64,000 nt of DNA, from assembly GCF_035818615.1 (NCBI RefSeq), contig NZ_JAYKZY010000002.1, positions 1,490,501 through 1,554,500 of the forward strand, in the 5' to 3' direction. The notes under the pieces are model-generated. The model worked only from the letters and a program-made list of their open reading frames with translations. It was not told the DNA's origin and did not search any database. Positions 1-64,000 of this stretch are shown piece by piece. The translations under genes and the position numbers were made by a program. Position 1 is the stretch's first letter. Each line of letters starts with the position of its first letter. Source of the stretch: Sphingobium sp. CR2-8 (GTDB taxonomy: Bacteria; Pseudomonadota; Alphaproteobacteria; Sphingomonadales; Sphingomonadaceae).

Positions 1-132
1 GTCCGACAACGATAGCCGAAGGGTATTCCGCCACCGGTCGATTGTCGCTGGGCGAAGCAGAATGGCCGCGCGCTACCCAACAAGCGCCGAAGCGGCCAGT
101 CGGCTTCGCGACGAGAGCCCCAAGCCGAACGA

Positions 133-891
133 TCAAGACTGCGACATCCTTACTCTGACTGTGCAACTTACCGGCACCTTGGCCTTGGCTGCTGCCCTCT
201 GACATGCGGCAAGGCTGTCGCGATTCTCCCGCGCCAGGTCGGCGGCGTCAACAATTGCCTGCCAGCCTTCCGGGTTCTCGGTTCGCATTAGGCGGATACC
301 AGCATCCCATACCGTTGCCTCGCCCAGCGTACGACGGGCAACCCGTTCCGGCCAAAGCCAGCTTTGCGGGCCGATGCTGGCCGCCCAGCCGGGATAAATC
401 AGCCACAGAAGCGATACGGCCAGCGCTGCGCCGCCGCCGCAATACATGATGTGCCAGCGCTGCTGCTGTTTGGTCCGAATGGTTCCGACCGCGCGCATTT
501 GATCCGCATGGACTTGATGGTGCAATTCCAGCGATTTCTTGATCGTAGCCCGGTCGGTCTCGCGTGCGGCGTGTGCCGCGTCGCCAATCCGCTCCGCCAT
601 GCTCTCCGGCGTCAACTGCATGGCGGGTGCATCAATGATTGTTTTCGTCTGCGCCGCCAACGTCGCGAGATAGCCGTTCATCTTGGCAAGCGTCGGGCCG
701 TAGTCGGGGTACTCGATGCTCTGCTTCTCGATGGCGATATGCTCAAGCGCGCGGGCCATCACCGCCATGCGCCCTTCAAGCCGCTCCTCCATAGCGGCGA
801 CGCGCTCCGAGAGCTGCGCGAACGCCTCGGCGGCGGCGTTGGGCCGGGGTTCCGGCTCCGGTTCGTTCAAAAGGCTTTGTTCGTCGTCCAT
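133..891 (-). CDS. DUF6118 family membrane protein
   Basis: The 252-residue protein starts acidic and proline-rich, then has a predicted coiled coil at about residues 22-55 with heptad-like Leu/Ala/Met spacing. A single hydrophobic segment lies at about 150-170, followed by a soluble tail with two cysteines. This layout fits the DUF6118 family, which I associate with relaxase genes of alphaproteobacterial conjugative elements; its function is unknown. It lies 18 bases downstream of traA on the same strand and is probably co-transcribed. The position suggests an accessory role in DNA transfer or at the inner membrane, which is inference. Confidence 0.7.
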   Translation of the reverse strand: MDDEQSLLNEPEPEPRPNAAAEAFAQLSERVAAMEERLEGRMAVMARALEHIAIEKQSIEYPDYGPTLAKMNGYLATLAAQTKTIIDAPAMQLTPESMAERIGDAAHAARETDRATIKKSLELHHQVHADQMRAVGTIRTKQQQRWHIMYCGGGAALAVSLLWLIYPGWAASIGPQSWLWPERVARRTLGEATVWDAGIRLMRTENPEGWQAIVDAADLARENRDSLAACQRAAAKAKVPVSCTVRVRMSQS

Positions 892-909
892 GTCGTTGTC
901 TCCTTGGGG

Positions 910-3903
910 TTAGCGGCTCATGCCGCGACTGATGTGGCGTCCGTGATCGAACGGGATGGAGGATGCGAGCTCATGGGAGAGGCTGCGGCCCGCCGGCTGG
1001 CCAATCTCAAGCCCAAGCTCGCGGCTGCGCAGGCCCAGCACGGATTCAAGCTGGGCATCGCGTTCGAGGCTTTTCGCCATGCCCGCCATCTGCTGCGCGG
1101 CACTCTTCGCGCCCCTGAAATTGCCGTCGCGCAAAAGGTTCGCATGATGGCGCTGCAATTGCTGCCACCCTTCCACGAACCGGTCGGCCCGCTGGAAGGG
1201 GTCCATGCGGATTTCGGTCTCCAGCTGCATCGCGCGCACGGCGACCTGGCCACGGCCCTCGGCGGCCTCGCGGACAAGCTCCGGGCTGCTGCGGAAGGCG
1301 CTGTTCAAGTCTGACGAACCTTCAGGGCGGATCGCGTCCAGAGCATCGCGCGCCCTGTCGAACGCCTCGCGCTGGTGCGGCATGGCGTCCAGACCTTGGG
1401 CGCGTGTCTGTTGGATCGCGTCCAGCGCCTTGGCGTAGCGCTCCACCGCACCGCGCACGCCGCCAGCCCACATCGGCTGCGCGTCATGTTCGGGTTGGTG
1501 CCGAACCGCCCGCTCCTGGGCAGGCGGCTCGGCCTTGGGCTGGAAGCCCGCAAATATGTCGCGTTCTTGCTGCGGCGGAAGGTTCGGCCGGAAATTGTCG
1601 AAGATCCCCCGCGCCTTTTCGACCATGGGCCTGACGATTTCAGCGACCCGCTCGCCAAAGCTAATGCCACGCCGCTCGGCATATTCCCTTGCGGGGTCGG
1701 TCTTCTGGTAATCGGTGGCCATATCCTTGCCGCGCTCGCGTGAGAGCGTGCGGACAAGCCGGGACTGATCGCGAAAATCGTCGCGGCCATAATGAAGCGC
1801 CATGCCGTCGCGATGGCGAGACATGGCAACATAAGCCCCGTGCCGATCCATCCCCGGTGTCGCCAGCACATGCGCCCTGTCCACGGTCATGCCCTGCGCC
1901 TTGTGGATGGTGGCGGCATAGCCGTGGTCGAGGTCGCGATAATGTTTGGTGTCGAACGATACGGAACGCCCGTCATCGGTGCGGACGGACATATGCTCCG
2001 GACTGACCTTCTCGATCGTGCCCAGCGTGCCGTTCTTCACCTCCAGGCTGCGCTCGTTGCGCAGGAACATGATGCGGCCGCCAGACGCGAATAGCCGGTC
2101 GCCACGCTCGGTCTTCACCTGGCGCTCTTCGCCCAATTCGCCCGCGCTCCGCATCGCCGCGCGCGCAGCCTCGTTGAGGTCGCGCACCTCCGCATTGGTG
2201 TGGGTGAGGATGATGCGGCTGGCGTCAGGGTTTGCCTGCCTTTCGCGATCCCACCGCGCGACAAGATCGCGCCGCGCATCGTCGCGTGTCTCTGCCTGAT
2301 GCACCATGCCCTTGTCGGCATAAGCGGCAATGGCCTCGCCGGTTCTGCCGGTCGCCAGATGCCGGGTGGCACCCTGCTGCCATCCTTCATGTTGGCGGCG
2401 AACCTGCGTGATCTCGACGCCGCCATGGCGCTCATGGATCGCGCGGAACGCCGCACCCGCCTCGATCGACTGCAACTGCTGCGGATCGCCGACAAGCACA
2501 ACCTTCGCGCCAACATCGGCGGCATGGGACAGGACGCGCTCCATCTGGCGCGTGCCGACCATGCCCGCCTCGTCAATCACCAGCACATCGCGGGCGGTCA
2601 ATAGATCGCGGCCCTGCGCCCAACCATGTTCAAGTGCAGCGATGGTGCGCGACGCGATGCCGGAGCCATTCTCCAGTCCCTCGGCGGCGATGCCCGCAAG
2701 CGCCGCGCCACGAACATTCAGCCCCGCACCTTCCCACACGTCGCGCGCCACGCCCAGCATGGCGCTCTTGCCGGTCCCGGCATAGCCCAGCACCAGTGAC
2801 AATCCGCGCCCGCCCGTTATATGGCGCAACGCGGATTCTTGCTCTGCTCCCAGGGCAAGACCACAAGTCTCGGCGGCGCGACTGGCGTAGGTCGCCGCCG
2901 CCGAGAGACTATCGCTCCGGTCGATCGCAAGCCTGTCAGCGGCGCGGCTCATCTGCTGTTCGGTCTCGATCATGTCGCGCGACGTGAACCGCTCGTCGCC
3001 GCGCCCATCCTTGCCCAGCGCAATCAGGTCTGGCGATCCCCTAACCGCGCGCATGGCGGCGTTGAACTGCTCCTGCCCGTCGCTATGCCGGTGGATGAAC
3101 ATCGCCATATCGCGGTTGGTGAATGTCGCCTGTTGGTGGGTGATGGCGTTAAGGGCGATGCCGGGATCAGCGATGATGCGTTCACCATTCGCCTGCGCAA
3201 TCTCGCGGTGCAGTTCGGCGCGGTCGGCTTCCAGCCCTTGCGCATCCATCCTGTGTGCAGGGCCGCCGATCTTGCTTTGCGGTTCAAGGTCGATGCCCTG
3301 ATCGGCAAGGCTGCGGTGATCGATGCGCGCGTCAATGTCGAGTTCGGCAAGGCGCGTGTTGACGTGGGTCTCCCAGCGTTCGCGCCAGCGCCCGACATTC
3401 TCATGATCGTTCCACTGGCGCACCTTCGCCCCGAAGCCAGCGGTGCCGTCCTCGCGCTGGACAACTTCCCGCATGGTGAGCATGACATGGGCGTGCGGCT
3501 TGGGCGGGCCGTCCGCGCCGATGTCCCAATGCACATTGAGGTCGGCGATCATGCCGCGATCCACAAACTCGGCAGACACGAAATCCCGCGCCAGTTCAAT
3601 GCCCTGCGCCTTGGTCATTTCGCGCGGAATGGCGAACTCGACCTCACGGGCAAGCTGAGCGTCCTTGCGCTTCTCGAATGCCTCGACATCGTTCCACAGG
3701 CGTTCGCGGTCGCGCCATTGTTCGGGCGCGCCTTCGGGCAACGTGATTTCGCTATGCTCAACGCCAGAACGGGCACGGAAATCATGGTCGCGATCAAGAC
3801 GCTCGTCGTGCAGCCGCTCGCCCGCCCGATAGGCGGCGGCAGAGACGGCAGAGCGCCCCGCCGCGCGACTAATGACCTGAACGGAGAAATGGAAGATCGC
3901 CAT
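910..3903 (-). CDS. traA: Ti-type conjugative relaxase-helicase TraA (MobA/MobL plus AAA helicase)
   Basis: The 997-residue protein starts with a MobA/MobL (MOBQ) relaxase domain at about residues 1-215, carrying the metal-binding histidine cluster NVHWD near 125 and KPHAHVML at 135-142. A RecD/TraI-like helicase follows, with Walker A GYAGTGKS at 373-380, Walker B LVIDEAGM at 441-448, and a late UvrD-C-like motif containing IHKAQGMT near residue 700. It should nick one strand at oriT, stay attached to the 5' end and unwind the transferred strand. The gene is divergent from traC/traD-like genes, with a recognisable oriT between them as in Ti plasmids. It looks intact. The C-terminal 200 residues are charged and typical of TraA linkers. 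Confidence 0.93.
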   Translation of the reverse strand: MAIFHFSVQVISRAAGRSAVSAAAYRAGERLHDERLDRDHDFRARSGVEHSEITLPEGAPEQWRDRERLWNDVEAFEKRKDAQLAREVEFAIPREMTKAQGIELARDFVSAEFVDRGMIADLNVHWDIGADGPPKPHAHVMLTMREVVQREDGTAGFGAKVRQWNDHENVGRWRERWETHVNTRLAELDIDARIDHRSLADQGIDLEPQSKIGGPAHRMDAQGLEADRAELHREIAQANGERIIADPGIALNAITHQQATFTNRDMAMFIHRHSDGQEQFNAAMRAVRGSPDLIALGKDGRGDERFTSRDMIETEQQMSRAADRLAIDRSDSLSAAATYASRAAETCGLALGAEQESALRHITGGRGLSLVLGYAGTGKSAMLGVARDVWEGAGLNVRGAALAGIAAEGLENGSGIASRTIAALEHGWAQGRDLLTARDVLVIDEAGMVGTRQMERVLSHAADVGAKVVLVGDPQQLQSIEAGAAFRAIHERHGGVEITQVRRQHEGWQQGATRHLATGRTGEAIAAYADKGMVHQAETRDDARRDLVARWDRERQANPDASRIILTHTNAEVRDLNEAARAAMRSAGELGEERQVKTERGDRLFASGGRIMFLRNERSLEVKNGTLGTIEKVSPEHMSVRTDDGRSVSFDTKHYRDLDHGYAATIHKAQGMTVDRAHVLATPGMDRHGAYVAMSRHRDGMALHYGRDDFRDQSRLVRTLSRERGKDMATDYQKTDPAREYAERRGISFGERVAEIVRPMVEKARGIFDNFRPNLPPQQERDIFAGFQPKAEPPAQERAVRHQPEHDAQPMWAGGVRGAVERYAKALDAIQQTRAQGLDAMPHQREAFDRARDALDAIRPEGSSDLNSAFRSSPELVREAAEGRGQVAVRAMQLETEIRMDPFQRADRFVEGWQQLQRHHANLLRDGNFRGAKSAAQQMAGMAKSLERDAQLESVLGLRSRELGLEIGQPAGRSLSHELASSIPFDHGRHISRGMSR

Positions 3904-3933
3904 GATGGCAATCCATCTACGCCATCAAAGCGC

Positions 3934-3962
3934 ACGTCGGAACGACGTATAAGCGCGCCCTT
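3934..3962 (+). other. oriT: Origin of transfer (oriT), RSF1010/Ti-type nic region
   Basis: Between the divergent traA and traC-like genes lies the inverted repeat ACGTCG-gaa-CGACGT (3934-3948), directly followed by ATAAGCGCGCCCTT (3949-3962). This matches the architecture of MOBQ origins, where a small hairpin precedes a nic sequence of the type TAAGTGCG/CCCT. By analogy the nick falls between 3957 and 3958. The match is by eye, but the sequence, spacing and position next to a MOBQ relaxase agree. Confidence 0.82.
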
Positions 3963-4076
3963 CTCGAAAATTTCTCGGACGGGACTAGGCAGTGTCAGGC
4001 TGTCCCGGCGACTCTACTGCGCTTGCGGAGGTATCATCTTATCATAGCGTCATCGTCACTCAATGGAGACTTTACG

Positions 4077-4382
4077 ATGCGCAAGCCCCGCGATTTTGAT
4101 TCGGAACTCAAAGCCCTGGCCGACAAGGCCAAGGCGCTCAAGGAACGGCGCGTGCGCCAGCTTGGCGAACTGGTGACGGCAACCGGGGCCGATACGCTCG
4201 ACGCCAATATGCTGGCCGGAGCGCTACTTCATGCAGCCACGGTGAAGGACGCCGCGACAAAGGAGGTATGGCGGAAGGCGGGCGCGGGCTTCTTTCTCGG
4301 CAAAGGCGGCAAGCCTGCGGGCGGACCTTCTGGCCAGCAAAGCGGCACTCTCCCGCAGGGCGGCGGCGCGACATCGGCTTGA
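4077..4382 (+). CDS. TraC/TraD-family small conjugal transfer protein
   Basis: This 101-residue protein is basic and probably helical in its first half (a Lys/Arg/Glu-rich segment at residues 5-30), with a conserved-looking core GELVTATGADTLD and then LAGALL. It ends in a glycine-rich tail. It resembles the small TraC/TraD accessory proteins encoded beside TraA in Ti-type transfer regions, which help the relaxosome at oriT. The start is the ATG at 4077, preceded by GGAG at 4065-4068; an upstream in-frame ATG at 4023 has no good ribosome site. It is the first gene of a short operon with the next gene 22 bases downstream. Confidence 0.75.
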   Translation: MRKPRDFDSELKALADKAKALKERRVRQLGELVTATGADTLDANMLAGALLHAATVKDAATKEVWRKAGAGFFLGKGGKPAGGPSGQQSGTLPQGGGATSA

Positions 4383-4404
4383 GGCTCGAAAGGCGCGAAC
4401 CGAT

Positions 4405-4635
4405 ATGCGGGACTGGGCCACTGCACGCCGTGAACGCACGCGGCATTTGATCGAACTGGGCGGCCTCGTCATCAAGGCCGGGCTAGTCGATCTGACCGAC
4501 GATGATCGGGCCGCGCTCTACGGCGCGTTCCTCACCGTTGCCGACAGACTGCGCGGCGAGGAACGCGCCAACGCACTTGCCCTCTGGAAGCGCAAAGGCA
4601 AGCGAGCCTTCGAGGCGGAACAGGGCGGCGGTTAG
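4405..4635 (+). CDS. traD: Conjugal transfer protein TraD
   Basis: The 76-residue protein carries the segment LIELGGLVIKAGLVDL at about residues 13-28, the hallmark of the small TraD family (PF06412-type) found next to TraC and the relaxase in Ti-like systems. Its presumed role is as a relaxosome accessory DNA-binding protein; that is family knowledge, not visible here. It follows the TraC-like gene by 22 bases and ends 4 bases inside the convergent HEPN-fusion gene. Confidence 0.78.
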   Translation: MRDWATARRERTRHLIELGGLVIKAGLVDLTDDDRAALYGAFLTVADRLRGEERANALALWKRKGKRAFEAEQGGG

Positions 4636-6145
4636 CGCGATACTGACAAGCGCACATTGCCGTCCGGTTCTGCCTGATACTCGACCACCGCCGCAATCGG
4701 TGGGCTGCTCTTGTCGCAATAGCGCACGGTGATGAAGTCTTCTCGGATCGCAGGGCACAGGCCGGAGCCATAGAGAATGTCCGCCAGCGCGTCGAAGGTC
4801 GTCGCCTTGGCGCGATAGGCCCCGGTCCACCGCACCGCCCAAATGTCGTCATTGGCCTTGACCCGGTATCCCGCCCTTTGCGCAACGTCCATGACCGCGC
4901 CCAGCACCGTGTCCGCGCGCACGTCGAAGTCCAGCACGGCTGAGAGGTCAGCCGGTTCGGAACGGACGGCCTGCGCGGACTTTACCCGCCATAGCGTTGC
5001 CTCGGCACCCGCCATGAAGAAGCACAGGCAGACAATCGCCAAGGGCAGATGGTCAACCCAATCGATGAACCTTTCGGAGCGCCAGAATTGGCGAAGCGGA
5101 ATGAGCGGATTCCATCGGCCCTCTCGTGGGCCAACTCGTCGCAAGATCCGCCATGTCCGTCGCAGCATATTGGCGCGGCGCACGGGCCGGGAAAGCGTTA
5201 GCGCTGTTGTCGGCTCTGTGGGCGGCGTAAGCATTTGCGCTGGCAGGCTTGCAGCGAGCGAAGCCTGATGATCCGCGCAGGCGAACGCTGCCCGTACCTG
5301 CAATATCTCCACTCGCGCGAACGCCCATGCCAGTTCCTCACCCGAAATGCGGTAGGATCGCCCATAGCGCGCTTCGACATAGGCGCGGCGGATGCAGCCG
5401 AACGCGCGGCGCTCGAACCGGCTATCGCGCGGCCATGCTGAACACAGGCGCGGGTCCAGCGCCTCCGCCGCCTCGCGCAGTTCATCGAGCGCATGGGTGC
5501 GCGGTGCGTGTAGGCTGATCGACCGCAAAACGCACAGATAGAAATGCTCGCACGCCTGATGCAACATCAGCGCCGCCATCGGGGCATCGCCCCGGTTGCG
5601 ATAGAAAGCCGCGCCTGCCAGAAATCCGGTTCCGCGATTATGCCACCGGATAAACTCCGCTGCACCCCGAATAGCCCGTTCCCGCACCGGAAGGCGGCGC
5701 GGCTCACTCAGCCGCAATCCCTCCATCTGGTAAAGCGCGATTCCCCGTTCGGCGATGGTGACGAAATGAGGGACGCCTTCGACAAGAGAGCCGTTGACCC
5801 GGTCAAGGCTTTCGACCGCCAACCGAACCGGGCGGGTAATTTCGCCATTCTCCCATGCGCGGCGCAGTCGGTCGCGCACCAGCCTCCAGTCGCCTTCGCT
5901 GCGGGCAAGGCGCGGATAGTTGACGATCGCGAGCAGGCGGAACGCTTCCCCGGCGCGACCTCTTCCCAATCCTTCTCGGCATGGGGGCCGTGCAGGATCA
6001 GGGTGAGAATGCGGCCCGCCCGGAAATGTTCAGAGCATCGGCCCTTGGTCGTTTCCTCGAACGCCTCGAACAGGATCATGGTGACGTGAAGAAGCTCCTC
6101 GCGGATCGACGCGGGCAGATGGTCGGCATCGGTACGCAGCATCAT
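4632..6145 (-). CDS. Degenerate nucleotidyltransferase-HEPN-transmembrane-STN fusion protein (one frameshift)
   Basis: Reading from ATG 6145, the first 60 codons match the N-terminus of nucleotidyltransferase-HEPN proteins (MMLRTDADHLPASIREEL, then LILHGPHAEKDWEE). The frame then changes at a G run (5948-5951, CCCC on the plus strand) into a long open frame of about 440 codons ending at 4632. That part contains the rest of the nucleotidyltransferase fold, a HEPN domain (LMLHQACEHFYLCVLRSISL and RTHALDEL), one transmembrane helix (LPLAIVCLCFFMAG) and a C-terminal STN-like domain (FDVRADTVLGAVMDVAQRAG). The catalytic GS becomes GP and the Asp pair of the nucleotidyltransferase is absent, so that domain is probably inactive. 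The ATG overlaps the stop of the upstream gene as ATGA, indicating translational coupling. Adding one G restores a continuous frame; without it only a TTG start at 5969 remains. Confidence 0.75.
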
Positions 6146-6756
6146 GACCGCGCCTCCTGCGAGCGACGCTGGCAACCCTTCGGGCGCGGGTGGCCGGTCA
6201 CGTCATGGACGCGATCCACCAAGGCACGCACAAGGGGCGTAATCGAGGCGGGAATGAAGCCGCCCGTGCGGGGCCGGTCTTCTTCCCAATCATGATAATG
6301 ATAGCCCCACTTCCAATAGGGCGACAGAACCGCCGCCAGCCGCGCCATGTCGGGGCAATCATGCCCAAAGCCGCAGGCATTGGCATAGGCCAACCCCTTG
6401 GCGATGTCTTGCTTGATGTGGCGGGCGTTCCACGCATCGGCAAAGCCCATGTCGAGCAGATAGGCACACAGGGCCTGCTGGGTCACGAAACCGGCCTGAT
6501 GCAGCGCTTCTCGTGCAAATCGCGGCTCAGTGAGGAAATCCGCTTCCAGCGTTGTCATCCACCGTTCCGCATTGTGATAGCGGAAGCGGCTTATGCTTCG
6601 CCCCTCTTTCGTCCGAACAAGTGTCGCGGGTTCATCCTCGTAGCGTTGATGAAGCGCCCCCAGTGCGCCCTCCCAGGGCGAGGCAATTGCCGATGCGGCA
6701 ACCGGCGCAATGGTCAGTGCGCGCAGCAGGGCGCGGCGGGATTTGGAGACAAGCAT
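6142..6756 (-). CDS. Tat-exported protein of unknown function
   Basis: From ATG 6756 the protein is 204 residues and begins with a twin-arginine type signal (SRRALLRAL) followed by a hydrophobic alanine-rich stretch and a likely cleavage site after ASAIA near residue 24. The mature part is globular, rich in Trp, Tyr and His, with an unusual WKWGYHYHDWEEDRP segment and three cysteines. I do not recognise a family. An in-frame ATG further upstream exists, but it lies inside the operator palindrome at 6884-6922 and is unlikely to be used. Its stop overlaps the ATG of the HEPN-STN gene, so the two are translationally coupled. That suggests a periplasmic partner of the STN domain, which is inference. 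Confidence 0.6.
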   Translation of the reverse strand: MLVSKSRRALLRALTIAPVAASAIASPWEGALGALHQRYEDEPATLVRTKEGRSISRFRYHNAERWMTTLEADFLTEPRFAREALHQAGFVTQQALCAYLLDMGFADAWNARHIKQDIAKGLAYANACGFGHDCPDMARLAAVLSPYWKWGYHYHDWEEDRPRTGGFIPASITPLVRALVDRVHDVTGHPRPKGCQRRSQEARS

Positions 6757-6883
6757 ATGCACCTCCGTTCCGCATCCATCGCAAGGGAGTGAGATATGAC
6801 GGCGGATACGGAACGGGCCCGGCACTCCCACATGATTCGCGATGCCGGTCGCGCAATAGCCCTCCGAGAAAGGCCGTCGCGGC

Positions 6884-6940
6884 ATATACGCCATCGTTTA
6901 ATCAATAAACGGTGGCGTATATTCAAGTAAACGGTGGCGT
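6884..6940. promoter_or_regulatory. Operator array: 17-bp near-perfect palindrome plus a third half-site
   Basis: ATATACGCCATCGTTTA (6884-6900) and TAAACGGTGGCGTATAT (6906-6922) are inverted copies with one mismatch and a 5-base loop. A third copy, TAAACGGTGGCGT (6928-6940), follows 22 bases after the second, two helical turns away. A weaker half-site CGGTGGCGTAT lies at 7245-7255. The array sits between the Tat-protein/HEPN operon and the ribbon-helix-helix gene, as expected for an autoregulatory operator. The binding protein is inferred, not shown. Confidence 0.65.
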
Positions 6941-6989
6941 CAATGGGTTTGATTTGGAAATTGCGATCGCACCCGATAGCGACAGGTCG

Positions 6990-7169
6990 ATGGGACGCCC
7001 GCCACTTGGAATGAAGCCGACGACGATCAGGCTGACTACCGACACGATCCGTCGTATCGAGGCGCTCGTGGGCAACCGTAGGCTCGCCTTGTTCATCCGC
7101 GAGGCGGTGGAGAACGAATTGCAGCGCCGCGAGAATCCGGAAGCGTTCACGGGTCAGGGCAAGCCCTGA
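6990..7169 (+). CDS. Ribbon-helix-helix family regulator or antitoxin-like protein
   Basis: From ATG 6990 the protein is 59 residues. MGRPPLGMKPTTIRLTTDT looks like the N-terminal beta strand of a ribbon-helix-helix protein, followed by two helices (TIRRIEALVG and LALFIREAVENELQRRE). Such proteins are dimeric DNA binders that commonly autoregulate or act as antitoxins. The operator array at 6884-6940 lies immediately upstream. A GTG-initiated longer form from 6912 would start inside the operator and has no ribosome site, so the ATG is preferred. No cognate toxin gene follows on the same strand, so a regulator role for the neighbouring divergent operon is more likely. Confidence 0.65.
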   Translation: MGRPPLGMKPTTIRLTTDTIRRIEALVGNRRLALFIREAVENELQRRENPEAFTGQGKP

Positions 7170-7542
7170 ACGAAAACAGTTCGGCTGCGGCGATTGTCGG
7201 ACGCCTGGCCGATCCGACGGTGATTGATTGTTGAGCGCGGCCTGCGGTGGCGTATCCACACGATGCCGATTTTCCCAGCATCAGCGCCAGAGTGCGCGGC
7301 TAGCGACTGAAATTATGGTTTTCGATTGTCGAGTTTGCGCCATTGTCGGTCATTCTAAGCGGGGATCTTTGGCCCCCTAACCGGCCTTAATTTCATTCAG
7401 TGCGCGACCGATAAATTGGACAATAGGAAAGGATACTTGGCGCCTTTCATGTCTACCGTACCGTATTGCCACCGCTAGTGTGCTTTTAGGCTTGGCTCAA
7501 CCGAGAGGTGTGATAGCTAAAGCCCACAAACGGGAGAAGAGC
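7170..7542. other. Intergenic region with no supported gene
   Basis: This 373-base stretch separates the ribbon-helix-helix gene from the AIPR gene. It contains TTCGGCT...TTGTCGGAC at 7180-7202, which is inverted relative to bases 1-20. It also has a further half-operator at 7245-7255 and three copies of ATTGTCG (in 7191-7200, 7323-7330 and about 7345). No open frame with a plausible start is visible. It presumably holds the AIPR promoter, but no convincing -35/-10 pair is evident. Confidence 0.5.
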
Positions 7543-9279
7543 GTGAATCCGGTCATTAAAGCGCAGGTACTCGACTTTGCCGCGACGGAAGACATCGAGC
7601 ACCGCGCTGAAAGCGAGATATTTGAGATATACTCAGTATACTCGATTTTGAACGGTGGATTGGGCGAGAGCGTAGACGCGGCCGATGTCCACCTGTCTGG
7701 CAATGAGTTTGGCGTTGATGGTGTAGCGATCATAGTCCAGGGTAGATTAGTTGCCGATACGACAGATGCTGAACAGGCAATACAAGATATCAAAAATCCA
7801 GAAATCGACTTCTACTTCTTTCAATCGAAAACCGGAACGTCCTTTGATTATGGCGATATATCAAAATTCTTTGATTCGATCAGTGGATTTTTTGATGGCA
7901 GCATGAATGGCGAGAGCCCGCAGCTTGATGATTTGATCGCTGCCAAGGACGTTCTTTACAGTAAAGGCGTGGGTCGGCGAAACCCGGGATTGCACGCGTA
8001 TTACGCTTGCACCGGAAATTACGATAAGCCGTCTCGCATAGAGAAGCTGATTGTAAGCGCCCAAAGTCAATGGTCAGATCTCAACATATTCGATCAGGAT
8101 CGAACCTCAATCCAAATGATCGGTGCGAAAGAACTGCAGCGCCTTTATCGTGCGGCGTCAAGCGCCGTTGAAGCAACGATTGAGTTCCCTCGAAATGTGG
8201 TGCTGCCAAGCCATGGGAGCGTAGAAGAAGCTTATCTCGGATATATCACCGCTGACGAGGTCGTAAAGCTCGTCTCAATTAGAGACGATGATGGCAATCC
8301 GCAGGACATTAATCGATCAGTTTTTTTCGATAATATTCGGGATTTTGATCCAGATTCCAAAATAAATAATGATATTGCGGACACCCTTCAAAGAGGCGAG
8401 GCCCCCGACTTCATTTTTCGCAACAATGGTATTACCGTTGTTGCAAAGTCTATAGATCGGACTGGCGACAGATTTCGGATCGAGGACTATCAGGTAGTAA
8501 ACGGCTGTCAGACAAGTAATATTCTCTTCAACAATAGAACGGCAGTAGCCAGTGTCCATGTTCCTTTCCGGTTGATTGGCACGAAGGACGATGATTTCAT
8601 TTCCTCTATCATCGCAGGGACTAACCGTCAAAACGCCGTTCGCGAAGAGCAATTCTGGGCTCTGCGGCCTTTCATGAAAAGCTTCGAGGAGTACTGCCAG
8701 TCCCTTGACGACGAACAGCGTATTCTTTTTGAACGACGAGAAAATCAGTTTCGTGGGCAGAAGGTTGAGAGAGCACGTATCATGCAGCCCTCGACGCTGA
8801 TGAAAGCGGTAGCCGCAACTTTGCTAAATCAGCCAAATCGCTCTGCGCGAGACTACCGTGGCATAACAGCTGAATATCAGGACAAATTGTTCCTCGAAGA
8901 GCACGATGTTCGGCTCTATCATGCGGCCTGCTATCTGCATTATCGTCTCGACTATCTGTGGAGAAATCAAAAACTCGACAAAGATTTTAAGATATATCGC
9001 TTCTATTTCATGGCTGCTATTGGCAGAAAGATTATCGGAAATGGCGATGTTTTTGCAAGGAGACGTCAGGACATACAGGCGATATCCGCCAAGATAGTTG
9101 ATTTAGCAGCCGATGAAGCTCGTTTGAAGGCGACGGTCGAGAAAACGCACGACCTTCTTAAGGCGCGGATCGCTGCAGCGGATACAGGCACTAGAGAGAG
9201 ACTTCGTGATGCCATCCGGTCCGAGACGTTCGCTAAGGCTTTTGATCGAGACTTAGCGAATGAAACGATCCCTCTTTAG
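7543..9279 (+). CDS. AIPR family protein (abortive-infection type, possible PD-(D/E)XK nuclease)
   Basis: The start is the GTG at 7543, preceded by GGAGAAG; the protein is then 578 residues. The first 110 residues include NEFGVDGVAIIV and, after about 30 residues, FYFFQSKTG. Together these form an Asp...Gln-x-Lys pattern like Mrr-type PD-(D/E)XK nucleases. The central part (about residues 210-460) carries AIPR signatures: FFDNIRDF, FRNNGITVVAKSI and VVNGCQTSNILF. AIPR proteins were first linked to phage abortive infection. The gene is clearly richer in A and T than its neighbours and uses AGA and ATA codons freely, a sign of recent transfer. It stands alone with no evident partner. Confidence 0.85.
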   Translation: MNPVIKAQVLDFAATEDIEHRAESEIFEIYSVYSILNGGLGESVDAADVHLSGNEFGVDGVAIIVQGRLVADTTDAEQAIQDIKNPEIDFYFFQSKTGTSFDYGDISKFFDSISGFFDGSMNGESPQLDDLIAAKDVLYSKGVGRRNPGLHAYYACTGNYDKPSRIEKLIVSAQSQWSDLNIFDQDRTSIQMIGAKELQRLYRAASSAVEATIEFPRNVVLPSHGSVEEAYLGYITADEVVKLVSIRDDDGNPQDINRSVFFDNIRDFDPDSKINNDIADTLQRGEAPDFIFRNNGITVVAKSIDRTGDRFRIEDYQVVNGCQTSNILFNNRTAVASVHVPFRLIGTKDDDFISSIIAGTNRQNAVREEQFWALRPFMKSFEEYCQSLDDEQRILFERRENQFRGQKVERARIMQPSTLMKAVAATLLNQPNRSARDYRGITAEYQDKLFLEEHDVRLYHAACYLHYRLDYLWRNQKLDKDFKIYRFYFMAAIGRKIIGNGDVFARRRQDIQAISAKIVDLAADEARLKATVEKTHDLLKARIAAADTGTRERLRDAIRSETFAKAFDRDLANETIPL

Positions 9280-9516
9280 GGACGGGCACGCCTTCGTCCC
9301 CGCAGCCCTAGCACAACTGCCATCGCCGCAAAGAAGGCGGCCAATCCACTGCAATGTGGCAATGCTTTCGCCGAACGGTGAGGTGGCGTCTCCAGTACGG
9401 CTCGGTTACACTAGCCTGGTTGGGGGCGAGCGTCCGCTTCTTTAGGTCAAGGGCTCTAGACCTGTCAGTCTGCAAACGGCCATTGGGCGACAAATAGGTC
9501 TTTCCGAAAGGAGCAG

Positions 9517-9849
9517 CTACGCGACCGCCTGCAAACCCTTGCGCTGGATGATCGACAGAAGGCGCAGGGCAGGGCCGCCGGGTCGCTTAACGCCTCGTTC
9601 CCAATCCGACACGAGATTGCGCGAGACATTGAGATAGGCGGCGAACACAGGCTGCGAGACATGCTCGCGCTCGCGGATTGCCCGAATTTCATCGCCTGCC
9701 AGCGTGGGGGCGGGGGCGAGGCACGCTTCATCGAATGTACGCAACGTCGCGCGCGACACCACGCCCGCGTCGTAAGCGTCGCTCATCATTTCATGGATCG
9801 CGCCCGCAATCTCACTGCGATAGCCCTTATCCTTCATCACGGTTCTCAT
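9517..9849 (-). CDS. Xre-family antitoxin (HigA/NadS-like) of a type II toxin-antitoxin pair
   Basis: The 110-residue protein has a C-terminal helix-turn-helix (EIRAIREREHVSQPVFAAYL, then NVSRNLVSDWERGVKRPGG) typical of Xre-like antitoxins. The N-terminal 40 residues should bind the toxin. It overlaps the upstream RelE-like gene by 23 bases, a toxin-first order as in higBA. A second in-frame ATG at 9837 is also possible. The last 75 residues closely resemble the truncated antitoxin at 19053-19280 in the radC island, so the two islands share a source for this module. Confidence 0.8.
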   Translation of the reverse strand: MRTVMKDKGYRSEIAGAIHEMMSDAYDAGVVSRATLRTFDEACLAPAPTLAGDEIRAIREREHVSQPVFAAYLNVSRNLVSDWERGVKRPGGPALRLLSIIQRKGLQAVA

Positions 9850-10216
9850 CGTCTATCTCCACCAACGTTCCCGTCGCCACCAGTCGGTCCAATTCCCCGG
9901 CGCTCCACTCCAGCGCCTCGCTCGCCGAGTTACGGAGCAGGGCCAGGTCCGCCTTTGTTATGTTCGCCTGCGCACTTTTGGCGAACCCGAAAGCGAATAT
10001 CGCCCTGTCACCCTGCCGGAACAGGATCAGCGTGCGATAGCCGCCCGACTTGCCTTGCCCGGTGCGCGCGACCCGCTGCTTGATGACACCGCCGCCAAGA
10101 TCGGCATCCACCAGACCGCTTTCTGCGCGCTCCACGGCTTCAACAAGCGAGGCATCAGCAATCCGCTCTTTTCGCGCGAAGCGCTCGAACCAACCATTTT
10201 TTAAGATGCGCGCGAT
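9827..10216 (-). CDS. RelE/HigB-like toxin of a type II toxin-antitoxin pair
   Basis: The core ARILKNGWFERFARKE, the segment GGGVIKQRVAR and the segment GYRTLILFRQGDRAIF are typical of RelE/ParE-superfamily toxins. Family members usually start at the codon that here reads ATC (10216-10214). An AGGAGA (10223-10228 on the plus strand, read in reverse) sits exactly 6 bases upstream of it. The only conventional start in frame is the GTG at 10252, ahead of that ribosome site. The start is therefore either a rare ATC, a mutated ATG, or the GTG with a 12-residue extension. The reading frame is otherwise intact at about 129 residues and overlaps the antitoxin. Confidence 0.75.
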   Translation of the reverse strand: MARILKNGWFERFARKERIADASLVEAVERAESGLVDADLGGGVIKQRVARTGQGKSGGYRTLILFRQGDRAIFAFGFAKSAQANITKADLALLRNSASEALEWSAGELDRLVATGTLVEIDDENRDEG

Positions 10217-10674
10217 GGCGGTTCTCCTGCTCTCTGTGGCTCTATATAACACTTAGCGTTATAGTTCAATATGGATGGGAAGGAACGACACGACATCGGC
10301 CTTCTTGACAGCGCATAGGCTGCGGGTGAGCATGAGTTTGCTTCATGACGCTGAGAAGGTGGTCCTTTCAAAGGAGCCTCCAATGAACAACTCGACCTAA
10401 CGCCTGCTGGCTGTCCCTGAGACGGGGCGGATGAGAAGGCTTGGCATGAAACTTTGGTACAGGCTGGGAAAAAATCTTCGCTGATCGCTATCAGTGAGAA
10501 GCCTACGCCAAATTCCGCCGTCTTCCGCCGCTGACCGCCAATTGCCGCCAGCGTTCACCGACCCATGAAAGCTTAGCTGCCTACGCGCCCGGAACACTCT
10601 TGTCCGGCACGGCAAGGCATCCAATGCTCGTGGTCGGGGGCGCGTGCAACATCCTGATTTGAAGAGACTGCCCC
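10217..10674. other. Intergenic region with a phased CGCC array and a broken leader frame
   Basis: No intact gene is seen in these 458 bases. A good ribosome site (AAAGGAG, 10370-10376) precedes ATG 10383, but the frame stops after five codons. Past that stop the frame reads RLLAVPETGRM, which resembles the start of excisionase-type helix-turn-helix proteins, so this may be a dead regulator gene. At 10506-10549 CGCC recurs five times at exactly 10-base intervals, listed separately. Confidence 0.5.
10506..10559. repeat. Five CGCC half-sites phased at 10 bp (plus one CACC)
   Basis: CGCC occurs at 10506, 10516, 10526, 10536 and 10546, with CACC at 10556, so the same face of the helix is marked for five turns. 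The six-base spacers differ, so this is a site array rather than a duplicated sequence. It lies about 120 bases upstream of the AlpA-like regulator gene. It could be an operator or a recombination accessory site, which is inference. Confidence 0.55.
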
Positions 10675-10878
10675 ATGACCAACAGTGATCGTATCATTCG
10701 CCTGAAAACCGTCCTCGCCCGCACAGGGCTTTCCCGCACGACGCTTTATCGCAAGATGGGCGAAGGCACTTTCCCGCGCCAAGTGAAGATCAGCGTCCAC
10801 GGCGCTGGCTGGCGCGAGTCCGCCATCAACCGCTGGATTGCCGATCCGGTAAGCTATCGCGAAGAGTTGGGCGTTTGA
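10675..10878 (+). CDS. AlpA-family phage-type regulator
   Basis: The 67-residue protein has the AlpA/excisionase pattern. A MerR-like helix-turn-helix (RLKTVLARTGLSRTTLYRKM) is followed by GTFPRQVKIS, and then by GWRESAINRWIADP, which forms the wing. Such proteins activate integrase expression or act as recombination directionality factors in P4-like islands. It is convergent with the integrase gene, with a perfect 15-bp inverted repeat between their ends. Confidence 0.85.
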   Translation: MTNSDRIIRLKTVLARTGLSRTTLYRKMGEGTFPRQVKISVHGAGWRESAINRWIADPVSYREELGV

Positions 10879-10880
10879 TC

Positions 10881-10924
10881 ATGTTGCCGTGCCCAACCTG
10901 TTGCAGGCATGGGCACGGCAACAT
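10881..10924. terminator. Inverted repeat between convergent alpA-like and integrase genes
   Basis: ATGTTGCCGTGCCCA (10881-10895) and TGGGCACGGCAACAT (10910-10924) are perfectly complementary with a 14-base loop. It lies 2 bases after the alpA-like stop codon and 14 bases beyond the integrase stop. It lacks a T run, so it is either a weak bidirectional terminator or an mRNA-stabilising hairpin. Confidence 0.5.
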
Positions 10925-10937
10925 CGACGGCTTGCGA

Positions 10938-12173
10938 TCAGGCGGCTTGGCTCTTCGCCTTACCGAACTTTCCGGTTACGACCTTCTGCCCGTCGCGCAG
11001 GAAGTCGAGATGGTCGGACCAGTGCTGCATCATGCGGACCCGCTCGTCCCAATATTCGCCCCGCGTGTATGCGCGACGCACGGCGTTGTTGTCGCAATGG
11101 GCAAGCTGCCGCTCGATCGCGTCGGGATGCCATAGTCCCATTTCGTTGAGAAGCGTCGCCGCCATCGCCCGGAAGCCGTGGCCGGTCATTTCATCCTGTG
11201 CGAAGCCCATGCGCCGCAACGCGGCGTTGATGGTGTTCTCCGACATGGGCCGGTCCACCGAGCGGAGCGACGGGAACAGGTAGCGGCTATAGTCGGCATC
11301 ATGTTCGATGGTGCCAAGGATCGCCAATGCCTGCCGGGAGAGGGGGATGGAATGGGCGCGGCGCATCTTCGTTTTGTGCGCCGGGACCGTCCACAGCGCC
11401 TTGTCAAAATCGAAGTCGGCCCATTCGGCATGGCGTAGTTCGCCGGGGCGCACGAACACATGGGGCAGCAGTTGCAGCGCGGCCTTGGTGTTGGCGAAGC
11501 CCTCGAACGCCTCAATAGCGCGCAACAATCCACCGGCGTTCTCCGAACTAGTGATCGCGGCGCGGTGAACTGGCTTGGGTGCGATCAGCGCCCCGCGCAG
11601 GTCCGCTGCCACGTCACGCTCCGCGCGCGCCGTGGCGATGGCGTAGCGGAATATCTGACTGCATGTGCTGCGTAGGCGCTTAGCCGTCTCGTAGCGGCCC
11701 TTGCCCTCCATTTTGCGCAGCATGGTCAAAACCTCCTGCGCGGTGATGGCAGTGACTGGGCGTTTGCCCAGCGACACATTGATAAAGGCAAGCAACCAAC
11801 GCAGCTTCTTGATCGTGACGGAAGAGCGGCCTTCACGCTCGACTTTCACCAGCCATTCGTCGGCAACCGCCTTGAAGCTGTTGGACGCGGCCACGGTCGC
11901 GGCAATCCGATCCAGTCTGATCTTTTCGGCGGGATCGTTCCCCTTCGCCAGCACCTTGCGGGCAGCGTCGCGCTGCTCGCGGGCGTCGGCAAGGCCGGTG
12001 TCGGGATAAATCCCGAAGGCCAACGTCTTTTGTTTGCCAAGGTGGCGATAATTCATCCGCCAGTAGCGCCCGCCATTAGGTGCCACATAGAGGAAAAGGC
12101 CATCGCTATCGGTGAGTTTATAGGGCTTGGCTTTGCCCTTGGCGTTTTTGATCGCAGCGGCGGTGAGCGCCAT
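10938..12173 (-). CDS. int: P4-type tyrosine integrase
   Basis: The 411-residue protein has an N-terminal arm-binding domain (DUF4102-like; LTDSDGLFLYVAPNGGRYWR), a core-binding domain at about 100-180 and a catalytic domain. The catalytic domain shows the first Arg in VRPGELRHAEW (R242), the box HGFRAMAATLLNE (H332, R335) and the tyrosine region AYTRGEYWDERVRMMQ (Y369 or Y374). AAAGGAGA precedes the ATG. It recombines the element into the adjacent tRNA-Glu gene. Two TACCATCA repeats (12205-12212, 12217-12224) upstream of the start may be arm sites. Confidence 0.93.
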   Translation of the reverse strand: MALTAAAIKNAKGKAKPYKLTDSDGLFLYVAPNGGRYWRMNYRHLGKQKTLAFGIYPDTGLADAREQRDAARKVLAKGNDPAEKIRLDRIAATVAASNSFKAVADEWLVKVEREGRSSVTIKKLRWLLAFINVSLGKRPVTAITAQEVLTMLRKMEGKGRYETAKRLRSTCSQIFRYAIATARAERDVAADLRGALIAPKPVHRAAITSSENAGGLLRAIEAFEGFANTKAALQLLPHVFVRPGELRHAEWADFDFDKALWTVPAHKTKMRRAHSIPLSRQALAILGTIEHDADYSRYLFPSLRSVDRPMSENTINAALRRMGFAQDEMTGHGFRAMAATLLNEMGLWHPDAIERQLAHCDNNAVRRAYTRGEYWDERVRMMQHWSDHLDFLRDGQKVVTGKFGKAKSQAA

Positions 12174-12315
12174 GATGGTATCTCCTTTTCGAGGAGGGCC
12201 GCGCTACCATCAGATATACCATCAAGTTGCTGGTATCCGGTGGTCCAAGACCGCTCCGTATGGGATACCTATACCATGAAAAACCGCAGAAATCCGCCGT
12301 TTCCGGCACATTCTG

Positions 12316-12334
12316 ATACTCTCTGGGAGAGTAT
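12316..12334. repeat. Inverted repeat abutting the tRNA-Glu attachment end
   Basis: ATACTCTC (12316-12323) and GAGAGTAT (12327-12334) are a perfect inverted repeat with a TGG loop, ending 2 bases before the CCA of the tRNA. On the plus strand it runs into TTTT. As it lies on the element side of the junction, it may serve as a new terminator for the tRNA transcript or as an integrase site. Confidence 0.5.
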
Positions 12335-12336
12335 TT

Positions 12337-12411
12337 TGGTGACCCCTACGGGAATCGAACCCGTGCTTCAGCCGTGAGAGGGCCGCGTCCTAACCGCTAG
12401 ACGAAGGGGCC
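12337..12411 (-). tRNA. tRNA-Glu (anticodon CTC)
   Basis: Read on the minus strand, the acceptor GGCCCCT pairs with AGGGGTC (one G-U), followed by a discriminator A and an encoded CCA (12337-12339). The T loop is GGTTCGATTCC and the D arm contains AGCGGTTAGGAC. The anticodon loop CCTCTCACG gives CTC, decoding GAG. The integrase lies on its 3' side, so this gene is the attachment site of the upstream element, and the tRNA itself remains intact. Confidence 0.93.
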
Positions 12412-12442
12412 GTGGACCGCGCTGGGCGGTCGGCAGGGGGTG

Positions 12443-12470
12443 CCTTTAGGAATAGGGGGAACGGCGTCAA
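12443..12470 (-). promoter_or_regulatory. Probable promoter of tRNA-Glu
   Basis: On the minus strand TTGACG (12470-12465) is followed after 16 bases by TAAAGG (12448-12443), about 32 bases before the mature 5' end of the tRNA. The GC-rich run between the -10 and the tRNA may act as a discriminator for stringent control, which is inference. Confidence 0.45.
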
Positions 12471-12515
12471 GCGAAACAAGGCGGTCGCAACGCCCTCGGG
12501 CAAAATGCAGCCCAT

Positions 12516-12548
12516 AAAAAAACCACCCCATGCAAATGCACGGGGTGG
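12516..12548 (-). terminator. Rho-independent terminator of the candidate sRNA
   Basis: On the minus strand the stem CCACCCC/GGGGTGG (12542-12548 with 12523-12529) closes around a short loop and is followed by seven T residues (12522-12516). It ends minus-strand transcription coming from the sRNA or the sapC direction, before the tRNA-Glu promoter. Confidence 0.8.
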
Positions 12549-12627
12549 CCAAGGTTCAGGGAGGAGACGCCTCCAAAGGGGGGGGCGCCCATACGATACA
12601 CCCGAAAGGGGGGCAGGTGCATCGCAT
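12516..12627 (-). ncRNA. Candidate small RNA with a CUCCUCCC loop (cuckoo-type) and strong terminator
   Basis: On the minus strand a -35 TTGAAA (12662-12657) and -10 TATCTG (12639-12634) are 17 bases apart and would start a transcript near 12627. The first element is a 12-bp stem (12616-12627 with 12591-12602, including two G-U pairs) with a C-rich loop. CUCCUCCC follows (12566-12559), then a perfect GC-rich hairpin with seven U residues. Alphaproteobacterial cuckoo sRNAs are defined by anti-Shine-Dalgarno CUCCUCCC motifs and a Rho-independent end, which this fits. There is no supportable protein in the same stretch. Confidence 0.5.
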
Positions 12628-12719
12628 AATAGACAGATAGGGCAGGACGCATCCGCTTTCAAGAGGGATGCGATGCCTTTTCCATCAATTTTTCAAACCC
12701 TTTTGGGTTAATTTCTCAT

Positions 12720-13520
12720 TCAGGCGTTGGCGGCCTCCGGCGCGGCGTCGGTCGGCGCGGGCAGGGTGATCGGTCCCTTGCCCTGGGCAACCTGCGCTTC
12801 GAATATTTCGCGCATCAGTTGCAGGGAGAAGAGATGGGCGTGGATCAGCGGCAGCATGCCGTTCTGGTTGATCTTGCGCAGCTGGTCGCCGCGCAGTTCG
12901 CGCAGCTTTTCCTCGTTGATCATGCGGAAACCGCGATACACGAAGGGCTGGTCGGCGACAGGAGTTTGGATCGCGACTTCGCCATCCATCAACAGGTCCA
13001 GTTCCTGAAGGTCGCGGACGAACTGGCCGGTGCGCGCCGCGGCCTGCTCGAAATCCTCGCAGAATTTCATGACGCCCTGGGTCAGCTCGCTGGGCTTGCC
13101 ATCGTCGAACAGCGCTTCGCCATCCTCGAACGCGCCGATGGTGGAGCTGGTGGGATCGAAGCAGAGAGACAGGTCGTCGCTGTCGGGGCGCAGCTTGGCC
13201 AGCATCCAGGGATAGCGGCGCACATAGGCCGGGACATAGGCCGGACCGCGCAGCTTGCCTTTGTCGTCGACGAAAATATTGACGCCTTCGTTCAGGCCCA
13301 TCAGCAGCAGCGGCACGCAGTCCGCGCCGGCCGAAAAGATGATCGGCGCGAAACGCTGGGCCGCGACGAATTCGTCGATCGTCAGCGGGATGGCGTGTTG
13401 GGTCGTCAGGAACGGCGCCGAATTGGACGGACGGGTGCGGTAATCGACATGGTCCACGCTGCTCAGCGGAAGGAGATCATTGTAGAAGATCGGCAGGGTG
13501 TTCGCGGGCGCGCTGGCCAT
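12720..13520 (-). CDS. sapC: SapC family protein
   Basis: The 266-residue protein has the SapC (PF07277) pattern: an early LPLSSVDHVDYR segment, then HAIPLTIDEFVAAQRFAPIIFS, and a core with VPAYVRRYPWML. The family is named after a Campylobacter S-layer secretion gene, but in sphingomonads these are soluble proteins often found beside tryptophan halogenase and TonB-receptor genes. No such neighbour is present here. The C-terminal 20 residues are Ala/Pro-rich. It appears to be a single-gene transcript. Confidence 0.88.
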   Translation of the reverse strand: MASAPANTLPIFYNDLLPLSSVDHVDYRTRPSNSAPFLTTQHAIPLTIDEFVAAQRFAPIIFSAGADCVPLLLMGLNEGVNIFVDDKGKLRGPAYVPAYVRRYPWMLAKLRPDSDDLSLCFDPTSSTIGAFEDGEALFDDGKPSELTQGVMKFCEDFEQAAARTGQFVRDLQELDLLMDGEVAIQTPVADQPFVYRGFRMINEEKLRELRGDQLRKINQNGMLPLIHAHLFSLQLMREIFEAQVAQGKGPITLPAPTDAAPEAANA

Positions 13521-13655
13521 GGTCCGGGTCCATTCTGTCTGTTGCGGGCGCTTTTGCCTGCGCGCCGCGGGCTTGATATTGGGGCAGGGCGATAATGACC
13601 TTCCCTGCGAGAGGCAATCGCTTTGTCCTTGGCGCTTCGTGCCGTCTGCGCGCTT

Positions 13656-15094
13656 TCAGCCGTCGTCGGGCAAGGGGATGAGCTTGCCCGGATTGAACAG
13701 GCCCATGGGGTCGAAGGCCGCCTTGATCGCGCGCAGGGCGCCGATCCGCGCCGGGCTGGAGAGGCGCGCGAGTTCCGCGCGCTTCATCTGGCCGATGCCA
13801 TGTTCGGCGGATATGGAGCCGCCCGCGGCAACCACGGCGTCATGAACGAAGGCGTTGATGGCCTGTCCTTGCGCCGCGATCCAGGCTGGACCGTCGCTCG
13901 TCCCCCTGGGCGCGCGGACATGGAAATGAACGTTGCCGTCACCCAGATGGCCGAAGGACGACGCTGTGGTGCCGGGAAAGGCGCGTTCGGCCGCGGCGGC
14001 GGCGTCGATCATGAAGGCGGGCATCTTCGCCACCGGCACGCTGATATCATATTGGAGCGCTGGCCCCTGCGCCTTTTCCGATTCCGACAGCGATTCGCGA
14101 ATCCGCCAGAAGGCGTCGGCCTGCGCCTCATTGGCGGCGATGGCGGCGTCGATGGCGATGCCCCGTTCGAACGCCTGCGCCAGCGCCGCCTCCAGGCGTT
14201 CGGACGGCCCGGGATCGGACAGGTCGGCATGATCGACCTCGATCAACACATGCCAGGGCGTGCGCGTTTCGATCGGCGACCTTGTGCCGGGAATATGGCC
14301 AAGGACGAAGCCCAGCGTTTCGTCGGCGATCACCTCGAACCCTTCGACGCTGACGCCCAGCATGGTTTCGGCCAGCCGCAGCAGCGCCAGCGCGTCGGCG
14401 GGCGTCTGCACCCCGACCCAGCCCACCGCCCGCGCCGCGATGGCGGGCGCCAGCCGCAGCGAGGCGGCGGTGACGACGCCCAGCGTCCCTTCCGCACCGA
14501 TCAGCAACTGCTTGATATCATAGCCGCGATTGTCTTTTTTCAGTGCATCCAGCCCGTCGAAGATGCTGCCGTCCGGCAACACCGCCTCGACGCCTTCCAC
14601 CAGCGCGCGCATCGTGCCGTGGCGCAAGACCTGCGTGCCGCCTGCATTGGTCGACACCAGGCCGCCGATGGTTGCCGATCCCTTCGCACCCAGGCTCAGG
14701 GGAAGCGCCGACCCTGCGCCTCGGCCGCGTCATGTAGCACGCTCAGGATCACCCCGGCCTCGCACACGACCAGATTGTCTTGCGGGGACAGGCTGCGGAT
14801 CCGGTTCATCCGCCGCAGCGACAGGATCAGCGCCGATCCGTCGGCCGGTGGGGTCGCGCCGCCGACCATGGACGTATTGCCCCCCTGCGGCACCAGCGCG
14901 ACGCCCAGGTCAGTCGCCAGCGTCACCGCCGCCGCGACCTCCTGCGTCGAGGCGGGCGACAGGATGGCCGCCGCCCGTCCATGATAGCGTCCGCGCCAGT
15001 CGCTGGTCCACGGGGCGATATCGTCGGGATCGGTGACGACCCCCTTGGGGCCGAGCAGGGCGACGAACCGGTCGATGATGTCTTGTCCAATCAT
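13656..15094 (-). CDS. FAD-linked oxidase (D-2-hydroxyglutarate/D-lactate dehydrogenase type), frameshifted
   Basis: Two abutting frames together make a complete FAD-binding PCMH oxidase of about 475 residues. The first (15094 to 14696) carries VPQGGNTSMVGGATPP of the FAD domain and stops after GRRFP. The second continues with LSLGAKGSATIGGL and STNAGGTQVLRHG, then the C-terminal FAD-oxidase domain with SFGHLGDGNVHFH and SAEHGIGQMK. The break is at a run of four (14699-14702) where the conserved FPLSLGAKG needs five. The protein should oxidise a D-2-hydroxyacid, but substrate choice cannot be read from sequence. It may be a recent pseudogene or an assembly error. Confidence 0.85.
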
Positions 15095-15170
15095 GGGACG
15101 TGTCTATGCCCCGGAATTCATCGACGGTTCAACCATTGCCCGATAGCGTACCCGTCCCATAAAGGGGTCC

Positions 15171-15608
15171 ATGTTGGTTCATTCGATTTTGCTGCTGCTT
15201 TCCGCATCGACCGGCGACCCGGTCCAATGGGCGCAACTGTCCATCCAGCAGCGCGTCATCATTCGCGTGCCCATGGCGCGCAAGGGGCCGACGCCCGCGC
15301 GCATCACGCCGGATGCGCGCGATGCCTGGGAAGAAAAGAAGGGGCCGCGCTGCGTCGCGCTACGGTCCATTCGCGGCGCCAGCATCGTCGTGAAAAATGG
15401 CGTGGATCTTCTATTGGCGGACAATCACCGCTATCGCGCCCGGTTGGAAAAGGGGTGCGACTCCATCGGTTTCTATTCCGGTTTCTATGTCGAGCCGGAC
15501 GAGGACGGGTCGCTATGTTCCGGGCGGGATGAATTGCAGGCGCGCAGCGGCCTCAGCTGCGCCGTCGACAGTTTTCGCCGCCTTGTCCCGGTGGAGAATG
15601 ACGACTGA
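15171..15608 (+). CDS. Conserved hypothetical protein
   Basis: This 145-residue protein starts with a hydrophobic MLVHSILLLLSAS that could be a signal peptide, followed by PVQWAQLSIQQRVIIRVPM. The C-terminal half contains GASIVVKNGVDLLLADNHRY and four cysteines (CVAL, GCDS, LCSG, SCAV) that could form disulfides in the periplasm. I do not recognise a named domain. It is divergent from the FAD oxidase gene and 124 bases upstream of the RNA helicase gene on the same strand. Confidence 0.65.
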   Translation: MLVHSILLLLSASTGDPVQWAQLSIQQRVIIRVPMARKGPTPARITPDARDAWEEKKGPRCVALRSIRGASIVVKNGVDLLLADNHRYRARLEKGCDSIGFYSGFYVEPDEDGSLCSGRDELQARSGLSCAVDSFRRLVPVENDD

Positions 15609-15732
15609 ACCGGCGCTCTGGCCCATATATGGCGCGATTTCCTTGACAAGAGGCCAATATTTCCGCAATGCGCGGCGGATTTCCGTCTCGCATCCGCGCA
15701 GGACGGAGTAGCCTCCTATCCCGGACTATTGA

Positions 15733-17193
15733 ATGACTTTTGCCGATCTCGGCCTTTCCGACGAATTGCTCAAGGCCGTAACCGAATCGGGTTACGACAC
15801 GCCGACGCCGATCCAGGCGCAAGCAATCCCATCCGTCCTCATGATGCGGGACATTATCGGCATCGCCCAGACGGGCACGGGAAAGACGGCCAGCTTCGTG
15901 CTGCCGATGATCGACATATTAGCGCATGGCCGCGCCCGCGCTTTGATGCCGCGCAGCCTGATCCTGGAGCCAACCCGCGAACTCGCGGCGCAGGTGGCCG
16001 AAAATTTCGAGAAATACGGCAAATATCACAAACTCAACATGGCGCTGCTGATCGGTGGCGTGCAGATGGGCGATCAGCTCAAGGCCCTTGAAAAGGGCGT
16101 GGACGTGCTGATCGCGACCCCCGGGCGGCTGATGGATCTGTTCCAGCGGGGCAAGATATTGCTGAACGGCTGTTCGATGCTGGTCATCGACGAAGCCGAC
16201 CGTATGCTCGACATGGGCTTCATCCCTGACATCGAGGAAATCTGCACCAAGCTGCCGACGCAGCGCCAGACGCTGCTGTTTTCCGCGACCATGCCGCCGG
16301 TCATCAAGAAGCTGGCCGACAAGTTCCTGTCCAATCCCAAGTCGATCGAAGTGGCGCGTCCCGCCACGGCATCGATCAACATCACCCAGCGGCTGGTGAA
16401 GGTCGATTCGCGCAAGAAGCGCGACGCGTTGCGCGAGATGCTGGAAGCCGAAGACGTGACCAGCGCGGTCATCTTCTGCAACCGCAAGACGACGGTGCGT
16501 GATCTTAACCAGACCCTGCAACGCCACGGCTTCAAGTCCGGCGAAATCCATGGCGACATCGACCAGTCGTCGCGCATCGCCGAACTGGAACGCTTCCGCG
16601 AGGGCAAGGTGAACATCCTGGTCGCGTCGGATGTCGCGGCGCGCGGTCTGGACATCAAGGGCGTGTCCCATGTGTTCAATTTCGATGCGCCCTGGCACCC
16701 GGACGATTATGTCCACCGCATCGGCCGCACCGGCCGCGCGGGCGCGACGGGCACTGCCTATACGTTCGTGACGGCGGAAGACGCCGAAGCGATCGACAAT
16801 ATCCAGAAGCTGATCGGCACGAAGATCGACTATATCACGCCGCCGACCCGCGAAGAGCGCGCCGAGCCGGTGCGTGAAGAGGCGCGGTCCGAAGGCCGTG
16901 GCGGCCGTCCCGCCCGAAAGCCGCGCGAAGACGCCGCGCGTGACGATCAACCGCGCGCGGAAACGGCCCGCGACGACAAGCCGCGCGAAAGCCGTCAGCG
17001 CGAAGATCGCCCCAGTCAGGATCGGCCGCGCCGCGACGATCGTCCGCGCACCGACCAGCCCCGCGATTCGCGCCCCGATCGCGCCCCATCTGCGCCGCCG
17101 CCGCGTCGCCGCAACGAGACGGTCGATGATGGCCCGGACGACGGCTGGAACGGTCCCGTCCCCGAGTTCCTGAACTTCGGTTTCAGCGGCTGA
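15733..17193 (+). CDS. rhlE: DEAD-box ATP-dependent RNA helicase (RhlE-like)
   Basis: The 486-residue protein has all DEAD-box motifs: Q motif PTPIQAQAIP near 24-33, AQTGTGKT (45-52), PTREL (80-84), DEAD (153-156), SAT (184-186) and, in the second RecA domain, ARGLD and HRIGRTGR. The last 120 residues are a low-complexity Arg/Asp/Pro tail with repeated PRDD/RDDRPR units, as in RhlE-type helicases that bind structured RNA. The role is RNA remodelling in ribosome assembly or degradosome function. It appears monocistronic. Confidence 0.93.
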   Translation: MTFADLGLSDELLKAVTESGYDTPTPIQAQAIPSVLMMRDIIGIAQTGTGKTASFVLPMIDILAHGRARALMPRSLILEPTRELAAQVAENFEKYGKYHKLNMALLIGGVQMGDQLKALEKGVDVLIATPGRLMDLFQRGKILLNGCSMLVIDEADRMLDMGFIPDIEEICTKLPTQRQTLLFSATMPPVIKKLADKFLSNPKSIEVARPATASINITQRLVKVDSRKKRDALREMLEAEDVTSAVIFCNRKTTVRDLNQTLQRHGFKSGEIHGDIDQSSRIAELERFREGKVNILVASDVAARGLDIKGVSHVFNFDAPWHPDDYVHRIGRTGRAGATGTAYTFVTAEDAEAIDNIQKLIGTKIDYITPPTREERAEPVREEARSEGRGGRPARKPREDAARDDQPRAETARDDKPRESRQREDRPSQDRPRRDDRPRTDQPRDSRPDRAPSAPPPRRRNETVDDGPDDGWNGPVPEFLNFGFSG

Positions 17194-17320
17194 ACCGTCG
17201 TCTGCGGGTAGCGGGCGACTGTCCTATGGCTCCGCTTTCCGCCATGATGTCTATGCTGCCGTCATTTGGGCCGCCGACTTTCCGATAGGATCGCGGCGGC
17301 GTAATGAAATGACAATATTG

Positions 17321-17344
17321 GCGGGAAAAGTGCGAAGTTAAGCG
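17321..17344 (+). repeat. 24-bp dispersed repeat, copy 1
   Basis: GCGGGAAA-A-GTGCGAAGTTAAGCG occurs here and again at 53604-53627 with one difference (A to T). Weaker similarity continues about 20 bases upstream in both copies. Both lie just past the 3' end of a minus-strand gene (radC here, the cupin gene there). Confidence 0.6.
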
Positions 17345-17353
17345 GCGATCGTC

Positions 17354-17512
17354 CTACAGCAACCCCTGCGCCCGCAGGCTCGTATGTCCGCCGCCCGCCA
17401 TGATGATATGGTCATGGACTGCGATGCCCAGCCGTTTGCCGGCCTCCACGATCTGCCGTGTGATGTCGATGTCCTGACGGCTGGGCGACGGGTCGCCGGA
17501 CGGATGGTTGTG
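17354..17512 (-). pseudogene. radC: 3' fragment of radC, separated by island insertion
   Basis: On the minus strand this encodes [16 protein letters not shown], the JAMM metal-binding motif of RadC, followed by [21 protein letters not shown] and the normal C-terminus ending ...RAQGLL. The matching N-terminal part is at 21770-22314. The frame stays open upstream into island DNA to about 17632 and would give a 92-residue chimeric protein, but no good start site is seen. RadC is a dispensable DNA-repair-associated protein, so the loss is tolerable. Confidence 0.85.
17505..17512 (+). other. Left attachment core of the radC island
   Basis: TGGTTGTG at 17505-17512 is repeated at 21770-21777. Joining the flanks through this 8-base core rebuilds an uninterrupted radC ([12 protein letters not shown]), so these are the attL/attR core sites of the island and attB lay in the JAMM motif codons. 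Confidence 0.8.
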
Positions 17513-17896
17513 GACAAGTAAAACACAATCACCCTTTCCTAGTTGTATCAGATATTTAGCAGAAAATGGAGAAAGAGAAAAGCATGGGTTGAGGTCATGT
17601 ATCAATTGAATGACCGGGAACTTCACTACCATTCCCGCTATTTCATAAGAAGTCTATACGGAAAACGGCAGCAGAAGTGAAGGGGATTTGTATCGCGGGT
17701 GATAGATTTGTTCCCGTAGATGATGAGCGCTCTGCCACTGCGAAACTGTTGTTGTCATCATGCTCGGTGCACGCCGCCGCGCTGCGATGTGGGTTCTCGT
17801 GCGATTGCGGAACACGCATCAAAGCGCCCCTTCGGAATTCAAAAGGCTTGCGACCCAGAAGGGGGAGACAAGTCAGCGTCGGTCTGACAGCACCGA
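17513..17896. other. Island left end without a supported gene
   Basis: The first 150 bases of the island are A/T-richer than the surroundings. A plus-strand open frame from ATG 17677 has a cysteine-bearing start (CSVHAAALRCGFSCDCGT), but it runs antisense through the better candidate at 17897-18211, so it is at most a short or broken gene. Nothing else is supportable. Confidence 0.4.
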
Positions 17897-18211
17897 TCAG
17901 TCGAGCTTGGGCTTCCAGACTCGTTCGATATAGTCGAGGTCTTCCATCCAATCTTCGGCCGCATGGACCATGTGCGGACCTTGGTTCTTGGCGGAGGTGG
18001 CAAACCCAGCAAGCACACGATGAAGCTTGCGATAACGCACGAAGGAAAGGGGCTGTCCCCATTCTTGCATATGCGCTGGCGACCCGACAAAGGGCAGGGC
18101 GCCTGACATCACATAATCTAGGCGTAGGCGCCGGTCGTTCGGCGGCAGGCCGTCGAGACCGACCTTGTATCCGATCGTCTTCAGGACCCCCAGACGACTG
18201 GGCGTCAGCAT
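17897..18211 (-). CDS. Small conserved-looking hypothetical protein
   Basis: The 104-residue protein begins MLTPSRLGVLKTIGYKVG and contains LRLDYVMSGALPFVGSP, EWGQPLSFVRYRKLHRVLAGF and a C-terminal acidic/aromatic EDWMEDLDYIERVW. The regular codon use and composition argue that it is a real gene. I do not recognise a domain. Just upstream on the same strand (about 18308-18205) another frame reads AFGYTIKPASAEWFAKQAA, which looks like the end of a second, broken protein. Confidence 0.5.
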   Translation of the reverse strand: MLTPSRLGVLKTIGYKVGLDGLPPNDRRLRLDYVMSGALPFVGSPAHMQEWGQPLSFVRYRKLHRVLAGFATSAKNQGPHMVHAAEDWMEDLDYIERVWKPKLD

Positions 18212-18370
18212 GTTGACGAAGATCGCCTAGTTCAGCCGCGATGATTGCGGCCTGTTTGGCGAACCACTCGGCCGAAGCGGGCTTGATGGTGTAGCCGAAG
18301 GCGTCTTACGTTCCCCAGTGAGGCAGCGCCAGCCTAGTCAATTCTGCCGCCCGGGTTTAGGGGTTATTCG

Positions 18371-18715
18371 ATGTCGAAGTACGAACCATTGCGGCGCTTC
18401 CTGCGTCATCGTCGGCGTGACGACGATCTCACCCTAACTTTCTTCGAAATCGAGCGGATCATAGGCGCGCCTTTACCCAAGGCCGTCGGCAAAGCGGAAT
18501 GGTGGTCCAACGCCGCTCCGAAGGACCGTTATGAGGTCCAACGCAACGCTTGGCTCGACGCAGGTTATCACGCTGTTCCCGGTTCGAAGGAGGCCGTCAC
18601 CTTCCGGCGAGCTGATACTTCGCCCAGACCGGAAGCCACCCTTAGCGGACGACGACGGCGATTGCTTTCTTGTCTGGAGGCTAGGTCCGCTTTCGGCGGC
18701 GAAGCTCCGGAATGA
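18371..18715 (+). CDS. DUF7662-like small protein
   Basis: The first 75 residues of this 114-residue product fit a small domain seen in many bacterial islands: SKYEPLRRFLRHR, then LTFFEIERIIGAPLP, then AEWWSNAAPKDRYEVQRNAWLDAGY. The function is unknown; the pattern is often found near restriction or defence genes. The region beyond residue 80 is basic and low in complexity and probably reads past a degraded end, as the minus strand there holds remnants of another gene. Confidence 0.55.
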   Translation: MSKYEPLRRFLRHRRRDDDLTLTFFEIERIIGAPLPKAVGKAEWWSNAAPKDRYEVQRNAWLDAGYHAVPGSKEAVTFRRADTSPRPEATLSGRRRRLLSCLEARSAFGGEAPE

Positions 18716-18795
18716 AATCGACCCGTTGCGGACATTGACCGGGTCGCCCACGTCGTAGAAACTTTGATCGGGGATGGTGTAATCGAACATACCGG

Positions 18796-19020
18796 TTACA
18801 ACCGGAGTCGTAGGTGAAAGCCCTGCTCCCCACGTCCGTTCTCTGACGCGATGCCTGCTTCGCAATCCGACCCAAAGGGGAAGTTGTGAGCGCTGGCGAA
18901 GCCGGCGAAGTTGTTCGTGGAAATCAGGCCACGGCGCGCGATGTAGCTGAAGTTCGCCGGAAACTGCGCCCAGAAGGCGGGCTCTAGCGCGATCTCTTCC
19001 CGCACCGCCACGACGCCCAT
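18796..19020 (-). pseudogene. VirB4/TrbE conjugation ATPase remnant
   Basis: About 42 codons on the minus strand read ALEPAFWAQFPANFSYIARR, then GLISTNNFAGFASAHNFPFG. This is the characteristic segment before the ATPase domain of VirB4/CagE/TrbE proteins (usual form: EPAFWAQLPGN...SRNFA...HNFP.G). The frame then becomes unrelated and stops, and no Walker motifs follow. It shows that the island or an ancestor once carried type IV secretion genes. Confidence 0.6.
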
Positions 19021-19052
19021 GAGGGACGTCGGGATCCGCCAACCTCAGTCAG

Positions 19053-19280
19053 TCATGCGAGAATCTGAAGCCCATGCTTTTTTACGACCGACAGGAGCTT
19101 TAAAGCCGCGCCGCTCGGCTTCTTCGCGCCGGTCTCCCAGTTCTCGATCGTGCTATCGCTGGTGTTGAGGTAGCGCGCAGATACCGGCTGACTGACGCGA
19201 TTGCTCTCTCGCAACGCCTTGATGTCCTCCGCGTCCAGAGGCGGTGGAACGGCAAGGCACGATTCATCGAACTCGCGCAT
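19053..19280 (-). CDS. N-terminally truncated Xre-family antitoxin
   Basis: The 75-residue product matches the C-terminal two thirds of the antitoxin at 9517-9849: FDESCLA, then LRESNRVSQPVSARYLN, then GAALKLLSVVKKHGLQILA. An in-frame stop (TAG) lies three codons upstream of the ATG at 19280, so the usual toxin-binding N-terminus is missing. No RelE-like partner gene is adjacent. It may still bind DNA, but it is probably a relic. Confidence 0.6.
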   Translation of the reverse strand: MREFDESCLAVPPPLDAEDIKALRESNRVSQPVSARYLNTSDSTIENWETGAKKPSGAALKLLSVVKKHGLQILA

Positions 19281-19487
19281 AGTCTGCTAGTCGATGGACC
19301 CGGCTAGGTACTTTGCCTCGATGTTCGGATGGACCGCCTCAGCGGCCACGCTTCTATGTTTCCGCCTCGTATTCATAAAAGCAGTATAGCAGATTTCACC
19401 AAATGTTCTTCGATAGACATTGGGCCTCCTGCTAGCTCGACGAAAATCCCGCACGGGCGTTGTCGTGCTCGTTTGGATCGCCGCTGC

Positions 19488-19889
19488 TCAAGCTGCGTGT
19501 CTGAGCGACTTCAGGATCTCGATCTCCTCGGGATGCCGATGGAGGATTTCGATTAAACCTACGGCCGCATCGCTGGGCGGCATGGCGCCGCTCTCATATT
19601 TTTGGAACGCGCGCCGGCCACCGCCGATCAGCCGCCCAGCCTCCTCTTGTGTCAGCTTGAGGCGTTTGCGAACCTTGCGGACGTGGGCTGCATAAGCGGC
19701 CCTTAGCTCCTGAAACACGCGATCGGATACGGCCAGATCGGCGCCGGAATGGATAGAGTCGCTTCCGTCTTCGGGATACCAACCCGGCACGGCGACGGTG
19801 CGGGTCATCGATCCGAAGGTCACGTTCTGGGGACGTACACCACGCATAAGCGTCTTGCCGGTGTCGGGATGGATGCGCGTCTCATTCAT
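19488..19889 (-). CDS. mqsA: MqsA-family antitoxin
   Basis: From ATG 19889 the protein is 133 residues. The N-terminal part (ETRIHPDTGKTLMRGVRP and VPGWYPEDGSDSIHSG) corresponds to the MqsA toxin-binding domain but lacks the CxxC zinc pairs of the E. coli protein. The C-terminal helix-turn-helix reads LTQEEAGRLIGGGRRAFQKY, the typical MqsA/YgiT form. The start overlaps the mqsR stop by 8 bases (toxin first). It neutralises MqsR and should repress the operon through the palindrome at 20216-20226. Confidence 0.85.
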   Translation of the reverse strand: MNETRIHPDTGKTLMRGVRPQNVTFGSMTRTVAVPGWYPEDGSDSIHSGADLAVSDRVFQELRAAYAAHVRKVRKRLKLTQEEAGRLIGGGRRAFQKYESGAMPPSDAAVGLIEILHRHPEEIEILKSLRHAA

Positions 19890-20205
19890 GGCCGACCTCC
19901 TTGAACGATGTGAGCGTGACGTCGACCAACGTCTCGCCCGCGAACTTAAGATACAGCCACAAACCATCCCACGGCATGTTGTAGGTGTCGTGCCATATCC
20001 TCGTATTGGGCGGGGTATGCGCTGTCTGCGACTTTATGAAGTCGCCTGGTTCGAGCGCCTGCACCGCCTCAACGATATCTGCCAGCGAGTAACCCAGAGC
20101 CCGCGCGCCCTCGACGGCAGTGCGGGTGATCTCCAGGGTCTCGACCTGCGCGAACTTCGCCTGGACCGCAGCCAGATCATGGTGAGGTCTACGCTTGAAC
20201 GCCAT
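19882..20205 (-). CDS. mqsR: MqsR-family mRNA interferase toxin
   Basis: From ATG 20205 the product is 107 residues. KRRPHHDLAAVQAKFA, then TRTAVEGARALGYSLADIVEAV, then GDFIKSQTAHTPPNTRIWHD and the end TLTSFKEVGHE match MqsR, a RelE-fold ribonuclease that cleaves mRNA (at GCU in E. coli). A GTG at 20217 is in frame but overlaps the operator palindrome. The gene is first in the mqsRA operon and appears intact, so the pair probably stabilises the island. Confidence 0.85.
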   Translation of the reverse strand: MAFKRRPHHDLAAVQAKFAQVETLEITRTAVEGARALGYSLADIVEAVQALEPGDFIKSQTAHTPPNTRIWHDTYNMPWDGLWLYLKFAGETLVDVTLTSFKEVGHE

Positions 20206-20213
20206 CTCTATAT

Positions 20214-20240
20214 ACACCTTGAAGGTTTATTTTCAAGGTA
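20214..20240. promoter_or_regulatory. MqsA-type operator upstream of mqsRA
   Basis: ACCTTGAAGGT (20216-20226) is a perfect palindrome fitting the E. coli MqsA site AACCT-N3-AGGTT apart from one outer base. A second half-site TTCAAGGT lies at 20232-20239. It overlaps the start region of mqsR, with TATATA close by, as expected for autorepression. Confidence 0.6.
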
Positions 20241-20277
20241 AAGCAGCGGTGATCCGGTCGGCCCGTGCCTATTTGCG

Positions 20278-21519
20278 CTATGCGGCACGACGTTGGGCCT
20301 CCTTATCAAGAAGATGTCGAACGAACTTGTCCCATTTCTCCATCCCGGCGCGCTTCTCCGGCATGTAGTCCCATCGGTCATAGCTCTTTGAACTGACGTC
20401 CTGCAGGGCGTGGTTTTGGATGCGGTCGCGGATTTCCTTTCGAATCCCGGCCTGTCCGGCGAGGGTCTTCCACGTCCGCCGGAGATCGCGATTGGTCACG
20501 AACGGGATCACCTCCCGATCCCGCTGACGCCACATGAAGGCGTAGAGCGTTTGATGCGAGACCGGACGACTGGGGTCCTTTGCGGCCGGGAACAGCCAGC
20601 CGTGACGATTGGGGACAATGCCCTCGATCAGTTCGGCCGCCAGGCTTGGCACGGGGATCGCGTGCGGGCTGCCGTTCTTCGTCCTCGACCAGTCAATGAT
20701 CCGCTGCTCGGCGTCCCAATTGTCGATGTGCAGTTTGGATATCTCCTGCACCCGCTGTCCGGTGAGCATCAGCAGACGAACGGCCCGCAGATACGGCGGA
20801 TGAACCGGTGTGCTGGGATGTTCCAGCCAGCGATAGAGCTGGACGAACTCGCGGCTTGACAGCCAGCGGGTTCCGACGACCTTGGGTTCCGTCGGGATAC
20901 TGGCCGCGGGATTCACATGGAGGCCGAACCGGCGTGGCGACCGATTGCGGTAGTCGTTTTCCGATTTGATGCCCCAGTTGAAGGCCGCATGCAGGTAGCC
21001 ACGAACATGATCGGCCATTGAGGGTGCTCCTCGATCATAGATGGGCCGAAGGATTTCGGTGATTTCATTGGGCTCGATCTCCCGGGCCAGCCGGTTGCGG
21101 CCGAGCGTGTCCGCGATCTTGTCCAGGCCCTTTTGGGTATCCTTCCACGAGGGCTTGTCGTTGGCCTTGAGCCAGGCAACATAGCCATCGAAGAGGTCAC
21201 CAACCGTCCCGGTTCGTTCGTCCCGGACGATCTTGATGCTCCGCCCCTTCTGGATCGCGTTGGCGAAGTCGCGCTCGAACGTTTCCCGCGCTTCTGCGAC
21301 CGTCATGGACGGATAGTCGCCAAGCTTCACCCGGACCCGCTTGTTGTTGCGCCACTGTTGCGCCAGCCACTCGGCGACGACGCGCCGGCGCGCGGCCTTG
21401 ACTCGAAGTACGAGGCGTCCGACGCCGCGACCTTCGCCTTCGGTCAGTAGTTCGGATGTCGTCGATTGTCCGACCCGCTTGATGGCTTGTCGGATGAGAG
21501 AGTCAGTGAACTGGGTCAT
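20278..21519 (-). CDS. int: Tyrosine integrase of the radC island
   Basis: The 413-residue protein has an N-terminal DUF4102-like region, then a core-binding domain (about 100-200). The catalytic domain carries Arg in MLTGQRVQEISKLHID, a divergent second box (TNRDLRRTWKTLAGQAG, with R in place of the usual HxxR His) and a terminal SSKSYDRWDYMPEKRAGMEKW tyrosine region. It is only distantly similar to the integrase at 10938-12173. It lies 250 bases from the right attachment core and reads away from it, the usual layout for elements whose integrase sits at the attachment end. Confidence 0.88.
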   Translation of the reverse strand: MTQFTDSLIRQAIKRVGQSTTSELLTEGEGRGVGRLVLRVKAARRRVVAEWLAQQWRNNKRVRVKLGDYPSMTVAEARETFERDFANAIQKGRSIKIVRDERTGTVGDLFDGYVAWLKANDKPSWKDTQKGLDKIADTLGRNRLAREIEPNEITEILRPIYDRGAPSMADHVRGYLHAAFNWGIKSENDYRNRSPRRFGLHVNPAASIPTEPKVVGTRWLSSREFVQLYRWLEHPSTPVHPPYLRAVRLLMLTGQRVQEISKLHIDNWDAEQRIIDWSRTKNGSPHAIPVPSLAAELIEGIVPNRHGWLFPAAKDPSRPVSHQTLYAFMWRQRDREVIPFVTNRDLRRTWKTLAGQAGIRKEIRDRIQNHALQDVSSKSYDRWDYMPEKRAGMEKWDKFVRHLLDKEAQRRAA

Positions 21520-21710
21520 TGCATTTCCTCCTCGCCTGTCGAGTAGGGTTTCGCGGGGAAGCGGGCCGAAGAGCCTGTGACTCTCCGAGCGGCGCCGTCC
21601 GAATGGTGCCGGACCGATTGGAGGTCGGAATAGGGGTCGGTAACCGCTCCAAACGGCCTTTTATACCGGACCCAAGGTGCCAAACTCGCTTCTAGCGGGC
21701 AAGTAAAAAA

Positions 21711-21730
21711 ATCACATGAATTCAAGTGAT
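21711..21730. repeat. 20-bp palindrome near the right island end
   Basis: ATCACATGAATTCAAGTGAT is palindromic apart from one position pair. It lies 40 bases inside the right attachment core and upstream of the integrase start, next to a possible arm site (21700-21715). It could be an integrase accessory or repressor site. Confidence 0.45.
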
Positions 21731-21769
21731 TAGTCGTGAATTTACGTGAAATTCGAGGCCCAGTTATCC

Positions 21770-21777
21770 TGGTTGTG
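21770..21777 (+). other. Right attachment core of the radC island
   Basis: TGGTTGTG at 21770-21777 duplicates 17505-17512. To its right the sequence continues as the intact N-terminal coding part of radC (minus strand). Confidence 0.8.
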
Positions 21778-22314
21778 CACCAGGATCAGCGCCGCCGATC
21801 CCAGTTCCATCGCCCGCTTGATGACTTCGCGCACATAGATCGCCGCCTGGTCGATCGACCCGTCGCCCATATGGTCGTCGCGAATCAGCATGTTGCGGCT
21901 GTTGAGGTGCAGCACACGCACCCGCTCGATACTCAGATGCGCCATGTCCGCGCGCAGATAGTCGAGCAGCGCCTGCCAGCTGGCCAGCACCGGCCGGGCG
22001 GCGACTTCGTTGCGGAGCATCCGCAGTGCCGTCGCCTGAACCACCTTGATCGCGGCGATGCTGGTGTCGCCCATGCCCGGAACGCGCGCGATGGCTTGCC
22101 AGTCGGCACACATCAGTCCTCCGATGCCGCCAAATTCCCGCAGCAGCGCCTTGGCGAGTGGCTTGGTGTCGCGCCGGGGAATGGCGAGCGCCAGCAGATA
22201 TTCGATCAGTTCATGATCGTGCAGCGCCTCGCCGCCGCTTTCCGCCATCTTTTCCCGCAGACGCGCGCGATGGCCCGCACCGTAATGGGGGATTTTCGCA
22301 TCCTGTTCCGCCAA
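21770..22314 (-). pseudogene. radC: 5' fragment of radC (JAMM motif removed)
   Basis: The minus strand encodes the helix-hairpin-helix and most of the MPN fold of RadC: GAGHRARLREKM, LIEYLLALAIPRRDTKPLA, VPGMGDTSIAAIKV, VLHLNSRNMLI and LGSAALILVHN. After HN the frame enters island DNA and stops at 21742, giving 190 residues without the HxHP...SxxD metal ligands. The missing end is at 17354-17512. The loss is a direct result of the island insertion. Confidence 0.9.
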
Positions 22315-22477
22315 CTGCTCGTCCCCTTCACCGGCGTGGCGACGCTATAAGTTGCGGAATCCCGGATCAAGGATATTTAAGGGGCAGGATATTTTCGAAG
22401 ACGGGGACGTTATGCTCCCGTTACGGACTTTCGCGTCACGCAGGGCGCGTCGAACCAAGCCGGGGTTGGCGATAGGC

Positions 22478-25400
22478 ATGGAAGATCAGGACGGCGAAGA
22501 AACGGTTCGCCGGGCATGGCTACGTTGGCTGGGCGTCGGCACCGGTTCGCTGGCGCTCGTACTGGCGGGGTTGTGGACGCAACGTGCGCCGATCGCCGAA
22601 AATTTCATCAGCCGCGAACTCAACCGGCGCGGGGTGCAGGCCAATTACGATCTGGTCGATGTCGGCCTGCGGACCCAACGGATCGAACATATCGTGCTGG
22701 GCAATCCCGCGCATCCCGACCTGACGGCCCGTTGGGTGGAGGTCGACATCGCCTTTGCCGGCCTGACGCCGCAGGTTGCCGCCGTGCGCGCGGGCGGCGT
22801 GCGGATGCGCGGCACCTATCATGACGGCGTGCTGCGCCTGGGCGAACTCGACAAATTTCGTGATCCCGATTCGACCGCGCCATTCAGCCTGCCCGACATG
22901 CTGGTGTCGATCGCCGACGCGCGGCTTACGCTGGATACCGATGCCGGTCGGATCGGCATGCAGGTCGACGGCGACGGCAATCTGCAATCGGGTTTTCGGG
23001 GGCGTCTGGCCGCCGCCATGCCGCGCGCGGCGCTGGCGGGATGCGGGGCAACAAGGGCAAGCGCCATCGTGGCGATCGCCATGCGCCAGGGCCAACCCAC
23101 ATTGTCCGGACCGATTCGTGCCGACGCGATCGCCTGTCGCAGCGCTGACGTGGCGATCGCACGGCCGGTCGCCACCATCGACATCGATCTGAGCCAGGCG
23201 CTCGATCGGTGGAAGGGTCATGTCGACCTGGCGGGGCAGGCGCTCAAGGGCAAGGGGCTGGTGCTGGCGTCGCCCTCGGGCCGTATCGATTTCGACGGCA
23301 CGGCGCAGCGCACCGCCGGAAAGCTGGCGATGAAGGCGGATGCCCTCAACGCGCGCGCCGCGCGGTTGCGCGAAGCCAGACTGTCGGGCGACTTCGTCAT
23401 GGGCGCCGGGGGCAGCAGCCTGAAAGGCACATTGTCGGGTCAGGACATCAGGGCGTCGTCGCGCGACCCGATTGCCAGCCTGCGGACCGCTTCGACCAAT
23501 ACGCCGGTGGGGCCGCTCGCTGCGCAACTGGCCGATGCGGTCGAACGCGCCAGCGCGGCCAACCAACTGCGCACCCGCTTCGCTCTGGTCTATAAGCCGA
23601 CCGGCGGCAGCCTGGTCGTCACCGACGCCGAACTGGACGCGCGCAGCGGCGCGCGGTTGGGCCTTGCACCCGAAAGCCTGGTGACATTGACGTGGCCGGG
23701 TAAGCGGGGCGGCCTCGACTGGGCGCTGGACGGCGCGTTGAAGACGGGCGGGGGCGGCCTGCCCAATGCCGCGATCCGTGTGGCGCGGCGGCCCAGCGGC
23801 GGATTCGGGGGCGAATTGTTCGTCGATCCCTATACCGCGAGGGACGCCCGCCTGACGCTGGATCGGGTGCGCTTCACTGCGGACGCGAACGGGGCGACCC
23901 GCTTCTCGACGGCGCTGCGGCTCGACGGGCCTTTGCCCGATGGGCGTTTGCGGGGATTGAGCATACCGGTCGAAGGACGCATCGCGGCCGATGGCGCATT
24001 GGCGATCAACAGCGGTTGCGTTCCCGTTTCGCTGGTGGAAGCCCGCTACGGCGTCTTCGCGCTCGGCCAGACGCGCCAGACCCTATGTCCGGTCGGTGGT
24101 GCGATGGTCTCGACGGGGCCGGGCGGCACCAAGGGCGGCGCAGAAATTCGCGATCTCGCGCTGGAAGGCCGCAACGGCAGCAGCCCGATGCGCCTGACTG
24201 CCGATCATGCGCGCGTCGTTCTGGGCCGCACCGGCTTCGCGCTTGCCAATCCGGCACTTACGATTGGCCCGCAGGATGCCCCGTCCGTCCGCTTGACCGC
24301 CGCGACGCTCGACGGCCTCGCGACGAAGGACGGGTTCGTCGGCAAGGTCGGCGGCGCGGGCGGGCGGATCGGCAGCGTGCCCCTTATCGTGGAGCAGGGC
24401 GCGGGCGACTGGGCCTTCGCCAAAGGTGCGCTCACCTTCCGGGCGGCCGTGGTCGTGCGTGATTCGCAGGCACCCGCGCGCTTCGTGCCCATGCCGGTCC
24501 CTGATTTCGCGCTTGCGCTGAAGGATGGCCGCATCACCGCCACCGGATCGCTCACCGCGTCGCGCAACGGCGCGAAGGTGGCCGACGTCGCCATCGCGCA
24601 TGATCTTTCCAGTGCGAAGGGCCATGCCGGCCTGACCGTGCCCAAACTGCTATTCGGCCCCGCCCTCCAGCCCGACGACGTGACCCCGCTGACCCGTGGC
24701 ATCGTGGCCAATGTGAATGCCAGCGTGACCGGGACGGGGCGAATCGACTGGACCGGCTCCACCGTCAGCAGCCGCGGCACCTTCCGCACCGACAACGCCA
24801 ATCTCGCCGCCGCCTTCGGCCCAGTCGAGGGGGTGTCGGGCGAGATTCGCTTCACCGACCTTATCGGCCTGGTCTCCGCGCCGGGGCAGGAGGTGCGCAT
24901 CAAGTCCGTCAATCCGGGCGTCGAGGTGCACGATGGTGTCGTCCGCTACCATCTGGAACCGGGGCAGAAGGTGCGAATCGAGGGCGGCGGCTGGCCCTTC
25001 TCCGGCGGCAAGCTGGACTTGCTGCCCACGACGATGAATTTCGGCGAAGATGTCGATCGCTATCTGACCTTCCGCGTGATCGGGCTGGACGCGGGTGCGT
25101 TCATCCAGGCGATGGAACTGGACAATATATCCGCCACCGGCACGTTCGATGGCATCATGCCGCTGATCTTCAATGCGAAGGGTGGCCGGGTCGCGGGCGG
25201 CGTGCTGGTCGCGCGGCAGCACGGCATGGACCCGCTCATCATGCCCGAAGGCGTGCTGCCGACGATCCCCTGCGATCCCACGCGTCAGTCCGGCGTCCTG
25301 TCCTATGTCGGGCCGGTATCGAACGAACAACTCGGCACGATGGGGCGCATGGCGTTCGACGCGCTCAAAAACCTGCAATATAAATGTCTGACAATCCTGA

Positions 25401-25708
25401 TGGATGGCGCCTTGGATGGGGAGATGGTGACGAACGTCGTCTTCAACGGCGTCAACCGGGGCAAACTGGGCGACGCGCCGGGCGGGATAGCGCGCAGCTT
25501 CATCGGATTGCCCTTCATCTTCAACGTCCGGGTGGAGGCCCCTTTCCGCGGGCTGCTTGGCACCGCCCAGTCCTTCATCGATCCGACCCAGACAATCCGG
25601 GACGAAATCGGCAAGCAGGCGCAGGAAAAGATGCGCACCCAGGGTGTGCAGGGCCTTGCGGTTCAGCCTCTGGACAGCGACAAGGGGCCAGATAGGGAAC
25701 CGAAATGA
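22478..25708 (+). CDS. ydbH: YdbH domain-containing AsmA-like envelope protein
   Basis: From ATG 22478 the product is 1076 residues, with one N-terminal transmembrane helix (GTGSLALVLAGLW), then a long beta-rich domain and C-terminal segments (LTFRVIGLDAGAFIQAMELD, MPLIFNAKGGRVAGGVLVAR) typical of YdbH. In E. coli YdbH is an inner-membrane AsmA-like protein that works with the lipoprotein YnbE to move phospholipid to the outer membrane. The two genes that follow are ynbE and ydbL, and the three overlap by 4 bases each. An alternative start at 22412 would lengthen the N-terminus. Only the start is uncertain. Confidence 0.88.
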   Translation: MEDQDGEETVRRAWLRWLGVGTGSLALVLAGLWTQRAPIAENFISRELNRRGVQANYDLVDVGLRTQRIEHIVLGNPAHPDLTARWVEVDIAFAGLTPQVAAVRAGGVRMRGTYHDGVLRLGELDKFRDPDSTAPFSLPDMLVSIADARLTLDTDAGRIGMQVDGDGNLQSGFRGRLAAAMPRAALAGCGATRASAIVAIAMRQGQPTLSGPIRADAIACRSADVAIARPVATIDIDLSQALDRWKGHVDLAGQALKGKGLVLASPSGRIDFDGTAQRTAGKLAMKADALNARAARLREARLSGDFVMGAGGSSLKGTLSGQDIRASSRDPIASLRTASTNTPVGPLAAQLADAVERASAANQLRTRFALVYKPTGGSLVVTDAELDARSGARLGLAPESLVTLTWPGKRGGLDWALDGALKTGGGGLPNAAIRVARRPSGGFGGELFVDPYTARDARLTLDRVRFTADANGATRFSTALRLDGPLPDGRLRGLSIPVEGRIAADGALAINSGCVPVSLVEARYGVFALGQTRQTLCPVGGAMVSTGPGGTKGGAEIRDLALEGRNGSSPMRLTADHARVVLGRTGFALANPALTIGPQDAPSVRLTAATLDGLATKDGFVGKVGGAGGRIGSVPLIVEQGAGDWAFAKGALTFRAAVVVRDSQAPARFVPMPVPDFALALKDGRITATGSLTASRNGAKVADVAIAHDLSSAKGHAGLTVPKLLFGPALQPDDVTPLTRGIVANVNASVTGTGRIDWTGSTVSSRGTFRTDNANLAAAFGPVEGVSGEIRFTDLIGLVSAPGQEVRIKSVNPGVEVHDGVVRYHLEPGQKVRIEGGGWPFSGGKLDLLPTTMNFGEDVDRYLTFRVIGLDAGAFIQAMELDNISATGTFDGIMPLIFNAKGGRVAGGVLVARQHGMDPLIMPEGVLPTIPCDPTRQSGVLSYVGPVSNEQLGTMGRMAFDALKNLQYKCLTILMDGALDGEMVTNVVFNGVNRGKLGDAPGGIARSFIGLPFIFNVRVEAPFRGLLGTAQSFIDPTQTIRDEIGKQAQEKMRTQGVQGLAVQPLDSDKGPDREPK

Positions 25709-25893
25709 CAAAGCGACATATCATCATGGTGGGTTTCGCCGGATTGGCCCTGACGGGCTGTATTCAGGTGAAGGCGCCTGACAAGCCGATCGAAATCAAC
25801 CTGAACGTGAAGGTGCAGCAGGAAGTCGTGGTGCGGCTGCAACGTGACGCGCAAGACCTGATCCAGAATAACCCGGAGTTGTTCCCGCAATGA
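25705..25893 (+). CDS. ynbE: YnbE-family lipoprotein
   Basis: The 62-residue precursor has a lipobox LTGC (Cys19), then IQVKAPDKPIEINLNVKVQQEVVVRLQRD, the conserved body of YnbE. The partner is YdbH: YnbE forms an outer-membrane-anchored oligomer that completes the periplasmic bridge. The gene overlaps ydbH and ydbL by 4 bases (ATGA-type coupling). Confidence 0.88.
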   Translation: MTKRHIIMVGFAGLALTGCIQVKAPDKPIEINLNVKVQQEVVVRLQRDAQDLIQNNPELFPQ

Positions 25894-26291
25894 CACGCAA
25901 GATATTCATGATCGCCGCCGGCGCTGCGGTCGCTTTGGCGAGCGGCATCATCATGACCGCGCCCGCGCGCGCGCAATCCGGACCCGTGGCCGCCGCGATG
26001 GCGGCCGGAACGGTGGGTGAGCAGGCCGACGGCTATCTCGGCATCGCCGGGTCGGTCGGCGCGGACGTGCGTTCGGAGGTCGAATTGATCAATATCAAGC
26101 GCCGCGCCGTCTATACCCAGTTGGCGAGCCAGCGCGGCGTCACCGTACAGGATGTCGCCGCTGCGACCGGTTGCCAAACGCTCAGCAGCCGTGTCAAACA
26201 GGGGCAGGCCTATCGCATCGGTGCGGGCGCCTGGCAGACCAAGGGGGCGGACCCGATCGCGCTGCCCGGCTATTGCGCGACCGCGGGGTAA
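25890..26291 (+). CDS. ydbL: YdbL family protein (DUF1318)
   Basis: The 133-residue precursor has a signal peptide (FMIAAGAAVALASGIIMTAPARA). The mature part contains GTVGEQADGYLGIAG, then INIKRRAVYTQLASQRGV and QDVAAATGCQTL, as in YdbL, a periplasmic chaperone-like protein that modulates YdbH-YnbE. It is the third gene of the ydbH-ynbE-ydbL operon. A short GC hairpin with a T run follows. Confidence 0.86.
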   Translation: MTRKIFMIAAGAAVALASGIIMTAPARAQSGPVAAAMAAGTVGEQADGYLGIAGSVGADVRSEVELINIKRRAVYTQLASQRGVTVQDVAAATGCQTLSSRVKQGQAYRIGAGAWQTKGADPIALPGYCATAG

Positions 26292-26297
26292 GGGAAA

Positions 26298-26317
26298 CCG
26301 CCACTGGCGGACTTTTT
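26298..26317 (+). terminator. Short terminator after ydbL
   Basis: CCGCC (26298-26302) and GGCGG (26306-26310) form a small hairpin followed by ACTTTTT. The stem is only five pairs, so termination may be partial. Confidence 0.45.
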
Positions 26318-26360
26318 ATCGTCCTTCGTGCGGGGCGGTTATTCTCTGCCCTAACCATGG

Positions 26361-26389
26361 TTGACTATCCGTCATCCCCTTTCTAAACG
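26361..26389 (+). promoter_or_regulatory. Probable promoter of the F0 ATP synthase operon
   Basis: TTGACT (26361-26366) and TAAACG (26384-26389) are separated by 17 bases, about 75 bases upstream of the atpI start. It is the best -35/-10 pair in the gap after ydbL. Confidence 0.45.
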
Positions 26390-26465
26390 GGCCGCGCCTT
26401 GACGGGTGCAGCCGCAAGCTCCATGCCGCCTGCCATCGGGTGAACAACCCGGATGGAGGATGACC

Positions 26466-26789
26466 ATGGTTGCGGAAACACCCGGACAGGACCCGGCAGG
26501 GGAGGACGCGCGGATCGGCTCTTTGGAAGAGCGGATCGCACGGGCCGAACATGTCGAAAAGGTCAGGCAGGGGGCCACTGGGCAGAAGGCGGACGATGGG
26601 TCTCGCCTCGGCAACAGGGTTCTTGCTGAATTGATCGGCGGTCTTGTCGGCGGTGCGTTGATCGGCTGGGTTCTCGACCGGCTGTTTGGCACATCCCCAT
26701 GGCTCCTGCTCGTGTTCCTCGGTCTTGGGATCGTGGCGGCGTTCAGGAACATCATCAGATTGACGACGACGAAGCGTCCCGACCAATAG
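26466..26789 (+). CDS. atpI: ATP synthase protein I
   Basis: From ATG 26466 (GGAGG 6 bases upstream; the ATG at 26460 is too close to it) the product is 107 residues. A charged N-terminus is followed by two transmembrane helices: LIGGLVGGALIGWVLD and LLLVFLGLGIVAAFRNII. AtpI assists c-ring assembly and possibly Mg2+ supply. It heads the atpI-atpB-atpE-atpF'-atpF cluster usual in Alphaproteobacteria, where the F1 genes are located elsewhere. Confidence 0.85.
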   Translation: MVAETPGQDPAGEDARIGSLEERIARAEHVEKVRQGATGQKADDGSRLGNRVLAELIGGLVGGALIGWVLDRLFGTSPWLLLVFLGLGIVAAFRNIIRLTTTKRPDQ

Positions 26790-26815
26790 GGACGCTTTTG
26801 TCATAGTCCGAAGAC

Positions 26816-27622
26816 ATGGACGTTACAGGGGTCAACGTGGCAGAATCCGGCAAAATCGATCCGATGCATCAGTTTGCTATCGAACCGCTGTTCGGTACGG
26901 ACCATCTGTCGATCGGCGGTTTCAACATCGCCTTCACCAACAGCGCGCTCTATATGGTGCTGGCCGCTGTCGTGCTGTGGATCTTCGTGATCGGCGGCAT
27001 GAAGCGTGAACTGGTGCCCGGTCGCTGGCAGATGGCGGTGGAATATTTCACCGGCTTCATCAAGAACCTGCTGATCTCCAACGTGGGTGAGGGTGGCAAG
27101 AAATACATCCCCTACGTCTTCTCGCTCTTCATGTTCATCCTGCTGGCGAACCTTCTGGGCCTCCTGCCGCTGGGTCTGATCGGGCTTCACCCCTTCACCT
27201 TCACCAGCCACTTCACCGCGACCGGTGTGCTCGCCATCATGAGCTTCTCGATCGTTCTGATCGTCGGTTTCGCCAAGCATGGCTTCCACTTCTTCTCGCT
27301 GTTCGTGCCGCATGGCACGCCCGTGGCGATGGTGGTGCCGCTCTTCTTCATCGAACTCGTCTCCTTCATGGTGCGTCCGTTCAGCCTGGGCCTGCGACTG
27401 TTCGTCGCGATGACCGCTGGCCACGTATTGCTTAAGGTGCTGGCGGGCTTCGTCATCAACAGCGCTAATGCGTCTCCGCTTCTGGGTCTGACCGTCGGCT
27501 CCGCCAGCTTCATCCTGATGATCGGCATCAGCGCGCTGGAAATGCTCGTCGCGGTCATCCAGGCCTATGTGTTCGCGCTGCTGACCTCGGTCTATCTCAA
27601 CGATGCCGAGAACCTGCACTAA
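26816..27622 (+). CDS. atpB: F0F1 ATP synthase subunit a
   Basis: The 268-residue membrane protein has the conserved proton-channel segment RPFSLGLRLFVAMTAGH, with the essential arginine at residue 194, and the late FALLTSVYL. It forms the stator half-channels against the c-ring. A GTG at 26837 (preceded by AGGGG) would give a form starting ESGKIDPMHQF, which matches relatives better than the ATG at 26816. The true start may therefore be 7 codons later. Confidence 0.93.
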   Translation: MDVTGVNVAESGKIDPMHQFAIEPLFGTDHLSIGGFNIAFTNSALYMVLAAVVLWIFVIGGMKRELVPGRWQMAVEYFTGFIKNLLISNVGEGGKKYIPYVFSLFMFILLANLLGLLPLGLIGLHPFTFTSHFTATGVLAIMSFSIVLIVGFAKHGFHFFSLFVPHGTPVAMVVPLFFIELVSFMVRPFSLGLRLFVAMTAGHVLLKVLAGFVINSANASPLLGLTVGSASFILMIGISALEMLVAVIQAYVFALLTSVYLNDAENLH

Positions 27623-27675
27623 GTTTCACCTGATTTTCCTCAACTTTTACCTGATTTAACAAGGGAGTTTACGAC

Positions 27676-27903
27676 ATGGACGCAGAAGCCGCAAAGCTGC
27701 TCGGTGCTGGCCTGGCCGCGATCGGTGCGGGCATCGCTGCCCTGGGTGTTGGCAACGTGTTCAGCGCGTTCCTCGAAGGCGCGCTGCGCAATCCGGGCGC
27801 CGCTGATGGTCAGCAGGGCCGTCTGTTCATCGGTTTCGCCGCGGCGGAACTTCTGGGTCTGCTGGCGTTCGTTATCGCCATGATCCTGGTGTTCGTGGCC
27901 TAA
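27676..27903 (+). CDS. atpE: F0F1 ATP synthase subunit c
   Basis: The 75-residue hairpin protein has a glycine-rich first helix (GAGLAAIGAGIAALGVG), the polar loop RNPGA and the proton-carrying glutamate E58 in FAAAELLG of the second helix. It forms the rotating c-ring. A clear ribosome site (AAGGGAG) precedes it, and a stable intercistronic hairpin follows, consistent with the higher copy number of this subunit. Confidence 0.95.
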   Translation: MDAEAAKLLGAGLAAIGAGIAALGVGNVFSAFLEGALRNPGAADGQQGRLFIGFAAAELLGLLAFVIAMILVFVA

Positions 27904-27914
27904 AGCACGAGATA

Positions 27915-27955
27915 GAAGCGGGCGGGGCGGCATCATGGCCTGCCTTGCCCGCTTC
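27915..27955 (+). other. Intercistronic hairpin after atpE
   Basis: GAAGCGGGC (27915-27923) pairs perfectly with GCCCGCTTC (27947-27955). There is no T run, so it is more likely to stabilise the atpE mRNA end or tune expression than to terminate transcription. Confidence 0.5.
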
Positions 27956-27992
27956 CCTTATTTGACCGCCCTCTGATCGGACGGACCGTAAA

Positions 27993-28487
27993 ATGCCTCA
28001 AATCGCGCAAATTGCCGACACTTACTCCAGTCAGGTCTTCTGGCTGCTGTTGACGTTCGGCTTCATCTTCTTCGTCATCGGCCTTGGCATGGTGCCAAAG
28101 GTTCAGGGTACGGCGGATGCGCGCGACGCGAAGATCAGCGGTGATCTGGACGCCGCGAAAGCGGCCTTCGCCCGCGCCGACGAAGCGGAAGCGGATTACC
28201 GCAGCCGTGACGCGGCAAACCGCGCCGCCGCCCAGGCGACGCTGGCCAAGGCCAAGAGCGAGGCCGCCAAGGCTTCCGAAGTGCGTCTCGCCGCCGCCGA
28301 TGCGGTCGTCGCGGATCGCATTGCCGCCGCCGAAGCCCGTATCAAGGGTGCCAGCGACGCGGCCATGGCAGAAATCGAAACCGTTGCCGCCGACGCGGCG
28401 CGCGACATGGTGGCTCGCATCTCCGGCGTCGACGCGTCGGACGAAGCAGCCCGCAACGCAGTAAAGGCGGCACTGGCCCATGGCTGA
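27993..28487 (+). CDS. atpF': F0F1 ATP synthase subunit b'
   Basis: The 164-residue protein has one N-terminal membrane helix (VFWLLLTFGFIFFVIGLGMVP) and a long Ala/Glu/Lys-rich coiled coil, the form of the b' stator subunit. It pairs with the b subunit encoded next, overlapping by 8 bases. Being first after atpE and lacking an N-terminal extension marks it as b' rather than b. Confidence 0.9.
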   Translation: MPQIAQIADTYSSQVFWLLLTFGFIFFVIGLGMVPKVQGTADARDAKISGDLDAAKAAFARADEAEADYRSRDAANRAAAQATLAKAKSEAAKASEVRLAAADAVVADRIAAAEARIKGASDAAMAEIETVAADAARDMVARISGVDASDEAARNAVKAALAHG

Positions 28488-29100
28488 GGCAGCAGCACAG
28501 CATTCGGCGGAAAATCCGCCCTCGCTCGACCAGGCGATCCATGCCGAAGGCATGGAACCGGTCGGCACCGTTTCGCACGAAGGCGTGGCGCCCCACACCG
28601 ATCCCAAAGCGGTCGGCATGGACGCGACCGCCTGGGTCAGCCTGGCGATGGCGGTGTTCATCGTCATCCTGCTGGTCAAGAAGGTGCCCGCCCTGATCGG
28701 CGGCGCGCTGGATGGCCGGATCGCGCAGATCAAGGAACAGCTTGCCGAAGCCTCGCGCCTTCGCGCCGAGGCCGAAACGCTCAAGGGCGAATATGAAGCC
28801 AAGCTGGCCGCCGCAGCCGGTGAAGCCGACGCCATGCGCAAGGCGGCCGAACATGAAGCCGAAGGGCTGATCGCCGACGCCACGGTCAATGCCGAAGCGC
28901 TGGTCGCCCGTCGCGAAAAGATGGCGGAGGATAAGATCGGCGCAGCAGAACGCGCTGCGATCACTGCCATTCGCGCCAAGGCGGTCAACGCGGCCACCAG
29001 TGCCGCCGCCGTCCTGATCGCGCAGGGGCATGACGCCCGCGCGGACAAGGCGCTGGTCGACAGCGCGATTTCGGGCCTGGGCACCGGCACGATCAACTGA
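28480..29100 (+). CDS. atpF: F0F1 ATP synthase subunit b
   Basis: The 206-residue protein has a polar N-terminal extension of about 45 residues, a membrane helix (ATAWVSLAMAVFIVILLVKK) and a coiled-coil stalk (KEQLAEASRLRAEAETLKGEYEA). It forms the peripheral stalk with b'. It is the last gene of the cluster and is followed by a strong terminator. The N-terminal extension is usual for alphaproteobacterial b subunits. Confidence 0.9.
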   Translation: MAEAAAQHSAENPPSLDQAIHAEGMEPVGTVSHEGVAPHTDPKAVGMDATAWVSLAMAVFIVILLVKKVPALIGGALDGRIAQIKEQLAEASRLRAEAETLKGEYEAKLAAAAGEADAMRKAAEHEAEGLIADATVNAEALVARREKMAEDKIGAAERAAITAIRAKAVNAATSAAAVLIAQGHDARADKALVDSAISGLGTGTIN

Positions 29101-29122
29101 TCGTTCGGGACTGAACGGAAAA

Positions 29123-29155
29123 GGGCCGGTGCGCATCGTCGCACCGGCCCTTTTT
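29123..29155 (+). terminator. Rho-independent terminator of the atp operon
   Basis: GGGCCGGTGCG (29123-29133) pairs perfectly with CGCACCGGCCC (29140-29150) over a 6-base loop and is followed by TTTTT. Confidence 0.92.
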
Positions 29156-29271
29156 CGTTGATTGTCCCCATCTTGCTGGGGAGAGGGGACCGCGCGGAGG
29201 GAAAAATGCGCCACGGCGCTATGCTCCCCACCGCCCGATCGGCGGGCGACAAAAGCCGCCCGCCTCTTACT

Positions 29272-30324
29272 TCACGCCGCCAGCGTGGCGTTATCGATCA
29301 CGAAGCGATATTTGACGTCGCTCTTCTGCATCCGCGCATAGGCGTTTTCGATGTCCTGGATCGCGATCATCTCGATCTCGGCCGTGATGCCCTTTTCCGC
29401 GCAGAAATCGAGCATCTCCTGCGTTTCGGCGATGCCGCCGATCAGCGAACCGGCGATCGCCTTGCGACCGAAGATCAACACCCCGACACTGGGCGACGGG
29501 TGAGGATGTTCGGGCACGCCGACCAGCGTCATCGTGCCATCCCGCTTCAGCAACGCGGTAAAGGCGTCCAGATCGTGGCTCGCCGCAACCGTGTTCAGGA
29601 TGAAATCGAAACTGTTGGCATGGGCCGCCATCTCGTCCGCATTGCGCGACACGATCACCTCGTCCGCGCCCAGCGCCAGCGCATCCTGCCGCTTGCCTTC
29701 GGACGTCGTGAAGGCGACGACATGCGCGCCCAATGCATGGGCGAGCTTCACGCCCATATGGCCCAGGCCGCCGATCCCGACGATACCGACCTTCATGCCC
29801 GGCCCGACCTTCCAGTGACGCAGCGGCGACCAGGTGGTGATTCCTGCGCACAATAGGGGCGCGACGGCGGCTAGCTGTTCGGGCGCATGGCTGATCTTCA
29901 GGACGAAATCATCCTTGACCGTGATGCTCTGCGAATAGCCGCCCATCGTATGGCCCGGCGCGTCGGTGGTCGCACCATTATAGGTGCCGACGAAACCCTT
30001 CTCGCAATATTGCTCCAGCCCCTCGTCGCAGGATGCGCAGGACTGGCAACTGTCGACCATGCAGCCGACCCCGACCGTATCGCCGACCTTGAACTTCGAC
30101 ACATGGTCGCCGACGGCGGTCACATGGCCGACGATCTCATGGCCCGGAACACAGGGATATAGGGTGCCCTGCCATTCGCCCCGGACCTGATGCAGGTCCG
30201 AATGGCAAACGCCGCAATAGGCGGTGGCGATCTGCACGTCATGCGCGCCGACGTCGCGGCGCGTGATGGCGATCGGTTCCAGCGGCGTGTCGGCTGCCTG
30301 GGCGCCATAGGCTTTTACGCTCAT
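29272..30324 (-). CDS. Zinc-dependent NAD(P)-alcohol dehydrogenase (YahK/CAD type)
   Basis: The 350-residue protein is a medium-chain dehydrogenase. The catalytic zinc ligands lie in YCGVCHSDLH (C37) and GHE (H61, E62). The structural zinc site is C93, C96, C99 and C107, and the nucleotide fold is GIGGLGHMGVKLA. The line resembles broad-specificity aldehyde reductases of the YahK or cinnamyl alcohol dehydrogenase branch, probably NADP(H)-dependent. The physiological substrate is not evident. It is divergent from uvrC. Confidence 0.88.
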   Translation of the reverse strand: MSVKAYGAQAADTPLEPIAITRRDVGAHDVQIATAYCGVCHSDLHQVRGEWQGTLYPCVPGHEIVGHVTAVGDHVSKFKVGDTVGVGCMVDSCQSCASCDEGLEQYCEKGFVGTYNGATTDAPGHTMGGYSQSITVKDDFVLKISHAPEQLAAVAPLLCAGITTWSPLRHWKVGPGMKVGIVGIGGLGHMGVKLAHALGAHVVAFTTSEGKRQDALALGADEVIVSRNADEMAAHANSFDFILNTVAASHDLDAFTALLKRDGTMTLVGVPEHPHPSPSVGVLIFGRKAIAGSLIGGIAETQEMLDFCAEKGITAEIEMIAIQDIENAYARMQKSDVKYRFVIDNATLAA

Positions 30325-30478
30325 GGATGATGTCCTTGATGATAGGGATGTCTTCGCGGATCAGCGGGCGATCCAAATGGAATCCCGCCTCTTTGTGCGG
30401 TGCGGCATAGATAGGAAGCATCGCGAAGCGATCAACCACACCATTGCGAAAGACGCGGACGGCGCTATCTCATGCGCC

Positions 30479-32392
30479 ATGTCCGGCCCGCAATCCCCCG
30501 ATCGTTTCAATGAAGACAAGGCAAGCTTCACCATCACCGGCAGCCAGCCGGATATCGACGCGGGGGTGGAGGCGATCCGCACGACGCTCAAGACCCTGCC
30601 GATCCGGCCCGGCGTCTATCGCATGCATGATGCGCGCGGTGACGTGCTGTATGTGGGGAAAGCGCGGGCGCTGAAAAACCGCGTCGCCAACTATACCCAG
30701 GTCGATCGCCTGCCCCGGCGGCTCCAGCGCATGGTCGCCCAGACCCGCAGCATGACGATCGTCACCACCAATAGCGAGGCGGAGGCTTTGCTGCTGGAAG
30801 CGCAACTCATCAAGCGTTACCGCCCGCCTTACAACGTCCTGCTGCGCGACGACAAAAGCTTCCCCTTCATCCTGTTGCGGGAGGATCATGCCTTCCCCCG
30901 CGTTCAGAAACATCGCGGCGCGCGCAAATATAAGGGGCGCTATTACGGCCCCTTCGCCAGCGCCGGATCGGTGACGCGGACGATCAACGCGTTGCAGAAA
31001 CTCTTTCTTCTCCGTAGCTGCACCGACAGCTTCTTCGCCAACCGCTCGCGCCCCTGCCTTCTCTATCAAATCAAGCGCTGCTCCGCCCCTTGCGTCGACC
31101 GGATCGACCCGGCGGGCTATGCCGAACTGGTAAACGACGCGCAGGATTTCCTGGGCGGCAAGTCGACCGCCGTGCAGAAAAAGCTGGGCGCCGCGATGCA
31201 ATCGGCGTCGGATGCGATGGATTTCGAGCAGGCGGCGGTGATCCGCGACCGGCTGAAGGCGCTGACCTTCATCCAGGGGTCGCAGGCGATCAATGCCGAA
31301 GGGCTGGGCGACGCCGACATCTTCGCGCTGGCGGAGAAGGGCGGGGCGATGTGCATCCAGGCCTTCTTCATTCGCGGCGGCCAGAATTGGGGCCATCGCA
31401 GCTTCTTCCCGGTCCACACCGCCGATGTGGCCACGGACGAGGTGCTGGAAAGCTTCATGGCCCAGTTTTACGAGGAAGTGCCGCCGCCCAAGCTGATCCT
31501 GGCCGATCGCCAGCCCGCCGAATGCGACCTGATGATGCAGGCGCTCGGCGAACGTGCGGGTTTCAGGGTGAAGATCGAGGTGCCCCAGCGCGGCGACCGC
31601 ACCCGCCTCATCAAGCAGGCGCAGCGCAACGCGGTGGAGGCGCTCGACCGGCGGCTGGCGGAAACCACCAGCCAGGGTAAGATCCTCGACGAAATGGTCG
31701 AAACCTTCGGGCTGGACGGTGTGCCCGACCGCATCGAAATCTACGACAACAGCCATATCCAGGGCGCGCATGCGCTGGGCGCGATGGTCGTCGCGGGGCC
31801 GGAGGGCTTCCGCAAGAACGCCTATCGCAAGTTCAACATGAAAGACCCGGCCATCTCGAACGACGATTTCGCGATGATGCGCGAAATGTTCGAACGGCGC
31901 TTCGGTCGCGCGCAAAAGGAAGACCCCGATCGCGACAGCGGCGAATGGCCCGACCTGGTGCTGATCGACGGCGGCAAGGGGCAACTGTCCGCCGCGCGCA
32001 CGATATTGGAGGAAATGGGTATAGAGGATGTCTGCATGATCGGCGTCGCCAAGGGGCCGCATCATGGCCGCGACGGCCGCGAAGTCTTCCACATGCTCGA
32101 CGGCCGGGAAATCAGCTTCCCGCTCAACCATCCCGTTCTCTTCTATCTGCAAAGGCTGCGCGACGAAGCGCACCGCTTCGCCATCGGCGCGCACCGCGCC
32201 AAGCGCAGCAAGGCGATCACCGTATCGTCGCTGGACGAAGTCCCCGGCATCGGCCCCGCGCGGAAGAAGGCGTTGCTGATGCATTTCGGCACCGCCCGCG
32301 CCGTCCGCGACGCCGCGCTGGATGATCTGGCCAAAGCGCCCGGCGTGTCGAAGGCGGTGGCGCAGCAGGTCTATGATTATTTCCATGGCTGA
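30479..32392 (+). CDS. uvrC: Excinuclease ABC subunit C
   Basis: From ATG 30479 the product is 637 residues. It has a GIY-YIG nuclease domain (PGVYRMHDARGDVLYVGKA), a UVR motif region (SASDAMDFEQAAVIRDRLKA), the RNase H-like 5' nuclease domain (IEIYDNSHIQGAHALGAMV; LVLIDGGKGQLSAA) and a C-terminal helix-hairpin-helix (EVPGIGPARKKALL). It makes both incisions in nucleotide excision repair with UvrA and UvrB. The frame is open upstream to 30323, but that part is antisense to the dehydrogenase promoter and looks non-coding. Confidence 0.95.
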   Translation: MSGPQSPDRFNEDKASFTITGSQPDIDAGVEAIRTTLKTLPIRPGVYRMHDARGDVLYVGKARALKNRVANYTQVDRLPRRLQRMVAQTRSMTIVTTNSEAEALLLEAQLIKRYRPPYNVLLRDDKSFPFILLREDHAFPRVQKHRGARKYKGRYYGPFASAGSVTRTINALQKLFLLRSCTDSFFANRSRPCLLYQIKRCSAPCVDRIDPAGYAELVNDAQDFLGGKSTAVQKKLGAAMQSASDAMDFEQAAVIRDRLKALTFIQGSQAINAEGLGDADIFALAEKGGAMCIQAFFIRGGQNWGHRSFFPVHTADVATDEVLESFMAQFYEEVPPPKLILADRQPAECDLMMQALGERAGFRVKIEVPQRGDRTRLIKQAQRNAVEALDRRLAETTSQGKILDEMVETFGLDGVPDRIEIYDNSHIQGAHALGAMVVAGPEGFRKNAYRKFNMKDPAISNDDFAMMREMFERRFGRAQKEDPDRDSGEWPDLVLIDGGKGQLSAARTILEEMGIEDVCMIGVAKGPHHGRDGREVFHMLDGREISFPLNHPVLFYLQRLRDEAHRFAIGAHRAKRSKAITVSSLDEVPGIGPARKKALLMHFGTARAVRDAALDDLAKAPGVSKAVAQQVYDYFHG

Positions 32393-32467
32393 CGCAGCAC
32401 GGCGTTAAGCATGGCGTGAAAGCAGCTTTTAAGGCGTTGCGACTAAAGCGTCCCGATTATCAAGGGG

Positions 32468-33091
32468 ATGTTCCGCATGCGCCGTCTGCTGATGTCGATA
32501 CTGCTTGCCCTCGTGGCCGCGCCCGTGGCGCAGGCGAAGGAAGTGAAGGCCATTACCCCTCTTGCCATCGCGGCGGGACAGCCAATCCGCATCACCGGCA
32601 TGGACCTGGACTATGCGCCCAAGGTGCAGGCCGAACTGGCGGAAGGTGACGCCAAAGCGGCGCGCAAGCGCGCCGATCAGGGCTTGCCGCCCCTCGACGG
32701 CAATAGCTATCCCGATGGCCTGGATGGTGCAGCCTATGCCACCATGCCCTTCAAACAGATGTTTCCGCTGGTGGTCCGGGATGTCGTGCGCGAATGGCGA
32801 CTGGACGAAGGCAGGCCGGTCTTCCTGCGCATATCGATCGATTATCTCAAGACCGCCGACGCCGCCGTCGCGTTGCTCGTTGGCAGCATGGACATGCTCC
32901 AGGGCAAAGTCGATGTGATCGACCCTGCATCGGGGCAATCGCTCGGCGCGTTCAAGGTTGAAATCAGAGATATGAAGGCAGGGTGGGCCGACATGCTCGT
33001 GCGCGGCGGCGGCATCCGCGAAAAACTGGCGGAGCGATTTGCGCTGGCGATAGCCAAGCATATGTCCGGGCGAAAGACGATGGCTGGCTAA
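32468..33091 (+). CDS. Exported protein of unknown function
   Basis: The 207-residue precursor has a signal peptide (MRRLLMSILLALVAAPVAQA). The mature part contains PLAIAAGQPIRITGMDLDY, then FPLVVRDVVREWRLDEGRPVFLRISIDYLKTADAA and KVDVIDPASGQSLGAFKVEI, alternating strands that suggest a compact beta-rich periplasmic domain. I do not recognise the family. It lies between uvrC and recO on the same strand. Confidence 0.65.
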   Translation: MFRMRRLLMSILLALVAAPVAQAKEVKAITPLAIAAGQPIRITGMDLDYAPKVQAELAEGDAKAARKRADQGLPPLDGNSYPDGLDGAAYATMPFKQMFPLVVRDVVREWRLDEGRPVFLRISIDYLKTADAAVALLVGSMDMLQGKVDVIDPASGQSLGAFKVEIRDMKAGWADMLVRGGGIREKLAERFALAIAKHMSGRKTMAG

Positions 33092-33166
33092 GGATCGCGA
33101 CCATAAGGCGACCTCTCGGCTGGCGTTGCGCTTTCACGCGCGGCTGCTTGCGCCTATGGACGACGC

Positions 33167-33901
33167 ATGCCCAGTCTCGTCACCTCCGCCATCGTCTGCG
33201 CCGTGCGGCATCATGGCGAACATGGTGCGATCGTACGGCTGCTGACGCCCGATCATGGCCTGTTGCCTGGATATGTCCGGGGTGGGCGGTCCCGCACGCT
33301 GCGTCCGGTGCTGCTGCCCGGCAATGTCGTGAAGGCAGACTTTCGCGCCCGTACCGAGGATCAACTGGCTGGCCTGACGGTCGAACTCGCGCACAGCCGC
33401 GCGCCGCTGCTGGCCGAACCGTTGCCTGCGGTGGCGATCGACTGGAGTTGCGCGCTGACGGCAGCCACCTTGCCGGAGGGAACGCCCTATCCCGCGCTGC
33501 ACGAAGCGCTGGACGGGATGTTGGGCGCGATCGAGGCGGCCCCGGCCGCGCGGGGCTGGGCTGTGGCGCTGGTACGCTACGAATTGCTGCTGCTGGCGGA
33601 ACTGGGGTTCGGCCTTGACCTGACCCGCTGCGCCGCGCTGGGCGACACGGACGACCTCGCCTATGTCAGTCCCCGCAGCGCGGCGGCGGTCAGCCGGGCG
33701 GCGGCGGTCGGTTATGAAAGCCGGTTGCTGCCCCTGCCGCCCTTCCTGATCGAAGGTGGCATGGGCGACTGGCCGCAGATATTGGACGGCCTGCGCCTTA
33801 CCGGCTTCTTTCTCGAACGATCGGTGCTGACCGACTGGCGCGCCGACATACTGGCGGCGCGCGAACGGCTGGTGGATCGGCTGAAAAGAGCGGTTGCCTA
33901 A
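33167..33901 (+). CDS. recO: DNA repair protein RecO
   Basis: The 244-residue protein begins with the OB-fold typical of RecO ([21 protein letters not shown], then [23 protein letters not shown]). The helical C-terminal domain includes [20 protein letters not shown]. It loads RecA onto SSB-coated single-stranded DNA with RecR. The zinc-binding cysteines of some RecO proteins are not all present, which is common in this family. Confidence 0.9.
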
Positions 33902-33993
33902 TCCGGGTTCGTTCTGCAAAGGCCTGCGCCAACAGTCTGCCCTATTGTTGCACGCTATGGGCCAACGCGAACATATTGTGAGGAAGCGTAATC

Positions 33994-35037
33994 ATGTTGA
34001 TCGCCCTGTTTCCCGGAGACGGCATCGGTCCCGAAATCGTCGCGCAAGCGACCCGCGTGCTGGACGCGCTGGGCATCGATGGCCTGACCTATGAAGACGG
34101 GCTGGTCGGCGGCGCGGCCTATAAGGCGGTCGGCCATCCGCTGCCGCCCGAAACGCTGGCAATCGCGAAACGCGCCGACGCCATCCTGTTCGGCGCGGTC
34201 GGCGATCCCGACTGCAACTCGCTGGAGCGGCACCTGCGCCCGGAACAGGCGATCCTGGGCCTGCGCAAGGAACTGGGCCTCTTTTCCAACCTGCGCCCGG
34301 CCAAGGTTTTTCCCGAACTGGCGCATGAAAGCGCGCTCAAGCCCGAAGTCGCCGGATCGATCGACCTGCTGATCGTCCGCGAAACCAATGGCGATGTCTA
34401 TTTCGGCGAGAAGGGTTTCCGCACCACCGTCGACGGCCTGCGCGAAGGCTATGACATCATGTCCTACAACGAAGCCGAAGTGCGCCGGATCGCCCATGCC
34501 GGTTTCCAGGCCGCCCGCGCCCGTCGCGGCAAGCTCTGCTCGGTGGACAAGGCCAATGTGCTGGAAACCAGCCAGTTGTGGCGCGACGTGGTGATCGAAG
34601 TGGCGGCCAACTATCCCGATGTCGCGCTCAGCCATATGTATGTCGATAACGCCGCGATGCAGCTGGTCCGCAACCCCGGCCAGTTCGACGTCATCGTCAC
34701 GGGCAACCTGTTCGGCGACATCCTGTCCGATCAGGCGAGCATGTGCGTCGGCTCCATCGGCATGCTGGCGTCGGCAACGCTGAACGGCAGCGGACAGGGC
34801 CTGTATGAGCCGATCCATGGGTCCGCCCCCGACATTACCGGCACGGGCAAGGCGAACCCGCTGGCGACCATCCTGTCGGCGGCGATGATGCTGCGCTACT
34901 CGCTCAACCTGCCCGAACAGGCCGACCGTATCGAAGCGGCCGTGGCGAAGGCGCTGGCGGGCGGCGCGCGCTCGCTCGACCTGGGCGGCACGATGTCGAC
35001 CGTGGAGATGGGCGACGCCGTTTTGGCGGCGCTCTGA
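33994..35037 (+). CDS. leuB: 3-isopropylmalate dehydrogenase
   Basis: The 347-residue protein has the isopropylmalate/isocitrate dehydrogenase signatures: [57 protein letters not shown] and [14 protein letters not shown], then the NAD-binding [14 protein letters not shown]. It oxidises and decarboxylates 3-isopropylmalate in leucine biosynthesis. AGGAAG precedes the ATG. It appears to be a single-gene unit; leuA, leuC and leuD are not nearby. Confidence 0.95.
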
Positions 35038-35121
35038 CCGATTGGTTGGACGCATAAAAATGGATGAATAATTTAAGCTTTGCGGCCCCATGCCGATCTA
35101 ATCAGAAAATGGGGTCGTATT

Positions 35122-35541
35122 ATGCATAGAAAATTGACGCAGGAGCATGACGACCTGCGCGTGGCGATGCGCAATTTCGCGTATGTCATGCGGACTGCAT
35201 GCAATGACGACATACCTTCGATCGCTCGGTTGCGTATCGATTTTTCCCAGATGTTTCGCGCACATATGGCGCAGGAAGACGCGATGGTGACGGCGTTGCG
35301 CCACAGCGCCATAAGCCCGCAGATCGACCGCACCCTGCGCGACCACAGCCGGGGCGTAGTCGCACTGTTCCTGCGCTACAGCGATCATATCAAATATTGG
35401 ACCCCGGTGCAGATCGGCAAGGATTGGCCCGGCTATCGCGACGCCGTGCTGTCGCTTCAGAATGGTCTGTACGAACGGATGGAGTGGGAGGAACAACATC
35501 TCCATCCGCTCTTCGACGGGGCTGCCCTGCGGGCCGCCTGA
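35122..35541 (+). CDS. Hemerythrin-domain protein
   Basis: From ATG 35122 the product is 139 residues and fully helical in appearance. Candidate iron ligands are spread as in hemerythrins: HDDLR near the start, FRAHMAQED, DHSRGVVALF and EWEEQHLHPLF near the end. Such proteins bind a di-iron centre and may sense oxygen, nitric oxide or metal. The N-terminal His is followed by Asp-Asp, so one ligand assignment is uncertain. It stands alone between leuB and the dehydratase gene. Confidence 0.75.
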   Translation: MHRKLTQEHDDLRVAMRNFAYVMRTACNDDIPSIARLRIDFSQMFRAHMAQEDAMVTALRHSAISPQIDRTLRDHSRGVVALFLRYSDHIKYWTPVQIGKDWPGYRDAVLSLQNGLYERMEWEEQHLHPLFDGAALRAA

Positions 35542-35602
35542 CCGGTCCAATTGCGCGTGAACGGTTCTGTTCCGGCACGGGGCGAGCCTGTAGGCGCGCG
35601 GG

Positions 35603-36601
35603 ATGACAGACTTCTCTCTCGCGTCGCTGCGCGCCGCCGCCGCCATGGTCCATGCCCAGGTGCCGCCGACGCCGCAATATGCCTGGCCGCTGCTGGCGCG
35701 CCGGTCGGGCTGCGACCTGTGGGTCAAGCATGAGAACCACACGCCCACCGGGGCATTCAAGGTGCGCGGGGCGATCACCTATATCGACTGGCTGCGTCGC
35801 ACGCACCCGGACGTCAGCGGCATCATCACCGCGACACGCGGCAACCACGGCCAGGCGCAGGTGCGCGCGGCATCGGCGGCGGGCCTGTCCGCCACCATCG
35901 TCGTGCCTCATGGCAATGCGCTGGAAAAGAACGCCGCGATGCGCGCCTTCGGTGCGACCTTGATCGAACATGGCCATGATTTCGACAGCGCCAAGGCGGA
36001 GGCGATCCGTCTGTCGGTGGAACAGGGCCTGTTCATGGTCCCCGCCTATCATGACGAACTGGTGCGCGGCGTATCCAGCTATGGGTTGGAATTGTTCGAC
36101 GCGGTGCCCGATCTCGACACCGTCTATGTGCCCGTAGGCTGCGGATCGGGCCTGTGCGGCACCATCGCCGCCCGCGACGCATTGGGCCTCAAGACCAAGG
36201 TCGTCGGCGTCGTGTCGGCCCATGTCGATGCGGCGAAGCGCAGCTTCGAAGCGGGCCGCCTGATCGCATCGCCCACCGCCTACACCTTCGCCGATGGCGT
36301 TGCCGTCTGTACTCCGGTCCAGGCGGCGCTCGACTATTTCGGTCCACGCGCCGACCGCTTCGTCGCCGTCACCGACGACGAAGTGGCGCAAGCGATTCGC
36401 ATTTATTGGCAGGACACACATAACCTGGCCGAAGGCGCCGGGGCGGTGGCGCTCGCTGCGGCCCTCCAGGAAAAGGACCGAATGCGGGGCAAGAAGGTTG
36501 CAGTTATCCTCTCGGGCGGTAATGGCGACATGAGCCAGATGGCCGAGATATTGGGCGGCACCACCCCGGTGGTGCGGCAAGACATGCGGAAAGCGATATG
36601 A
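35603..36601 (+). CDS. Threonine dehydratase-like PLP enzyme
   Basis: The 332-residue protein is a fold-type II PLP enzyme with the catalytic lysine in HTPTGAFKVRGA (K53), RGNHGQAQVRAA (the phosphate or substrate loop) and the glycine-rich cofactor site VPVGCGSGLCG. It lacks the C-terminal regulatory ACT domain of biosynthetic IlvA, so it is of the short catabolic or serine/threonine dehydratase type. Its stop overlaps the metZ start (ATGA), so the two are coupled. Confidence 0.87.
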   Translation: MTDFSLASLRAAAAMVHAQVPPTPQYAWPLLARRSGCDLWVKHENHTPTGAFKVRGAITYIDWLRRTHPDVSGIITATRGNHGQAQVRAASAAGLSATIVVPHGNALEKNAAMRAFGATLIEHGHDFDSAKAEAIRLSVEQGLFMVPAYHDELVRGVSSYGLELFDAVPDLDTVYVPVGCGSGLCGTIAARDALGLKTKVVGVVSAHVDAAKRSFEAGRLIASPTAYTFADGVAVCTPVQAALDYFGPRADRFVAVTDDEVAQAIRIYWQDTHNLAEGAGAVALAAALQEKDRMRGKKVAVILSGGNGDMSQMAEILGGTTPVVRQDMRKAI

Positions 36602-37806
36602 AGCGGAAAAGCGGTCAGAACCCTGAGATCACCAAGAATTGGAAGCCAGCGACGCTCGCCATCCGTGGCGGAACCGCGCGTAGCGAATGGGGCGAAACCT
36701 CCGAAGCCCTGTTCCTGACCAGCGGCTACAGCTACGACCGGGCGGAAGACGCCGCGGCGCGCTTTGCTGGCGATCAGGTCGGCATGACCTATTCGCGGCT
36801 CCAGAACCCCACGGTAGAGATGCTGGAACAGCGCATCGCCCTGCTCGAAGGGGCGGAGGCCTGCCGCGCCACCGCCACCGGCATGGCCGCCATGACCGCC
36901 GCCCTGCTGTGCCAATTGTCGGCTGGCGACCATATCGTCGGGGCCAAGGCCGCCTTCGGATCGTGCCGCTGGCTGACCGATACGCTGTTGCCCCGCTTCG
37001 GCATCAAGACGACGACGATCGACGGCAGCGACACGGCCGCCTGGCAGGCCGCCGTTCGTGCCAATACCAAGGTGTTCTTCTTCGAAACCCCCGCCAATCC
37101 GACGATGGACGTGGTCGACATCGCCGCGGTCTGCGCCATCGCGAAGGCGCATGGCATCACGACCGTGGTCGACAACGCCTTCGCCTCGCCCGCGCTGCAA
37201 CGGCCGATGGAGTTTGGGGCGGATGTCGTCGCCTATAGCGCGACCAAGATGATGGACGGGCAGGGCCGCGTCCTGGCAGGCGCGATCTGCGGGACGCGCG
37301 ACTGGATCGACAATGTCCTGCTGCCCTTCCACCGCAATACCGGCCCGACGCTCAGCCCGTTCAACGCCTGGGTGGTGCTCAAGGGGCTGGAAACGCTGGA
37401 CCTGCGCATCCGCCGCCAAAGCGAAAATGCGCTGAAAGTCGCGCAATTCCTGGAAGGTCGCGTCGCCAGGGTGCTCTATCCAGGCCTGGAAAGCCATCCC
37501 CAGCACGCGCTCGCCATGCGCCAGATGGATGCGGCCGGGCCGATCTTCTCGCTCTATGTCGGTGGCGGCCGGGCGGAGGCGCATGGCCTGCTCAACGGCC
37601 TGGAACTGGTCGACATCAGCAACAATATCGGCGATTCGCGCTCCTTGATGACTCATCCCGCCTCCACCACCCATTTCGGCATGGCGGAAGAAGCGCGGCT
37701 GGAAGTCGGCATCACCGAAGACATGCTGCGCCTGAATGTCGGTCTGGAAGATGCGGACGACGTCATCGCCGACCTGGATCAGGCACTGCGCGCGATAGGG
37801 CGTTGA
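36598..37806 (+). CDS. metZ: O-succinylhomoserine sulfhydrylase
   Basis: The 402-residue protein belongs to the Cys/Met-metabolism PLP family: YSRLQNPTVEMLEQRIALLEG, ETPANPTMDVVDI, the PLP lysine in AYSATKMMDGQGR (K217) and the end HFGMAEEARLEVGI. The form and the context of the direct-sulfhydrylation pathway point to MetZ, which converts O-succinylhomoserine and sulfide to homocysteine. It is translationally coupled to the dehydratase upstream, so no separate riboswitch leader fits between them. Confidence 0.9.
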   Translation: MKRKSGQNPEITKNWKPATLAIRGGTARSEWGETSEALFLTSGYSYDRAEDAAARFAGDQVGMTYSRLQNPTVEMLEQRIALLEGAEACRATATGMAAMTAALLCQLSAGDHIVGAKAAFGSCRWLTDTLLPRFGIKTTTIDGSDTAAWQAAVRANTKVFFFETPANPTMDVVDIAAVCAIAKAHGITTVVDNAFASPALQRPMEFGADVVAYSATKMMDGQGRVLAGAICGTRDWIDNVLLPFHRNTGPTLSPFNAWVVLKGLETLDLRIRRQSENALKVAQFLEGRVARVLYPGLESHPQHALAMRQMDAAGPIFSLYVGGGRAEAHGLLNGLELVDISNNIGDSRSLMTHPASTTHFGMAEEARLEVGITEDMLRLNVGLEDADDVIADLDQALRAIGR

Positions 37807-37837
37807 CGCAGGCGGGGGCAGGGCGCATTTCGAAACT

Positions 37838-38236
37838 GTGAACGCACTCTTCCCCTTCCACGCGACCACGCGGGACATCATCGTCCATGTCGCGGTCACC
37901 TTCCTGCCCGAACAGTCGGAGCCGGACCGGGGCCGCTGGTTCTGGGCCTATCACATCCGCATCGAAAATCAGGGCTACCAGCCGGTTCAGCTCCTGACCC
38001 GCCACTGGATCATCACCGACGGGCGCGGCGCCCAGCATCTGGTGGATGGCGATGGCGTGGTCGGCGAACAGCCGGTGGTGCAGCCGGGGAAAAGCTATGA
38101 CTATGTATCGGGTTGCCCCCTCAACACGCCGACTGGCTCGATGAAGGGCAGCTATCGCATGATCGGCGTCGGCGGGGAGACGTTCGATGTGGCGATCCCG
38201 CATTTCGCCCTCATCGCCCCGGCGGTGGCCGAATGA
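37838..38236 (+). CDS. apaG: ApaG domain protein
   Basis: The 132-residue protein starts at a GTG (37838) and shows the ApaG fold: FLPEQSEPDRGRWFWAYHIRIEN, then LLTRHWIITDGRG and GDGVVGEQPVVQPG, and the end GSYRMIGVGGETFDVAIPHF. ApaG is linked to cobalt/magnesium homeostasis and to Ap4A turnover operons. Its stop overlaps the LysR gene start (ATGA). Confidence 0.9.
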   Translation: MNALFPFHATTRDIIVHVAVTFLPEQSEPDRGRWFWAYHIRIENQGYQPVQLLTRHWIITDGRGAQHLVDGDGVVGEQPVVQPGKSYDYVSGCPLNTPTGSMKGSYRMIGVGGETFDVAIPHFALIAPAVAE

Positions 38237-39024
38237 AACGGACCCATTTGCCGCTCAACGGCCTGCGCGTGCTGGACGCCGCCGCGCGGCACCTGTCCTT
38301 CACCCGCGCGGCGGACGAACTGGCTGTGACGCCCGCTGCGGTCGGCCAGCAGATTCGCGCGCTGGAAGATATGCTGGGCGTCGTCCTGTTCCGCCGCACG
38401 CCCAAGGGGCTGGAACTGACGCCCGAAACCGAGGCCGGCCTCGACGCCCTGCGCGCGGGTTTCCTGGAGTTTGAGGAAGCGGTTCGGGCGATGCAGGCTG
38501 GTCAGTCCAGCAACGCACTGACCATCGCCGCGCCGCGCGACATCACTGGCAAATGGCTCCAGCCGCGCCTGGCCGCCTATGCCGCCACCCAGCCCGACCT
38601 GAGCTTCCAGCTGATCTCGGCCGACGAAGCACTCGACTTCACCGAAGCCAATCTGGACATCGCCCTGCGCCTGGCCGACGGCGCTGGCGAGCATGAGGGC
38701 GTGAAGATCGGTGAGGCTGCCTATGTCATGGTCGAGGCGGCGGCGGGCGGTCCCGACCATCGCATCGACTGGCCCGGTTGCCCGTCCGGCGACAAACCCG
38801 CCATCATCCGCGTCGCCGACGGCGGCCTGGCGATCGAGGCGGCGGCCAGCGGCTTCGGTCGCGCGCGTGTGCCGCTGCTGCTGGCGCAGGGGGATATCGC
38901 GGCGGGCCGGGTACGCCAGGTGGGCGACACCAGTCCCACGCTGCTCGCCTATTGGCTGATCGCGCCGCTACCCCAATGGCGGCAGAAGAAGGTCAAGGCG
39001 CTGGTGGAAGCGCTGACGGTTTAA
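38233..39024 (+). CDS. LysR-family transcriptional regulator (GcvA-like)
   Basis: From ATG 38233 the protein is 263 residues. The N-terminal helix-turn-helix reads LRVLDAAARHLSFTRAADELAVTPAAVGQQIRALE, followed by the LysR linker and a substrate-binding domain with LTIAAPRDITGKWLQPRLAAY. The form with SFTRAADEL and VTPAAVGQQIRALE is typical of the GcvA branch. It follows apaG directly, and its target is not evident. Confidence 0.88.
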   Translation: MKRTHLPLNGLRVLDAAARHLSFTRAADELAVTPAAVGQQIRALEDMLGVVLFRRTPKGLELTPETEAGLDALRAGFLEFEEAVRAMQAGQSSNALTIAAPRDITGKWLQPRLAAYAATQPDLSFQLISADEALDFTEANLDIALRLADGAGEHEGVKIGEAAYVMVEAAAGGPDHRIDWPGCPSGDKPAIIRVADGGLAIEAAASGFGRARVPLLLAQGDIAAGRVRQVGDTSPTLLAYWLIAPLPQWRQKKVKALVEALTV

Positions 39025-39164
39025 TCGACAAGGGTTCCTCACTTATGGTCGTAGCCGATCCCCGCCTCGTCAATCTATGATAAAGCGGGAACGGCCATAA
39101 ATGCGTTTACCAACCACCATGTTACAGAATGTGACGCCATTTTCGGAGGTGTACCGGGGCATAG

Positions 39165-39524
39165 ATGTTTCAAGTAGATTATGATCGCTACGCCAATTGC
39201 CTCACGATCAAGGTCGAAGGCTTTTGGAAACCGGAAAATGTCGTCGCCCTGGCCAAGGAAGTGGGATCAAAGGCGAACCAGGCACGATTGATCCGGGACG
39301 ATTTCAATGTGGTCGTCGAATCCTTCGATTTCCCGGTGCAGGCGAACGACGTGGCGGATTTGCTCGCGAACATCATGCGCGGTGGCATGGCGCTCACGAC
39401 TGGACGAACGGCCGTCGTCGTCGGCAGCCAATTGAACAAGGCGCAAGCGGAAAGAACCCTGGTGCATCCAAGAGTGCGCGTGTTTCTCACGATGGAGGAT
39501 GGACGCGCTTGGCTCGCAAGCTAG
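39165..39524 (+). CDS. Hypothetical protein, possibly STAS-like
   Basis: The 119-residue protein has alternating strands and helices: FQVDYDRYANCLTIKVEGFW, then LIRDDFNVVVESFDFPVQAND, LTTGRTAVVVG and a final VRVFLTMEDGRAWL. This arrangement recalls SpoIIAA/STAS-like single-domain proteins, which I regard as a possibility only. GGAGG lies upstream of the ATG. It is convergent with the serine hydrolase gene. Confidence 0.6.
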   Translation: MFQVDYDRYANCLTIKVEGFWKPENVVALAKEVGSKANQARLIRDDFNVVVESFDFPVQANDVADLLANIMRGGMALTTGRTAVVVGSQLNKAQAERTLVHPRVRVFLTMEDGRAWLAS

Positions 39525-39557
39525 GGCTGATCCGCTCCCTCGTCACATAGCATAGTC

Positions 39558-40847
39558 TCATTGTGCCAGCAGATTCATCGCCCGTGTCATCAGCGCCACG
39601 AATTTCGCTTCGTCCAGCCGCGCCGCCGGATCGTTCCAGCTCCCGCTGACCGCATACCAACGGCCGTCACGCGCCTGCGCCAATATGTTCATCGCCATGA
39701 CGCCCGGCTCACTCCCGCCCTTATAGCCCAGATAGCGCCAGCGTTTGGCGTCGGCAGGCGCGATGCCGGGATTGACCGCCAGGATCGGCAACGCGTCGCC
39801 GCCATGGATGCGCAGCCAGTTCAGTAGGGCGATCATATCCTTGGGGCTGGCGAACCATTCGATGCTCTCGATCGCGGTCGGAACTTCCGCGACGCTGCCC
39901 ACATCCACCTTGTCGGCGGTCAGGCGCGGCGCGGCCTCGCGCAGCAGAGCGCGACGTTCGACGGTCGATCCGGCTTCATAGCGGCGACGCAGATCGGCAT
40001 TGGCTGGCATTTTCAGTGCGAAGCCTTCGGCGGTGCTGAGCAGCGGCAATGTCTTGGTCGCGTCGGCATGGCCGGTAGTCGCCAGCATCGCATCCACCTT
40101 GTCCCGATCCAAAGCCCGCAACAGCGTGTCGCTGGCGCTATTGTCGCTTTCGGCGATCATCGCGGTCGCCAGACTATGCAGCGTCATCGGTGCGCGATCG
40201 GGCCAACCCATCAGCCGCCCCGAAAAGCTTTTCGGACCCAGCGGTACGACATCGCTCCAGCGTCGTTCGCGCGCCTGCGTCGCTCGGGCCAGTTCGGCAA
40301 GGATATAGAGTTTGAAGCTTGATCCGGTCGCCATCTGCGCGTCGGCGCGATGGGTATGCAGCCATTGCGGCGCGCCATCGGTCAGCCGAGCCGCAGCGAA
40401 GGCTGTGACGCCGGGCAGCGTCGCCATCTCCGCCATCACCTTGTCCAGGCTATCGTCGGCCGTGCGGGCGCCCACGATATGCAACCCCACGACCAGATTG
40501 GGCGCTTGCGGCGCGACGACCAGCGTGAAGCCGACGGTCGCGCGTTCGTAGCGGATTTCCACCTGGCCCGCCGTCGCGCTGTCGGTACGCACCGCGCCCA
40601 GCGCGATCGGCGCGCCATGCTGGGCGCGCAGGTCGGCGGCGATCGCCCGCCAGCGATCGACCGGCACCGCATCAAGAAACAGCGTGGAGAAAAACGCCGT
40701 TTCGCCACCCGGCGCAGACAGGATGCGCAGCAGCTCTTCGGCGCGCGCCTGATAGGAGGGGGCAGGGGTTGCGCGGGCGGCGCCCGGGAGCAGGACCATG
40801 GCCAACAGGACGAGGGCGATGACGCGCGCCGTCACGGCTATGCGGAC
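39558..40847 (-). CDS. Exported beta-lactamase-like serine hydrolase
   Basis: From a GTG at 40847 (or 40835) the precursor starts with a signal peptide (ARVIALVLLAMVLLPGAARA). The mature part has the class A beta-lactamase/transpeptidase triad: SxxK in TGSSFKLY, SDN in AESDNSAS and KGG in GYKGGSEPGV, with an extra N-terminal domain of about 130 residues. The extra domain and the KGG in place of KTG suggest a peptidoglycan-related hydrolase rather than a resistance enzyme. A longer reading from 40919 would overlap parE by 38 bases and is not needed. Confidence 0.8.
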   Translation of the reverse strand, partial: VRIAVTARVIALVLLAMVLLPGAARATPAPSYQARAEELLRILSAPGGETAFFSTLFLDAVPVDRWRAIAADLRAQHGAPIALGAVRTDSATAGQVEIRYERATVGFTLVVAPQAPNLVVGLHIVGARTADDSLDKVMAEMATLPGVTAFAAARLTDGAPQWLHTHRADAQMATGSSFKLYILAELARATQARERRWSDVVPLGPKSFSGRLMGWPDRAPMTLHSLATAMIAESDNSASDTLLRALDRDKVDAMLATTGHADATKTLPLLSTAEGFALKMPANADLRRRYEAGSTVERRALLREAAPRLTADKVDVGSVAEVPTAIESIEWFASPKDMIALLNWLRIHGGDALPILAVNPGIAPADAKRWRYLGYKGGSEPGVMAMNILAQARDGRWYAVSGSWNDPAARLDEAKFVALMTRAMNLLAQ

Positions 40848-40881
40848 CCACCCGACCGGCGCCTGGGGCAAGCCCACCCAA

Positions 40882-42857
<1,976 letters not shown>

Positions 42858-43019
42858 GCATCAAGCTATAAGCGGGCGGGCGGCGGGCGCAAGCGTTGCA
42901 TCGCGGCCACAGGGGCAATCAAATGTCACAAAGTGCGATGCAACAAATTTGCCACGAGGATCGTTAGCGCCGGGAATGTGGAGACGATTACCTCCGCATA
43001 AGGCGAGGAGACTTATTTT

Positions 43020-43862
43020 ATGAAGCTGAAACTGATCGCGCCACTGGGCGCTACCTTTGCGATCGCCATGGCAGCCATGCCGGCCGCCGCGCAGGATAGC
43101 GGTGCCGTCGACTGGACCGGTCCCTATGTCGGCGTGTCCTTCGGTAAGACCTGGCAGAAAAAGGATGGTGGCGAACATCTGCGGTTCGACACCAATGCCG
43201 ACGGCAATTATAACGACGTCATCCGCACCACCACCGGCGCGAACGCCTTTTCGCCCGGCACCTGTGGTGGCGCGGCACGCGGGCCGACGCCTGCCAGCGG
43301 CTGCAACGACGACAAGAACGCCATCAGCTGGCTGGGCCATGTCGGTTATGACAAGCAGTTCGGCAGCTTCGTTGTCGGCGCCGTACTGGAAGGTGGCAAG
43401 ACGTTTATCGACGACAAGGTGAGCGAATATTCGACCACCCCGGCCTTCTACACCATGCGTCGTAAGCTCGACTGGAACGCTAATGGCCGTCTGCGCGTCG
43501 GCTACACCACGCCCGGCGGCATCATGCCGTACATCACCGGAGGCGTGTCCTATGCGCAGGTGCAGAATTATTTCCGCACGAGCAACACCGCCAACAGCTT
43601 CACCCCGGCCAATGCCGAGGAAAAGGCATGGGGTTACAATATGGGTGGCGGCATCGAAGCCAAGGTGTCCGATCATTTCTCGATCGGCGCACGCTATCTT
43701 TGGACCCGCTATAACACGGGCGATTATCGCGTCGACGTCGGTGCGGGCAGCGCTCCTGCGACCAACCCGTTCCGCATCACACCGTCGGGCGGCGCCAGCA
43801 TCAATCGCGGCGACAAGTTCGACACGCAGAGCGTGATGGTCACCACCAGCTACCGCTTCTGA
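43020..43862 (+). CDS. Outer membrane beta-barrel protein
   Basis: The 280-residue precursor has a signal peptide (ATFAIAMAAMPAAAQ). The mature part has VDWTGPYVGVSFGKTW at the start, YVGVS/GYDKQFG/LEGGK-type amphipathic strands, and an end TQSVMVTTSYRF with the terminal phenylalanine required by the BAM machine. It resembles Omp25/RopB-type porin-like barrels of Alphaproteobacteria. An extracellular loop with two cysteines (CGGAAR, GCND) is unusual. A terminator follows at 43879-43910. Confidence 0.85.
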   Translation: MKLKLIAPLGATFAIAMAAMPAAAQDSGAVDWTGPYVGVSFGKTWQKKDGGEHLRFDTNADGNYNDVIRTTTGANAFSPGTCGGAARGPTPASGCNDDKNAISWLGHVGYDKQFGSFVVGAVLEGGKTFIDDKVSEYSTTPAFYTMRRKLDWNANGRLRVGYTTPGGIMPYITGGVSYAQVQNYFRTSNTANSFTPANAEEKAWGYNMGGGIEAKVSDHFSIGARYLWTRYNTGDYRVDVGAGSAPATNPFRITPSGGASINRGDKFDTQSVMVTTSYRF

Positions 43863-43878
43863 TCATCGAAAAAATCAA

Positions 43879-43910
43879 GGGGGGTAGGTTCCATGAACCG
43901 GCCCCCTTTT
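43879..43910 (+). terminator. Terminator of the outer membrane protein gene
   Basis: A G run from 43879 and GGTTC pair with GAACC and CCCCC, closing on CAT, followed by TTTT (43907-43910). Two bases are unpaired inside the stem. Confidence 0.75.
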
Positions 43911-43964
43911 CTATGCCTGCGGTAAAATGTCGGTGTGGCGATCGCCCGACCCGTTATCCGGACG

Positions 43965-43993
43965 AAAAAAGGGCCGCTCCATCGGGGCGGCCC
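43965..43993 (-). terminator. Rho-independent terminator of gcrA
   Basis: GGGCCGC (43971-43977) pairs with GCGGCCC (43987-43993). On the minus strand it is followed by six T residues (43970-43965), so it ends gcrA transcription. Confidence 0.85.
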
Positions 43994-44018
43994 TTTCCTA
44001 TGGATAGGAAGGCGTCGA

Positions 44019-44720
44019 TCAGCGGACGCGCGGACCGCCGAACGGCAGCGGCGGGGGCGGACGACGCGTCCCACGCGGCAACTGCGCCTGATAGGCGCGA
44101 CCGCAATGTTCGACGCAATAGGGGAAGCCCGGGTTCACCGCTTCGCCGCAGAAATGGAAGTCCGGCTCACCCGGATGGCCCATCGGCCATTTGCAGATCC
44201 GCTCGGTCAGGTCGAGCAAAGTCGTCTTGTCGGCGATTTCGGCGCTGGGCTTGGCTGGCACCAGGCGACGCGGCGGCGCAGGCGGGATCGGTGCCTGCTG
44301 GTCGCCCGGACCCTGGCGCAGGAAGCCGCCGGGACCGACCGAAATGATGCGCGGCTGCGGCGTCGGCGTTGGCGCGTCGGCGGCGGGCGTCGCTGCTGCG
44401 GCGGGCGCAGGTGCGGGGGCCGCCGTCGGCGCGGCGACGGGTGCGCGGACCGGGGCAGGCGCTGGCGCGACCGGCGCTACGGCGCGGGGCGCTTCCACCT
44501 CGGGCGCGGGGGCGGGCTTACGCGGGGCAGGGGCGGCCGCCTTCTTGGGCGCGTCGTTCGCCTTAACAGGCGAAGGGCGGGACTGCAGGCCCAGGCGGTG
44601 CGCCTTGCCGATCACCGCATTACGGCTGACCCCGCCCAGTTCGTCGGCGATCTGGCTGGCGGTCAGGCCGCGCTCCCACATCCCCTTGAGCTGGTCGATA
44701 CGCTCGTCGGTCCAGGACAA
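44019..44720 (-). CDS. gcrA: GcrA-family cell cycle regulator
   Basis: From a TTG at 44720 the product is 233 residues: SWTDERIDQLKGMWERGL, then LTASQIADELGGVSRNAVIGKAHRL, the GcrA DNA-binding domain. An Ala/Pro-rich linker follows, then a C-terminal region with CKWPMGHPGEPDFHFCG and YCVEHC that binds RNA polymerase sigma70. GAGGAG lies 7 bases before the TTG and decides this start; relatives begin with the same residues after Met. GcrA activates methylation-sensitive promoters in S phase together with CcrM. It is divergent from the ABC permease gene. Confidence 0.93.
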   Translation of the reverse strand: MSWTDERIDQLKGMWERGLTASQIADELGGVSRNAVIGKAHRLGLQSRPSPVKANDAPKKAAAPAPRKPAPAPEVEAPRAVAPVAPAPAPVRAPVAAPTAAPAPAPAAAATPAADAPTPTPQPRIISVGPGGFLRQGPGDQQAPIPPAPPRRLVPAKPSAEIADKTTLLDLTERICKWPMGHPGEPDFHFCGEAVNPGFPYCVEHCGRAYQAQLPRGTRRPPPPLPFGGPRVR

Positions 44721-44837
44721 TGAAAAACTCCTCACAAATCTTCTATGGCTTCCTATATGGGAAGCACAGCGCGCAGGTTCAAATCCTTGGACCTTTCCCC
44801 TTGCAGCACAACGGACCAGCCGATAGTCGATCCGACC

Positions 44838-45698
44838 ATGAACGACCAGCCCAAAATTCACGCCGCACCATCGGTCCGCCCGCCTTTCCCGGAACCGGGC
44901 GTGCCGCAGATCCGCAACGTCAACTGGGCGGGCACCTGGGCGCTTTATGCCAAGGAAGTGCGCCGTTTCATGAAGGTGCAGTTGCAGACGGTGTGGGCGC
45001 CCGCGATCACGACCCTCATGTTCCTCATCATCTTCATCGTGGCGCTGGGCGGCAGCGGGCGCACGGTTTTGCTGCGCGGGGTTGCCGTGCCGTTCGCCGA
45101 TTTCATCGCGCCCGGCCTCATCATCATGGGCATGATCAACGCCTGTTTCGCCAATGCCAGCTTCGCGCTGATGGTGGGCAAGGTGCAGGGGACGCTGGTC
45201 GACTACCTGATGCCGCCAATCGCGGTGGCCGAATTGCTGTTTGCGCTGGTCGCCTCTTCGGTGACGCGCGCCGTGATGGTGGGCTTCGCTTTATGGCTGG
45301 CGATGGCGCTGTGGCCGGGCGTCCATGTGACACCAGCCCATCTGTGGGCGGTGGTCTGGTTCGGCCTGCTCGGCACCAGCTTCATCGCCTTCCTGGGCGT
45401 CCTGACCTCGATCTGGGCGGAAAAGTTCGATCATGGCGCGGCGATCACCAATTTCGTGATCGGCCCGTTGGCATTGCTGTCCGGAACCTTCTATTCGATC
45501 GACCGTCTGCCTCCGCTGTTCCAGGGGATCAGTCACGCCAATCCCTTCTTCTACATCATCTCCGGCTTCCGCTATGGTTTCGTCGCGGCGGCGGACACCA
45601 ATGTGGTGGTGGGCAGCAGCGTGCTTCTGGGCCTCAACCTGATCCTGGGTGGCTTGTGCTATACGCTGCTGCGACGCGGCTGGAAGATCAAGGCCTGA
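44838..45698 (+). CDS. ABC-2 type transporter permease
   Basis: From ATG 44838 the product is 286 residues with six hydrophobic segments and the ABC-2 signature in GPLALLSGTFYSIDRLPPLFQ and NPFFYIISGFRYGF, typical of the NodJ/DrrB-like branch. A proline-rich cytoplasmic N-terminus precedes VRRFMKVQLQTVW. No ATPase gene is adjacent, so the partner must be encoded elsewhere. It exports a drug, lipid or polysaccharide substrate of unknown nature. Confidence 0.85.
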   Translation: MNDQPKIHAAPSVRPPFPEPGVPQIRNVNWAGTWALYAKEVRRFMKVQLQTVWAPAITTLMFLIIFIVALGGSGRTVLLRGVAVPFADFIAPGLIIMGMINACFANASFALMVGKVQGTLVDYLMPPIAVAELLFALVASSVTRAVMVGFALWLAMALWPGVHVTPAHLWAVVWFGLLGTSFIAFLGVLTSIWAEKFDHGAAITNFVIGPLALLSGTFYSIDRLPPLFQGISHANPFFYIISGFRYGFVAAADTNVVVGSSVLLGLNLILGGLCYTLLRRGWKIKA

Positions 45699-45707
45699 CG
45701 CACCCTG

Positions 45708-45833
45708 TCAGATGAACGCCGCAAATAGCGGCACAATGATGCCCATGCAGAACAGAGTCACCGCCGCGATCAGCCAATGATGCAGGCGGGGAAACCTGTC
45801 GCCGTCACGCGGCTCATTCCGTTCGTCGCTCAC
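45708..45833 (-). CDS. Small single-pass membrane protein (41 residues)
   Basis: From GTG 45833 (GGGATGGA just upstream) the frame reads SDERNEPRDGDRFPRLHHW, then a hydrophobic helix LIAAVTLFCMGIIVPLFAAF and stops. The charged N-terminus and clean helix are typical of real small membrane proteins. It is convergent with the permease gene. I do not recognise it. Confidence 0.5.
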   Translation of the reverse strand: MSDERNEPRDGDRFPRLHHWLIAAVTLFCMGIIVPLFAAFI

Positions 45834-45971
45834 ATTCCATCCCGTCGATCTTGTCCGTGGGCGATGATAGGGCGGTCCCGTCGCTACATCAACGAATCCG
45901 GTTGGATGTTCAGCGGCTGGTTACCAATTTCTGCGACACGGATCCGGCAAAGGCGACGCAAAGGACATGAT

Positions 45972-47099
45972 GTGAAGGTAGCGCTAGTGTTCGGGACGCG
46001 CCCCGAAGCGATCAAGATGTTTCCCGTCGTCCATGCCCTGCGCGCACAGCCGGGCGTCGACACGCGCGTCATCGTGACGGCGCAGCATCGCGGCCTGCTC
46101 GATCAGGTGCTGGACATCGCCGGGATCGTGCCGGACATCGATCTGGACGTGATGGTGCCCAACCAGACGCTGGACGGGCTGACGGCCAAGCTGATCGTGG
46201 AACTGGGCAAGGCGTTCGACGCGGAAAAGCCCGACCGCATCGTCGTCCATGGCGATACGCTGACCACCATGGTGGCGAGCCTTGCCGCCTATTATCGCAA
46301 GATCCCCGTGGCCCATGTGGAAGCGGGCCTGCGCAGCGGCGACATCCACCATCCCTGGCCCGAAGAGGTGAACCGCCGCGTTGTCGCCTGCATAGCCGAC
46401 ATGAACTTCGCCCCGACGCAGGCCGCCGCCGACGCCCTGCGTGCCGAAAGCCGCGACGCTGCCAGCATCCATATCACCGGCAACACGGTGATCGATGCGC
46501 TGCTGGTGACCCGCGACCGGGTGCTGGCGCAGCCCGCTCTCGCCAGCGGCCTGGATGATCTGGCCGCCCGTTTCGCGGGCAAGCGGATCGTCGCCGTCAC
46601 CAGCCACCGCCGCGAAAATTTCGGCGGCGGGATGGAGGCGATCGCCCGTGCCATCGCGGATATCGCCGCGCGCCCCGACGTGGCGGTGATCTTCCCCGTC
46701 CATCCCAACCCCCATGTCCGGCCGGTGATGGACGCGGTGCTGGGCGACCTGCCCAATGTCGCGATGATCGAACCGCTCGACTATCCCCATTTCGTCCGCC
46801 TGCTCGACCTGTCCCATCTGGTGCTGACCGATAGCGGCGGTGTGCAGGAAGAAGCCCCCTCGCTCGGCAAGCCGGTGCTGGTGATGCGCGAAACGACCGA
46901 ACGGCCCGAAGGGGTGGAGGCGGGCACCGCTCGCCTGGTCGGCGCGGATCGCGACAGGATCGTGCGCGAAGTGCTGGCGCTGCTGGACGATCAGAACGCC
47001 TATGACGCCATGGCCCGCGCCCATAATCCCTTCGGCGACGGCCAGGCGGCGGCCCGGATCGCGGCGATCATCGGGGCAGGGGCGCGCGCGCGGGAATAA
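45972..47099 (+). CDS. wecB: UDP-N-acetylglucosamine 2-epimerase
   Basis: From GTG 45972 (AAAGGA 7 bases upstream) the product is 375 residues. VALVFGTRPEAIKMFPV, then VHGDTLTTMVASLAAYY, HVEAGLRSGDIHHPWPEEVNR, TSHRRENFGGGM and TDSGGVQEEAPSLGKPVLVMR are the WecB signatures. It makes UDP-ManNAc from UDP-GlcNAc. wecC follows 500 bases later, so this is the UDP-ManNAcA branch used for capsule or ECA-like polysaccharide. Confidence 0.93.
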   Translation: MKVALVFGTRPEAIKMFPVVHALRAQPGVDTRVIVTAQHRGLLDQVLDIAGIVPDIDLDVMVPNQTLDGLTAKLIVELGKAFDAEKPDRIVVHGDTLTTMVASLAAYYRKIPVAHVEAGLRSGDIHHPWPEEVNRRVVACIADMNFAPTQAAADALRAESRDAASIHITGNTVIDALLVTRDRVLAQPALASGLDDLAARFAGKRIVAVTSHRRENFGGGMEAIARAIADIAARPDVAVIFPVHPNPHVRPVMDAVLGDLPNVAMIEPLDYPHFVRLLDLSHLVLTDSGGVQEEAPSLGKPVLVMRETTERPEGVEAGTARLVGADRDRIVREVLALLDDQNAYDAMARAHNPFGDGQAAARIAAIIGAGARARE

Positions 47100-47274
47100 A
47101 AGCGGCGACTGTTGGGCCGCCATCTGCTACCCGGCGGCATCGCCGCGAAATCTGCCCGCAAGCATTCGCCGCGACCGAGAGACATTTCGCGCTCCCGCTT
47201 GCCAAGCAAGGAGCTTGTCTCATGATGATATCAATTCGCCGCCACCCGACCGCCAGCCGCTCGGAACTGCCCGC

Positions 47275-47511
47275 ATGAGCCGCGCTATCAATCTCAACGC
47301 CGCGCTGGACGATGTCACTGCGCTCTGCACCCGCCATTCGGTCGCGATTTCGACCATAGAGCCGCTGTCGTCGGGCGGCACGCGCGTGGTGTTGCTCAAT
47401 CCCGATGGCGCGGAACGCATCCGCACGCTGATGAAGAACAAGATCATCACCACGCCCGTCGTCCGCTCGCCGATGCACATGGCGCGCCAGCCCGTCCCGC
47501 GCTACCGCTAA
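47275..47511 (+). CDS. Small hypothetical protein
   Basis: From ATG 47275 the product is 78 residues: NAALDDVTALCTRHSVAIS, then GGTRVVLLNPDGAERIRTLM and a basic tail ending RQPVPRYR. It lies between wecB and wecC on the same strand. Upstream parts of the frame have poor composition and overlap wecB. I do not recognise a domain. Confidence 0.55.
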   Translation: MSRAINLNAALDDVTALCTRHSVAISTIEPLSSGGTRVVLLNPDGAERIRTLMKNKIITTPVVRSPMHMARQPVPRYR

Positions 47512-47601
47512 GCGCAGGCAGGTGACCAAGCGTTACCGAAATCTTCAGCATTTTCGGGCAGGAAAGCGGTCAAATTCACCGTTTGAAGGATTGTCCACCT
47601 C

Positions 47602-48897
47602 ATGCCCGTCGACGCCAAGCAGAAGGTTTCCGTCATTGGCCTTGGCTATATCGGCCTGCCCACCGCTGCGCTGATCGCCCGTGGCGGCGCGCAGGTGGTG
47701 GGTGTGGACGTCAGCGCCCATGTGGTCGAAACCGTCAATAGCGGTCGCGTTCATATCGAGGAAGTCGATCTCGACGGCCTGGTCCAGGGCGTCGTGGCGC
47801 GCGGCAATCTGCGCGCCAGCCTGGACGTCGAACAGAGCGACGTCTTCATCATCGCCGTGCCCACCCCGGTATCGGAAGATCGCGCGCCCGACATCAGCTA
47901 CGTCCTGAAGGCCGCCCGCACGATCGCTCCGGTGCTGAAGGCGGGCGACACCGTGATCCTCGAATCCACCTCGCCGGTCGGCACGACCGAAGCGATGCGC
48001 GACGTGATCGGCGGTCTGCGTCCTGATCTCAAAATGCCCGGCGTCGGCGTAGCGGGCGACATCGCCATAGCCTATTGCCCCGAACGGGTGCTCCCCGGTC
48101 GCATCCTGGTCGAACTGATCGACAATGATCGCTGCATCGGCGGCATTACGCCCCGCTGCGCGCGCAAGGCGCTGGGCTTCTACCGTCAGTTCGTGCGTGG
48201 CGCCTGCATCACCACCACCGCCCGCGCCGCCGAAATGGTGAAGCTGGTGGAAAACAGCTTTCGCGACGTCAATATCGCCTTCGCCAACGAATTGTCGGTG
48301 ATCGCGGAAAATATGGACATCGATGTGTGGGAGGTGATCCGCCTCGCCAACCGTCACCCGCGCGTCAATATCCTGTCGCCGGGGCCAGGCGTCGGCGGCC
48401 ACTGCATCGCTGTCGATCCCTGGTTTATCGTCCATGGCGATCCGGAAAATGCCCGCATCATTCGCACCGCGCGCGAAGTGAATGACGGCAAGACCGACTA
48501 TGTCGTGGCCAAGGCGTCCGACCTGATCGACGCGTTCGGCGATGAGGACGTCGCCTGTCTCGGCCTCGCATTCAAGGCGAATATCGACGATTTCCGCGAA
48601 AGCCCGGCGGTAAAGGTCGCCGCGCGCCTGGCCCGCCGCTATGGCCGCCGGGTCAAGCTGGTCGAACCCTATGCCCAGGCGCTGCCGATGGAATTTGCCG
48701 GAACGGGCGCGGAACTGATCGATCTCGATACGGCACTGGAACAATGTGGCGTGTTCGTCATTCTTGTGGATCATGACATGTTCAAATCTGTCCCCGTCGA
48801 CGAGCGCGCCGATAAGGCTGTCTATGACACCAGGGGTATCTGGCCCGACCAGCCGCGCCGCCTGGCTCAACCCGCGCCTGGTCGTCTGGCTGTCTGA
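47602..48897 (+). CDS. wecC: UDP-N-acetyl-D-mannosamine dehydrogenase
   Basis: The 431-residue protein has the UDP-glucose/GDP-mannose dehydrogenase form. The NAD site is VIGLGYIGLPTAALIA, followed by STSPVGTTEAMR and the central EMVKLVENSFRDVNIAFANEL. The catalytic cysteine lies in SPGPGVGGHCIAVDPWF and a third domain with LAFKANIDDFRESPAVKV completes the fold. It oxidises UDP-ManNAc to UDP-ManNAcA. With wecB it supplies one sugar of a surface polysaccharide, and the export genes follow. Confidence 0.93.
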   Translation: MPVDAKQKVSVIGLGYIGLPTAALIARGGAQVVGVDVSAHVVETVNSGRVHIEEVDLDGLVQGVVARGNLRASLDVEQSDVFIIAVPTPVSEDRAPDISYVLKAARTIAPVLKAGDTVILESTSPVGTTEAMRDVIGGLRPDLKMPGVGVAGDIAIAYCPERVLPGRILVELIDNDRCIGGITPRCARKALGFYRQFVRGACITTTARAAEMVKLVENSFRDVNIAFANELSVIAENMDIDVWEVIRLANRHPRVNILSPGPGVGGHCIAVDPWFIVHGDPENARIIRTAREVNDGKTDYVVAKASDLIDAFGDEDVACLGLAFKANIDDFRESPAVKVAARLARRYGRRVKLVEPYAQALPMEFAGTGAELIDLDTALEQCGVFVILVDHDMFKSVPVDERADKAVYDTRGIWPDQPRRLAQPAPGRLAV

Positions 48898-48999
48898 AGA
48901 ACGACGGGTCGGTTCCATCCGTCCCGTCCGTGGTTGCCATCACCGCGCCGCCTCGTTACCCCCCGGCATCAACAGGGTCATGACGGGGCGAAAGCGCGG

Positions 49000-49707
49000 A
49001 TGAAGCGCACGAAAAGCATAAAATTATCCATTGTCGCGCTGGCCGCTTGCGGGTCGCTGGCTGCCTGCACGACGGTCGAGGATGCACCGCGTGGCGAGGC
49101 CGCCTATGCGGCGATCCCGCCCGCGCCTGCCGTCGGCATGGATTATCGCATCGCGCCGGACGACGTGCTGCGCATTCAGGTCTATCACGAACCCGACCTG
49201 TCGCTGGAAGATGCGCAGGTGACGGCGGCGGGGATGATCCGCATGCCGCTGATTGGCGACGTGTCGATCGCGGGCCTCACGTCCAGCGAAGCCAGCGACG
49301 TCATCGCCGGGCGGCTGGGCGAACGCTATCTTGTTTCGCCGCAGGTCACGCTGTTCGTGAAGAAAGCCGTCGGCCGCCGCGTCACGGTGGACGGCGAAGT
49401 GCGCGAACCCGGCCTCTATCCGGTCGAAGGGCGGCTGACCCTGCTCCAGGCCGTCGCCTTGGCGAAGGGGCCGACGCGCCTTGCAGGCCTTAATCAGGTG
49501 GTGATCGTCCGCCAGATGGATGGCCAGCGTCAGGCCGCCCTGTTCGACCTTGCCGCCATCCGCAAGGGCGAGGCTGCCGATCCTGAAATCCTGCCGGGCG
49601 ACCGGGTCGTCGTCGGCCTGTCGCGCGCCAAGGCGATATTGGGCGGCGCCTTGCTCGCCATTCCCGCGCTGGCAACGGGCTTCATCGCCCTGGACGGAGG
49701 CCGATGA
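49000..49707 (+). CDS. Polysaccharide export lipoprotein (Wza/GumB-like)
   Basis: From ATG 49000 the precursor is 235 residues with a lipobox LAAC (Cys23). The poly-export domain starts YRIAPDDVLRIQVYHEPDLS and continues with IRMPLIGDVSIAGLTSSE. An SLBB-like region RRVTVDGEVREPGLYPVEG follows, and the C-terminus ends in a hydrophobic segment (ALLAIPALATGFIAL). It forms the outer membrane channel of a capsule or exopolysaccharide system. It overlaps the kinase gene by 4 bases. Confidence 0.9.
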   Translation: MKRTKSIKLSIVALAACGSLAACTTVEDAPRGEAAYAAIPPAPAVGMDYRIAPDDVLRIQVYHEPDLSLEDAQVTAAGMIRMPLIGDVSIAGLTSSEASDVIAGRLGERYLVSPQVTLFVKKAVGRRVTVDGEVREPGLYPVEGRLTLLQAVALAKGPTRLAGLNQVVIVRQMDGQRQAALFDLAAIRKGEAADPEILPGDRVVVGLSRAKAILGGALLAIPALATGFIALDGGR

Positions 49708-51845
49708 TGGCGCCTGTATCTCTGCCCGCGCGTGACGATGCCGACCTGGCCGCCAATGGCCTGGGCGCGCGCCTCTCCATCGCCGCGCATCGCGGCTGGC
49801 TGGTCCTGCGCCGCCATCGCGTCATCCTGTTCGTCACCATGGCGCTCAGCCTGCTGGCTGGTGCGATCGTCATCCTGACGTCGACCCCTGACTATCGCGC
49901 CACCGCCTCGATAGAGGTGGAGGATGTGCCCGCCGGTGCCGCCGGGTCCGCCGCCGCGCAGCGGGCCAGTACGACGACCGACACCGAAACCCTGATGCAA
50001 ACCGAACTGGAGGTGCTGCGCAGCCGCGCTCTGGCCGAAGATGTCGCCCGCGACCTGTCGCTCGTCGGCACCCCCACTTTCTTCAAGGGCATGGATCGTC
50101 CGCGCCCGGTCGAAGGCGTCGGCACCCTGTCGCAGCGGCAGGTGGAGCAGGACGCGGTTGTCCGGCTGCTCCACGACAATCTGGAAGTGGAGCTCCCCGG
50201 CAAGTCCCGCGTGCTGCGCATCAGCTTCGTCAGCGCCGACCCCGTATTGTCCGCACGCATCGCCAACAGCTACGCCGACAGCCTGATCCGCGCCGATCTC
50301 AAGCGCGGGTTCGAATCCGGCGTACAGGCGCGCCGCTTCCTGCTGGGTGAATTGGACGCCGCGCGCAAGGATCTGGCCCGCGCCGAGCGCGATCTGGCGG
50401 TCTATGTCGCCCGCAATGGCGCGCCGATCGAGCCGGGCCAGGACCAGCCGGATGCGGCGAAAACCACTAAGCCCGCCAAGCCCCCCGCGCCCGAGGGGTC
50501 TGTCGCGACTCGCCTCGCACAACTCAATGCCTTCCGTGCGCAGGCCGCCGCCGATCGCATCGCCGCACAAAAACGCTGGGAAAGCGCCCGCCGCACCAGC
50601 GCGGACACGTTGCCCGAAGTTTTGGGCAACGGCGCCATGCAACAGATCATGGCGGAGCGCGCACAGGCCCGCGCCGAAGTCGCCGAAGAACGGCAGTTCC
50701 GCAAGGACGCCCATCCCGAAATGCGCGAAGCCCGCGCGCGACTGTCGGCGCTGGATGAACAGGCCAATTCCATGGCCAGCACCATCCGCGCGTCGCTGCG
50801 CGAACAATATAATGTCGCCGTGCGCGGCGAGCAGCAGATCGCCAGGGAAATCGCGCAGCTCGAACGAGAGGCGCAGGTCGAACAGGGGCGCGACGTTCAG
50901 ACCGGCATCATGGAACGATCGGTCGATACTTACCGAATGCTGCATGACAGCCTGCTCCAGCGTTATCGCGACATGGCCTCGCAGGCCGGTTTCCAGGCCG
51001 GACGCATCCAGCCGCTCGATCGCGCCGCGGTGCCGACTCAGCCCTTTTCGCCCCGGATCGGCGTGATCCTGCTGCTGGCGTCGCTGGGGGGGCTAGTGCT
51101 GGGCCTGTTGCTGGTGGCCGCGCGCCATATGTTCGACGACGCCGTGACCTCCGCCGACACGCTGGCGGAACGGGTGGGACTGCCGCTTCTGGGCGCGGTC
51201 CCGGTAACCGGCGACAATCCGCAGCCGCCGGACATCTTCACCCCGATCGCATCCTCGCTATTGCTGGCGTCGGCGGACGGTCTGCCGCGCTCCATCCTCG
51301 TCACCAGCGCGCAGGAAGGGGAGGGCAAGTCGCTCACTCTCCATGCGCTGGCGCTGGCGCTGGCGGGGCTGGGCAAGAGCGTGCTGGTCATCGACGGCGA
51401 CATGCGCCGCCCGGTGCAGCACCGCCTGTTCCGCCTCTCGCCCGTGCGGGGCATCAGCGAAGTGTTGACCGGCCAGGCCACGGCGCAGGATGTCATCATG
51501 GAAAGCGGCGTGGCGGGGGTGGCCCTGCTGCCGTGCGGCACATTGCCGCCCAATCCGACCGAATTGCTCTCGACCCCCGCGCTCGCCGGGCTGCTCGCCG
51601 CCGTGCGCAATTCCTACGACACGGTGCTGATCGACGCGCCGCCGATCCTGGGCGCGGGCGACGCCCCCTTGCTCGCGGCGCAGGCGCAGGCGAGCCTGCT
51701 CGTGGTCGAATGGGGCCGCAACCATCATGGCGGCCTGCGCACGGCCGTGGAGCGCCTGCGCCGCAGCGGTGGCGCCATCATCGGTGCGATCCTGACCAAG
51801 CAACAGGGCCGCTCGATCGATTACGACTATCATCGCGGCGGGTGA
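49704..51845 (+). CDS. Polysaccharide co-polymerase with tyrosine kinase domain (Wzc-like)
   Basis: The 713-residue protein has an N-terminal Wzz domain with a first membrane helix (VILFVTMALSLLAGAIVIL), a long periplasmic coiled coil and a second helix (IGVILLLASLGGLVLGLLLVA). A cytoplasmic BY-kinase follows: Walker A SAQEGEGKS, Walker A' VLVIDGDMRRP and Walker B VLIDAPP. The C-terminal tyrosine cluster is short (IDYDYHRGG), fewer tyrosines than in E. coli Wzc. It controls chain length and export with the Wza-like lipoprotein. Glycosyltransferases and polymerase genes are not in the window. Confidence 0.92.
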   Translation: MMAPVSLPARDDADLAANGLGARLSIAAHRGWLVLRRHRVILFVTMALSLLAGAIVILTSTPDYRATASIEVEDVPAGAAGSAAAQRASTTTDTETLMQTELEVLRSRALAEDVARDLSLVGTPTFFKGMDRPRPVEGVGTLSQRQVEQDAVVRLLHDNLEVELPGKSRVLRISFVSADPVLSARIANSYADSLIRADLKRGFESGVQARRFLLGELDAARKDLARAERDLAVYVARNGAPIEPGQDQPDAAKTTKPAKPPAPEGSVATRLAQLNAFRAQAAADRIAAQKRWESARRTSADTLPEVLGNGAMQQIMAERAQARAEVAEERQFRKDAHPEMREARARLSALDEQANSMASTIRASLREQYNVAVRGEQQIAREIAQLEREAQVEQGRDVQTGIMERSVDTYRMLHDSLLQRYRDMASQAGFQAGRIQPLDRAAVPTQPFSPRIGVILLLASLGGLVLGLLLVAARHMFDDAVTSADTLAERVGLPLLGAVPVTGDNPQPPDIFTPIASSLLLASADGLPRSILVTSAQEGEGKSLTLHALALALAGLGKSVLVIDGDMRRPVQHRLFRLSPVRGISEVLTGQATAQDVIMESGVAGVALLPCGTLPPNPTELLSTPALAGLLAAVRNSYDTVLIDAPPILGAGDAPLLAAQAQASLLVVEWGRNHHGGLRTAVERLRRSGGAIIGAILTKQQGRSIDYDYHRGG

Positions 51846-51865
51846 TGGAGACAGACTATCCATGT

Positions 51866-52047
51866 CATGCCCGTCACCCCAGCGCAGGCCGGGGTATCAT
51901 ACCAAGTTGCATTGATAGGAACCTATAGCCAGTTGTTCCCCGGCGCAGCTCGGGGTCCAGTTCTGAGCACGGGACTGGGCCCCGACCTGCGCCGGGGAAC
52001 CGCCCTATGGGTCAACATCCTCGCATTTTGGTATCAGGCCATGACGC
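51866..52047. repeat. REP/MITE-like palindromic element interrupting a dispersed repeat
   Basis: The outer parts resemble the short repeat at 53392-53432 (CCAGCGCAGGC... and CAGGCCATGACGCG). Between them lies an insert of about 130 bases whose ends read CATACCAA and TTGGTATC, inverted. Inside it, GTTCCCCGGCGCAG and CTGCGCCGGGGAAC are perfect inverted arms, with further inner pairing (TCGGGG/CCCCGA). The structure suggests a non-coding miniature element inserted into a copy of the 53392-type repeat. Confidence 0.55.
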
Positions 52048-52093
52048 GTCACGCCGCATGAGATACTGCCCTTCGCTAAGATGACGACAACGC

Positions 52094-52131
52094 AAAAGCC
52101 CACCGCGCCATGGGCACGGTGGGCTTTTTTT
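52094..52131. terminator. Bidirectional terminator between wzc-like gene and purQ
   Basis: GCCCACCG (52098-52105) pairs with CGGTGGGC (52117-52124), flanked by AAAA on the left and seven T residues on the right. It can terminate both the plus-strand polysaccharide transcript and the minus-strand pur transcript. Confidence 0.88.
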
Positions 52132-52154
52132 CAGATCATCACTGGCCGTTGCGG

Positions 52155-52829
52155 TCAGGCCCGCGCCATCAACCCTTCGACGATCCCCTGGAACAGCCGC
52201 TGCCCATCGGTCGCGCCATGCGCCGCTTCGATCACGCGTTCGGGGTGGGGCATCATGCCCAGCACATTGCCTGCATCGTTCAATATGCCCGCGATGTTGC
52301 GCGCCGACCCATTGACGCTTTCGCCATAGCGCAGCGCCACGCGGCCTTCGCCTTCCAGCCGGTCGAGTATCGCATCGTCAGCGAAATAATTGCCGTCATG
52401 ATGGGCGACAGGGAAGCTGATCGTCTCGCCCGCATCGTAGCGGCTGGTGAAGGCGCTCTGCGCATTTTCCACCGTCAGCGCCACGTCGCGGCACACGAAA
52501 TGCCCACCCGCATTGCGCAGCAGCGCGCCGGGTAGCAGGCCGCTTTCGGTCAGCACCTGGAATCCGTTGCAGATGCCCAGCACGAACGCGCCGCGTTCCG
52601 CCGCCTTGGCGACCGCCTGCATCACTGGCGAACGGGCCGCCATCGCGCCCGACCGCAGATAGTCGCCATAGGAAAAGCCGCCCGGCACGCCGATCAGGTC
52701 GATGTCGTCGGGCAGTTCGGTGTCGCGGTGCCAGATCATCTCCGGCTTGGTTCCGGTCGCGGCCTCGAACGCCACCGCCAGGTCGCGGTCGCAATTGCTG
52801 CCCGGAAAGACGATGACGGCGCTCTTCAT
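52155..52829 (-). CDS. purQ: Phosphoribosylformylglycinamidine synthase subunit PurQ
   Basis: The 224-residue protein is a class I glutamine amidotransferase. It starts [21 protein letters not shown], has the nucleophile cysteine in [21 protein letters not shown], and ends with the His/Glu pair in [12 protein letters not shown]. It supplies ammonia to PurL in purine synthesis. purS lies directly upstream with a gap of 3 bases. PurL is not in the window. Confidence 0.95.
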
Positions 52830-52832
52830 GGC

Positions 52833-53066
52833 TCAGGCGACCTTTTCGATGCGGTAATTTTCGATCACCGTGTTGGCCAGCAGCTTGCGGCACATGGCGT
52901 CGATATCCTCGTCGCTGGTGCCGTCCGCCAGGTCCAGTTCGATCAGCTTGCCCGCGCGCACGTCGTTGACCCCGTCGAAACCCAGACCGCCCAGCGCATG
53001 CTGGATCGCCCGGCCCTGCGGATCGAGGACACCGCCCTTGAGGGTGACGAAGATGCGGGCTTTCAT
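52833..53066 (-). CDS. purS: Phosphoribosylformylglycinamidine synthase subunit PurS
   Basis: From ATG 53066 the product is 77 residues: KARIFVTLKGGVLDPQGRAI, then HALGGLGFDGVNDVRAGKLIEL and ANTVIENYRIE, the PurS form. It bridges PurQ and the small PurL in the three-part enzyme. The frame is open further upstream, but relatives start at this ATG. Confidence 0.93.
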   Translation of the reverse strand: MKARIFVTLKGGVLDPQGRAIQHALGGLGFDGVNDVRAGKLIELDLADGTSDEDIDAMCRKLLANTVIENYRIEKVA

Positions 53067-53229
53067 GGGACGTGGACTCCTCAGAATCGACCGGCGCCGC
53101 GCAACATGCGCAGGGCCAAACTTTGCCGCTCCCCTAGGCGTGGCGCGGCGCGGAGGCAAGCCATTATGACTTTCTTAGCCAGCATGGCGCTATGCTGCCT
53201 GCATAATGTCGGGATGAGGAACGCGCATC

Positions 53230-53379
53230 ATGTCCGGGTTGGCGCTGGCAATGTTCGTCGGGCTTTTCGCATGGGGAGAGCAGGCGGTGGGCTATACCGA
53301 TCCGCACGGCAAAGTGCGCCTGGCCTTGCTCGCCTCCTTCTGTTTCGGCCTGCTGATCGGCTACCGCGCGCATCGGTGA
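53230..53379 (+). CDS. Small two-helix membrane protein (49 residues)
   Basis: The frame from ATG 53230 (GAGGAA upstream) reads SGLALAMFVGLFAWGEQAVG, then YTDPHGKVRLALLASFCFGLLIGYRAHR. It has two hydrophobic helices around a short polar turn. The clean composition and ribosome site argue for a true gene, but I do not recognise the family. It is divergent from purS. Confidence 0.55.
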   Translation: MSGLALAMFVGLFAWGEQAVGYTDPHGKVRLALLASFCFGLLIGYRAHR

Positions 53380-53391
53380 GCATTCATAGCC

Positions 53392-53432
53392 GTCATGCCA
53401 GCGCAGGCTGGCATCTCAGGCCATGACGCGCC
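53392..53432 (+). repeat. Dispersed palindromic repeat (about 40 bp)
   Basis: GTCATGCCAGCGCAGGC, then TGGCATCTCAGGCCATGACGC, contains a hairpin (GCCAGCG/CGCAGGCTGGC-type) and ends in CATGACGCG. Related sequence flanks the element at 51866-52047. It is the sort of intergenic repeat seen in several copies per genome. Confidence 0.5.
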
Positions 53433-53603
53433 GGATCGCTAAGGATAGCAGCGTTAATCGGGGTGATGCTTGCCGCTACTTTCGTGATGCCTGTCCTATC
53501 CGCCTTCCTATGGATATGGCAGAGCCAGTCCGTCCACGCGGATGCAAGCACCTGACCTGTTGAAAATAAAATAACCAAATCGCACATTAAAATGTCGAAA
53601 CCA

Positions 53604-53627
53604 GCGGGAAATGTGCGAAGTTAAGCG
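53604..53627 (+). repeat. 24-bp dispersed repeat, copy 2
   Basis: GCGGGAAATGTGCGAAGTTAAGCG differs from 17321-17344 at one base. Here TCGCACATT (53579-53587) and AATGTGCGA (53610-53618) form an inverted repeat, so the site can fold into a hairpin. Confidence 0.6.
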
Positions 53628-53649
53628 CCGGATTTCCAACATCTGCCGC

Positions 53650-54054
53650 TTATGGCAGCGGCGCTTCCACCCGGTCGCCATGGCTTTTGGGGCTGGACGT
53701 GACCAGTATCTCGACCGGCTTGTCACTCCGGTTCTGCGCCTGATGCGGAACCCCCGGCGCGATCTCGATCCCTTGGCCCGCCATCAGCTTATGCGTCTGC
53801 CCCGCCGCCTCCATCGTCAATTCGCCCGACAGCACGTAAAAGAACTGCCGCGCCCGTGCGTGATAATGCCGCACTTCGCTGGAGCCGGGCAGGATACGCT
53901 CCTCAATCACCGACAGATCGTCCCGCTTCACCAGATGCCAGCCGTCATTGACCCCACCCCAGACATAATGTTCCGCCCCCGCCTTCTCGACGGGTGCAGG
54001 CAATGGGGCAGGGGTGGCGACGCTGGCGGCGGCGATCAGGATCAGGGCGTTCAT
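53650..54054 (-). CDS. Exported cupin-domain protein
   Basis: From ATG 54054 the precursor has a signal peptide (NALILIAAASVATPAPLPAP). The cupin part shows RHYHARARQFFYVLSGELTMEAAGQ, then GQGIEIAPGVPHQAQN and EILVTSSPKSHGDR. The metal-binding pattern HxH...E and a later H is complete. It may bind a small ligand or act as an isomerase or dioxygenase in the periplasm. It is divergent from the RNase R gene. Confidence 0.78.
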   Translation of the reverse strand: MNALILIAAASVATPAPLPAPVEKAGAEHYVWGGVNDGWHLVKRDDLSVIEERILPGSSEVRHYHARARQFFYVLSGELTMEAAGQTHKLMAGQGIEIAPGVPHQAQNRSDKPVEILVTSSPKSHGDRVEAPLP

Positions 54055-54130
54055 GCGCCATCCAACGAACCGGCCCGCCTGCTCCGCCATATCGCTGGTA
54101 TCGGCGGCGGCGCGTCCCTATAGCTGGTCC

Positions 54131-56476
54131 ATGGCATCGACCCCGAAGAACAAGACATCCGCGCCCCCCCGCAAGAAAGTCCGCCCCGCCGGCTTCCCCA
54201 CCCGCGACGAAGTGGTGGACTTCATCACTACGTCCGACCAGCCAGCCGGCAAGCGCGAAATCGCCAAGGCGTTCGGGCTCAAGGGTCAGGAAAAGATCGC
54301 GCTCAAAGCCCTGCTCAAGGATATGGCCGACGAAGGTCTGATCGACCTCGGCCCCGCCCGCGCCTTCCACAAGATGGGCGGCGTGCCCAAGATCACGGTG
54401 CTGCGCATCATCGATGTGGACGACACGACCCTGATCGCCACCCCCGAGCGGTGGGAAGCCGAAGGCCAGCCCGCGCCCCGCCTGCGCGTATTGGAGCGTG
54501 GCAAGCGTGGCGCCCTCACCATTGGCGACCGCATACTTGCCCGCACCGAAGAGGCCGGGCGCGGCTATGTCGCGCACGTCATGAAGAAGCTCGCCAAGGC
54601 CAGCGAGGAATTGCTGGGCGTGGTGGAGGTGTTGGCTGACGGCAAGCTATGGCTCCGCCCGGTCGACAAGCGCATCCGCAAGGATACACCGATCAGCGAC
54701 GTGGGCGACGCGAAGCCCGGCGACCTCGTGCTGGCCGAACCGCATGGCCGCCCGCCACGCATCTTCGCCCGCGTCACCGATATTCTGGGCGACCCCTTCG
54801 CCCCGCGTAGTTTCAGTCTGATCGCTATCCACAAACATGGCATCCCCCATGTCTTCCCCGACCGGGTGGAAGAAGAAGCGACGGCGGCGTCGGCCCTGCC
54901 GCTGCATGAGGACAAGCGTGAGGATCTGCGCCATCTGCCGATCGTCGCGATCGATCCGTCCGACGCGCGCGATCATGACGACGCGGTCTGGGCGACACCC
55001 GACGAGGATGAAGGCAATGTCGGCGGCTTCAGGGCGATCGTCGCCATCGCCGACGTCAGCTATTATGTCCGCCCCGGCAGCGCTCTGGACAAGGAAGCCC
55101 GCAAGCGCGGCAACAGCGTCTATTTCCCCGATCAGGTTGTGCCGATGCTGCCGCACGAACTCTCGTCCGACATGTGTTCGCTCCGCGCGGGCCAGGATCG
55201 GGCGGCGATGGCCTGCCATCTGACGATCAACGCCAATGGCAAGGTCACGGCATGGCGCTTCACGCGCGCCGTGATCCGCGTCGCGGCGGTACTGGCCTAT
55301 GAGGATGCGCAGGCGGCGATCGACGGCGCAGAGCTTGAGCCTGCTCCGACAGCCTCGCGCGAGCAGGCGGACGCGCTGCTGGACGTCGCCCTCAAACCCC
55401 TCTGGGCTTGCTGGGCACTGCTCCGCAAAGCACGGGACGTGCGCGATCCGCTGGCGCTCGACCTGCCCGAACGGCGCGTGGTGCTGGACGAACATGGCAA
55501 GATCGTGAGCGTCGCCGTGCGCGAACGGCTCGACGCGCATATGCTGATCGAGGATTATATGATCGCCGCCAACGTCGCGGCGGCCAAGGCGCTGGAGGCG
55601 AAGAAGGCGCCTGTCATGTACCGCGTTCATGAAGCGCCGGGCCGCGAGAAACTAGTCTCGCTCAAGGAATATCTCGCCACCTTCGACATCGACTTCGCGC
55701 TGGGCCAAGTGATCCGCCCCGCGACCTTCAACGCGCTGATCCGTAAGGTCGCGGAGTTGGAGGAGAAGGAGCAGATCATGGTGCAGATCCTGCGCAGCCA
55801 GACCCAGGCCTATTATGGTCCGCAAAATATGGGGCATTTCGGCCTGGCGCTCGGCAGCTACGCCCATTTCACCTCGCCCATTCGCCGCTATGCGGACCTG
55901 CTGGTGCATCGCGCATTGGTCGGCGCCTACGGCCTGGACCTTCCCGCGCCCAAGGACAAGAGCATCCCCGACCGCTCCTCGCTCAGCCAGGACGATTATG
56001 AGAATATGGGTCGGGTCGGCGAAATGATCTCCGGCCATGAACGCCGCGCGATGGAGGCGGAGCGGGAGACCGTCGATCGTTACGTCGCGGCCTATCTGGC
56101 GGCGCATGTCGGCGAAATCGTGAAGGCGCGCATCACCGGCGTCCAGAATTTCGGCTTCTTCGCCACGGTCGACGGGTTGGGTGGCGACGGGCTGGTGCCG
56201 GTGTCGACCATGGGCGGCGAATATTTCCACTATGATGAAGCGGGCAAGGCCCTGCAGGGCGCGGACAGTGGCGATCGCTACACGGTGGGCCAGCGGCTGG
56301 AACTGCGGCTGGCGGAGGCGGACCCGATCAACGGATCGCTCCGCTTCGAACTGCCCGACAGTCCCGCGCCTCGCGGCGGCCCGATGAAGCGCGACCGCAC
56401 CCGCCCCGGCGTCAAGCGCGGCCGCCCGACCAACATCCGTCATATCGGCGCGAAACGGGGCAAGCATAAACGGTAA
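54131..56476 (+). CDS. rnr: Ribonuclease R
   Basis: From ATG 54131 the product is 781 residues. An N-terminal winged helix (REIAKAFGLKGQEKIALKALL) is followed by a cold-shock-like region, the RNB catalytic domain with IDPSDARDHDDAVWA (Asp cluster) and YAHFTSPIRRYADLLVHRAL, and an S1 domain (VGEIVKARITGVQNFGFF). A very basic C-terminal tail (TRPGVKRGRPTN) ends it. It is a 3'-5' exonuclease that degrades structured RNA and rRNA fragments. A dispersed repeat follows at 56484. Confidence 0.95.
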   Translation: MASTPKNKTSAPPRKKVRPAGFPTRDEVVDFITTSDQPAGKREIAKAFGLKGQEKIALKALLKDMADEGLIDLGPARAFHKMGGVPKITVLRIIDVDDTTLIATPERWEAEGQPAPRLRVLERGKRGALTIGDRILARTEEAGRGYVAHVMKKLAKASEELLGVVEVLADGKLWLRPVDKRIRKDTPISDVGDAKPGDLVLAEPHGRPPRIFARVTDILGDPFAPRSFSLIAIHKHGIPHVFPDRVEEEATAASALPLHEDKREDLRHLPIVAIDPSDARDHDDAVWATPDEDEGNVGGFRAIVAIADVSYYVRPGSALDKEARKRGNSVYFPDQVVPMLPHELSSDMCSLRAGQDRAAMACHLTINANGKVTAWRFTRAVIRVAAVLAYEDAQAAIDGAELEPAPTASREQADALLDVALKPLWACWALLRKARDVRDPLALDLPERRVVLDEHGKIVSVAVRERLDAHMLIEDYMIAANVAAAKALEAKKAPVMYRVHEAPGREKLVSLKEYLATFDIDFALGQVIRPATFNALIRKVAELEEKEQIMVQILRSQTQAYYGPQNMGHFGLALGSYAHFTSPIRRYADLLVHRALVGAYGLDLPAPKDKSIPDRSSLSQDDYENMGRVGEMISGHERRAMEAERETVDRYVAAYLAAHVGEIVKARITGVQNFGFFATVDGLGGDGLVPVSTMGGEYFHYDEAGKALQGADSGDRYTVGQRLELRLAEADPINGSLRFELPDSPAPRGGPMKRDRTRPGVKRGRPTNIRHIGAKRGKHKR

Positions 56477-56483
56477 TGGGCCG

Positions 56484-56515
56484 TCGTCATTTGCGAGCGT
56501 AGCGAAGCAATCCAT
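56484..56515. repeat. Dispersed GCGAGCGTAGCGAAGCAATCC-type repeat
   Basis: CGTCATTTGCGAGCGTAGCG, then AAGCAATCCATAAGC, is a variant of the intergenic repeat CGTCATTGCGAGCG...AAGCAATCC that is widespread in bacterial genomes. It lies just after the RNase R stop codon. Confidence 0.6.
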
Positions 56516-56540
56516 AAGCGCTGCGCTTGCAAAGACGCGT

Positions 56541-56996
56541 TCAACTCAACCGGTCGATCGCATCGCTGTCCAGCCCGCCGGGAATGATCATCAGCGGGCA
56601 GGGCAGTTTACCTGCATCCGGCCCGGCGAAATGCGTCACCAGCTTGCCCGGATTGCCGCTCGCCGCCGCACCCAGCACCAGCGCCGCGACATCCTCCATT
56701 TCCTCCAGGGTGCCGCGCACCACGGTCACGGCGTCGCCCTGGCGCACCGTTATGCTGGGGCGGATGCCGGATTCATCGGTCAGCGTGCCCGCCGCGCTCG
56801 TCACCAGCGCTTCGGCGCGTTGCAGCGCCTCATCTTCCATCGTCGCTTGCACGCCGCCCCATTGTACGAATTCGGCGGGCGGGATCAGCGCTAGGATGCG
56901 GACGGCGCCACCTGTCTTGGCGGCGCGCCGCGCGGCAAAGCGCAGCGCGGTTTCGGCCTCCGGCGATTCGTCCACGACAACCAGATATGTCCGCAC
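56541..56996 (-). CDS. Universal stress protein
   Basis: From GTG 56996 the product is 151 residues: TYLVVVDESPEAETALRFAARRA, then VRILALIPP, and the end ALVLGAAASGNPGKLVTHFAG and CPLMIIPGGL. This is the UspA fold, though the ATP-binding G-2x-G-9x-G(S/T) motif is only partly kept (GAAASGNPGK). An extended reading from 57050 would overlap the divergent promoter region. It is divergent from pdhC. Confidence 0.85.
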   Translation of the reverse strand: MRTYLVVVDESPEAETALRFAARRAAKTGGAVRILALIPPAEFVQWGGVQATMEDEALQRAEALVTSAAGTLTDESGIRPSITVRQGDAVTVVRGTLEEMEDVAALVLGAAASGNPGKLVTHFAGPDAGKLPCPLMIIPGGLDSDAIDRLS

Positions 56997-57177
56997 GTCC
57001 TGTCGCCCCTCGCATGAATTATGGCCCGATGTTGCATCAGAAAGGTGCAACTAACCATAGAGGTGAAATGTGAGCCATAAATGCGTCTCTGGCAAGGCGT
57101 CCCTTGACCGATCCGGCGAATGGGTGAAAACGGGCACCAACGAAGAAAGCCGTAAAGCCAAGAAGAGGCCCGAAAGC

Positions 57178-58491
57178 ATGAGCAAGACGATCCAGATGCC
57201 CGCTTTGTCCCCGACCATGGAGGAAGGGACGCTGGCCAAATGGCTGGTGAAGGAGGGCGACACCGTTTCGTCGGGCGACCTGTTGGCGGAAATCGAAACC
57301 GACAAGGCGACGATGGAATTCGAAGCGGTCGATGAAGGCGTCGTCGCCAAGATACTGGTCGCCGAAGGCTCCGAAGGCGTGAAGGTCGGCACCGTGATCG
57401 CCATCATCGCCGAAGAGGGCGAAGACGCAGCCACCGTCGCTGCCGGTGGCGACAAGGCCGCAGCGCCCTCCGCCGACGCCGCGCCAAAGGCCGACGCCGT
57501 CCCCGAAAAGACCGAAGCTGCCGCACCCAAAGCCGACACCGTCCCAGCCAAGGCCGCTGCCGCGCCTGCCGTCACGTCGGGCGACCGCGTGAAGGCCAGC
57601 CCGCTGGCGCGTCGTCTTGCCGAAGCCAAGGGCATCGATCTGGCCAGCATCACCGGCACCGGCACCAATGGCCGTATCGTGAAGGCCGATATCGACGGGG
57701 CGAAGCCCGGCGCTGCTGCCCCGGCGGCTGCTCCCGCCGCTGTGGCCCCTGCCGCCGCCGCCGCGCCCGCACCGGTTGCCGCCGCGGCGCAGGACTTCGG
57801 CATCCCGCATGAGTTCGTCAAACTGAGCGGCATGCGCAAGACGATCGCGCGCCGCCTGACCGAATCCAAGCAGCAGGTGCCGCACATCTACCTGACGGTG
57901 GATATCCAGCTCGACAAGCTGCTCAAGCTGCGCGGCGAACTCAATGCGGGCCTCTCCAGCCGCAACGTCAAGCTGTCGGTCAACGACCTGCTGATCAAGG
58001 CACTGGGCGTCGCGCTTCTCCAGGTGCCCGAATGCAACGTGCAGTTCGCAGGCGACCAGATGCTCCAGTTCAAGCGCGCCGACATCAGCGTCGCCGTGTC
58101 GATCCCCGGTGGCCTCATCACCCCGATCGTCACCGATGCGGGCAGCAAGGGCGTCGCCGCCATTTCGGAAAGCATGAAGGATCTGGCTGCCCGTGCCAAG
58201 GACGGCAAGTTGAAGCCGGAAGAATATCAGGGCGGCACCGCGTCGCTGTCGAACATGGGGATGTTCGGCATCAAGCAGTTCGAAGCCGTCATCAACCCGC
58301 CCCAGGCGATGATCATGGCGATCGGCGCGGGCGAAAAGCGGCCCTTCGTGGTCGATGACTCGCTTCAGATCGCCACCGTCATGTCGGCCACCGGCAGCTT
58401 CGACCATCGCGCGATCGACGGCGCGGACGGCGCCCGCCTGATGAAGGCGTTCCGCGAACTGGTCGAAAACCCGATCGGCATGCTCGCCTGA
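57178..58491 (+). CDS. pdhC: Pyruvate dehydrogenase complex E2 (dihydrolipoamide acetyltransferase)
   Basis: From ATG 57178 the product is 437 residues. A lipoyl domain has the lysine in [13 protein letters not shown] (K43). Then come an Ala/Pro-rich linker, the E1/E3-binding domain ([32 protein letters not shown]) and the catalytic domain with the active-site [12 protein letters not shown] (H410). It transfers acetyl groups to CoA. The thioesterase gene starts at its last stop base and lpd follows, so it is part of a pdhC-lpd operon; the E1 genes are not in the window. Confidence 0.95.
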
Positions 58492-58892
58492 TGGCGTATG
58501 TCGACGAAATCCCGCCGGACATCAGCCCCGCGGTTCGGGTCATCGCCATGCCGACCGACACCAATCCCTATGGGGATATTTTCGGCGGCTGGTTGATGAG
58601 CTGGATGGATTCGGCGGCGGGTTCCGTCGCCGCCCGGCACAGCCATGGCCGTGCCGTGACCATTGCGGTGGAAGGCATGACCTTCCTCCGCCCGGTCGTG
58701 GTCGGCGATGAAGTGTCGGTGTTCGCAACCCTCAAATCCGTTGGGCGCACATCGATGAAAATCTATGTAGAAGCCTGGCGCCGGGCGCGCCACGACGACC
58801 GCTCCTATCGCGTGACCCATGCGACCTTCAGCTTCGTGGCGATCGGCGAGGATCGTCAGCCCCGTTCCGTTCCGCCCCTGCCGGGCGCGTGA
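58491..58892 (+). CDS. Acyl-CoA thioesterase (YciA-like hotdog fold)
   Basis: The 133-residue protein shows IAMPTDTNPYGDIFGGWLMSWMD, then RAVTIAVEGMTFLRPVVVGDEV and TSMKIYVEAW, the YciA-type hotdog thioesterase form. It hydrolyses acyl-CoA. Its ATG shares one base with the pdhC stop (TGATG), so it is translated together with the E2 subunit. Placement inside the pdh operon suggests a role in acetyl-CoA or acyl-CoA balance, which is inference. Confidence 0.85.
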   Translation: MAYVDEIPPDISPAVRVIAMPTDTNPYGDIFGGWLMSWMDSAAGSVAARHSHGRAVTIAVEGMTFLRPVVVGDEVSVFATLKSVGRTSMKIYVEAWRRARHDDRSYRVTHATFSFVAIGEDRQPRSVPPLPGA

Positions 58893-58916
58893 TCCTATCA
58901 AGACAAATAAGCGAGA

Positions 58917-60320
58917 ATGACCATGGCTGAGAATTACGATGTCATCGTTCTGGGTTCCGGCCCCGGTGGCTATGTCGCCGCGATCCGCGCCGCCCAACTG
59001 GGCCTCAAGACCGCGATCGTCGAGCGCGAAAATCTGGGCGGCATCTGCCTCAACTGGGGTTGCATCCCGACCAAGGCGCTGCTCCGCTCGGCGGAAATCT
59101 ATCACTATATGCAGCATGCAGGCGATTATGGCCTGGCCGCCGAAAAGATCAGCGCCGACATCGCAGCGGTGGTGAAGCGCTCGCGCGGTGTCGCCAAGCA
59201 ACTGAATCAGGGCGTCACGCACCTGATGAAGAAGAACAAGATCACCGTCCATATGGGCGACGGCAAGTTGACCGGTAAGGGCAAGCTTAGCGTCACCAAG
59301 GACGGCAAGACCGAGGAACTGACGGCCAAGAACATCGTCCTCGCCACCGGCGCTCGCGCCCGCGACCTGCCCGGTACGCCTGCCGATGGCAAGCGCGTAT
59401 GGACCTATCGCCATGCGATGACCCCGCCCGAAATGCCGAGCAAGCTGCTGGTCATCGGATCGGGCGCGATCGGCATCGAATTTGCCAGCTTCTATAATGA
59501 CATGGGCGCAGACGTGACCGTCGTGGAAATGATGGACCGCATCGTCCCCGTCGAGGATGCGGATGTCTCCGCCTTCCTGGAAAAGGCGCTCAAGAAGCAG
59601 GGCATGACCATCCTGACCGGCGCAGGCGTCAGTGATATCAAGGTCGGCGCCAATGGCGTGACCGCCAAGCTGAAGGACAAGGCGGGCAAGGAAAGCGCCG
59701 CCGAGTTCAGCCATATGATCGTCGCGATCGGCATCGTTCCTAACACCGCCGACATTGGCCTTAAGGAACTGGGTGTCGACGTGGACGATCGCGGTTTCCT
59801 CAAGACCGACGAGATGTGCCGCACCAATGTCGAAGGGCTATGGGCGATCGGTGACATCACCGCGCCGCCATGGCTGGCGCATAAGGCGAGCCATGAAGGC
59901 GTCATCACCGCCGAAGCCATTGCGGGCCAGCATCCCCACGCCATGGACCCGCGCAACATTCCGGGCTGCACCTATTGCCACCCGCAGATCGCCAGCGTCG
60001 GCCTGACCGAAGCCAAAGCGAAGGAAGCGGGTTACGACGTGAAGGTCGGCATGTTCCCCTTCATCGGCAATGGCAAGGCGATCGCGCTGGGCGAAGCGGA
60101 AGGCTTCACCAAGACGGTGTTCGACGCCAAGACCGGCGAGTTGCTCGGCGCGCACATGATCGGTGCGGAAGTCACGGAAATGATCCAGGGCTATACCATC
60201 GGCAAGACGCTGGAGACGACCGAGGCGGAACTGATGCACACCGTCTTCCCGCATCCGACCATCTCGGAATCGATGCATGAAAGCGTGCTGGCGGCTTATG
60301 GCCGTGCGCTCCATATCTGA
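58917..60320 (+). CDS. lpdA: Dihydrolipoyl dehydrogenase
   Basis: The 467-residue protein has the FAD site YDVIVLGSGPGGYVAAIRAAQ, the redox disulfide in GGICLNWGCIPTKALLR (C44, C49), the NAD site VIGSGAIGIEFASFY and the C-terminal HPTISES with the catalytic His. It reoxidises the E2 lipoyl groups of the pyruvate dehydrogenase complex. A second ATG lies two codons in. It overlaps the PAP2 gene at its 3' end. Confidence 0.95.
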   Translation: MTMAENYDVIVLGSGPGGYVAAIRAAQLGLKTAIVERENLGGICLNWGCIPTKALLRSAEIYHYMQHAGDYGLAAEKISADIAAVVKRSRGVAKQLNQGVTHLMKKNKITVHMGDGKLTGKGKLSVTKDGKTEELTAKNIVLATGARARDLPGTPADGKRVWTYRHAMTPPEMPSKLLVIGSGAIGIEFASFYNDMGADVTVVEMMDRIVPVEDADVSAFLEKALKKQGMTILTGAGVSDIKVGANGVTAKLKDKAGKESAAEFSHMIVAIGIVPNTADIGLKELGVDVDDRGFLKTDEMCRTNVEGLWAIGDITAPPWLAHKASHEGVITAEAIAGQHPHAMDPRNIPGCTYCHPQIASVGLTEAKAKEAGYDVKVGMFPFIGNGKAIALGEAEGFTKTVFDAKTGELLGAHMIGAEVTEMIQGYTIGKTLETTEAELMHTVFPHPTISESMHESVLAAYGRALHI

Positions 60321-60933
60321 TCGCCGCACATCGATCCTGAAAGGCGCGGGGGCTTTGGCTCTCGCGCTCTTTTGCGTATGGGCGATCGCGCTGATGCAGA
60401 AGGCCGGATGGCTCGACGGACTGAATGTCGGGCTGATGCAAGGGGCTGGCGTAGCGCGCGATAGCGCTATGGGCCAGCATCTTACCCTTCCCATGCGGAT
60501 CGCTTCGGCTGTCGGCGGAACGGCGGGCAGGCTGGTGCTGCTGACCGTGGCCATCGGATCGCTGCTCTGGGTCGGACGACGCAGCGGCGCGCTGTGGCTC
60601 GCCACGATGATGGCGGGCGGCACGGCGCTGAACCTCATCCTCAAGCAGATATTCGCCGCGCCGCGTCCGGACCTGCTGCCGCATCTCGACAATGTCCACA
60701 GCTACAGCTTTCCCAGCGGTCATGCGGCGGGCAACATGATGTTCTTCGGCGCGCTCGCGATGCTGGTGGCGCGCCGCAGCGGCTATGGGGCCGCTGCCGT
60801 GATGATCGCGCTCATCGGCGTCAGTCGCGTCTGGCTTGGTGTCCATTGGCCCAGCGACGTCACCGCCGGCTGGATCGAGGGGCTGGGCTGGCTCGCCTTC
60901 TGCCGCGTCTGGCTACCAGCGGGGCGAGGGTAG
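60298..60933 (+). CDS. PAP2-family phosphatase
   Basis: From ATG 60298 (23 bases inside lpd; a GTG at 60304 is also possible) the product is 211 residues. It has about six membrane helices and the phosphatase motifs KQIFAAPRPD, SFPSGHAAGN and SRVWLGVHWPSDV. It probably removes phosphate from undecaprenyl pyrophosphate or lipid phosphates at the outer face of the inner membrane. It overlaps the convergent DUF2142 gene by 21 bases. Confidence 0.88.
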   Translation: MAVRSISDRRTSILKGAGALALALFCVWAIALMQKAGWLDGLNVGLMQGAGVARDSAMGQHLTLPMRIASAVGGTAGRLVLLTVAIGSLLWVGRRSGALWLATMMAGGTALNLILKQIFAAPRPDLLPHLDNVHSYSFPSGHAAGNMMFFGALAMLVARRSGYGAAAVMIALIGVSRVWLGVHWPSDVTAGWIEGLGWLAFCRVWLPAGRG

Positions 60934-62400
60934 CAGTAGCGCCCGGCCGATGCTGTCATGTGGCGGCATCCCGTCGCTTGTGATGAAACCATGTACCCAG
61001 AAACTATCGAACACCGTGGCGGCGGCGATGCCCGACAGCAGGATCGCACTGATCGCAAATATCCGTCGCGCGCCCCGAACGGGTTGGGCAGGGGACAGGG
61101 CGATCAACGCCAGCGGCAGGATCGGCAGGAAATAGCGGCCCTGCGTTCCCTGGATATAATCTGCACCCAGCGGCGTTCCGGTCAGGTACATGGCGGTTTC
61201 AATCAGCAGGGCCACGCCCGCCGCGACCGCCAGCCACCAGAGCCGCTGGCCGATCCCGAACCGCGTGCTGGTCCCGCTCGCGACGCCCGCGACCAGCATT
61301 ACAGCGCCCAGCACATAGGCCGCCAGCGGCAGCAGGATCGCGTTCCAGCCGAAACGCCCGACGATCTGCAACAGATAGACCGGCGCGCGCTCGATGATGC
61401 TGCTCGTCAGGATACTACCATAGGCCAGCGGATCGTGCAGGATAACGGCCAACTGGTCGCGCAGCGGCGCGGTCATCACCGACACGCCGGTGTCGCGCGC
61501 ACGGATGGAATAGAGCGCTTGGCTCCCACCCGACATCTGCATCCAGCCGATGAAGACGATCGCCCCCAGCGCCCCCGCGCCCAGGATCAGCCCCGGCCGT
61601 CGGTCATAGCGATGCTGTTGCCAGCGCAGGCCCGCTGCGACCAGTGGCAGATAGACGCCCTTGCACAGCGCCAGCAGCGGCGCGGTCACCAGCAACGCGA
61701 CCGAACGGGCAGGGGAAGCCGCCATGAAACCGGTGCGCAGCGCCAGCGCCAGGCCCAGAAAGCCAAGGCCGTTGATCACTGCATCGGGTGAAAGCGATCC
61801 GGTCTGATAGGCGAAGGTCGGCAGCAGCGCGGTGGTGAGCATGGCGTTGCGGCCGAAAGGCAAGAGGCGCAAGGCGGCGATCAGCAGGGCCAGCCCGGTC
61901 AGGGCATTCACCAGCCGCCCGGCATAGAAGATATCGATCCACGGCAGCCCGATCGCCTTGCCCAGCATCAGCCCGACCGCGCCGGGCGCATAAAGGGTCG
62001 GCGCATAGCTCGCCACATTGGGGAAGTCCGCAAAGGCCATGCCGGGCCGTCCTGCATCCGCCTCCGCACTGGCGGCAATCTGTGCGCGATCGAAGCTGCG
62101 GGAAGTCGGTGGCACCTCGGTCGGAAAATCCACGCGATGAATATCCAGCGCTGCGCGGGGCAGGTCGACCCCGATGGACTTGCCCCGCTGCTCGGTCAGC
62201 ATATCGCCCTGCGCCAACGCCAGCGCTTTCATATAATGCTGGTTCTCGTCCGGCGCCTGAAAGGGCGGGGTGACGATGGTGTAGAACAGGGTGGCGGCAC
62301 ATAGCAGGGCCAACAACAGAGTTTCGATCGGCGTCCACGATGCGGCGACCACCATGTCTGCGCTACCGCCACCCTGCAATTTGCTTCGTTCGTTTCGCAT
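60913..62400 (-). CDS. DUF2142 family membrane protein
   Basis: The 495-residue protein has about 11 hydrophobic segments and, early, IVTPPFQAPDENQHYMKALAL, the PDE-type motif of DUF2142 (a glycosyltransferase-like C superfamily fold). Such proteins are predicted to transfer sugars from lipid carriers in the periplasm, sometimes within surface polysaccharide synthesis. The function here is inferred. It is followed by the convergent PAP2 gene, which could recycle the lipid carrier. Confidence 0.83.
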   Translation of the reverse strand: MRNERSKLQGGGSADMVVAASWTPIETLLLALLCAATLFYTIVTPPFQAPDENQHYMKALALAQGDMLTEQRGKSIGVDLPRAALDIHRVDFPTEVPPTSRSFDRAQIAASAEADAGRPGMAFADFPNVASYAPTLYAPGAVGLMLGKAIGLPWIDIFYAGRLVNALTGLALLIAALRLLPFGRNAMLTTALLPTFAYQTGSLSPDAVINGLGFLGLALALRTGFMAASPARSVALLVTAPLLALCKGVYLPLVAAGLRWQQHRYDRRPGLILGAGALGAIVFIGWMQMSGGSQALYSIRARDTGVSVMTAPLRDQLAVILHDPLAYGSILTSSIIERAPVYLLQIVGRFGWNAILLPLAAYVLGAVMLVAGVASGTSTRFGIGQRLWWLAVAAGVALLIETAMYLTGTPLGADYIQGTQGRYFLPILPLALIALSPAQPVRGARRIFAISAILLSGIAAATVFDSFWVHGFITSDGMPPHDSIGRALLLPSPRW

Positions 62401-62596
62401 CGCCTGCCATGTCTGATGGTCCGTCGGCGGGACCGTTTAAATGCGCGTGAACCTCTCCGCCGATCGATGTCGGCCCGATCCGACAAGCTTTCTTAGCGGA
62501 AAGGCCCGGCTGCACGCGGGTCACGCCTGCGACCTGTGACTAACAGCCCAGACTTAACATTTCGCTCTTGCGTCGAAAATGGCGCAGGCAGGCGGA

Positions 62597-63538
62597 TTAT
62601 GCCTCCGGTTCTTCCTTCTCGACCGGTGGATGCAAACGCAGGCGCGTCACGCGGCGGCCGTCGCTCGCGACGATTTCCAGCTTCCAGCCGCTGGGCGCAT
62701 GGTCCAGTATCTCACCCGGCTCAGGTACGCGGCCAGCCAGCACGAAGGCCAGTCCGCCCAGCGTGTCCACATCCTCTTCGACATCGCCCAGCTTCTCGTC
62801 GATGTCTTTGGCGACATCGTCCAGTTCGGCGCGGGCGTCGGCTTCCCACAGGCCACCGTCTAGCGGCACCAACATCGCCTCGGGCGCATCGTCATGCTCG
62901 TCCTCGACGTCGCCGACAATTTCCTCGACCAGATCCTCGAACGTCAACAGGCCTTCGGTGCCGGAATATTCGTCCAGCACGATGGCCAGATGCGTTCGCT
63001 TGGCGCGCATTTCTGCCAGCAGGTCCAGCGCGCCCATGCTTTCAGGCACATAAAGCGGCTGGCGGATCAGCGGTTCCAGCGTGTCGGGCACCGGGGCCTT
63101 GCCCGCCAGAATCGCGAAGGCGTCGCGGATGTGGATCATGCCGACGATGGTGTCGAGGGTCCCGCGATACACCGGCACGCGGCTGTGTCCGGCCTCCGCG
63201 AACAGGTCGGCCAAGTCTGCGAAGCTCGCCGTTTCCTCGATCGCAATGATGTCGGCGCGCGGCACGGCGACATCATCCACCGTATGTTCGGAAAAATGAA
63301 GCAGGTTGCGCACCATCTGCCGCTCAATGGCCGACAGGTCGCCCTTCGCGGGCGCGGCGCCATTTTCGTCCTGCTCTTCTTCGTCATAGTCGTCGAGGGC
63401 TTCTTCCAGCTCCTTGCGAAGGCTGGTTTCCTCGCCTTCACCGAACAGGAGCGACTTGATACCGCTCCATAATCCGCCCTCGTTGCTACTGTCCCCTTCT
63501 TTCGAAGCGGTGCCGTCCTTCGGACTGCCGTCAGCCAT
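62597..63538 (-). CDS. corC: CorC/HlyC-family protein with CBS domains
   Basis: The 313-residue protein lacks the membrane domain of larger hemolysin-like proteins. After an acidic N-terminus come two CBS domains (VPRADIIAIEETASFADLAD to ARDAF, and RTHLAIVLDEYSGTEGLLTFEDLVEEIVGDV), then a CorC-HlyC associated domain (LDVDTLGGLAFVLAGRVPEPGE-like region). It binds adenine nucleotides and is linked to Mg2+/Co2+ handling. It lies 46 bases after ybeY on the same strand, the usual ybeY-corC order. Confidence 0.9.
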   Translation of the reverse strand: MADGSPKDGTASKEGDSSNEGGLWSGIKSLLFGEGEETSLRKELEEALDDYDEEEQDENGAAPAKGDLSAIERQMVRNLLHFSEHTVDDVAVPRADIIAIEETASFADLADLFAEAGHSRVPVYRGTLDTIVGMIHIRDAFAILAGKAPVPDTLEPLIRQPLYVPESMGALDLLAEMRAKRTHLAIVLDEYSGTEGLLTFEDLVEEIVGDVEDEHDDAPEAMLVPLDGGLWEADARAELDDVAKDIDEKLGDVEEDVDTLGGLAFVLAGRVPEPGEILDHAPSGWKLEIVASDGRRVTRLRLHPPVEKEEPEA

Positions 63539-63583
63539 GATCCTACTTAGTCCCCTGTCCGCGCGTTCCCAAAAACGCGACTG

Positions 63584-64000
63584 CTAAACGCTCTGTCGAT
63601 CCCCATAGGGATCGGAAAGGCCGATGCTTGCCAGAGCCGCCGTTTCCAGCGCCTCCATAGCTTCGGCTTCATTGTCGTCCATATGATCATATCCAAGCAA
63701 ATGAAAAGTCCCATGGACGATCAGATGCGTGGCATGGTCGGCAACGGAGATGCCCTTTTCCGCCGCCTCGGCGGCGCAGACCCCTTCGGCCAGCACGATA
63801 TCGCCCAGCAGCACTTCGCCATCGTCGGTGTTGGCCGTGGCCTGAAGCAGGTCGTCCTGTACCATCGGGAAGGACAGGACGTTGGTCGGCTTGTCCTTGT
63901 CGCGATAGGCGCGGTTCAGGCTATGGACCTCCTCGTCGGAGGTCAGCTTGACCGCCACTTCATACAGCGTCTGATCGCTGGCGAACGCCGCATAGGGACT
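63584..64000 (-). CDS. ybeY: Endoribonuclease YbeY (5' end outside the window)
   Basis: The frame is open through the window edge, so the true start is beyond base 64000. Visible parts include LTSDEEVHSLNRAYRDKDKP, then TNVLSFPM and the zinc site HLIVHGTFHLLGYDH with its three histidines. YbeY acts in 16S rRNA 3' maturation and ribosome quality control. An internal GTG (63958) has no reason to be the start, as conserved SPYAAFASDQTLYEV lies upstream. Confidence 0.93.
   Translation of the reverse strand, partial: SPYAAFASDQTLYEVAVKLTSDEEVHSLNRAYRDKDKPTNVLSFPMVQDDLLQATANTDDGEVLLGDIVLAEGVCAAEAAEKGISVADHATHLIVHGTFHLLGYDHMDDNEAEAMEALETAALASIGLSDPYGDRQSV

What the first reader, a model, noticed from the sequence alone, without database searches (positions are those of the whole stretch)
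4632..6145. Membrane HEPN protein with a periplasmic STN domain and a dead nucleotidyltransferase
The fusion joins a nucleotidyltransferase-HEPN module, usually a soluble defence or toxin-type RNase, to a transmembrane helix and an STN domain, normally found in TonB receptors and secretins as a periplasmic signal receiver. The nucleotidyltransferase active site is lost (GS to GP, Asp pair absent). This would be a one-protein transmembrane sensor with a cytoplasmic RNase-like head. I know of no described system built this way.
Basis: partly seen in the sequence, partly recalled or inferred. Interest (0 to 1): 0.75.

Follow-up and report, generated by a model that had tools for sequence, protein, structure and literature searches.

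The report
Membrane-anchored relative of relaxase-recruiting protein VBP
A mobile DNA element of soil bacteria carries a protein that looks like a known escort for DNA about to be passed between cells, but here tied to the inner membrane with a sensor-like knob outside, a build that I did not find described.

Summary
The architecture is real. Window 4632-6145 (-) encodes a degenerate nucleotidyltransferase, a HEPN domain, a hydrophobic helix and an STN domain. The window copy is frame-shifted, but 26 of 28 named loci carry it intact. STN is supported by profile comparison (97%; score 58, against at most 17.6 in 200 permutations) and is the most constrained part (dN/dS 0.11).

The RNase-sensor reading is not supported. 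The HEPN lacks a conserved RNase motif, and its best solved relative is 4NQF, the HEPN of Agrobacterium VBP, which escorts relaxase-DNA to a type IV secretion system. Tail-less relatives lie beside traA in 5 of 8 plasmid regions viewed. The gene belongs to an integrative element with TraA, two TraD-family proteins and an integrase, at tRNA-Glu, without its own coupling protein in this genome.

Best reading: a membrane-anchored VBP-like docking protein whose STN touches a helper secretion system or other envelope partner (inferred). In the same element backbone, tail-less versions carry a sigma-region-4-like gene instead, so FecR-like signalling is a live rival. New variant of a known kind.

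The parts
4632..6145 (-). gene of degenerate NT + HEPN + TM helix + STN (VBP-like); frame-shifted in this copy
   Evidence: intact in 26 of 28 named loci
5646..6145 (-). degenerate nucleotidyltransferase region (in two frames here)
   Evidence: motif lost in 27 of 27 tail-bearing rows
5334..5645 (-). HEPN domain, related to VBP HEPN 4NQF
   Evidence: PF05168 24.2 bits; phmmer 1.1e-16 to 4nqf; Foldseek E 2.8e-9, TMt 0.95 on the intact relative L047
4992..5048 (-). predicted transmembrane helix
   Evidence: hydropathy and charge in relatives; long helix 358-391 in the L047 model
4716..4940 (-). STN domain, with two conserved Cys (codons about 4755-4757 and 4716-4718)
   Evidence: low-confidence model
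6142..6894 (-). upstream SRR gene; its stop overlaps the start of the VBP-like gene (ATGA)
   Evidence: found directly upstream in 27 of 28 rows
4405..4635 (+). TraD-family gene, convergent with the VBP-like gene
   Evidence: PF06412 81.6 bits
4023..4382 (+). second TraD-family gene, in the traC position
   Evidence: PF06412 59.7 bits
910..3903 (-). TraA-type relaxase-helicase
   Evidence: PF03389 235 bits, PF13604 191 bits
133..891 (-). DUF6118 gene
   Evidence: PF19613 74.8 bits
10938..12173 (-). tyrosine integrase of the element
   Evidence: PF00589, PF13356, PF22022
12325..12352 (.). att-like 28-bp direct repeat at the 3' end of tRNA-Glu (12337-12411); second copy about 27.6 kb to the left, outside the window

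Best explanation
The gene is a mobilisation gene of an integrative element. SHOWN by sequence: it belongs to the NT-HEPN family that includes the Agrobacterium relaxase-recruiting protein VBP; it forms a clade that lost the NT active site; most sampled members of that clade carry a membrane helix and a periplasmic-type STN domain; the STN part is under strong purifying selection; in 24 of 28 rows the TraA gene lies within 3.5 kb downstream in the same direction; the window's element has no type IV coupling protein or TrbI/VirB10 of its own. INFERRED: the HEPN head dimerises and binds the TraA-DNA complex as VBP binds VirD2-DNA. The helix fixes it at the inner membrane, and the periplasmic STN/N0-type knob, probably with a disulphide, binds an envelope partner, most likely the outer part of a helper type IV secretion system, where N0 folds are known. 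It would thus act as a ready-made docking station that lets an element without coupling protein or channel hand its DNA to a resident one; fixed docking may be why the ATP-using NT part could decay.
For: HEPN to 4NQF: phmmer 1.1e-16, Foldseek E 2.8e-9 with TMt 0.95; 4NQF is VBP HEPN, and VBP recruits VirD2-T-DNA to VirD4 and interacts with VirB4 and VirB11. Of 8 annotated plasmid regions with tail-less relatives, 5 hold traA within the flank viewed: pUT1 (TraA, TraD, VBP-like, SIMPL, TraG), pCFD-2-5, pAt3, pASDW145_1, pVL1_4; a sixth, pP6W1, has TraG-N/TraH genes nearby. Conserved cassette. STN; selection. No T4CP or TrbI inside the element: own-genome matches only at C2:73859 and C3:4 (T4CP) and C2:37323, C3:2542, C1:715625, C2:3425429 (TrbI), the element being about C2:1475257-1502852. 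No TraG homologue at 1e-5 in the DNA held for L036-L063, window, L094, L095 (the flanks do not cover whole elements; the pUT1 query does find the own T4CP region). The tail model resembles secretin N0, XacVirB7, DotD and FecA/PupA/FpvA domains. A VirB7 with an N0 domain in a T4SS core complex is published (abstract).
Against: VBP binds ATP and VBP1 is reported as an NTPase, but the active site is lost here. VBP dimer residues Asp173/Lys184/Asn186 align, by my reading, to Gly/Arg/Asp in L047 and the window, though to Asp/Gln/Asn in L036 and Asp/Arg/Asn in L060. Four clade members (pTK2, pJE1, L149, L153) lack the tail and carry a sigma-region-4-like gene instead, so the tail is not needed by the whole clade. 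The helix is borderline in 5 of 27 rows. Both structure models are weak in the tail (pLDDT mostly under 50, mean 54), and no PDB match of the tail model reaches E 0.001. No direct evidence of binding to TraA or to a T4SS. In pTK2 and pJE1 no tra gene is annotated within the 12 and 8 kb flanks seen. L036, L044, L053 and L058 do not have TraA within 3.5 kb in the same direction (L053 ends with its contig, L036 has it about 4 kb away).
Confidence: 0.45

Rival explanations
1. FecR-like transenvelope signalling: the STN domain receives a signal in the periplasm (a TonB receptor or envelope state), and the NT-HEPN head controls transcription of transfer genes, replacing or controlling a sigma-region-4-like partner.
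For: STN is the shared domain of TonB-receptor/FecR surface signalling (recalled); the tail profile's best matches outside its own family in 298 genomes are TonB-receptor STNs, and PupR is among the fold matches. In the same TraC/TraA/DUF6118 backbone (L157: TraA 89%, L158: 72%) one finds, 3-4 kb from TraC, a long NT-like/SRR-like gene + tail-less VBP-like gene + sigma-like HTH gene in place of SRR + VBP-STN; two Sigma70_r4_2 stretches, 61.5 bits, in L157; pTK2 33.8 bits. Weak sigma-4 stretches also in the gene upstream of L044 (17.5 bits) and in L157's first gene (18.1 bits), both under the cut-off of 25.7.
Against: The tail-bearing cassettes showed no gene conserved beside them other than SRR, the tra genes, DUF6118 and integrases among the large clusters. 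NT-HEPN is not a known anti-sigma head (recalled). The sigma-like gene goes with tail-less, not tail-bearing, proteins in the four cases seen.
Confidence: 0.25
2. Envelope-side control between elements: the STN knob binds the secretion channel to hinder competing elements or re-entry (exclusion or fertility inhibition).
For: Several elements of the kind share a genome: two copies in G000 and G287, two STN loci in Leaf26.
Against: No specific sequence evidence; the STN part is strongly conserved rather than diversifying.
Confidence: 0.1
3. Defence or toxin protein: a membrane sensor with a HEPN RNase head.
For: HEPN fold; membrane HEPN proteins with proposed RNA-cutting roles are described; defence-like cargo nearby; tail-less L003 matches candidate-defence model PDC-S09, 29.7 bits; RSISLH at residue 208 in 12 of 26 rows fits the bare Rx4-6H pattern.
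Against: No Rx4-6H near the last HEPN helices in tail-bearing rows; the match at 208 is not conserved; no PADLOC match for L047; nearest solved relative is VBP; conserved with relaxase genes.
Confidence: 0.07

Closest known systems
VBP1-3 (VirD2-binding, T-complex recruiting proteins) of Agrobacterium
   Same: NT_KNTase-like + HEPN order; HEPN related to 4NQF; relatives of the family sit in conjugation clusters
   Different: Described as a cytoplasmic ATP-binding protein; here the NT motif is lost and a helix plus STN are added
FecR/PupR anti-sigma regulators and FecA-type receptors
   Same: FecR: cytoplasmic head, one helix, periplasmic STN (recalled); tail homologous to TonB-receptor STN
   Different: head is NT-HEPN, not an anti-sigma domain; no receptor or sigma gene among the large conserved clusters beside it
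Xanthomonas VirB7 and DotD (N0 domains in T4SS core complexes)
   Same: N0/STN-like fold in a type IV secretion setting
   Different: those are core-complex components (abstract of PMC3093366; DotD listing); here the fold is on an inner-membrane recruiting-type protein; the fold match rests on a low-confidence model
Membrane HEPN proteins of Anantharaman et al. 2013 (PMC3710099)
   Same: HEPN joined to TM segments, predicted cytoplasmic
   Different: three other groups (WP-signature TM/DUF4145, Abi2/SWT1, Zn-ribbon); 'STN' and 'VirD2' do not occur in the main text

Membership tests
VBP-like NT-HEPN recruiting proteins | NT-like domain followed by HEPN of the 4NQF type | tested here: met
VBP-like NT-HEPN recruiting proteins | linkage to relaxase/conjugation genes | tested here: met
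   TraA within 3.5 kb downstream in 24 of 28 rows; 5 of 8 plasmid regions of tail-less relatives
VBP-like NT-HEPN recruiting proteins | nucleotide-binding NT active site (VBP binds ATP) | tested here: not met
   motif in 0 of 27 tail-bearing rows; so it is called VBP-like, not a VBP
VBP-like NT-HEPN recruiting proteins | dimer residues Asp173, Lys184, Asn186 | tested here: inconclusive
   kept in part in some rows, changed in L047 and the window
VBP-like NT-HEPN recruiting proteins | binds relaxase and coupling protein | not testable with these tools
   needs a pull-down or two-hybrid test
STN/N0 domain | sequence homology to STN of TonB receptors | tested here: met
   hhalign 97.1%, score 58.0 against at most 17.6 in 200 permutations; the 7 template proteins all match PF07660, two of them below the curated cut-off
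STN/N0 domain | Pfam STN model finds it directly | tested here: not met
   no PF07660 row at E up to 10 in three intact relatives
STN/N0 domain | beta-alpha-beta fold order | tested here: inconclusive
HEPN RNase (toxin/defence) | conserved Rx4-6H motif near the last HEPN helices (place recalled) | tested here: not met
   absent in that stretch of the tail-bearing rows; present there only in L017, L025, pCFD, pUT1; unconserved matches elsewhere
MNT-HEPN toxin-antitoxin | separate MNT and HEPN genes with an intact MNT active site (recalled) | tested here: not met
   one polypeptide, motif lost
FecR-type anti-sigma regulator | N-terminal anti-sigma domain (recalled) | tested here: not met
   head is NT-HEPN

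The most novel reading that the evidence does not exclude
Signal-gated mobilisation: the STN knob reads the state of the envelope or of a helper secretion channel and switches the VBP-like head between holding and releasing the relaxase-DNA complex, so that the element moves only when a channel is ready; in sister elements a sigma-region-4-like protein does the equivalent job by transcription.
Probability: 0.25. Interest if true: 0.8.

Novelty: new variant of a known kind. Interest (0 to 1): 0.58.

Why it matters
How mobilisable elements without coupling protein or channel hand their DNA to a host cell's secretion system is poorly known (my own judgement). A recruiting-type protein fused to a membrane anchor and a periplasmic STN would be a direct, testable link between the relaxosome and the outer part of the envelope machine. 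The swap between a TM-STN tail and a sigma-like gene in one element backbone gives a natural experiment on what that link does.

Tried and rejected
Rejected: (1) RNase sensor: no conserved motif and best relative VBP. (2) Random C-termini: refuted by conservation. (3) Programmed frameshift: 26 of 28 relatives read in one frame, so the break is damage or a sequencing error; which one I cannot tell. (4) SRR gene as a Tat-exported periplasmic partner: SRRx[LI]L is kept in the 26 rows aligned (25 loci and the window), but its C-terminal part also ends long NT-like proteins (45.3 bits), which look cytoplasmic, so I do not rely on it. (5) A separate STN gene beside the G287 copy (L097:8821-9297): no convincing match to either profile.

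Led nowhere or weak: the tail profile against PDB sequences gave no STN, only three chance-like rows; the plasmid search with the tail found one partial record. Several weak targets of the tail profile do not read as STN by their letters (L074, L078, L080, L081, L084, L086). A first profile comparison that still held L080 and L081 gave 95.6%; the 7-row template leaves them out. Its rows were first picked by the tail profile and then checked by Pfam, so the choice was not blind. Tree: tail-bearing rows are not one clade in the 59-row tree (2 changes); with L149 and L153 added, the tail-less sigma-type rows form one side of a branch (87/80), so one gain and one loss is simplest but not proven. 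That second tree used 41 rows: 39 of the 59 and two new ones. L021 and L027 dropped out before the first tree (no frame found by my pattern); L020, L028, L034, the intact L007, L002 and the window piece were not given to it. One search scored at most 5 candidates a genome and its match list is cut; one search listed 60 of 364 records. Motif, tree, hydropathy and selection counts use one script run each.

Full report
WHAT IS THERE. The main ORF of the finding is 4632-5969 on the minus strand; the first ~65 residues lie in another frame up to the ATG at 6145. Pfam sees HEPN (24.2 bits, cut-off 22). Intact natural copies exist. One scan of genome contigs with the tail alignment gave 28 loci, of which 26 carry one uninterrupted frame giving 501-508 aa from the conserved start; L037 lacks the N-terminus and L056 is split. 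Two of the 26 (L041, L042) are the same in the tree. By record title 25 of 28 are Sphingobium, one Sphingomonas oleivorans, one Novosphingobium naphthalenivorans and one an unnamed bacterium.

HOW WIDESPREAD. In 298 genomes drawn from the family, 74 match the protein (at most 5 candidates a genome scored), in the rows listed nearly always only over NT-HEPN. The tail itself matches strongly (E below 1e-50) at 6 places in 4 of 298 genomes. In plasmids, 364 records match, none over 80% of the length; the tail alone gives one partial record.

THE TAIL IS STN. The tail profile finds TonB-receptor N-termini, the best ones without gaps. Of seven such proteins given to Pfam, all match STN, two below the cut-off, and five also match both Plug and barrel. 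Profile comparison with these seven gives 97.1%, score 58.0; 200 permuted tails reach at most 17.6 and the reversed tail 13.2. The same seven-row profile finds the tail in 26 of 26 intact proteins (32.6-41.9 bits for the domain). The tail-only model is weak (mean pLDDT 54), and no PDB match reaches E 0.001, but its order of strands and helices fits, and its matches are secretin N0 domains, FecA/PupA/FpvA/FoxA, PupR, DotD and XacVirB7, along with phage and injection-system baseplate proteins. Cys464 and Cys477 are invariant in 25 of 25 aligned full-length rows; with the fragments, one of 27 tails (L056) has lost the first. This suits a periplasmic disulphide (inference).

THE HEAD IS VBP-LIKE. 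The best solved relative by sequence and by fold is 4NQF, deposited as the HEPN domain of VBP. In the full-length model (mean pLDDT 63.6) the head is good and the tail poor. VBP is described as a cytoplasmic dimer that binds an ATP analogue, VirD2 and VirD4 and recruits VirD2-T-DNA to the secretion apparatus (PMC3953389: outline with abstract, passages, sections 11 and 14 seen). Three VBPs and NTPase activity of VBP1 are stated in PMC4667095 (passages seen). A review names Vbp1-3 as proposed to coordinate T-strand, coupling protein and channel (PMC3297438, passages).

NT LOSS. The motif is intact in 29 of 30 tail-less rows outside the clade (L017 is truncated), in none of the 27 tail-bearing rows, and not in pTK2 and pJE1. 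The clade of these 29 rows is supported 100/100.

THE ELEMENT. In the oriented loci the order is SRR gene, VBP-STN gene, then (opposite strand, seen in the window and L039) two TraD-family genes, TraA, DUF6118. TraA lies within 3.5 kb downstream in 24 of 28 rows (27 loci and the window; L037 not counted) and SRR directly upstream in 27 of 28. SRR stop and VBP-STN start overlap in the window. In this genome a 28-bp repeat at the 3' end of tRNA-Glu, next to the integrase, recurs about 27.6 kb away and marks the likely element ends. No coupling protein or TrbI lies inside; the genome has them elsewhere.

THE SWAP. On pTK2 and pJE1 and in L149 (within L158) and L153 (within L157) the same clade is tail-less and followed by a sigma-region-4-like gene (Pfam: 33.8 bits for pTK2; 61.5 bits for L157; L158 by tblastn with the pTK2 protein, 32% identity; pJE1 by its annotation and 88% identity). 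L157 and L158 have the same TraC-TraA-DUF6118 backbone (TraA 89% and 72%), with 3-4 kb of other genes between the module and TraC. So TM-STN and the sigma-like gene look like alternatives. This is the strongest point for a signalling role, and I keep that as the first rival.

SELECTION. Median dN/dS: STN 0.107, NT 0.149, HEPN 0.179, TM 0.282, linker 0.439, C-end 0.510, over 219 to 300 of 300 pairs per part, those with dS above 0.05 and not saturated.

LITERATURE. Searches for HEPN domain + STN domain, VirD2-binding protein + HEPN + transmembrane, STN domain + conjugative + type IV secretion and Sphingobium + integrative and mobilizable + relaxase each returned no paper in the held library; subscription papers are mostly missing. 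Searches gave listings, from which I opened five papers. The HEPN survey PMC3710099 describes other membrane HEPN proteins (passages, and section 15 read).

VERDICT. Architecture confirmed, RNase reading not supported; a membrane-anchored, STN-bearing relative of the VBP family in an integrative mobilisable element; mechanism inferred.

Noticed in passing
window 7480-9279 (+): AIPR/AbiU-like gene (PF10592 134 bits; PADLOC AbiU 341 bits) carried between integrase and the VBP-like module.
   Followed up: partly
window 9517-10252 (-): RelE toxin gene (157.5 bits) with an HTH antitoxin-like gene.
   Followed up: no
L002, L096 (own genome C2:832000-851000): Second copy of the module, 87% identical over residues 156-445, its 5' part replaced by a ParB-like ORF; a similar ParB-like ORF lies upstream of the sigma-type modules in L157 and L158.
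   Followed up: partly
L154, L006 (own genome C2:228500-234000): Third, decayed copy: SRR-like ORF next to a HEPN fragment with a stop.
   Followed up: no
L155 8907-13609 (own genome C2): A tail-less VBP-like gene in a region that also holds TrbI; its neighbours look like a FecI/FecR/TonB-receptor set by their letters (not Pfam-tested).
   Followed up: no
L044:7120-8361, L157:2726-4186, L158:2803-4284: Long upstream genes that join an NT-like part, a weak sigma-region-4 stretch and an SRR-like C-terminus.
   Followed up: partly
L130:6933-7649 and L129:6929-7201: SIMPL-domain gene and VbhA-family antitoxin gene directly after tail-less VBP-like genes on plasmids.
   Followed up: no
G287:C1:705248-707575: A split STN-type copy beside a tail-less NT-HEPN match in the same genome that also has an intact copy.
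   Followed up: no
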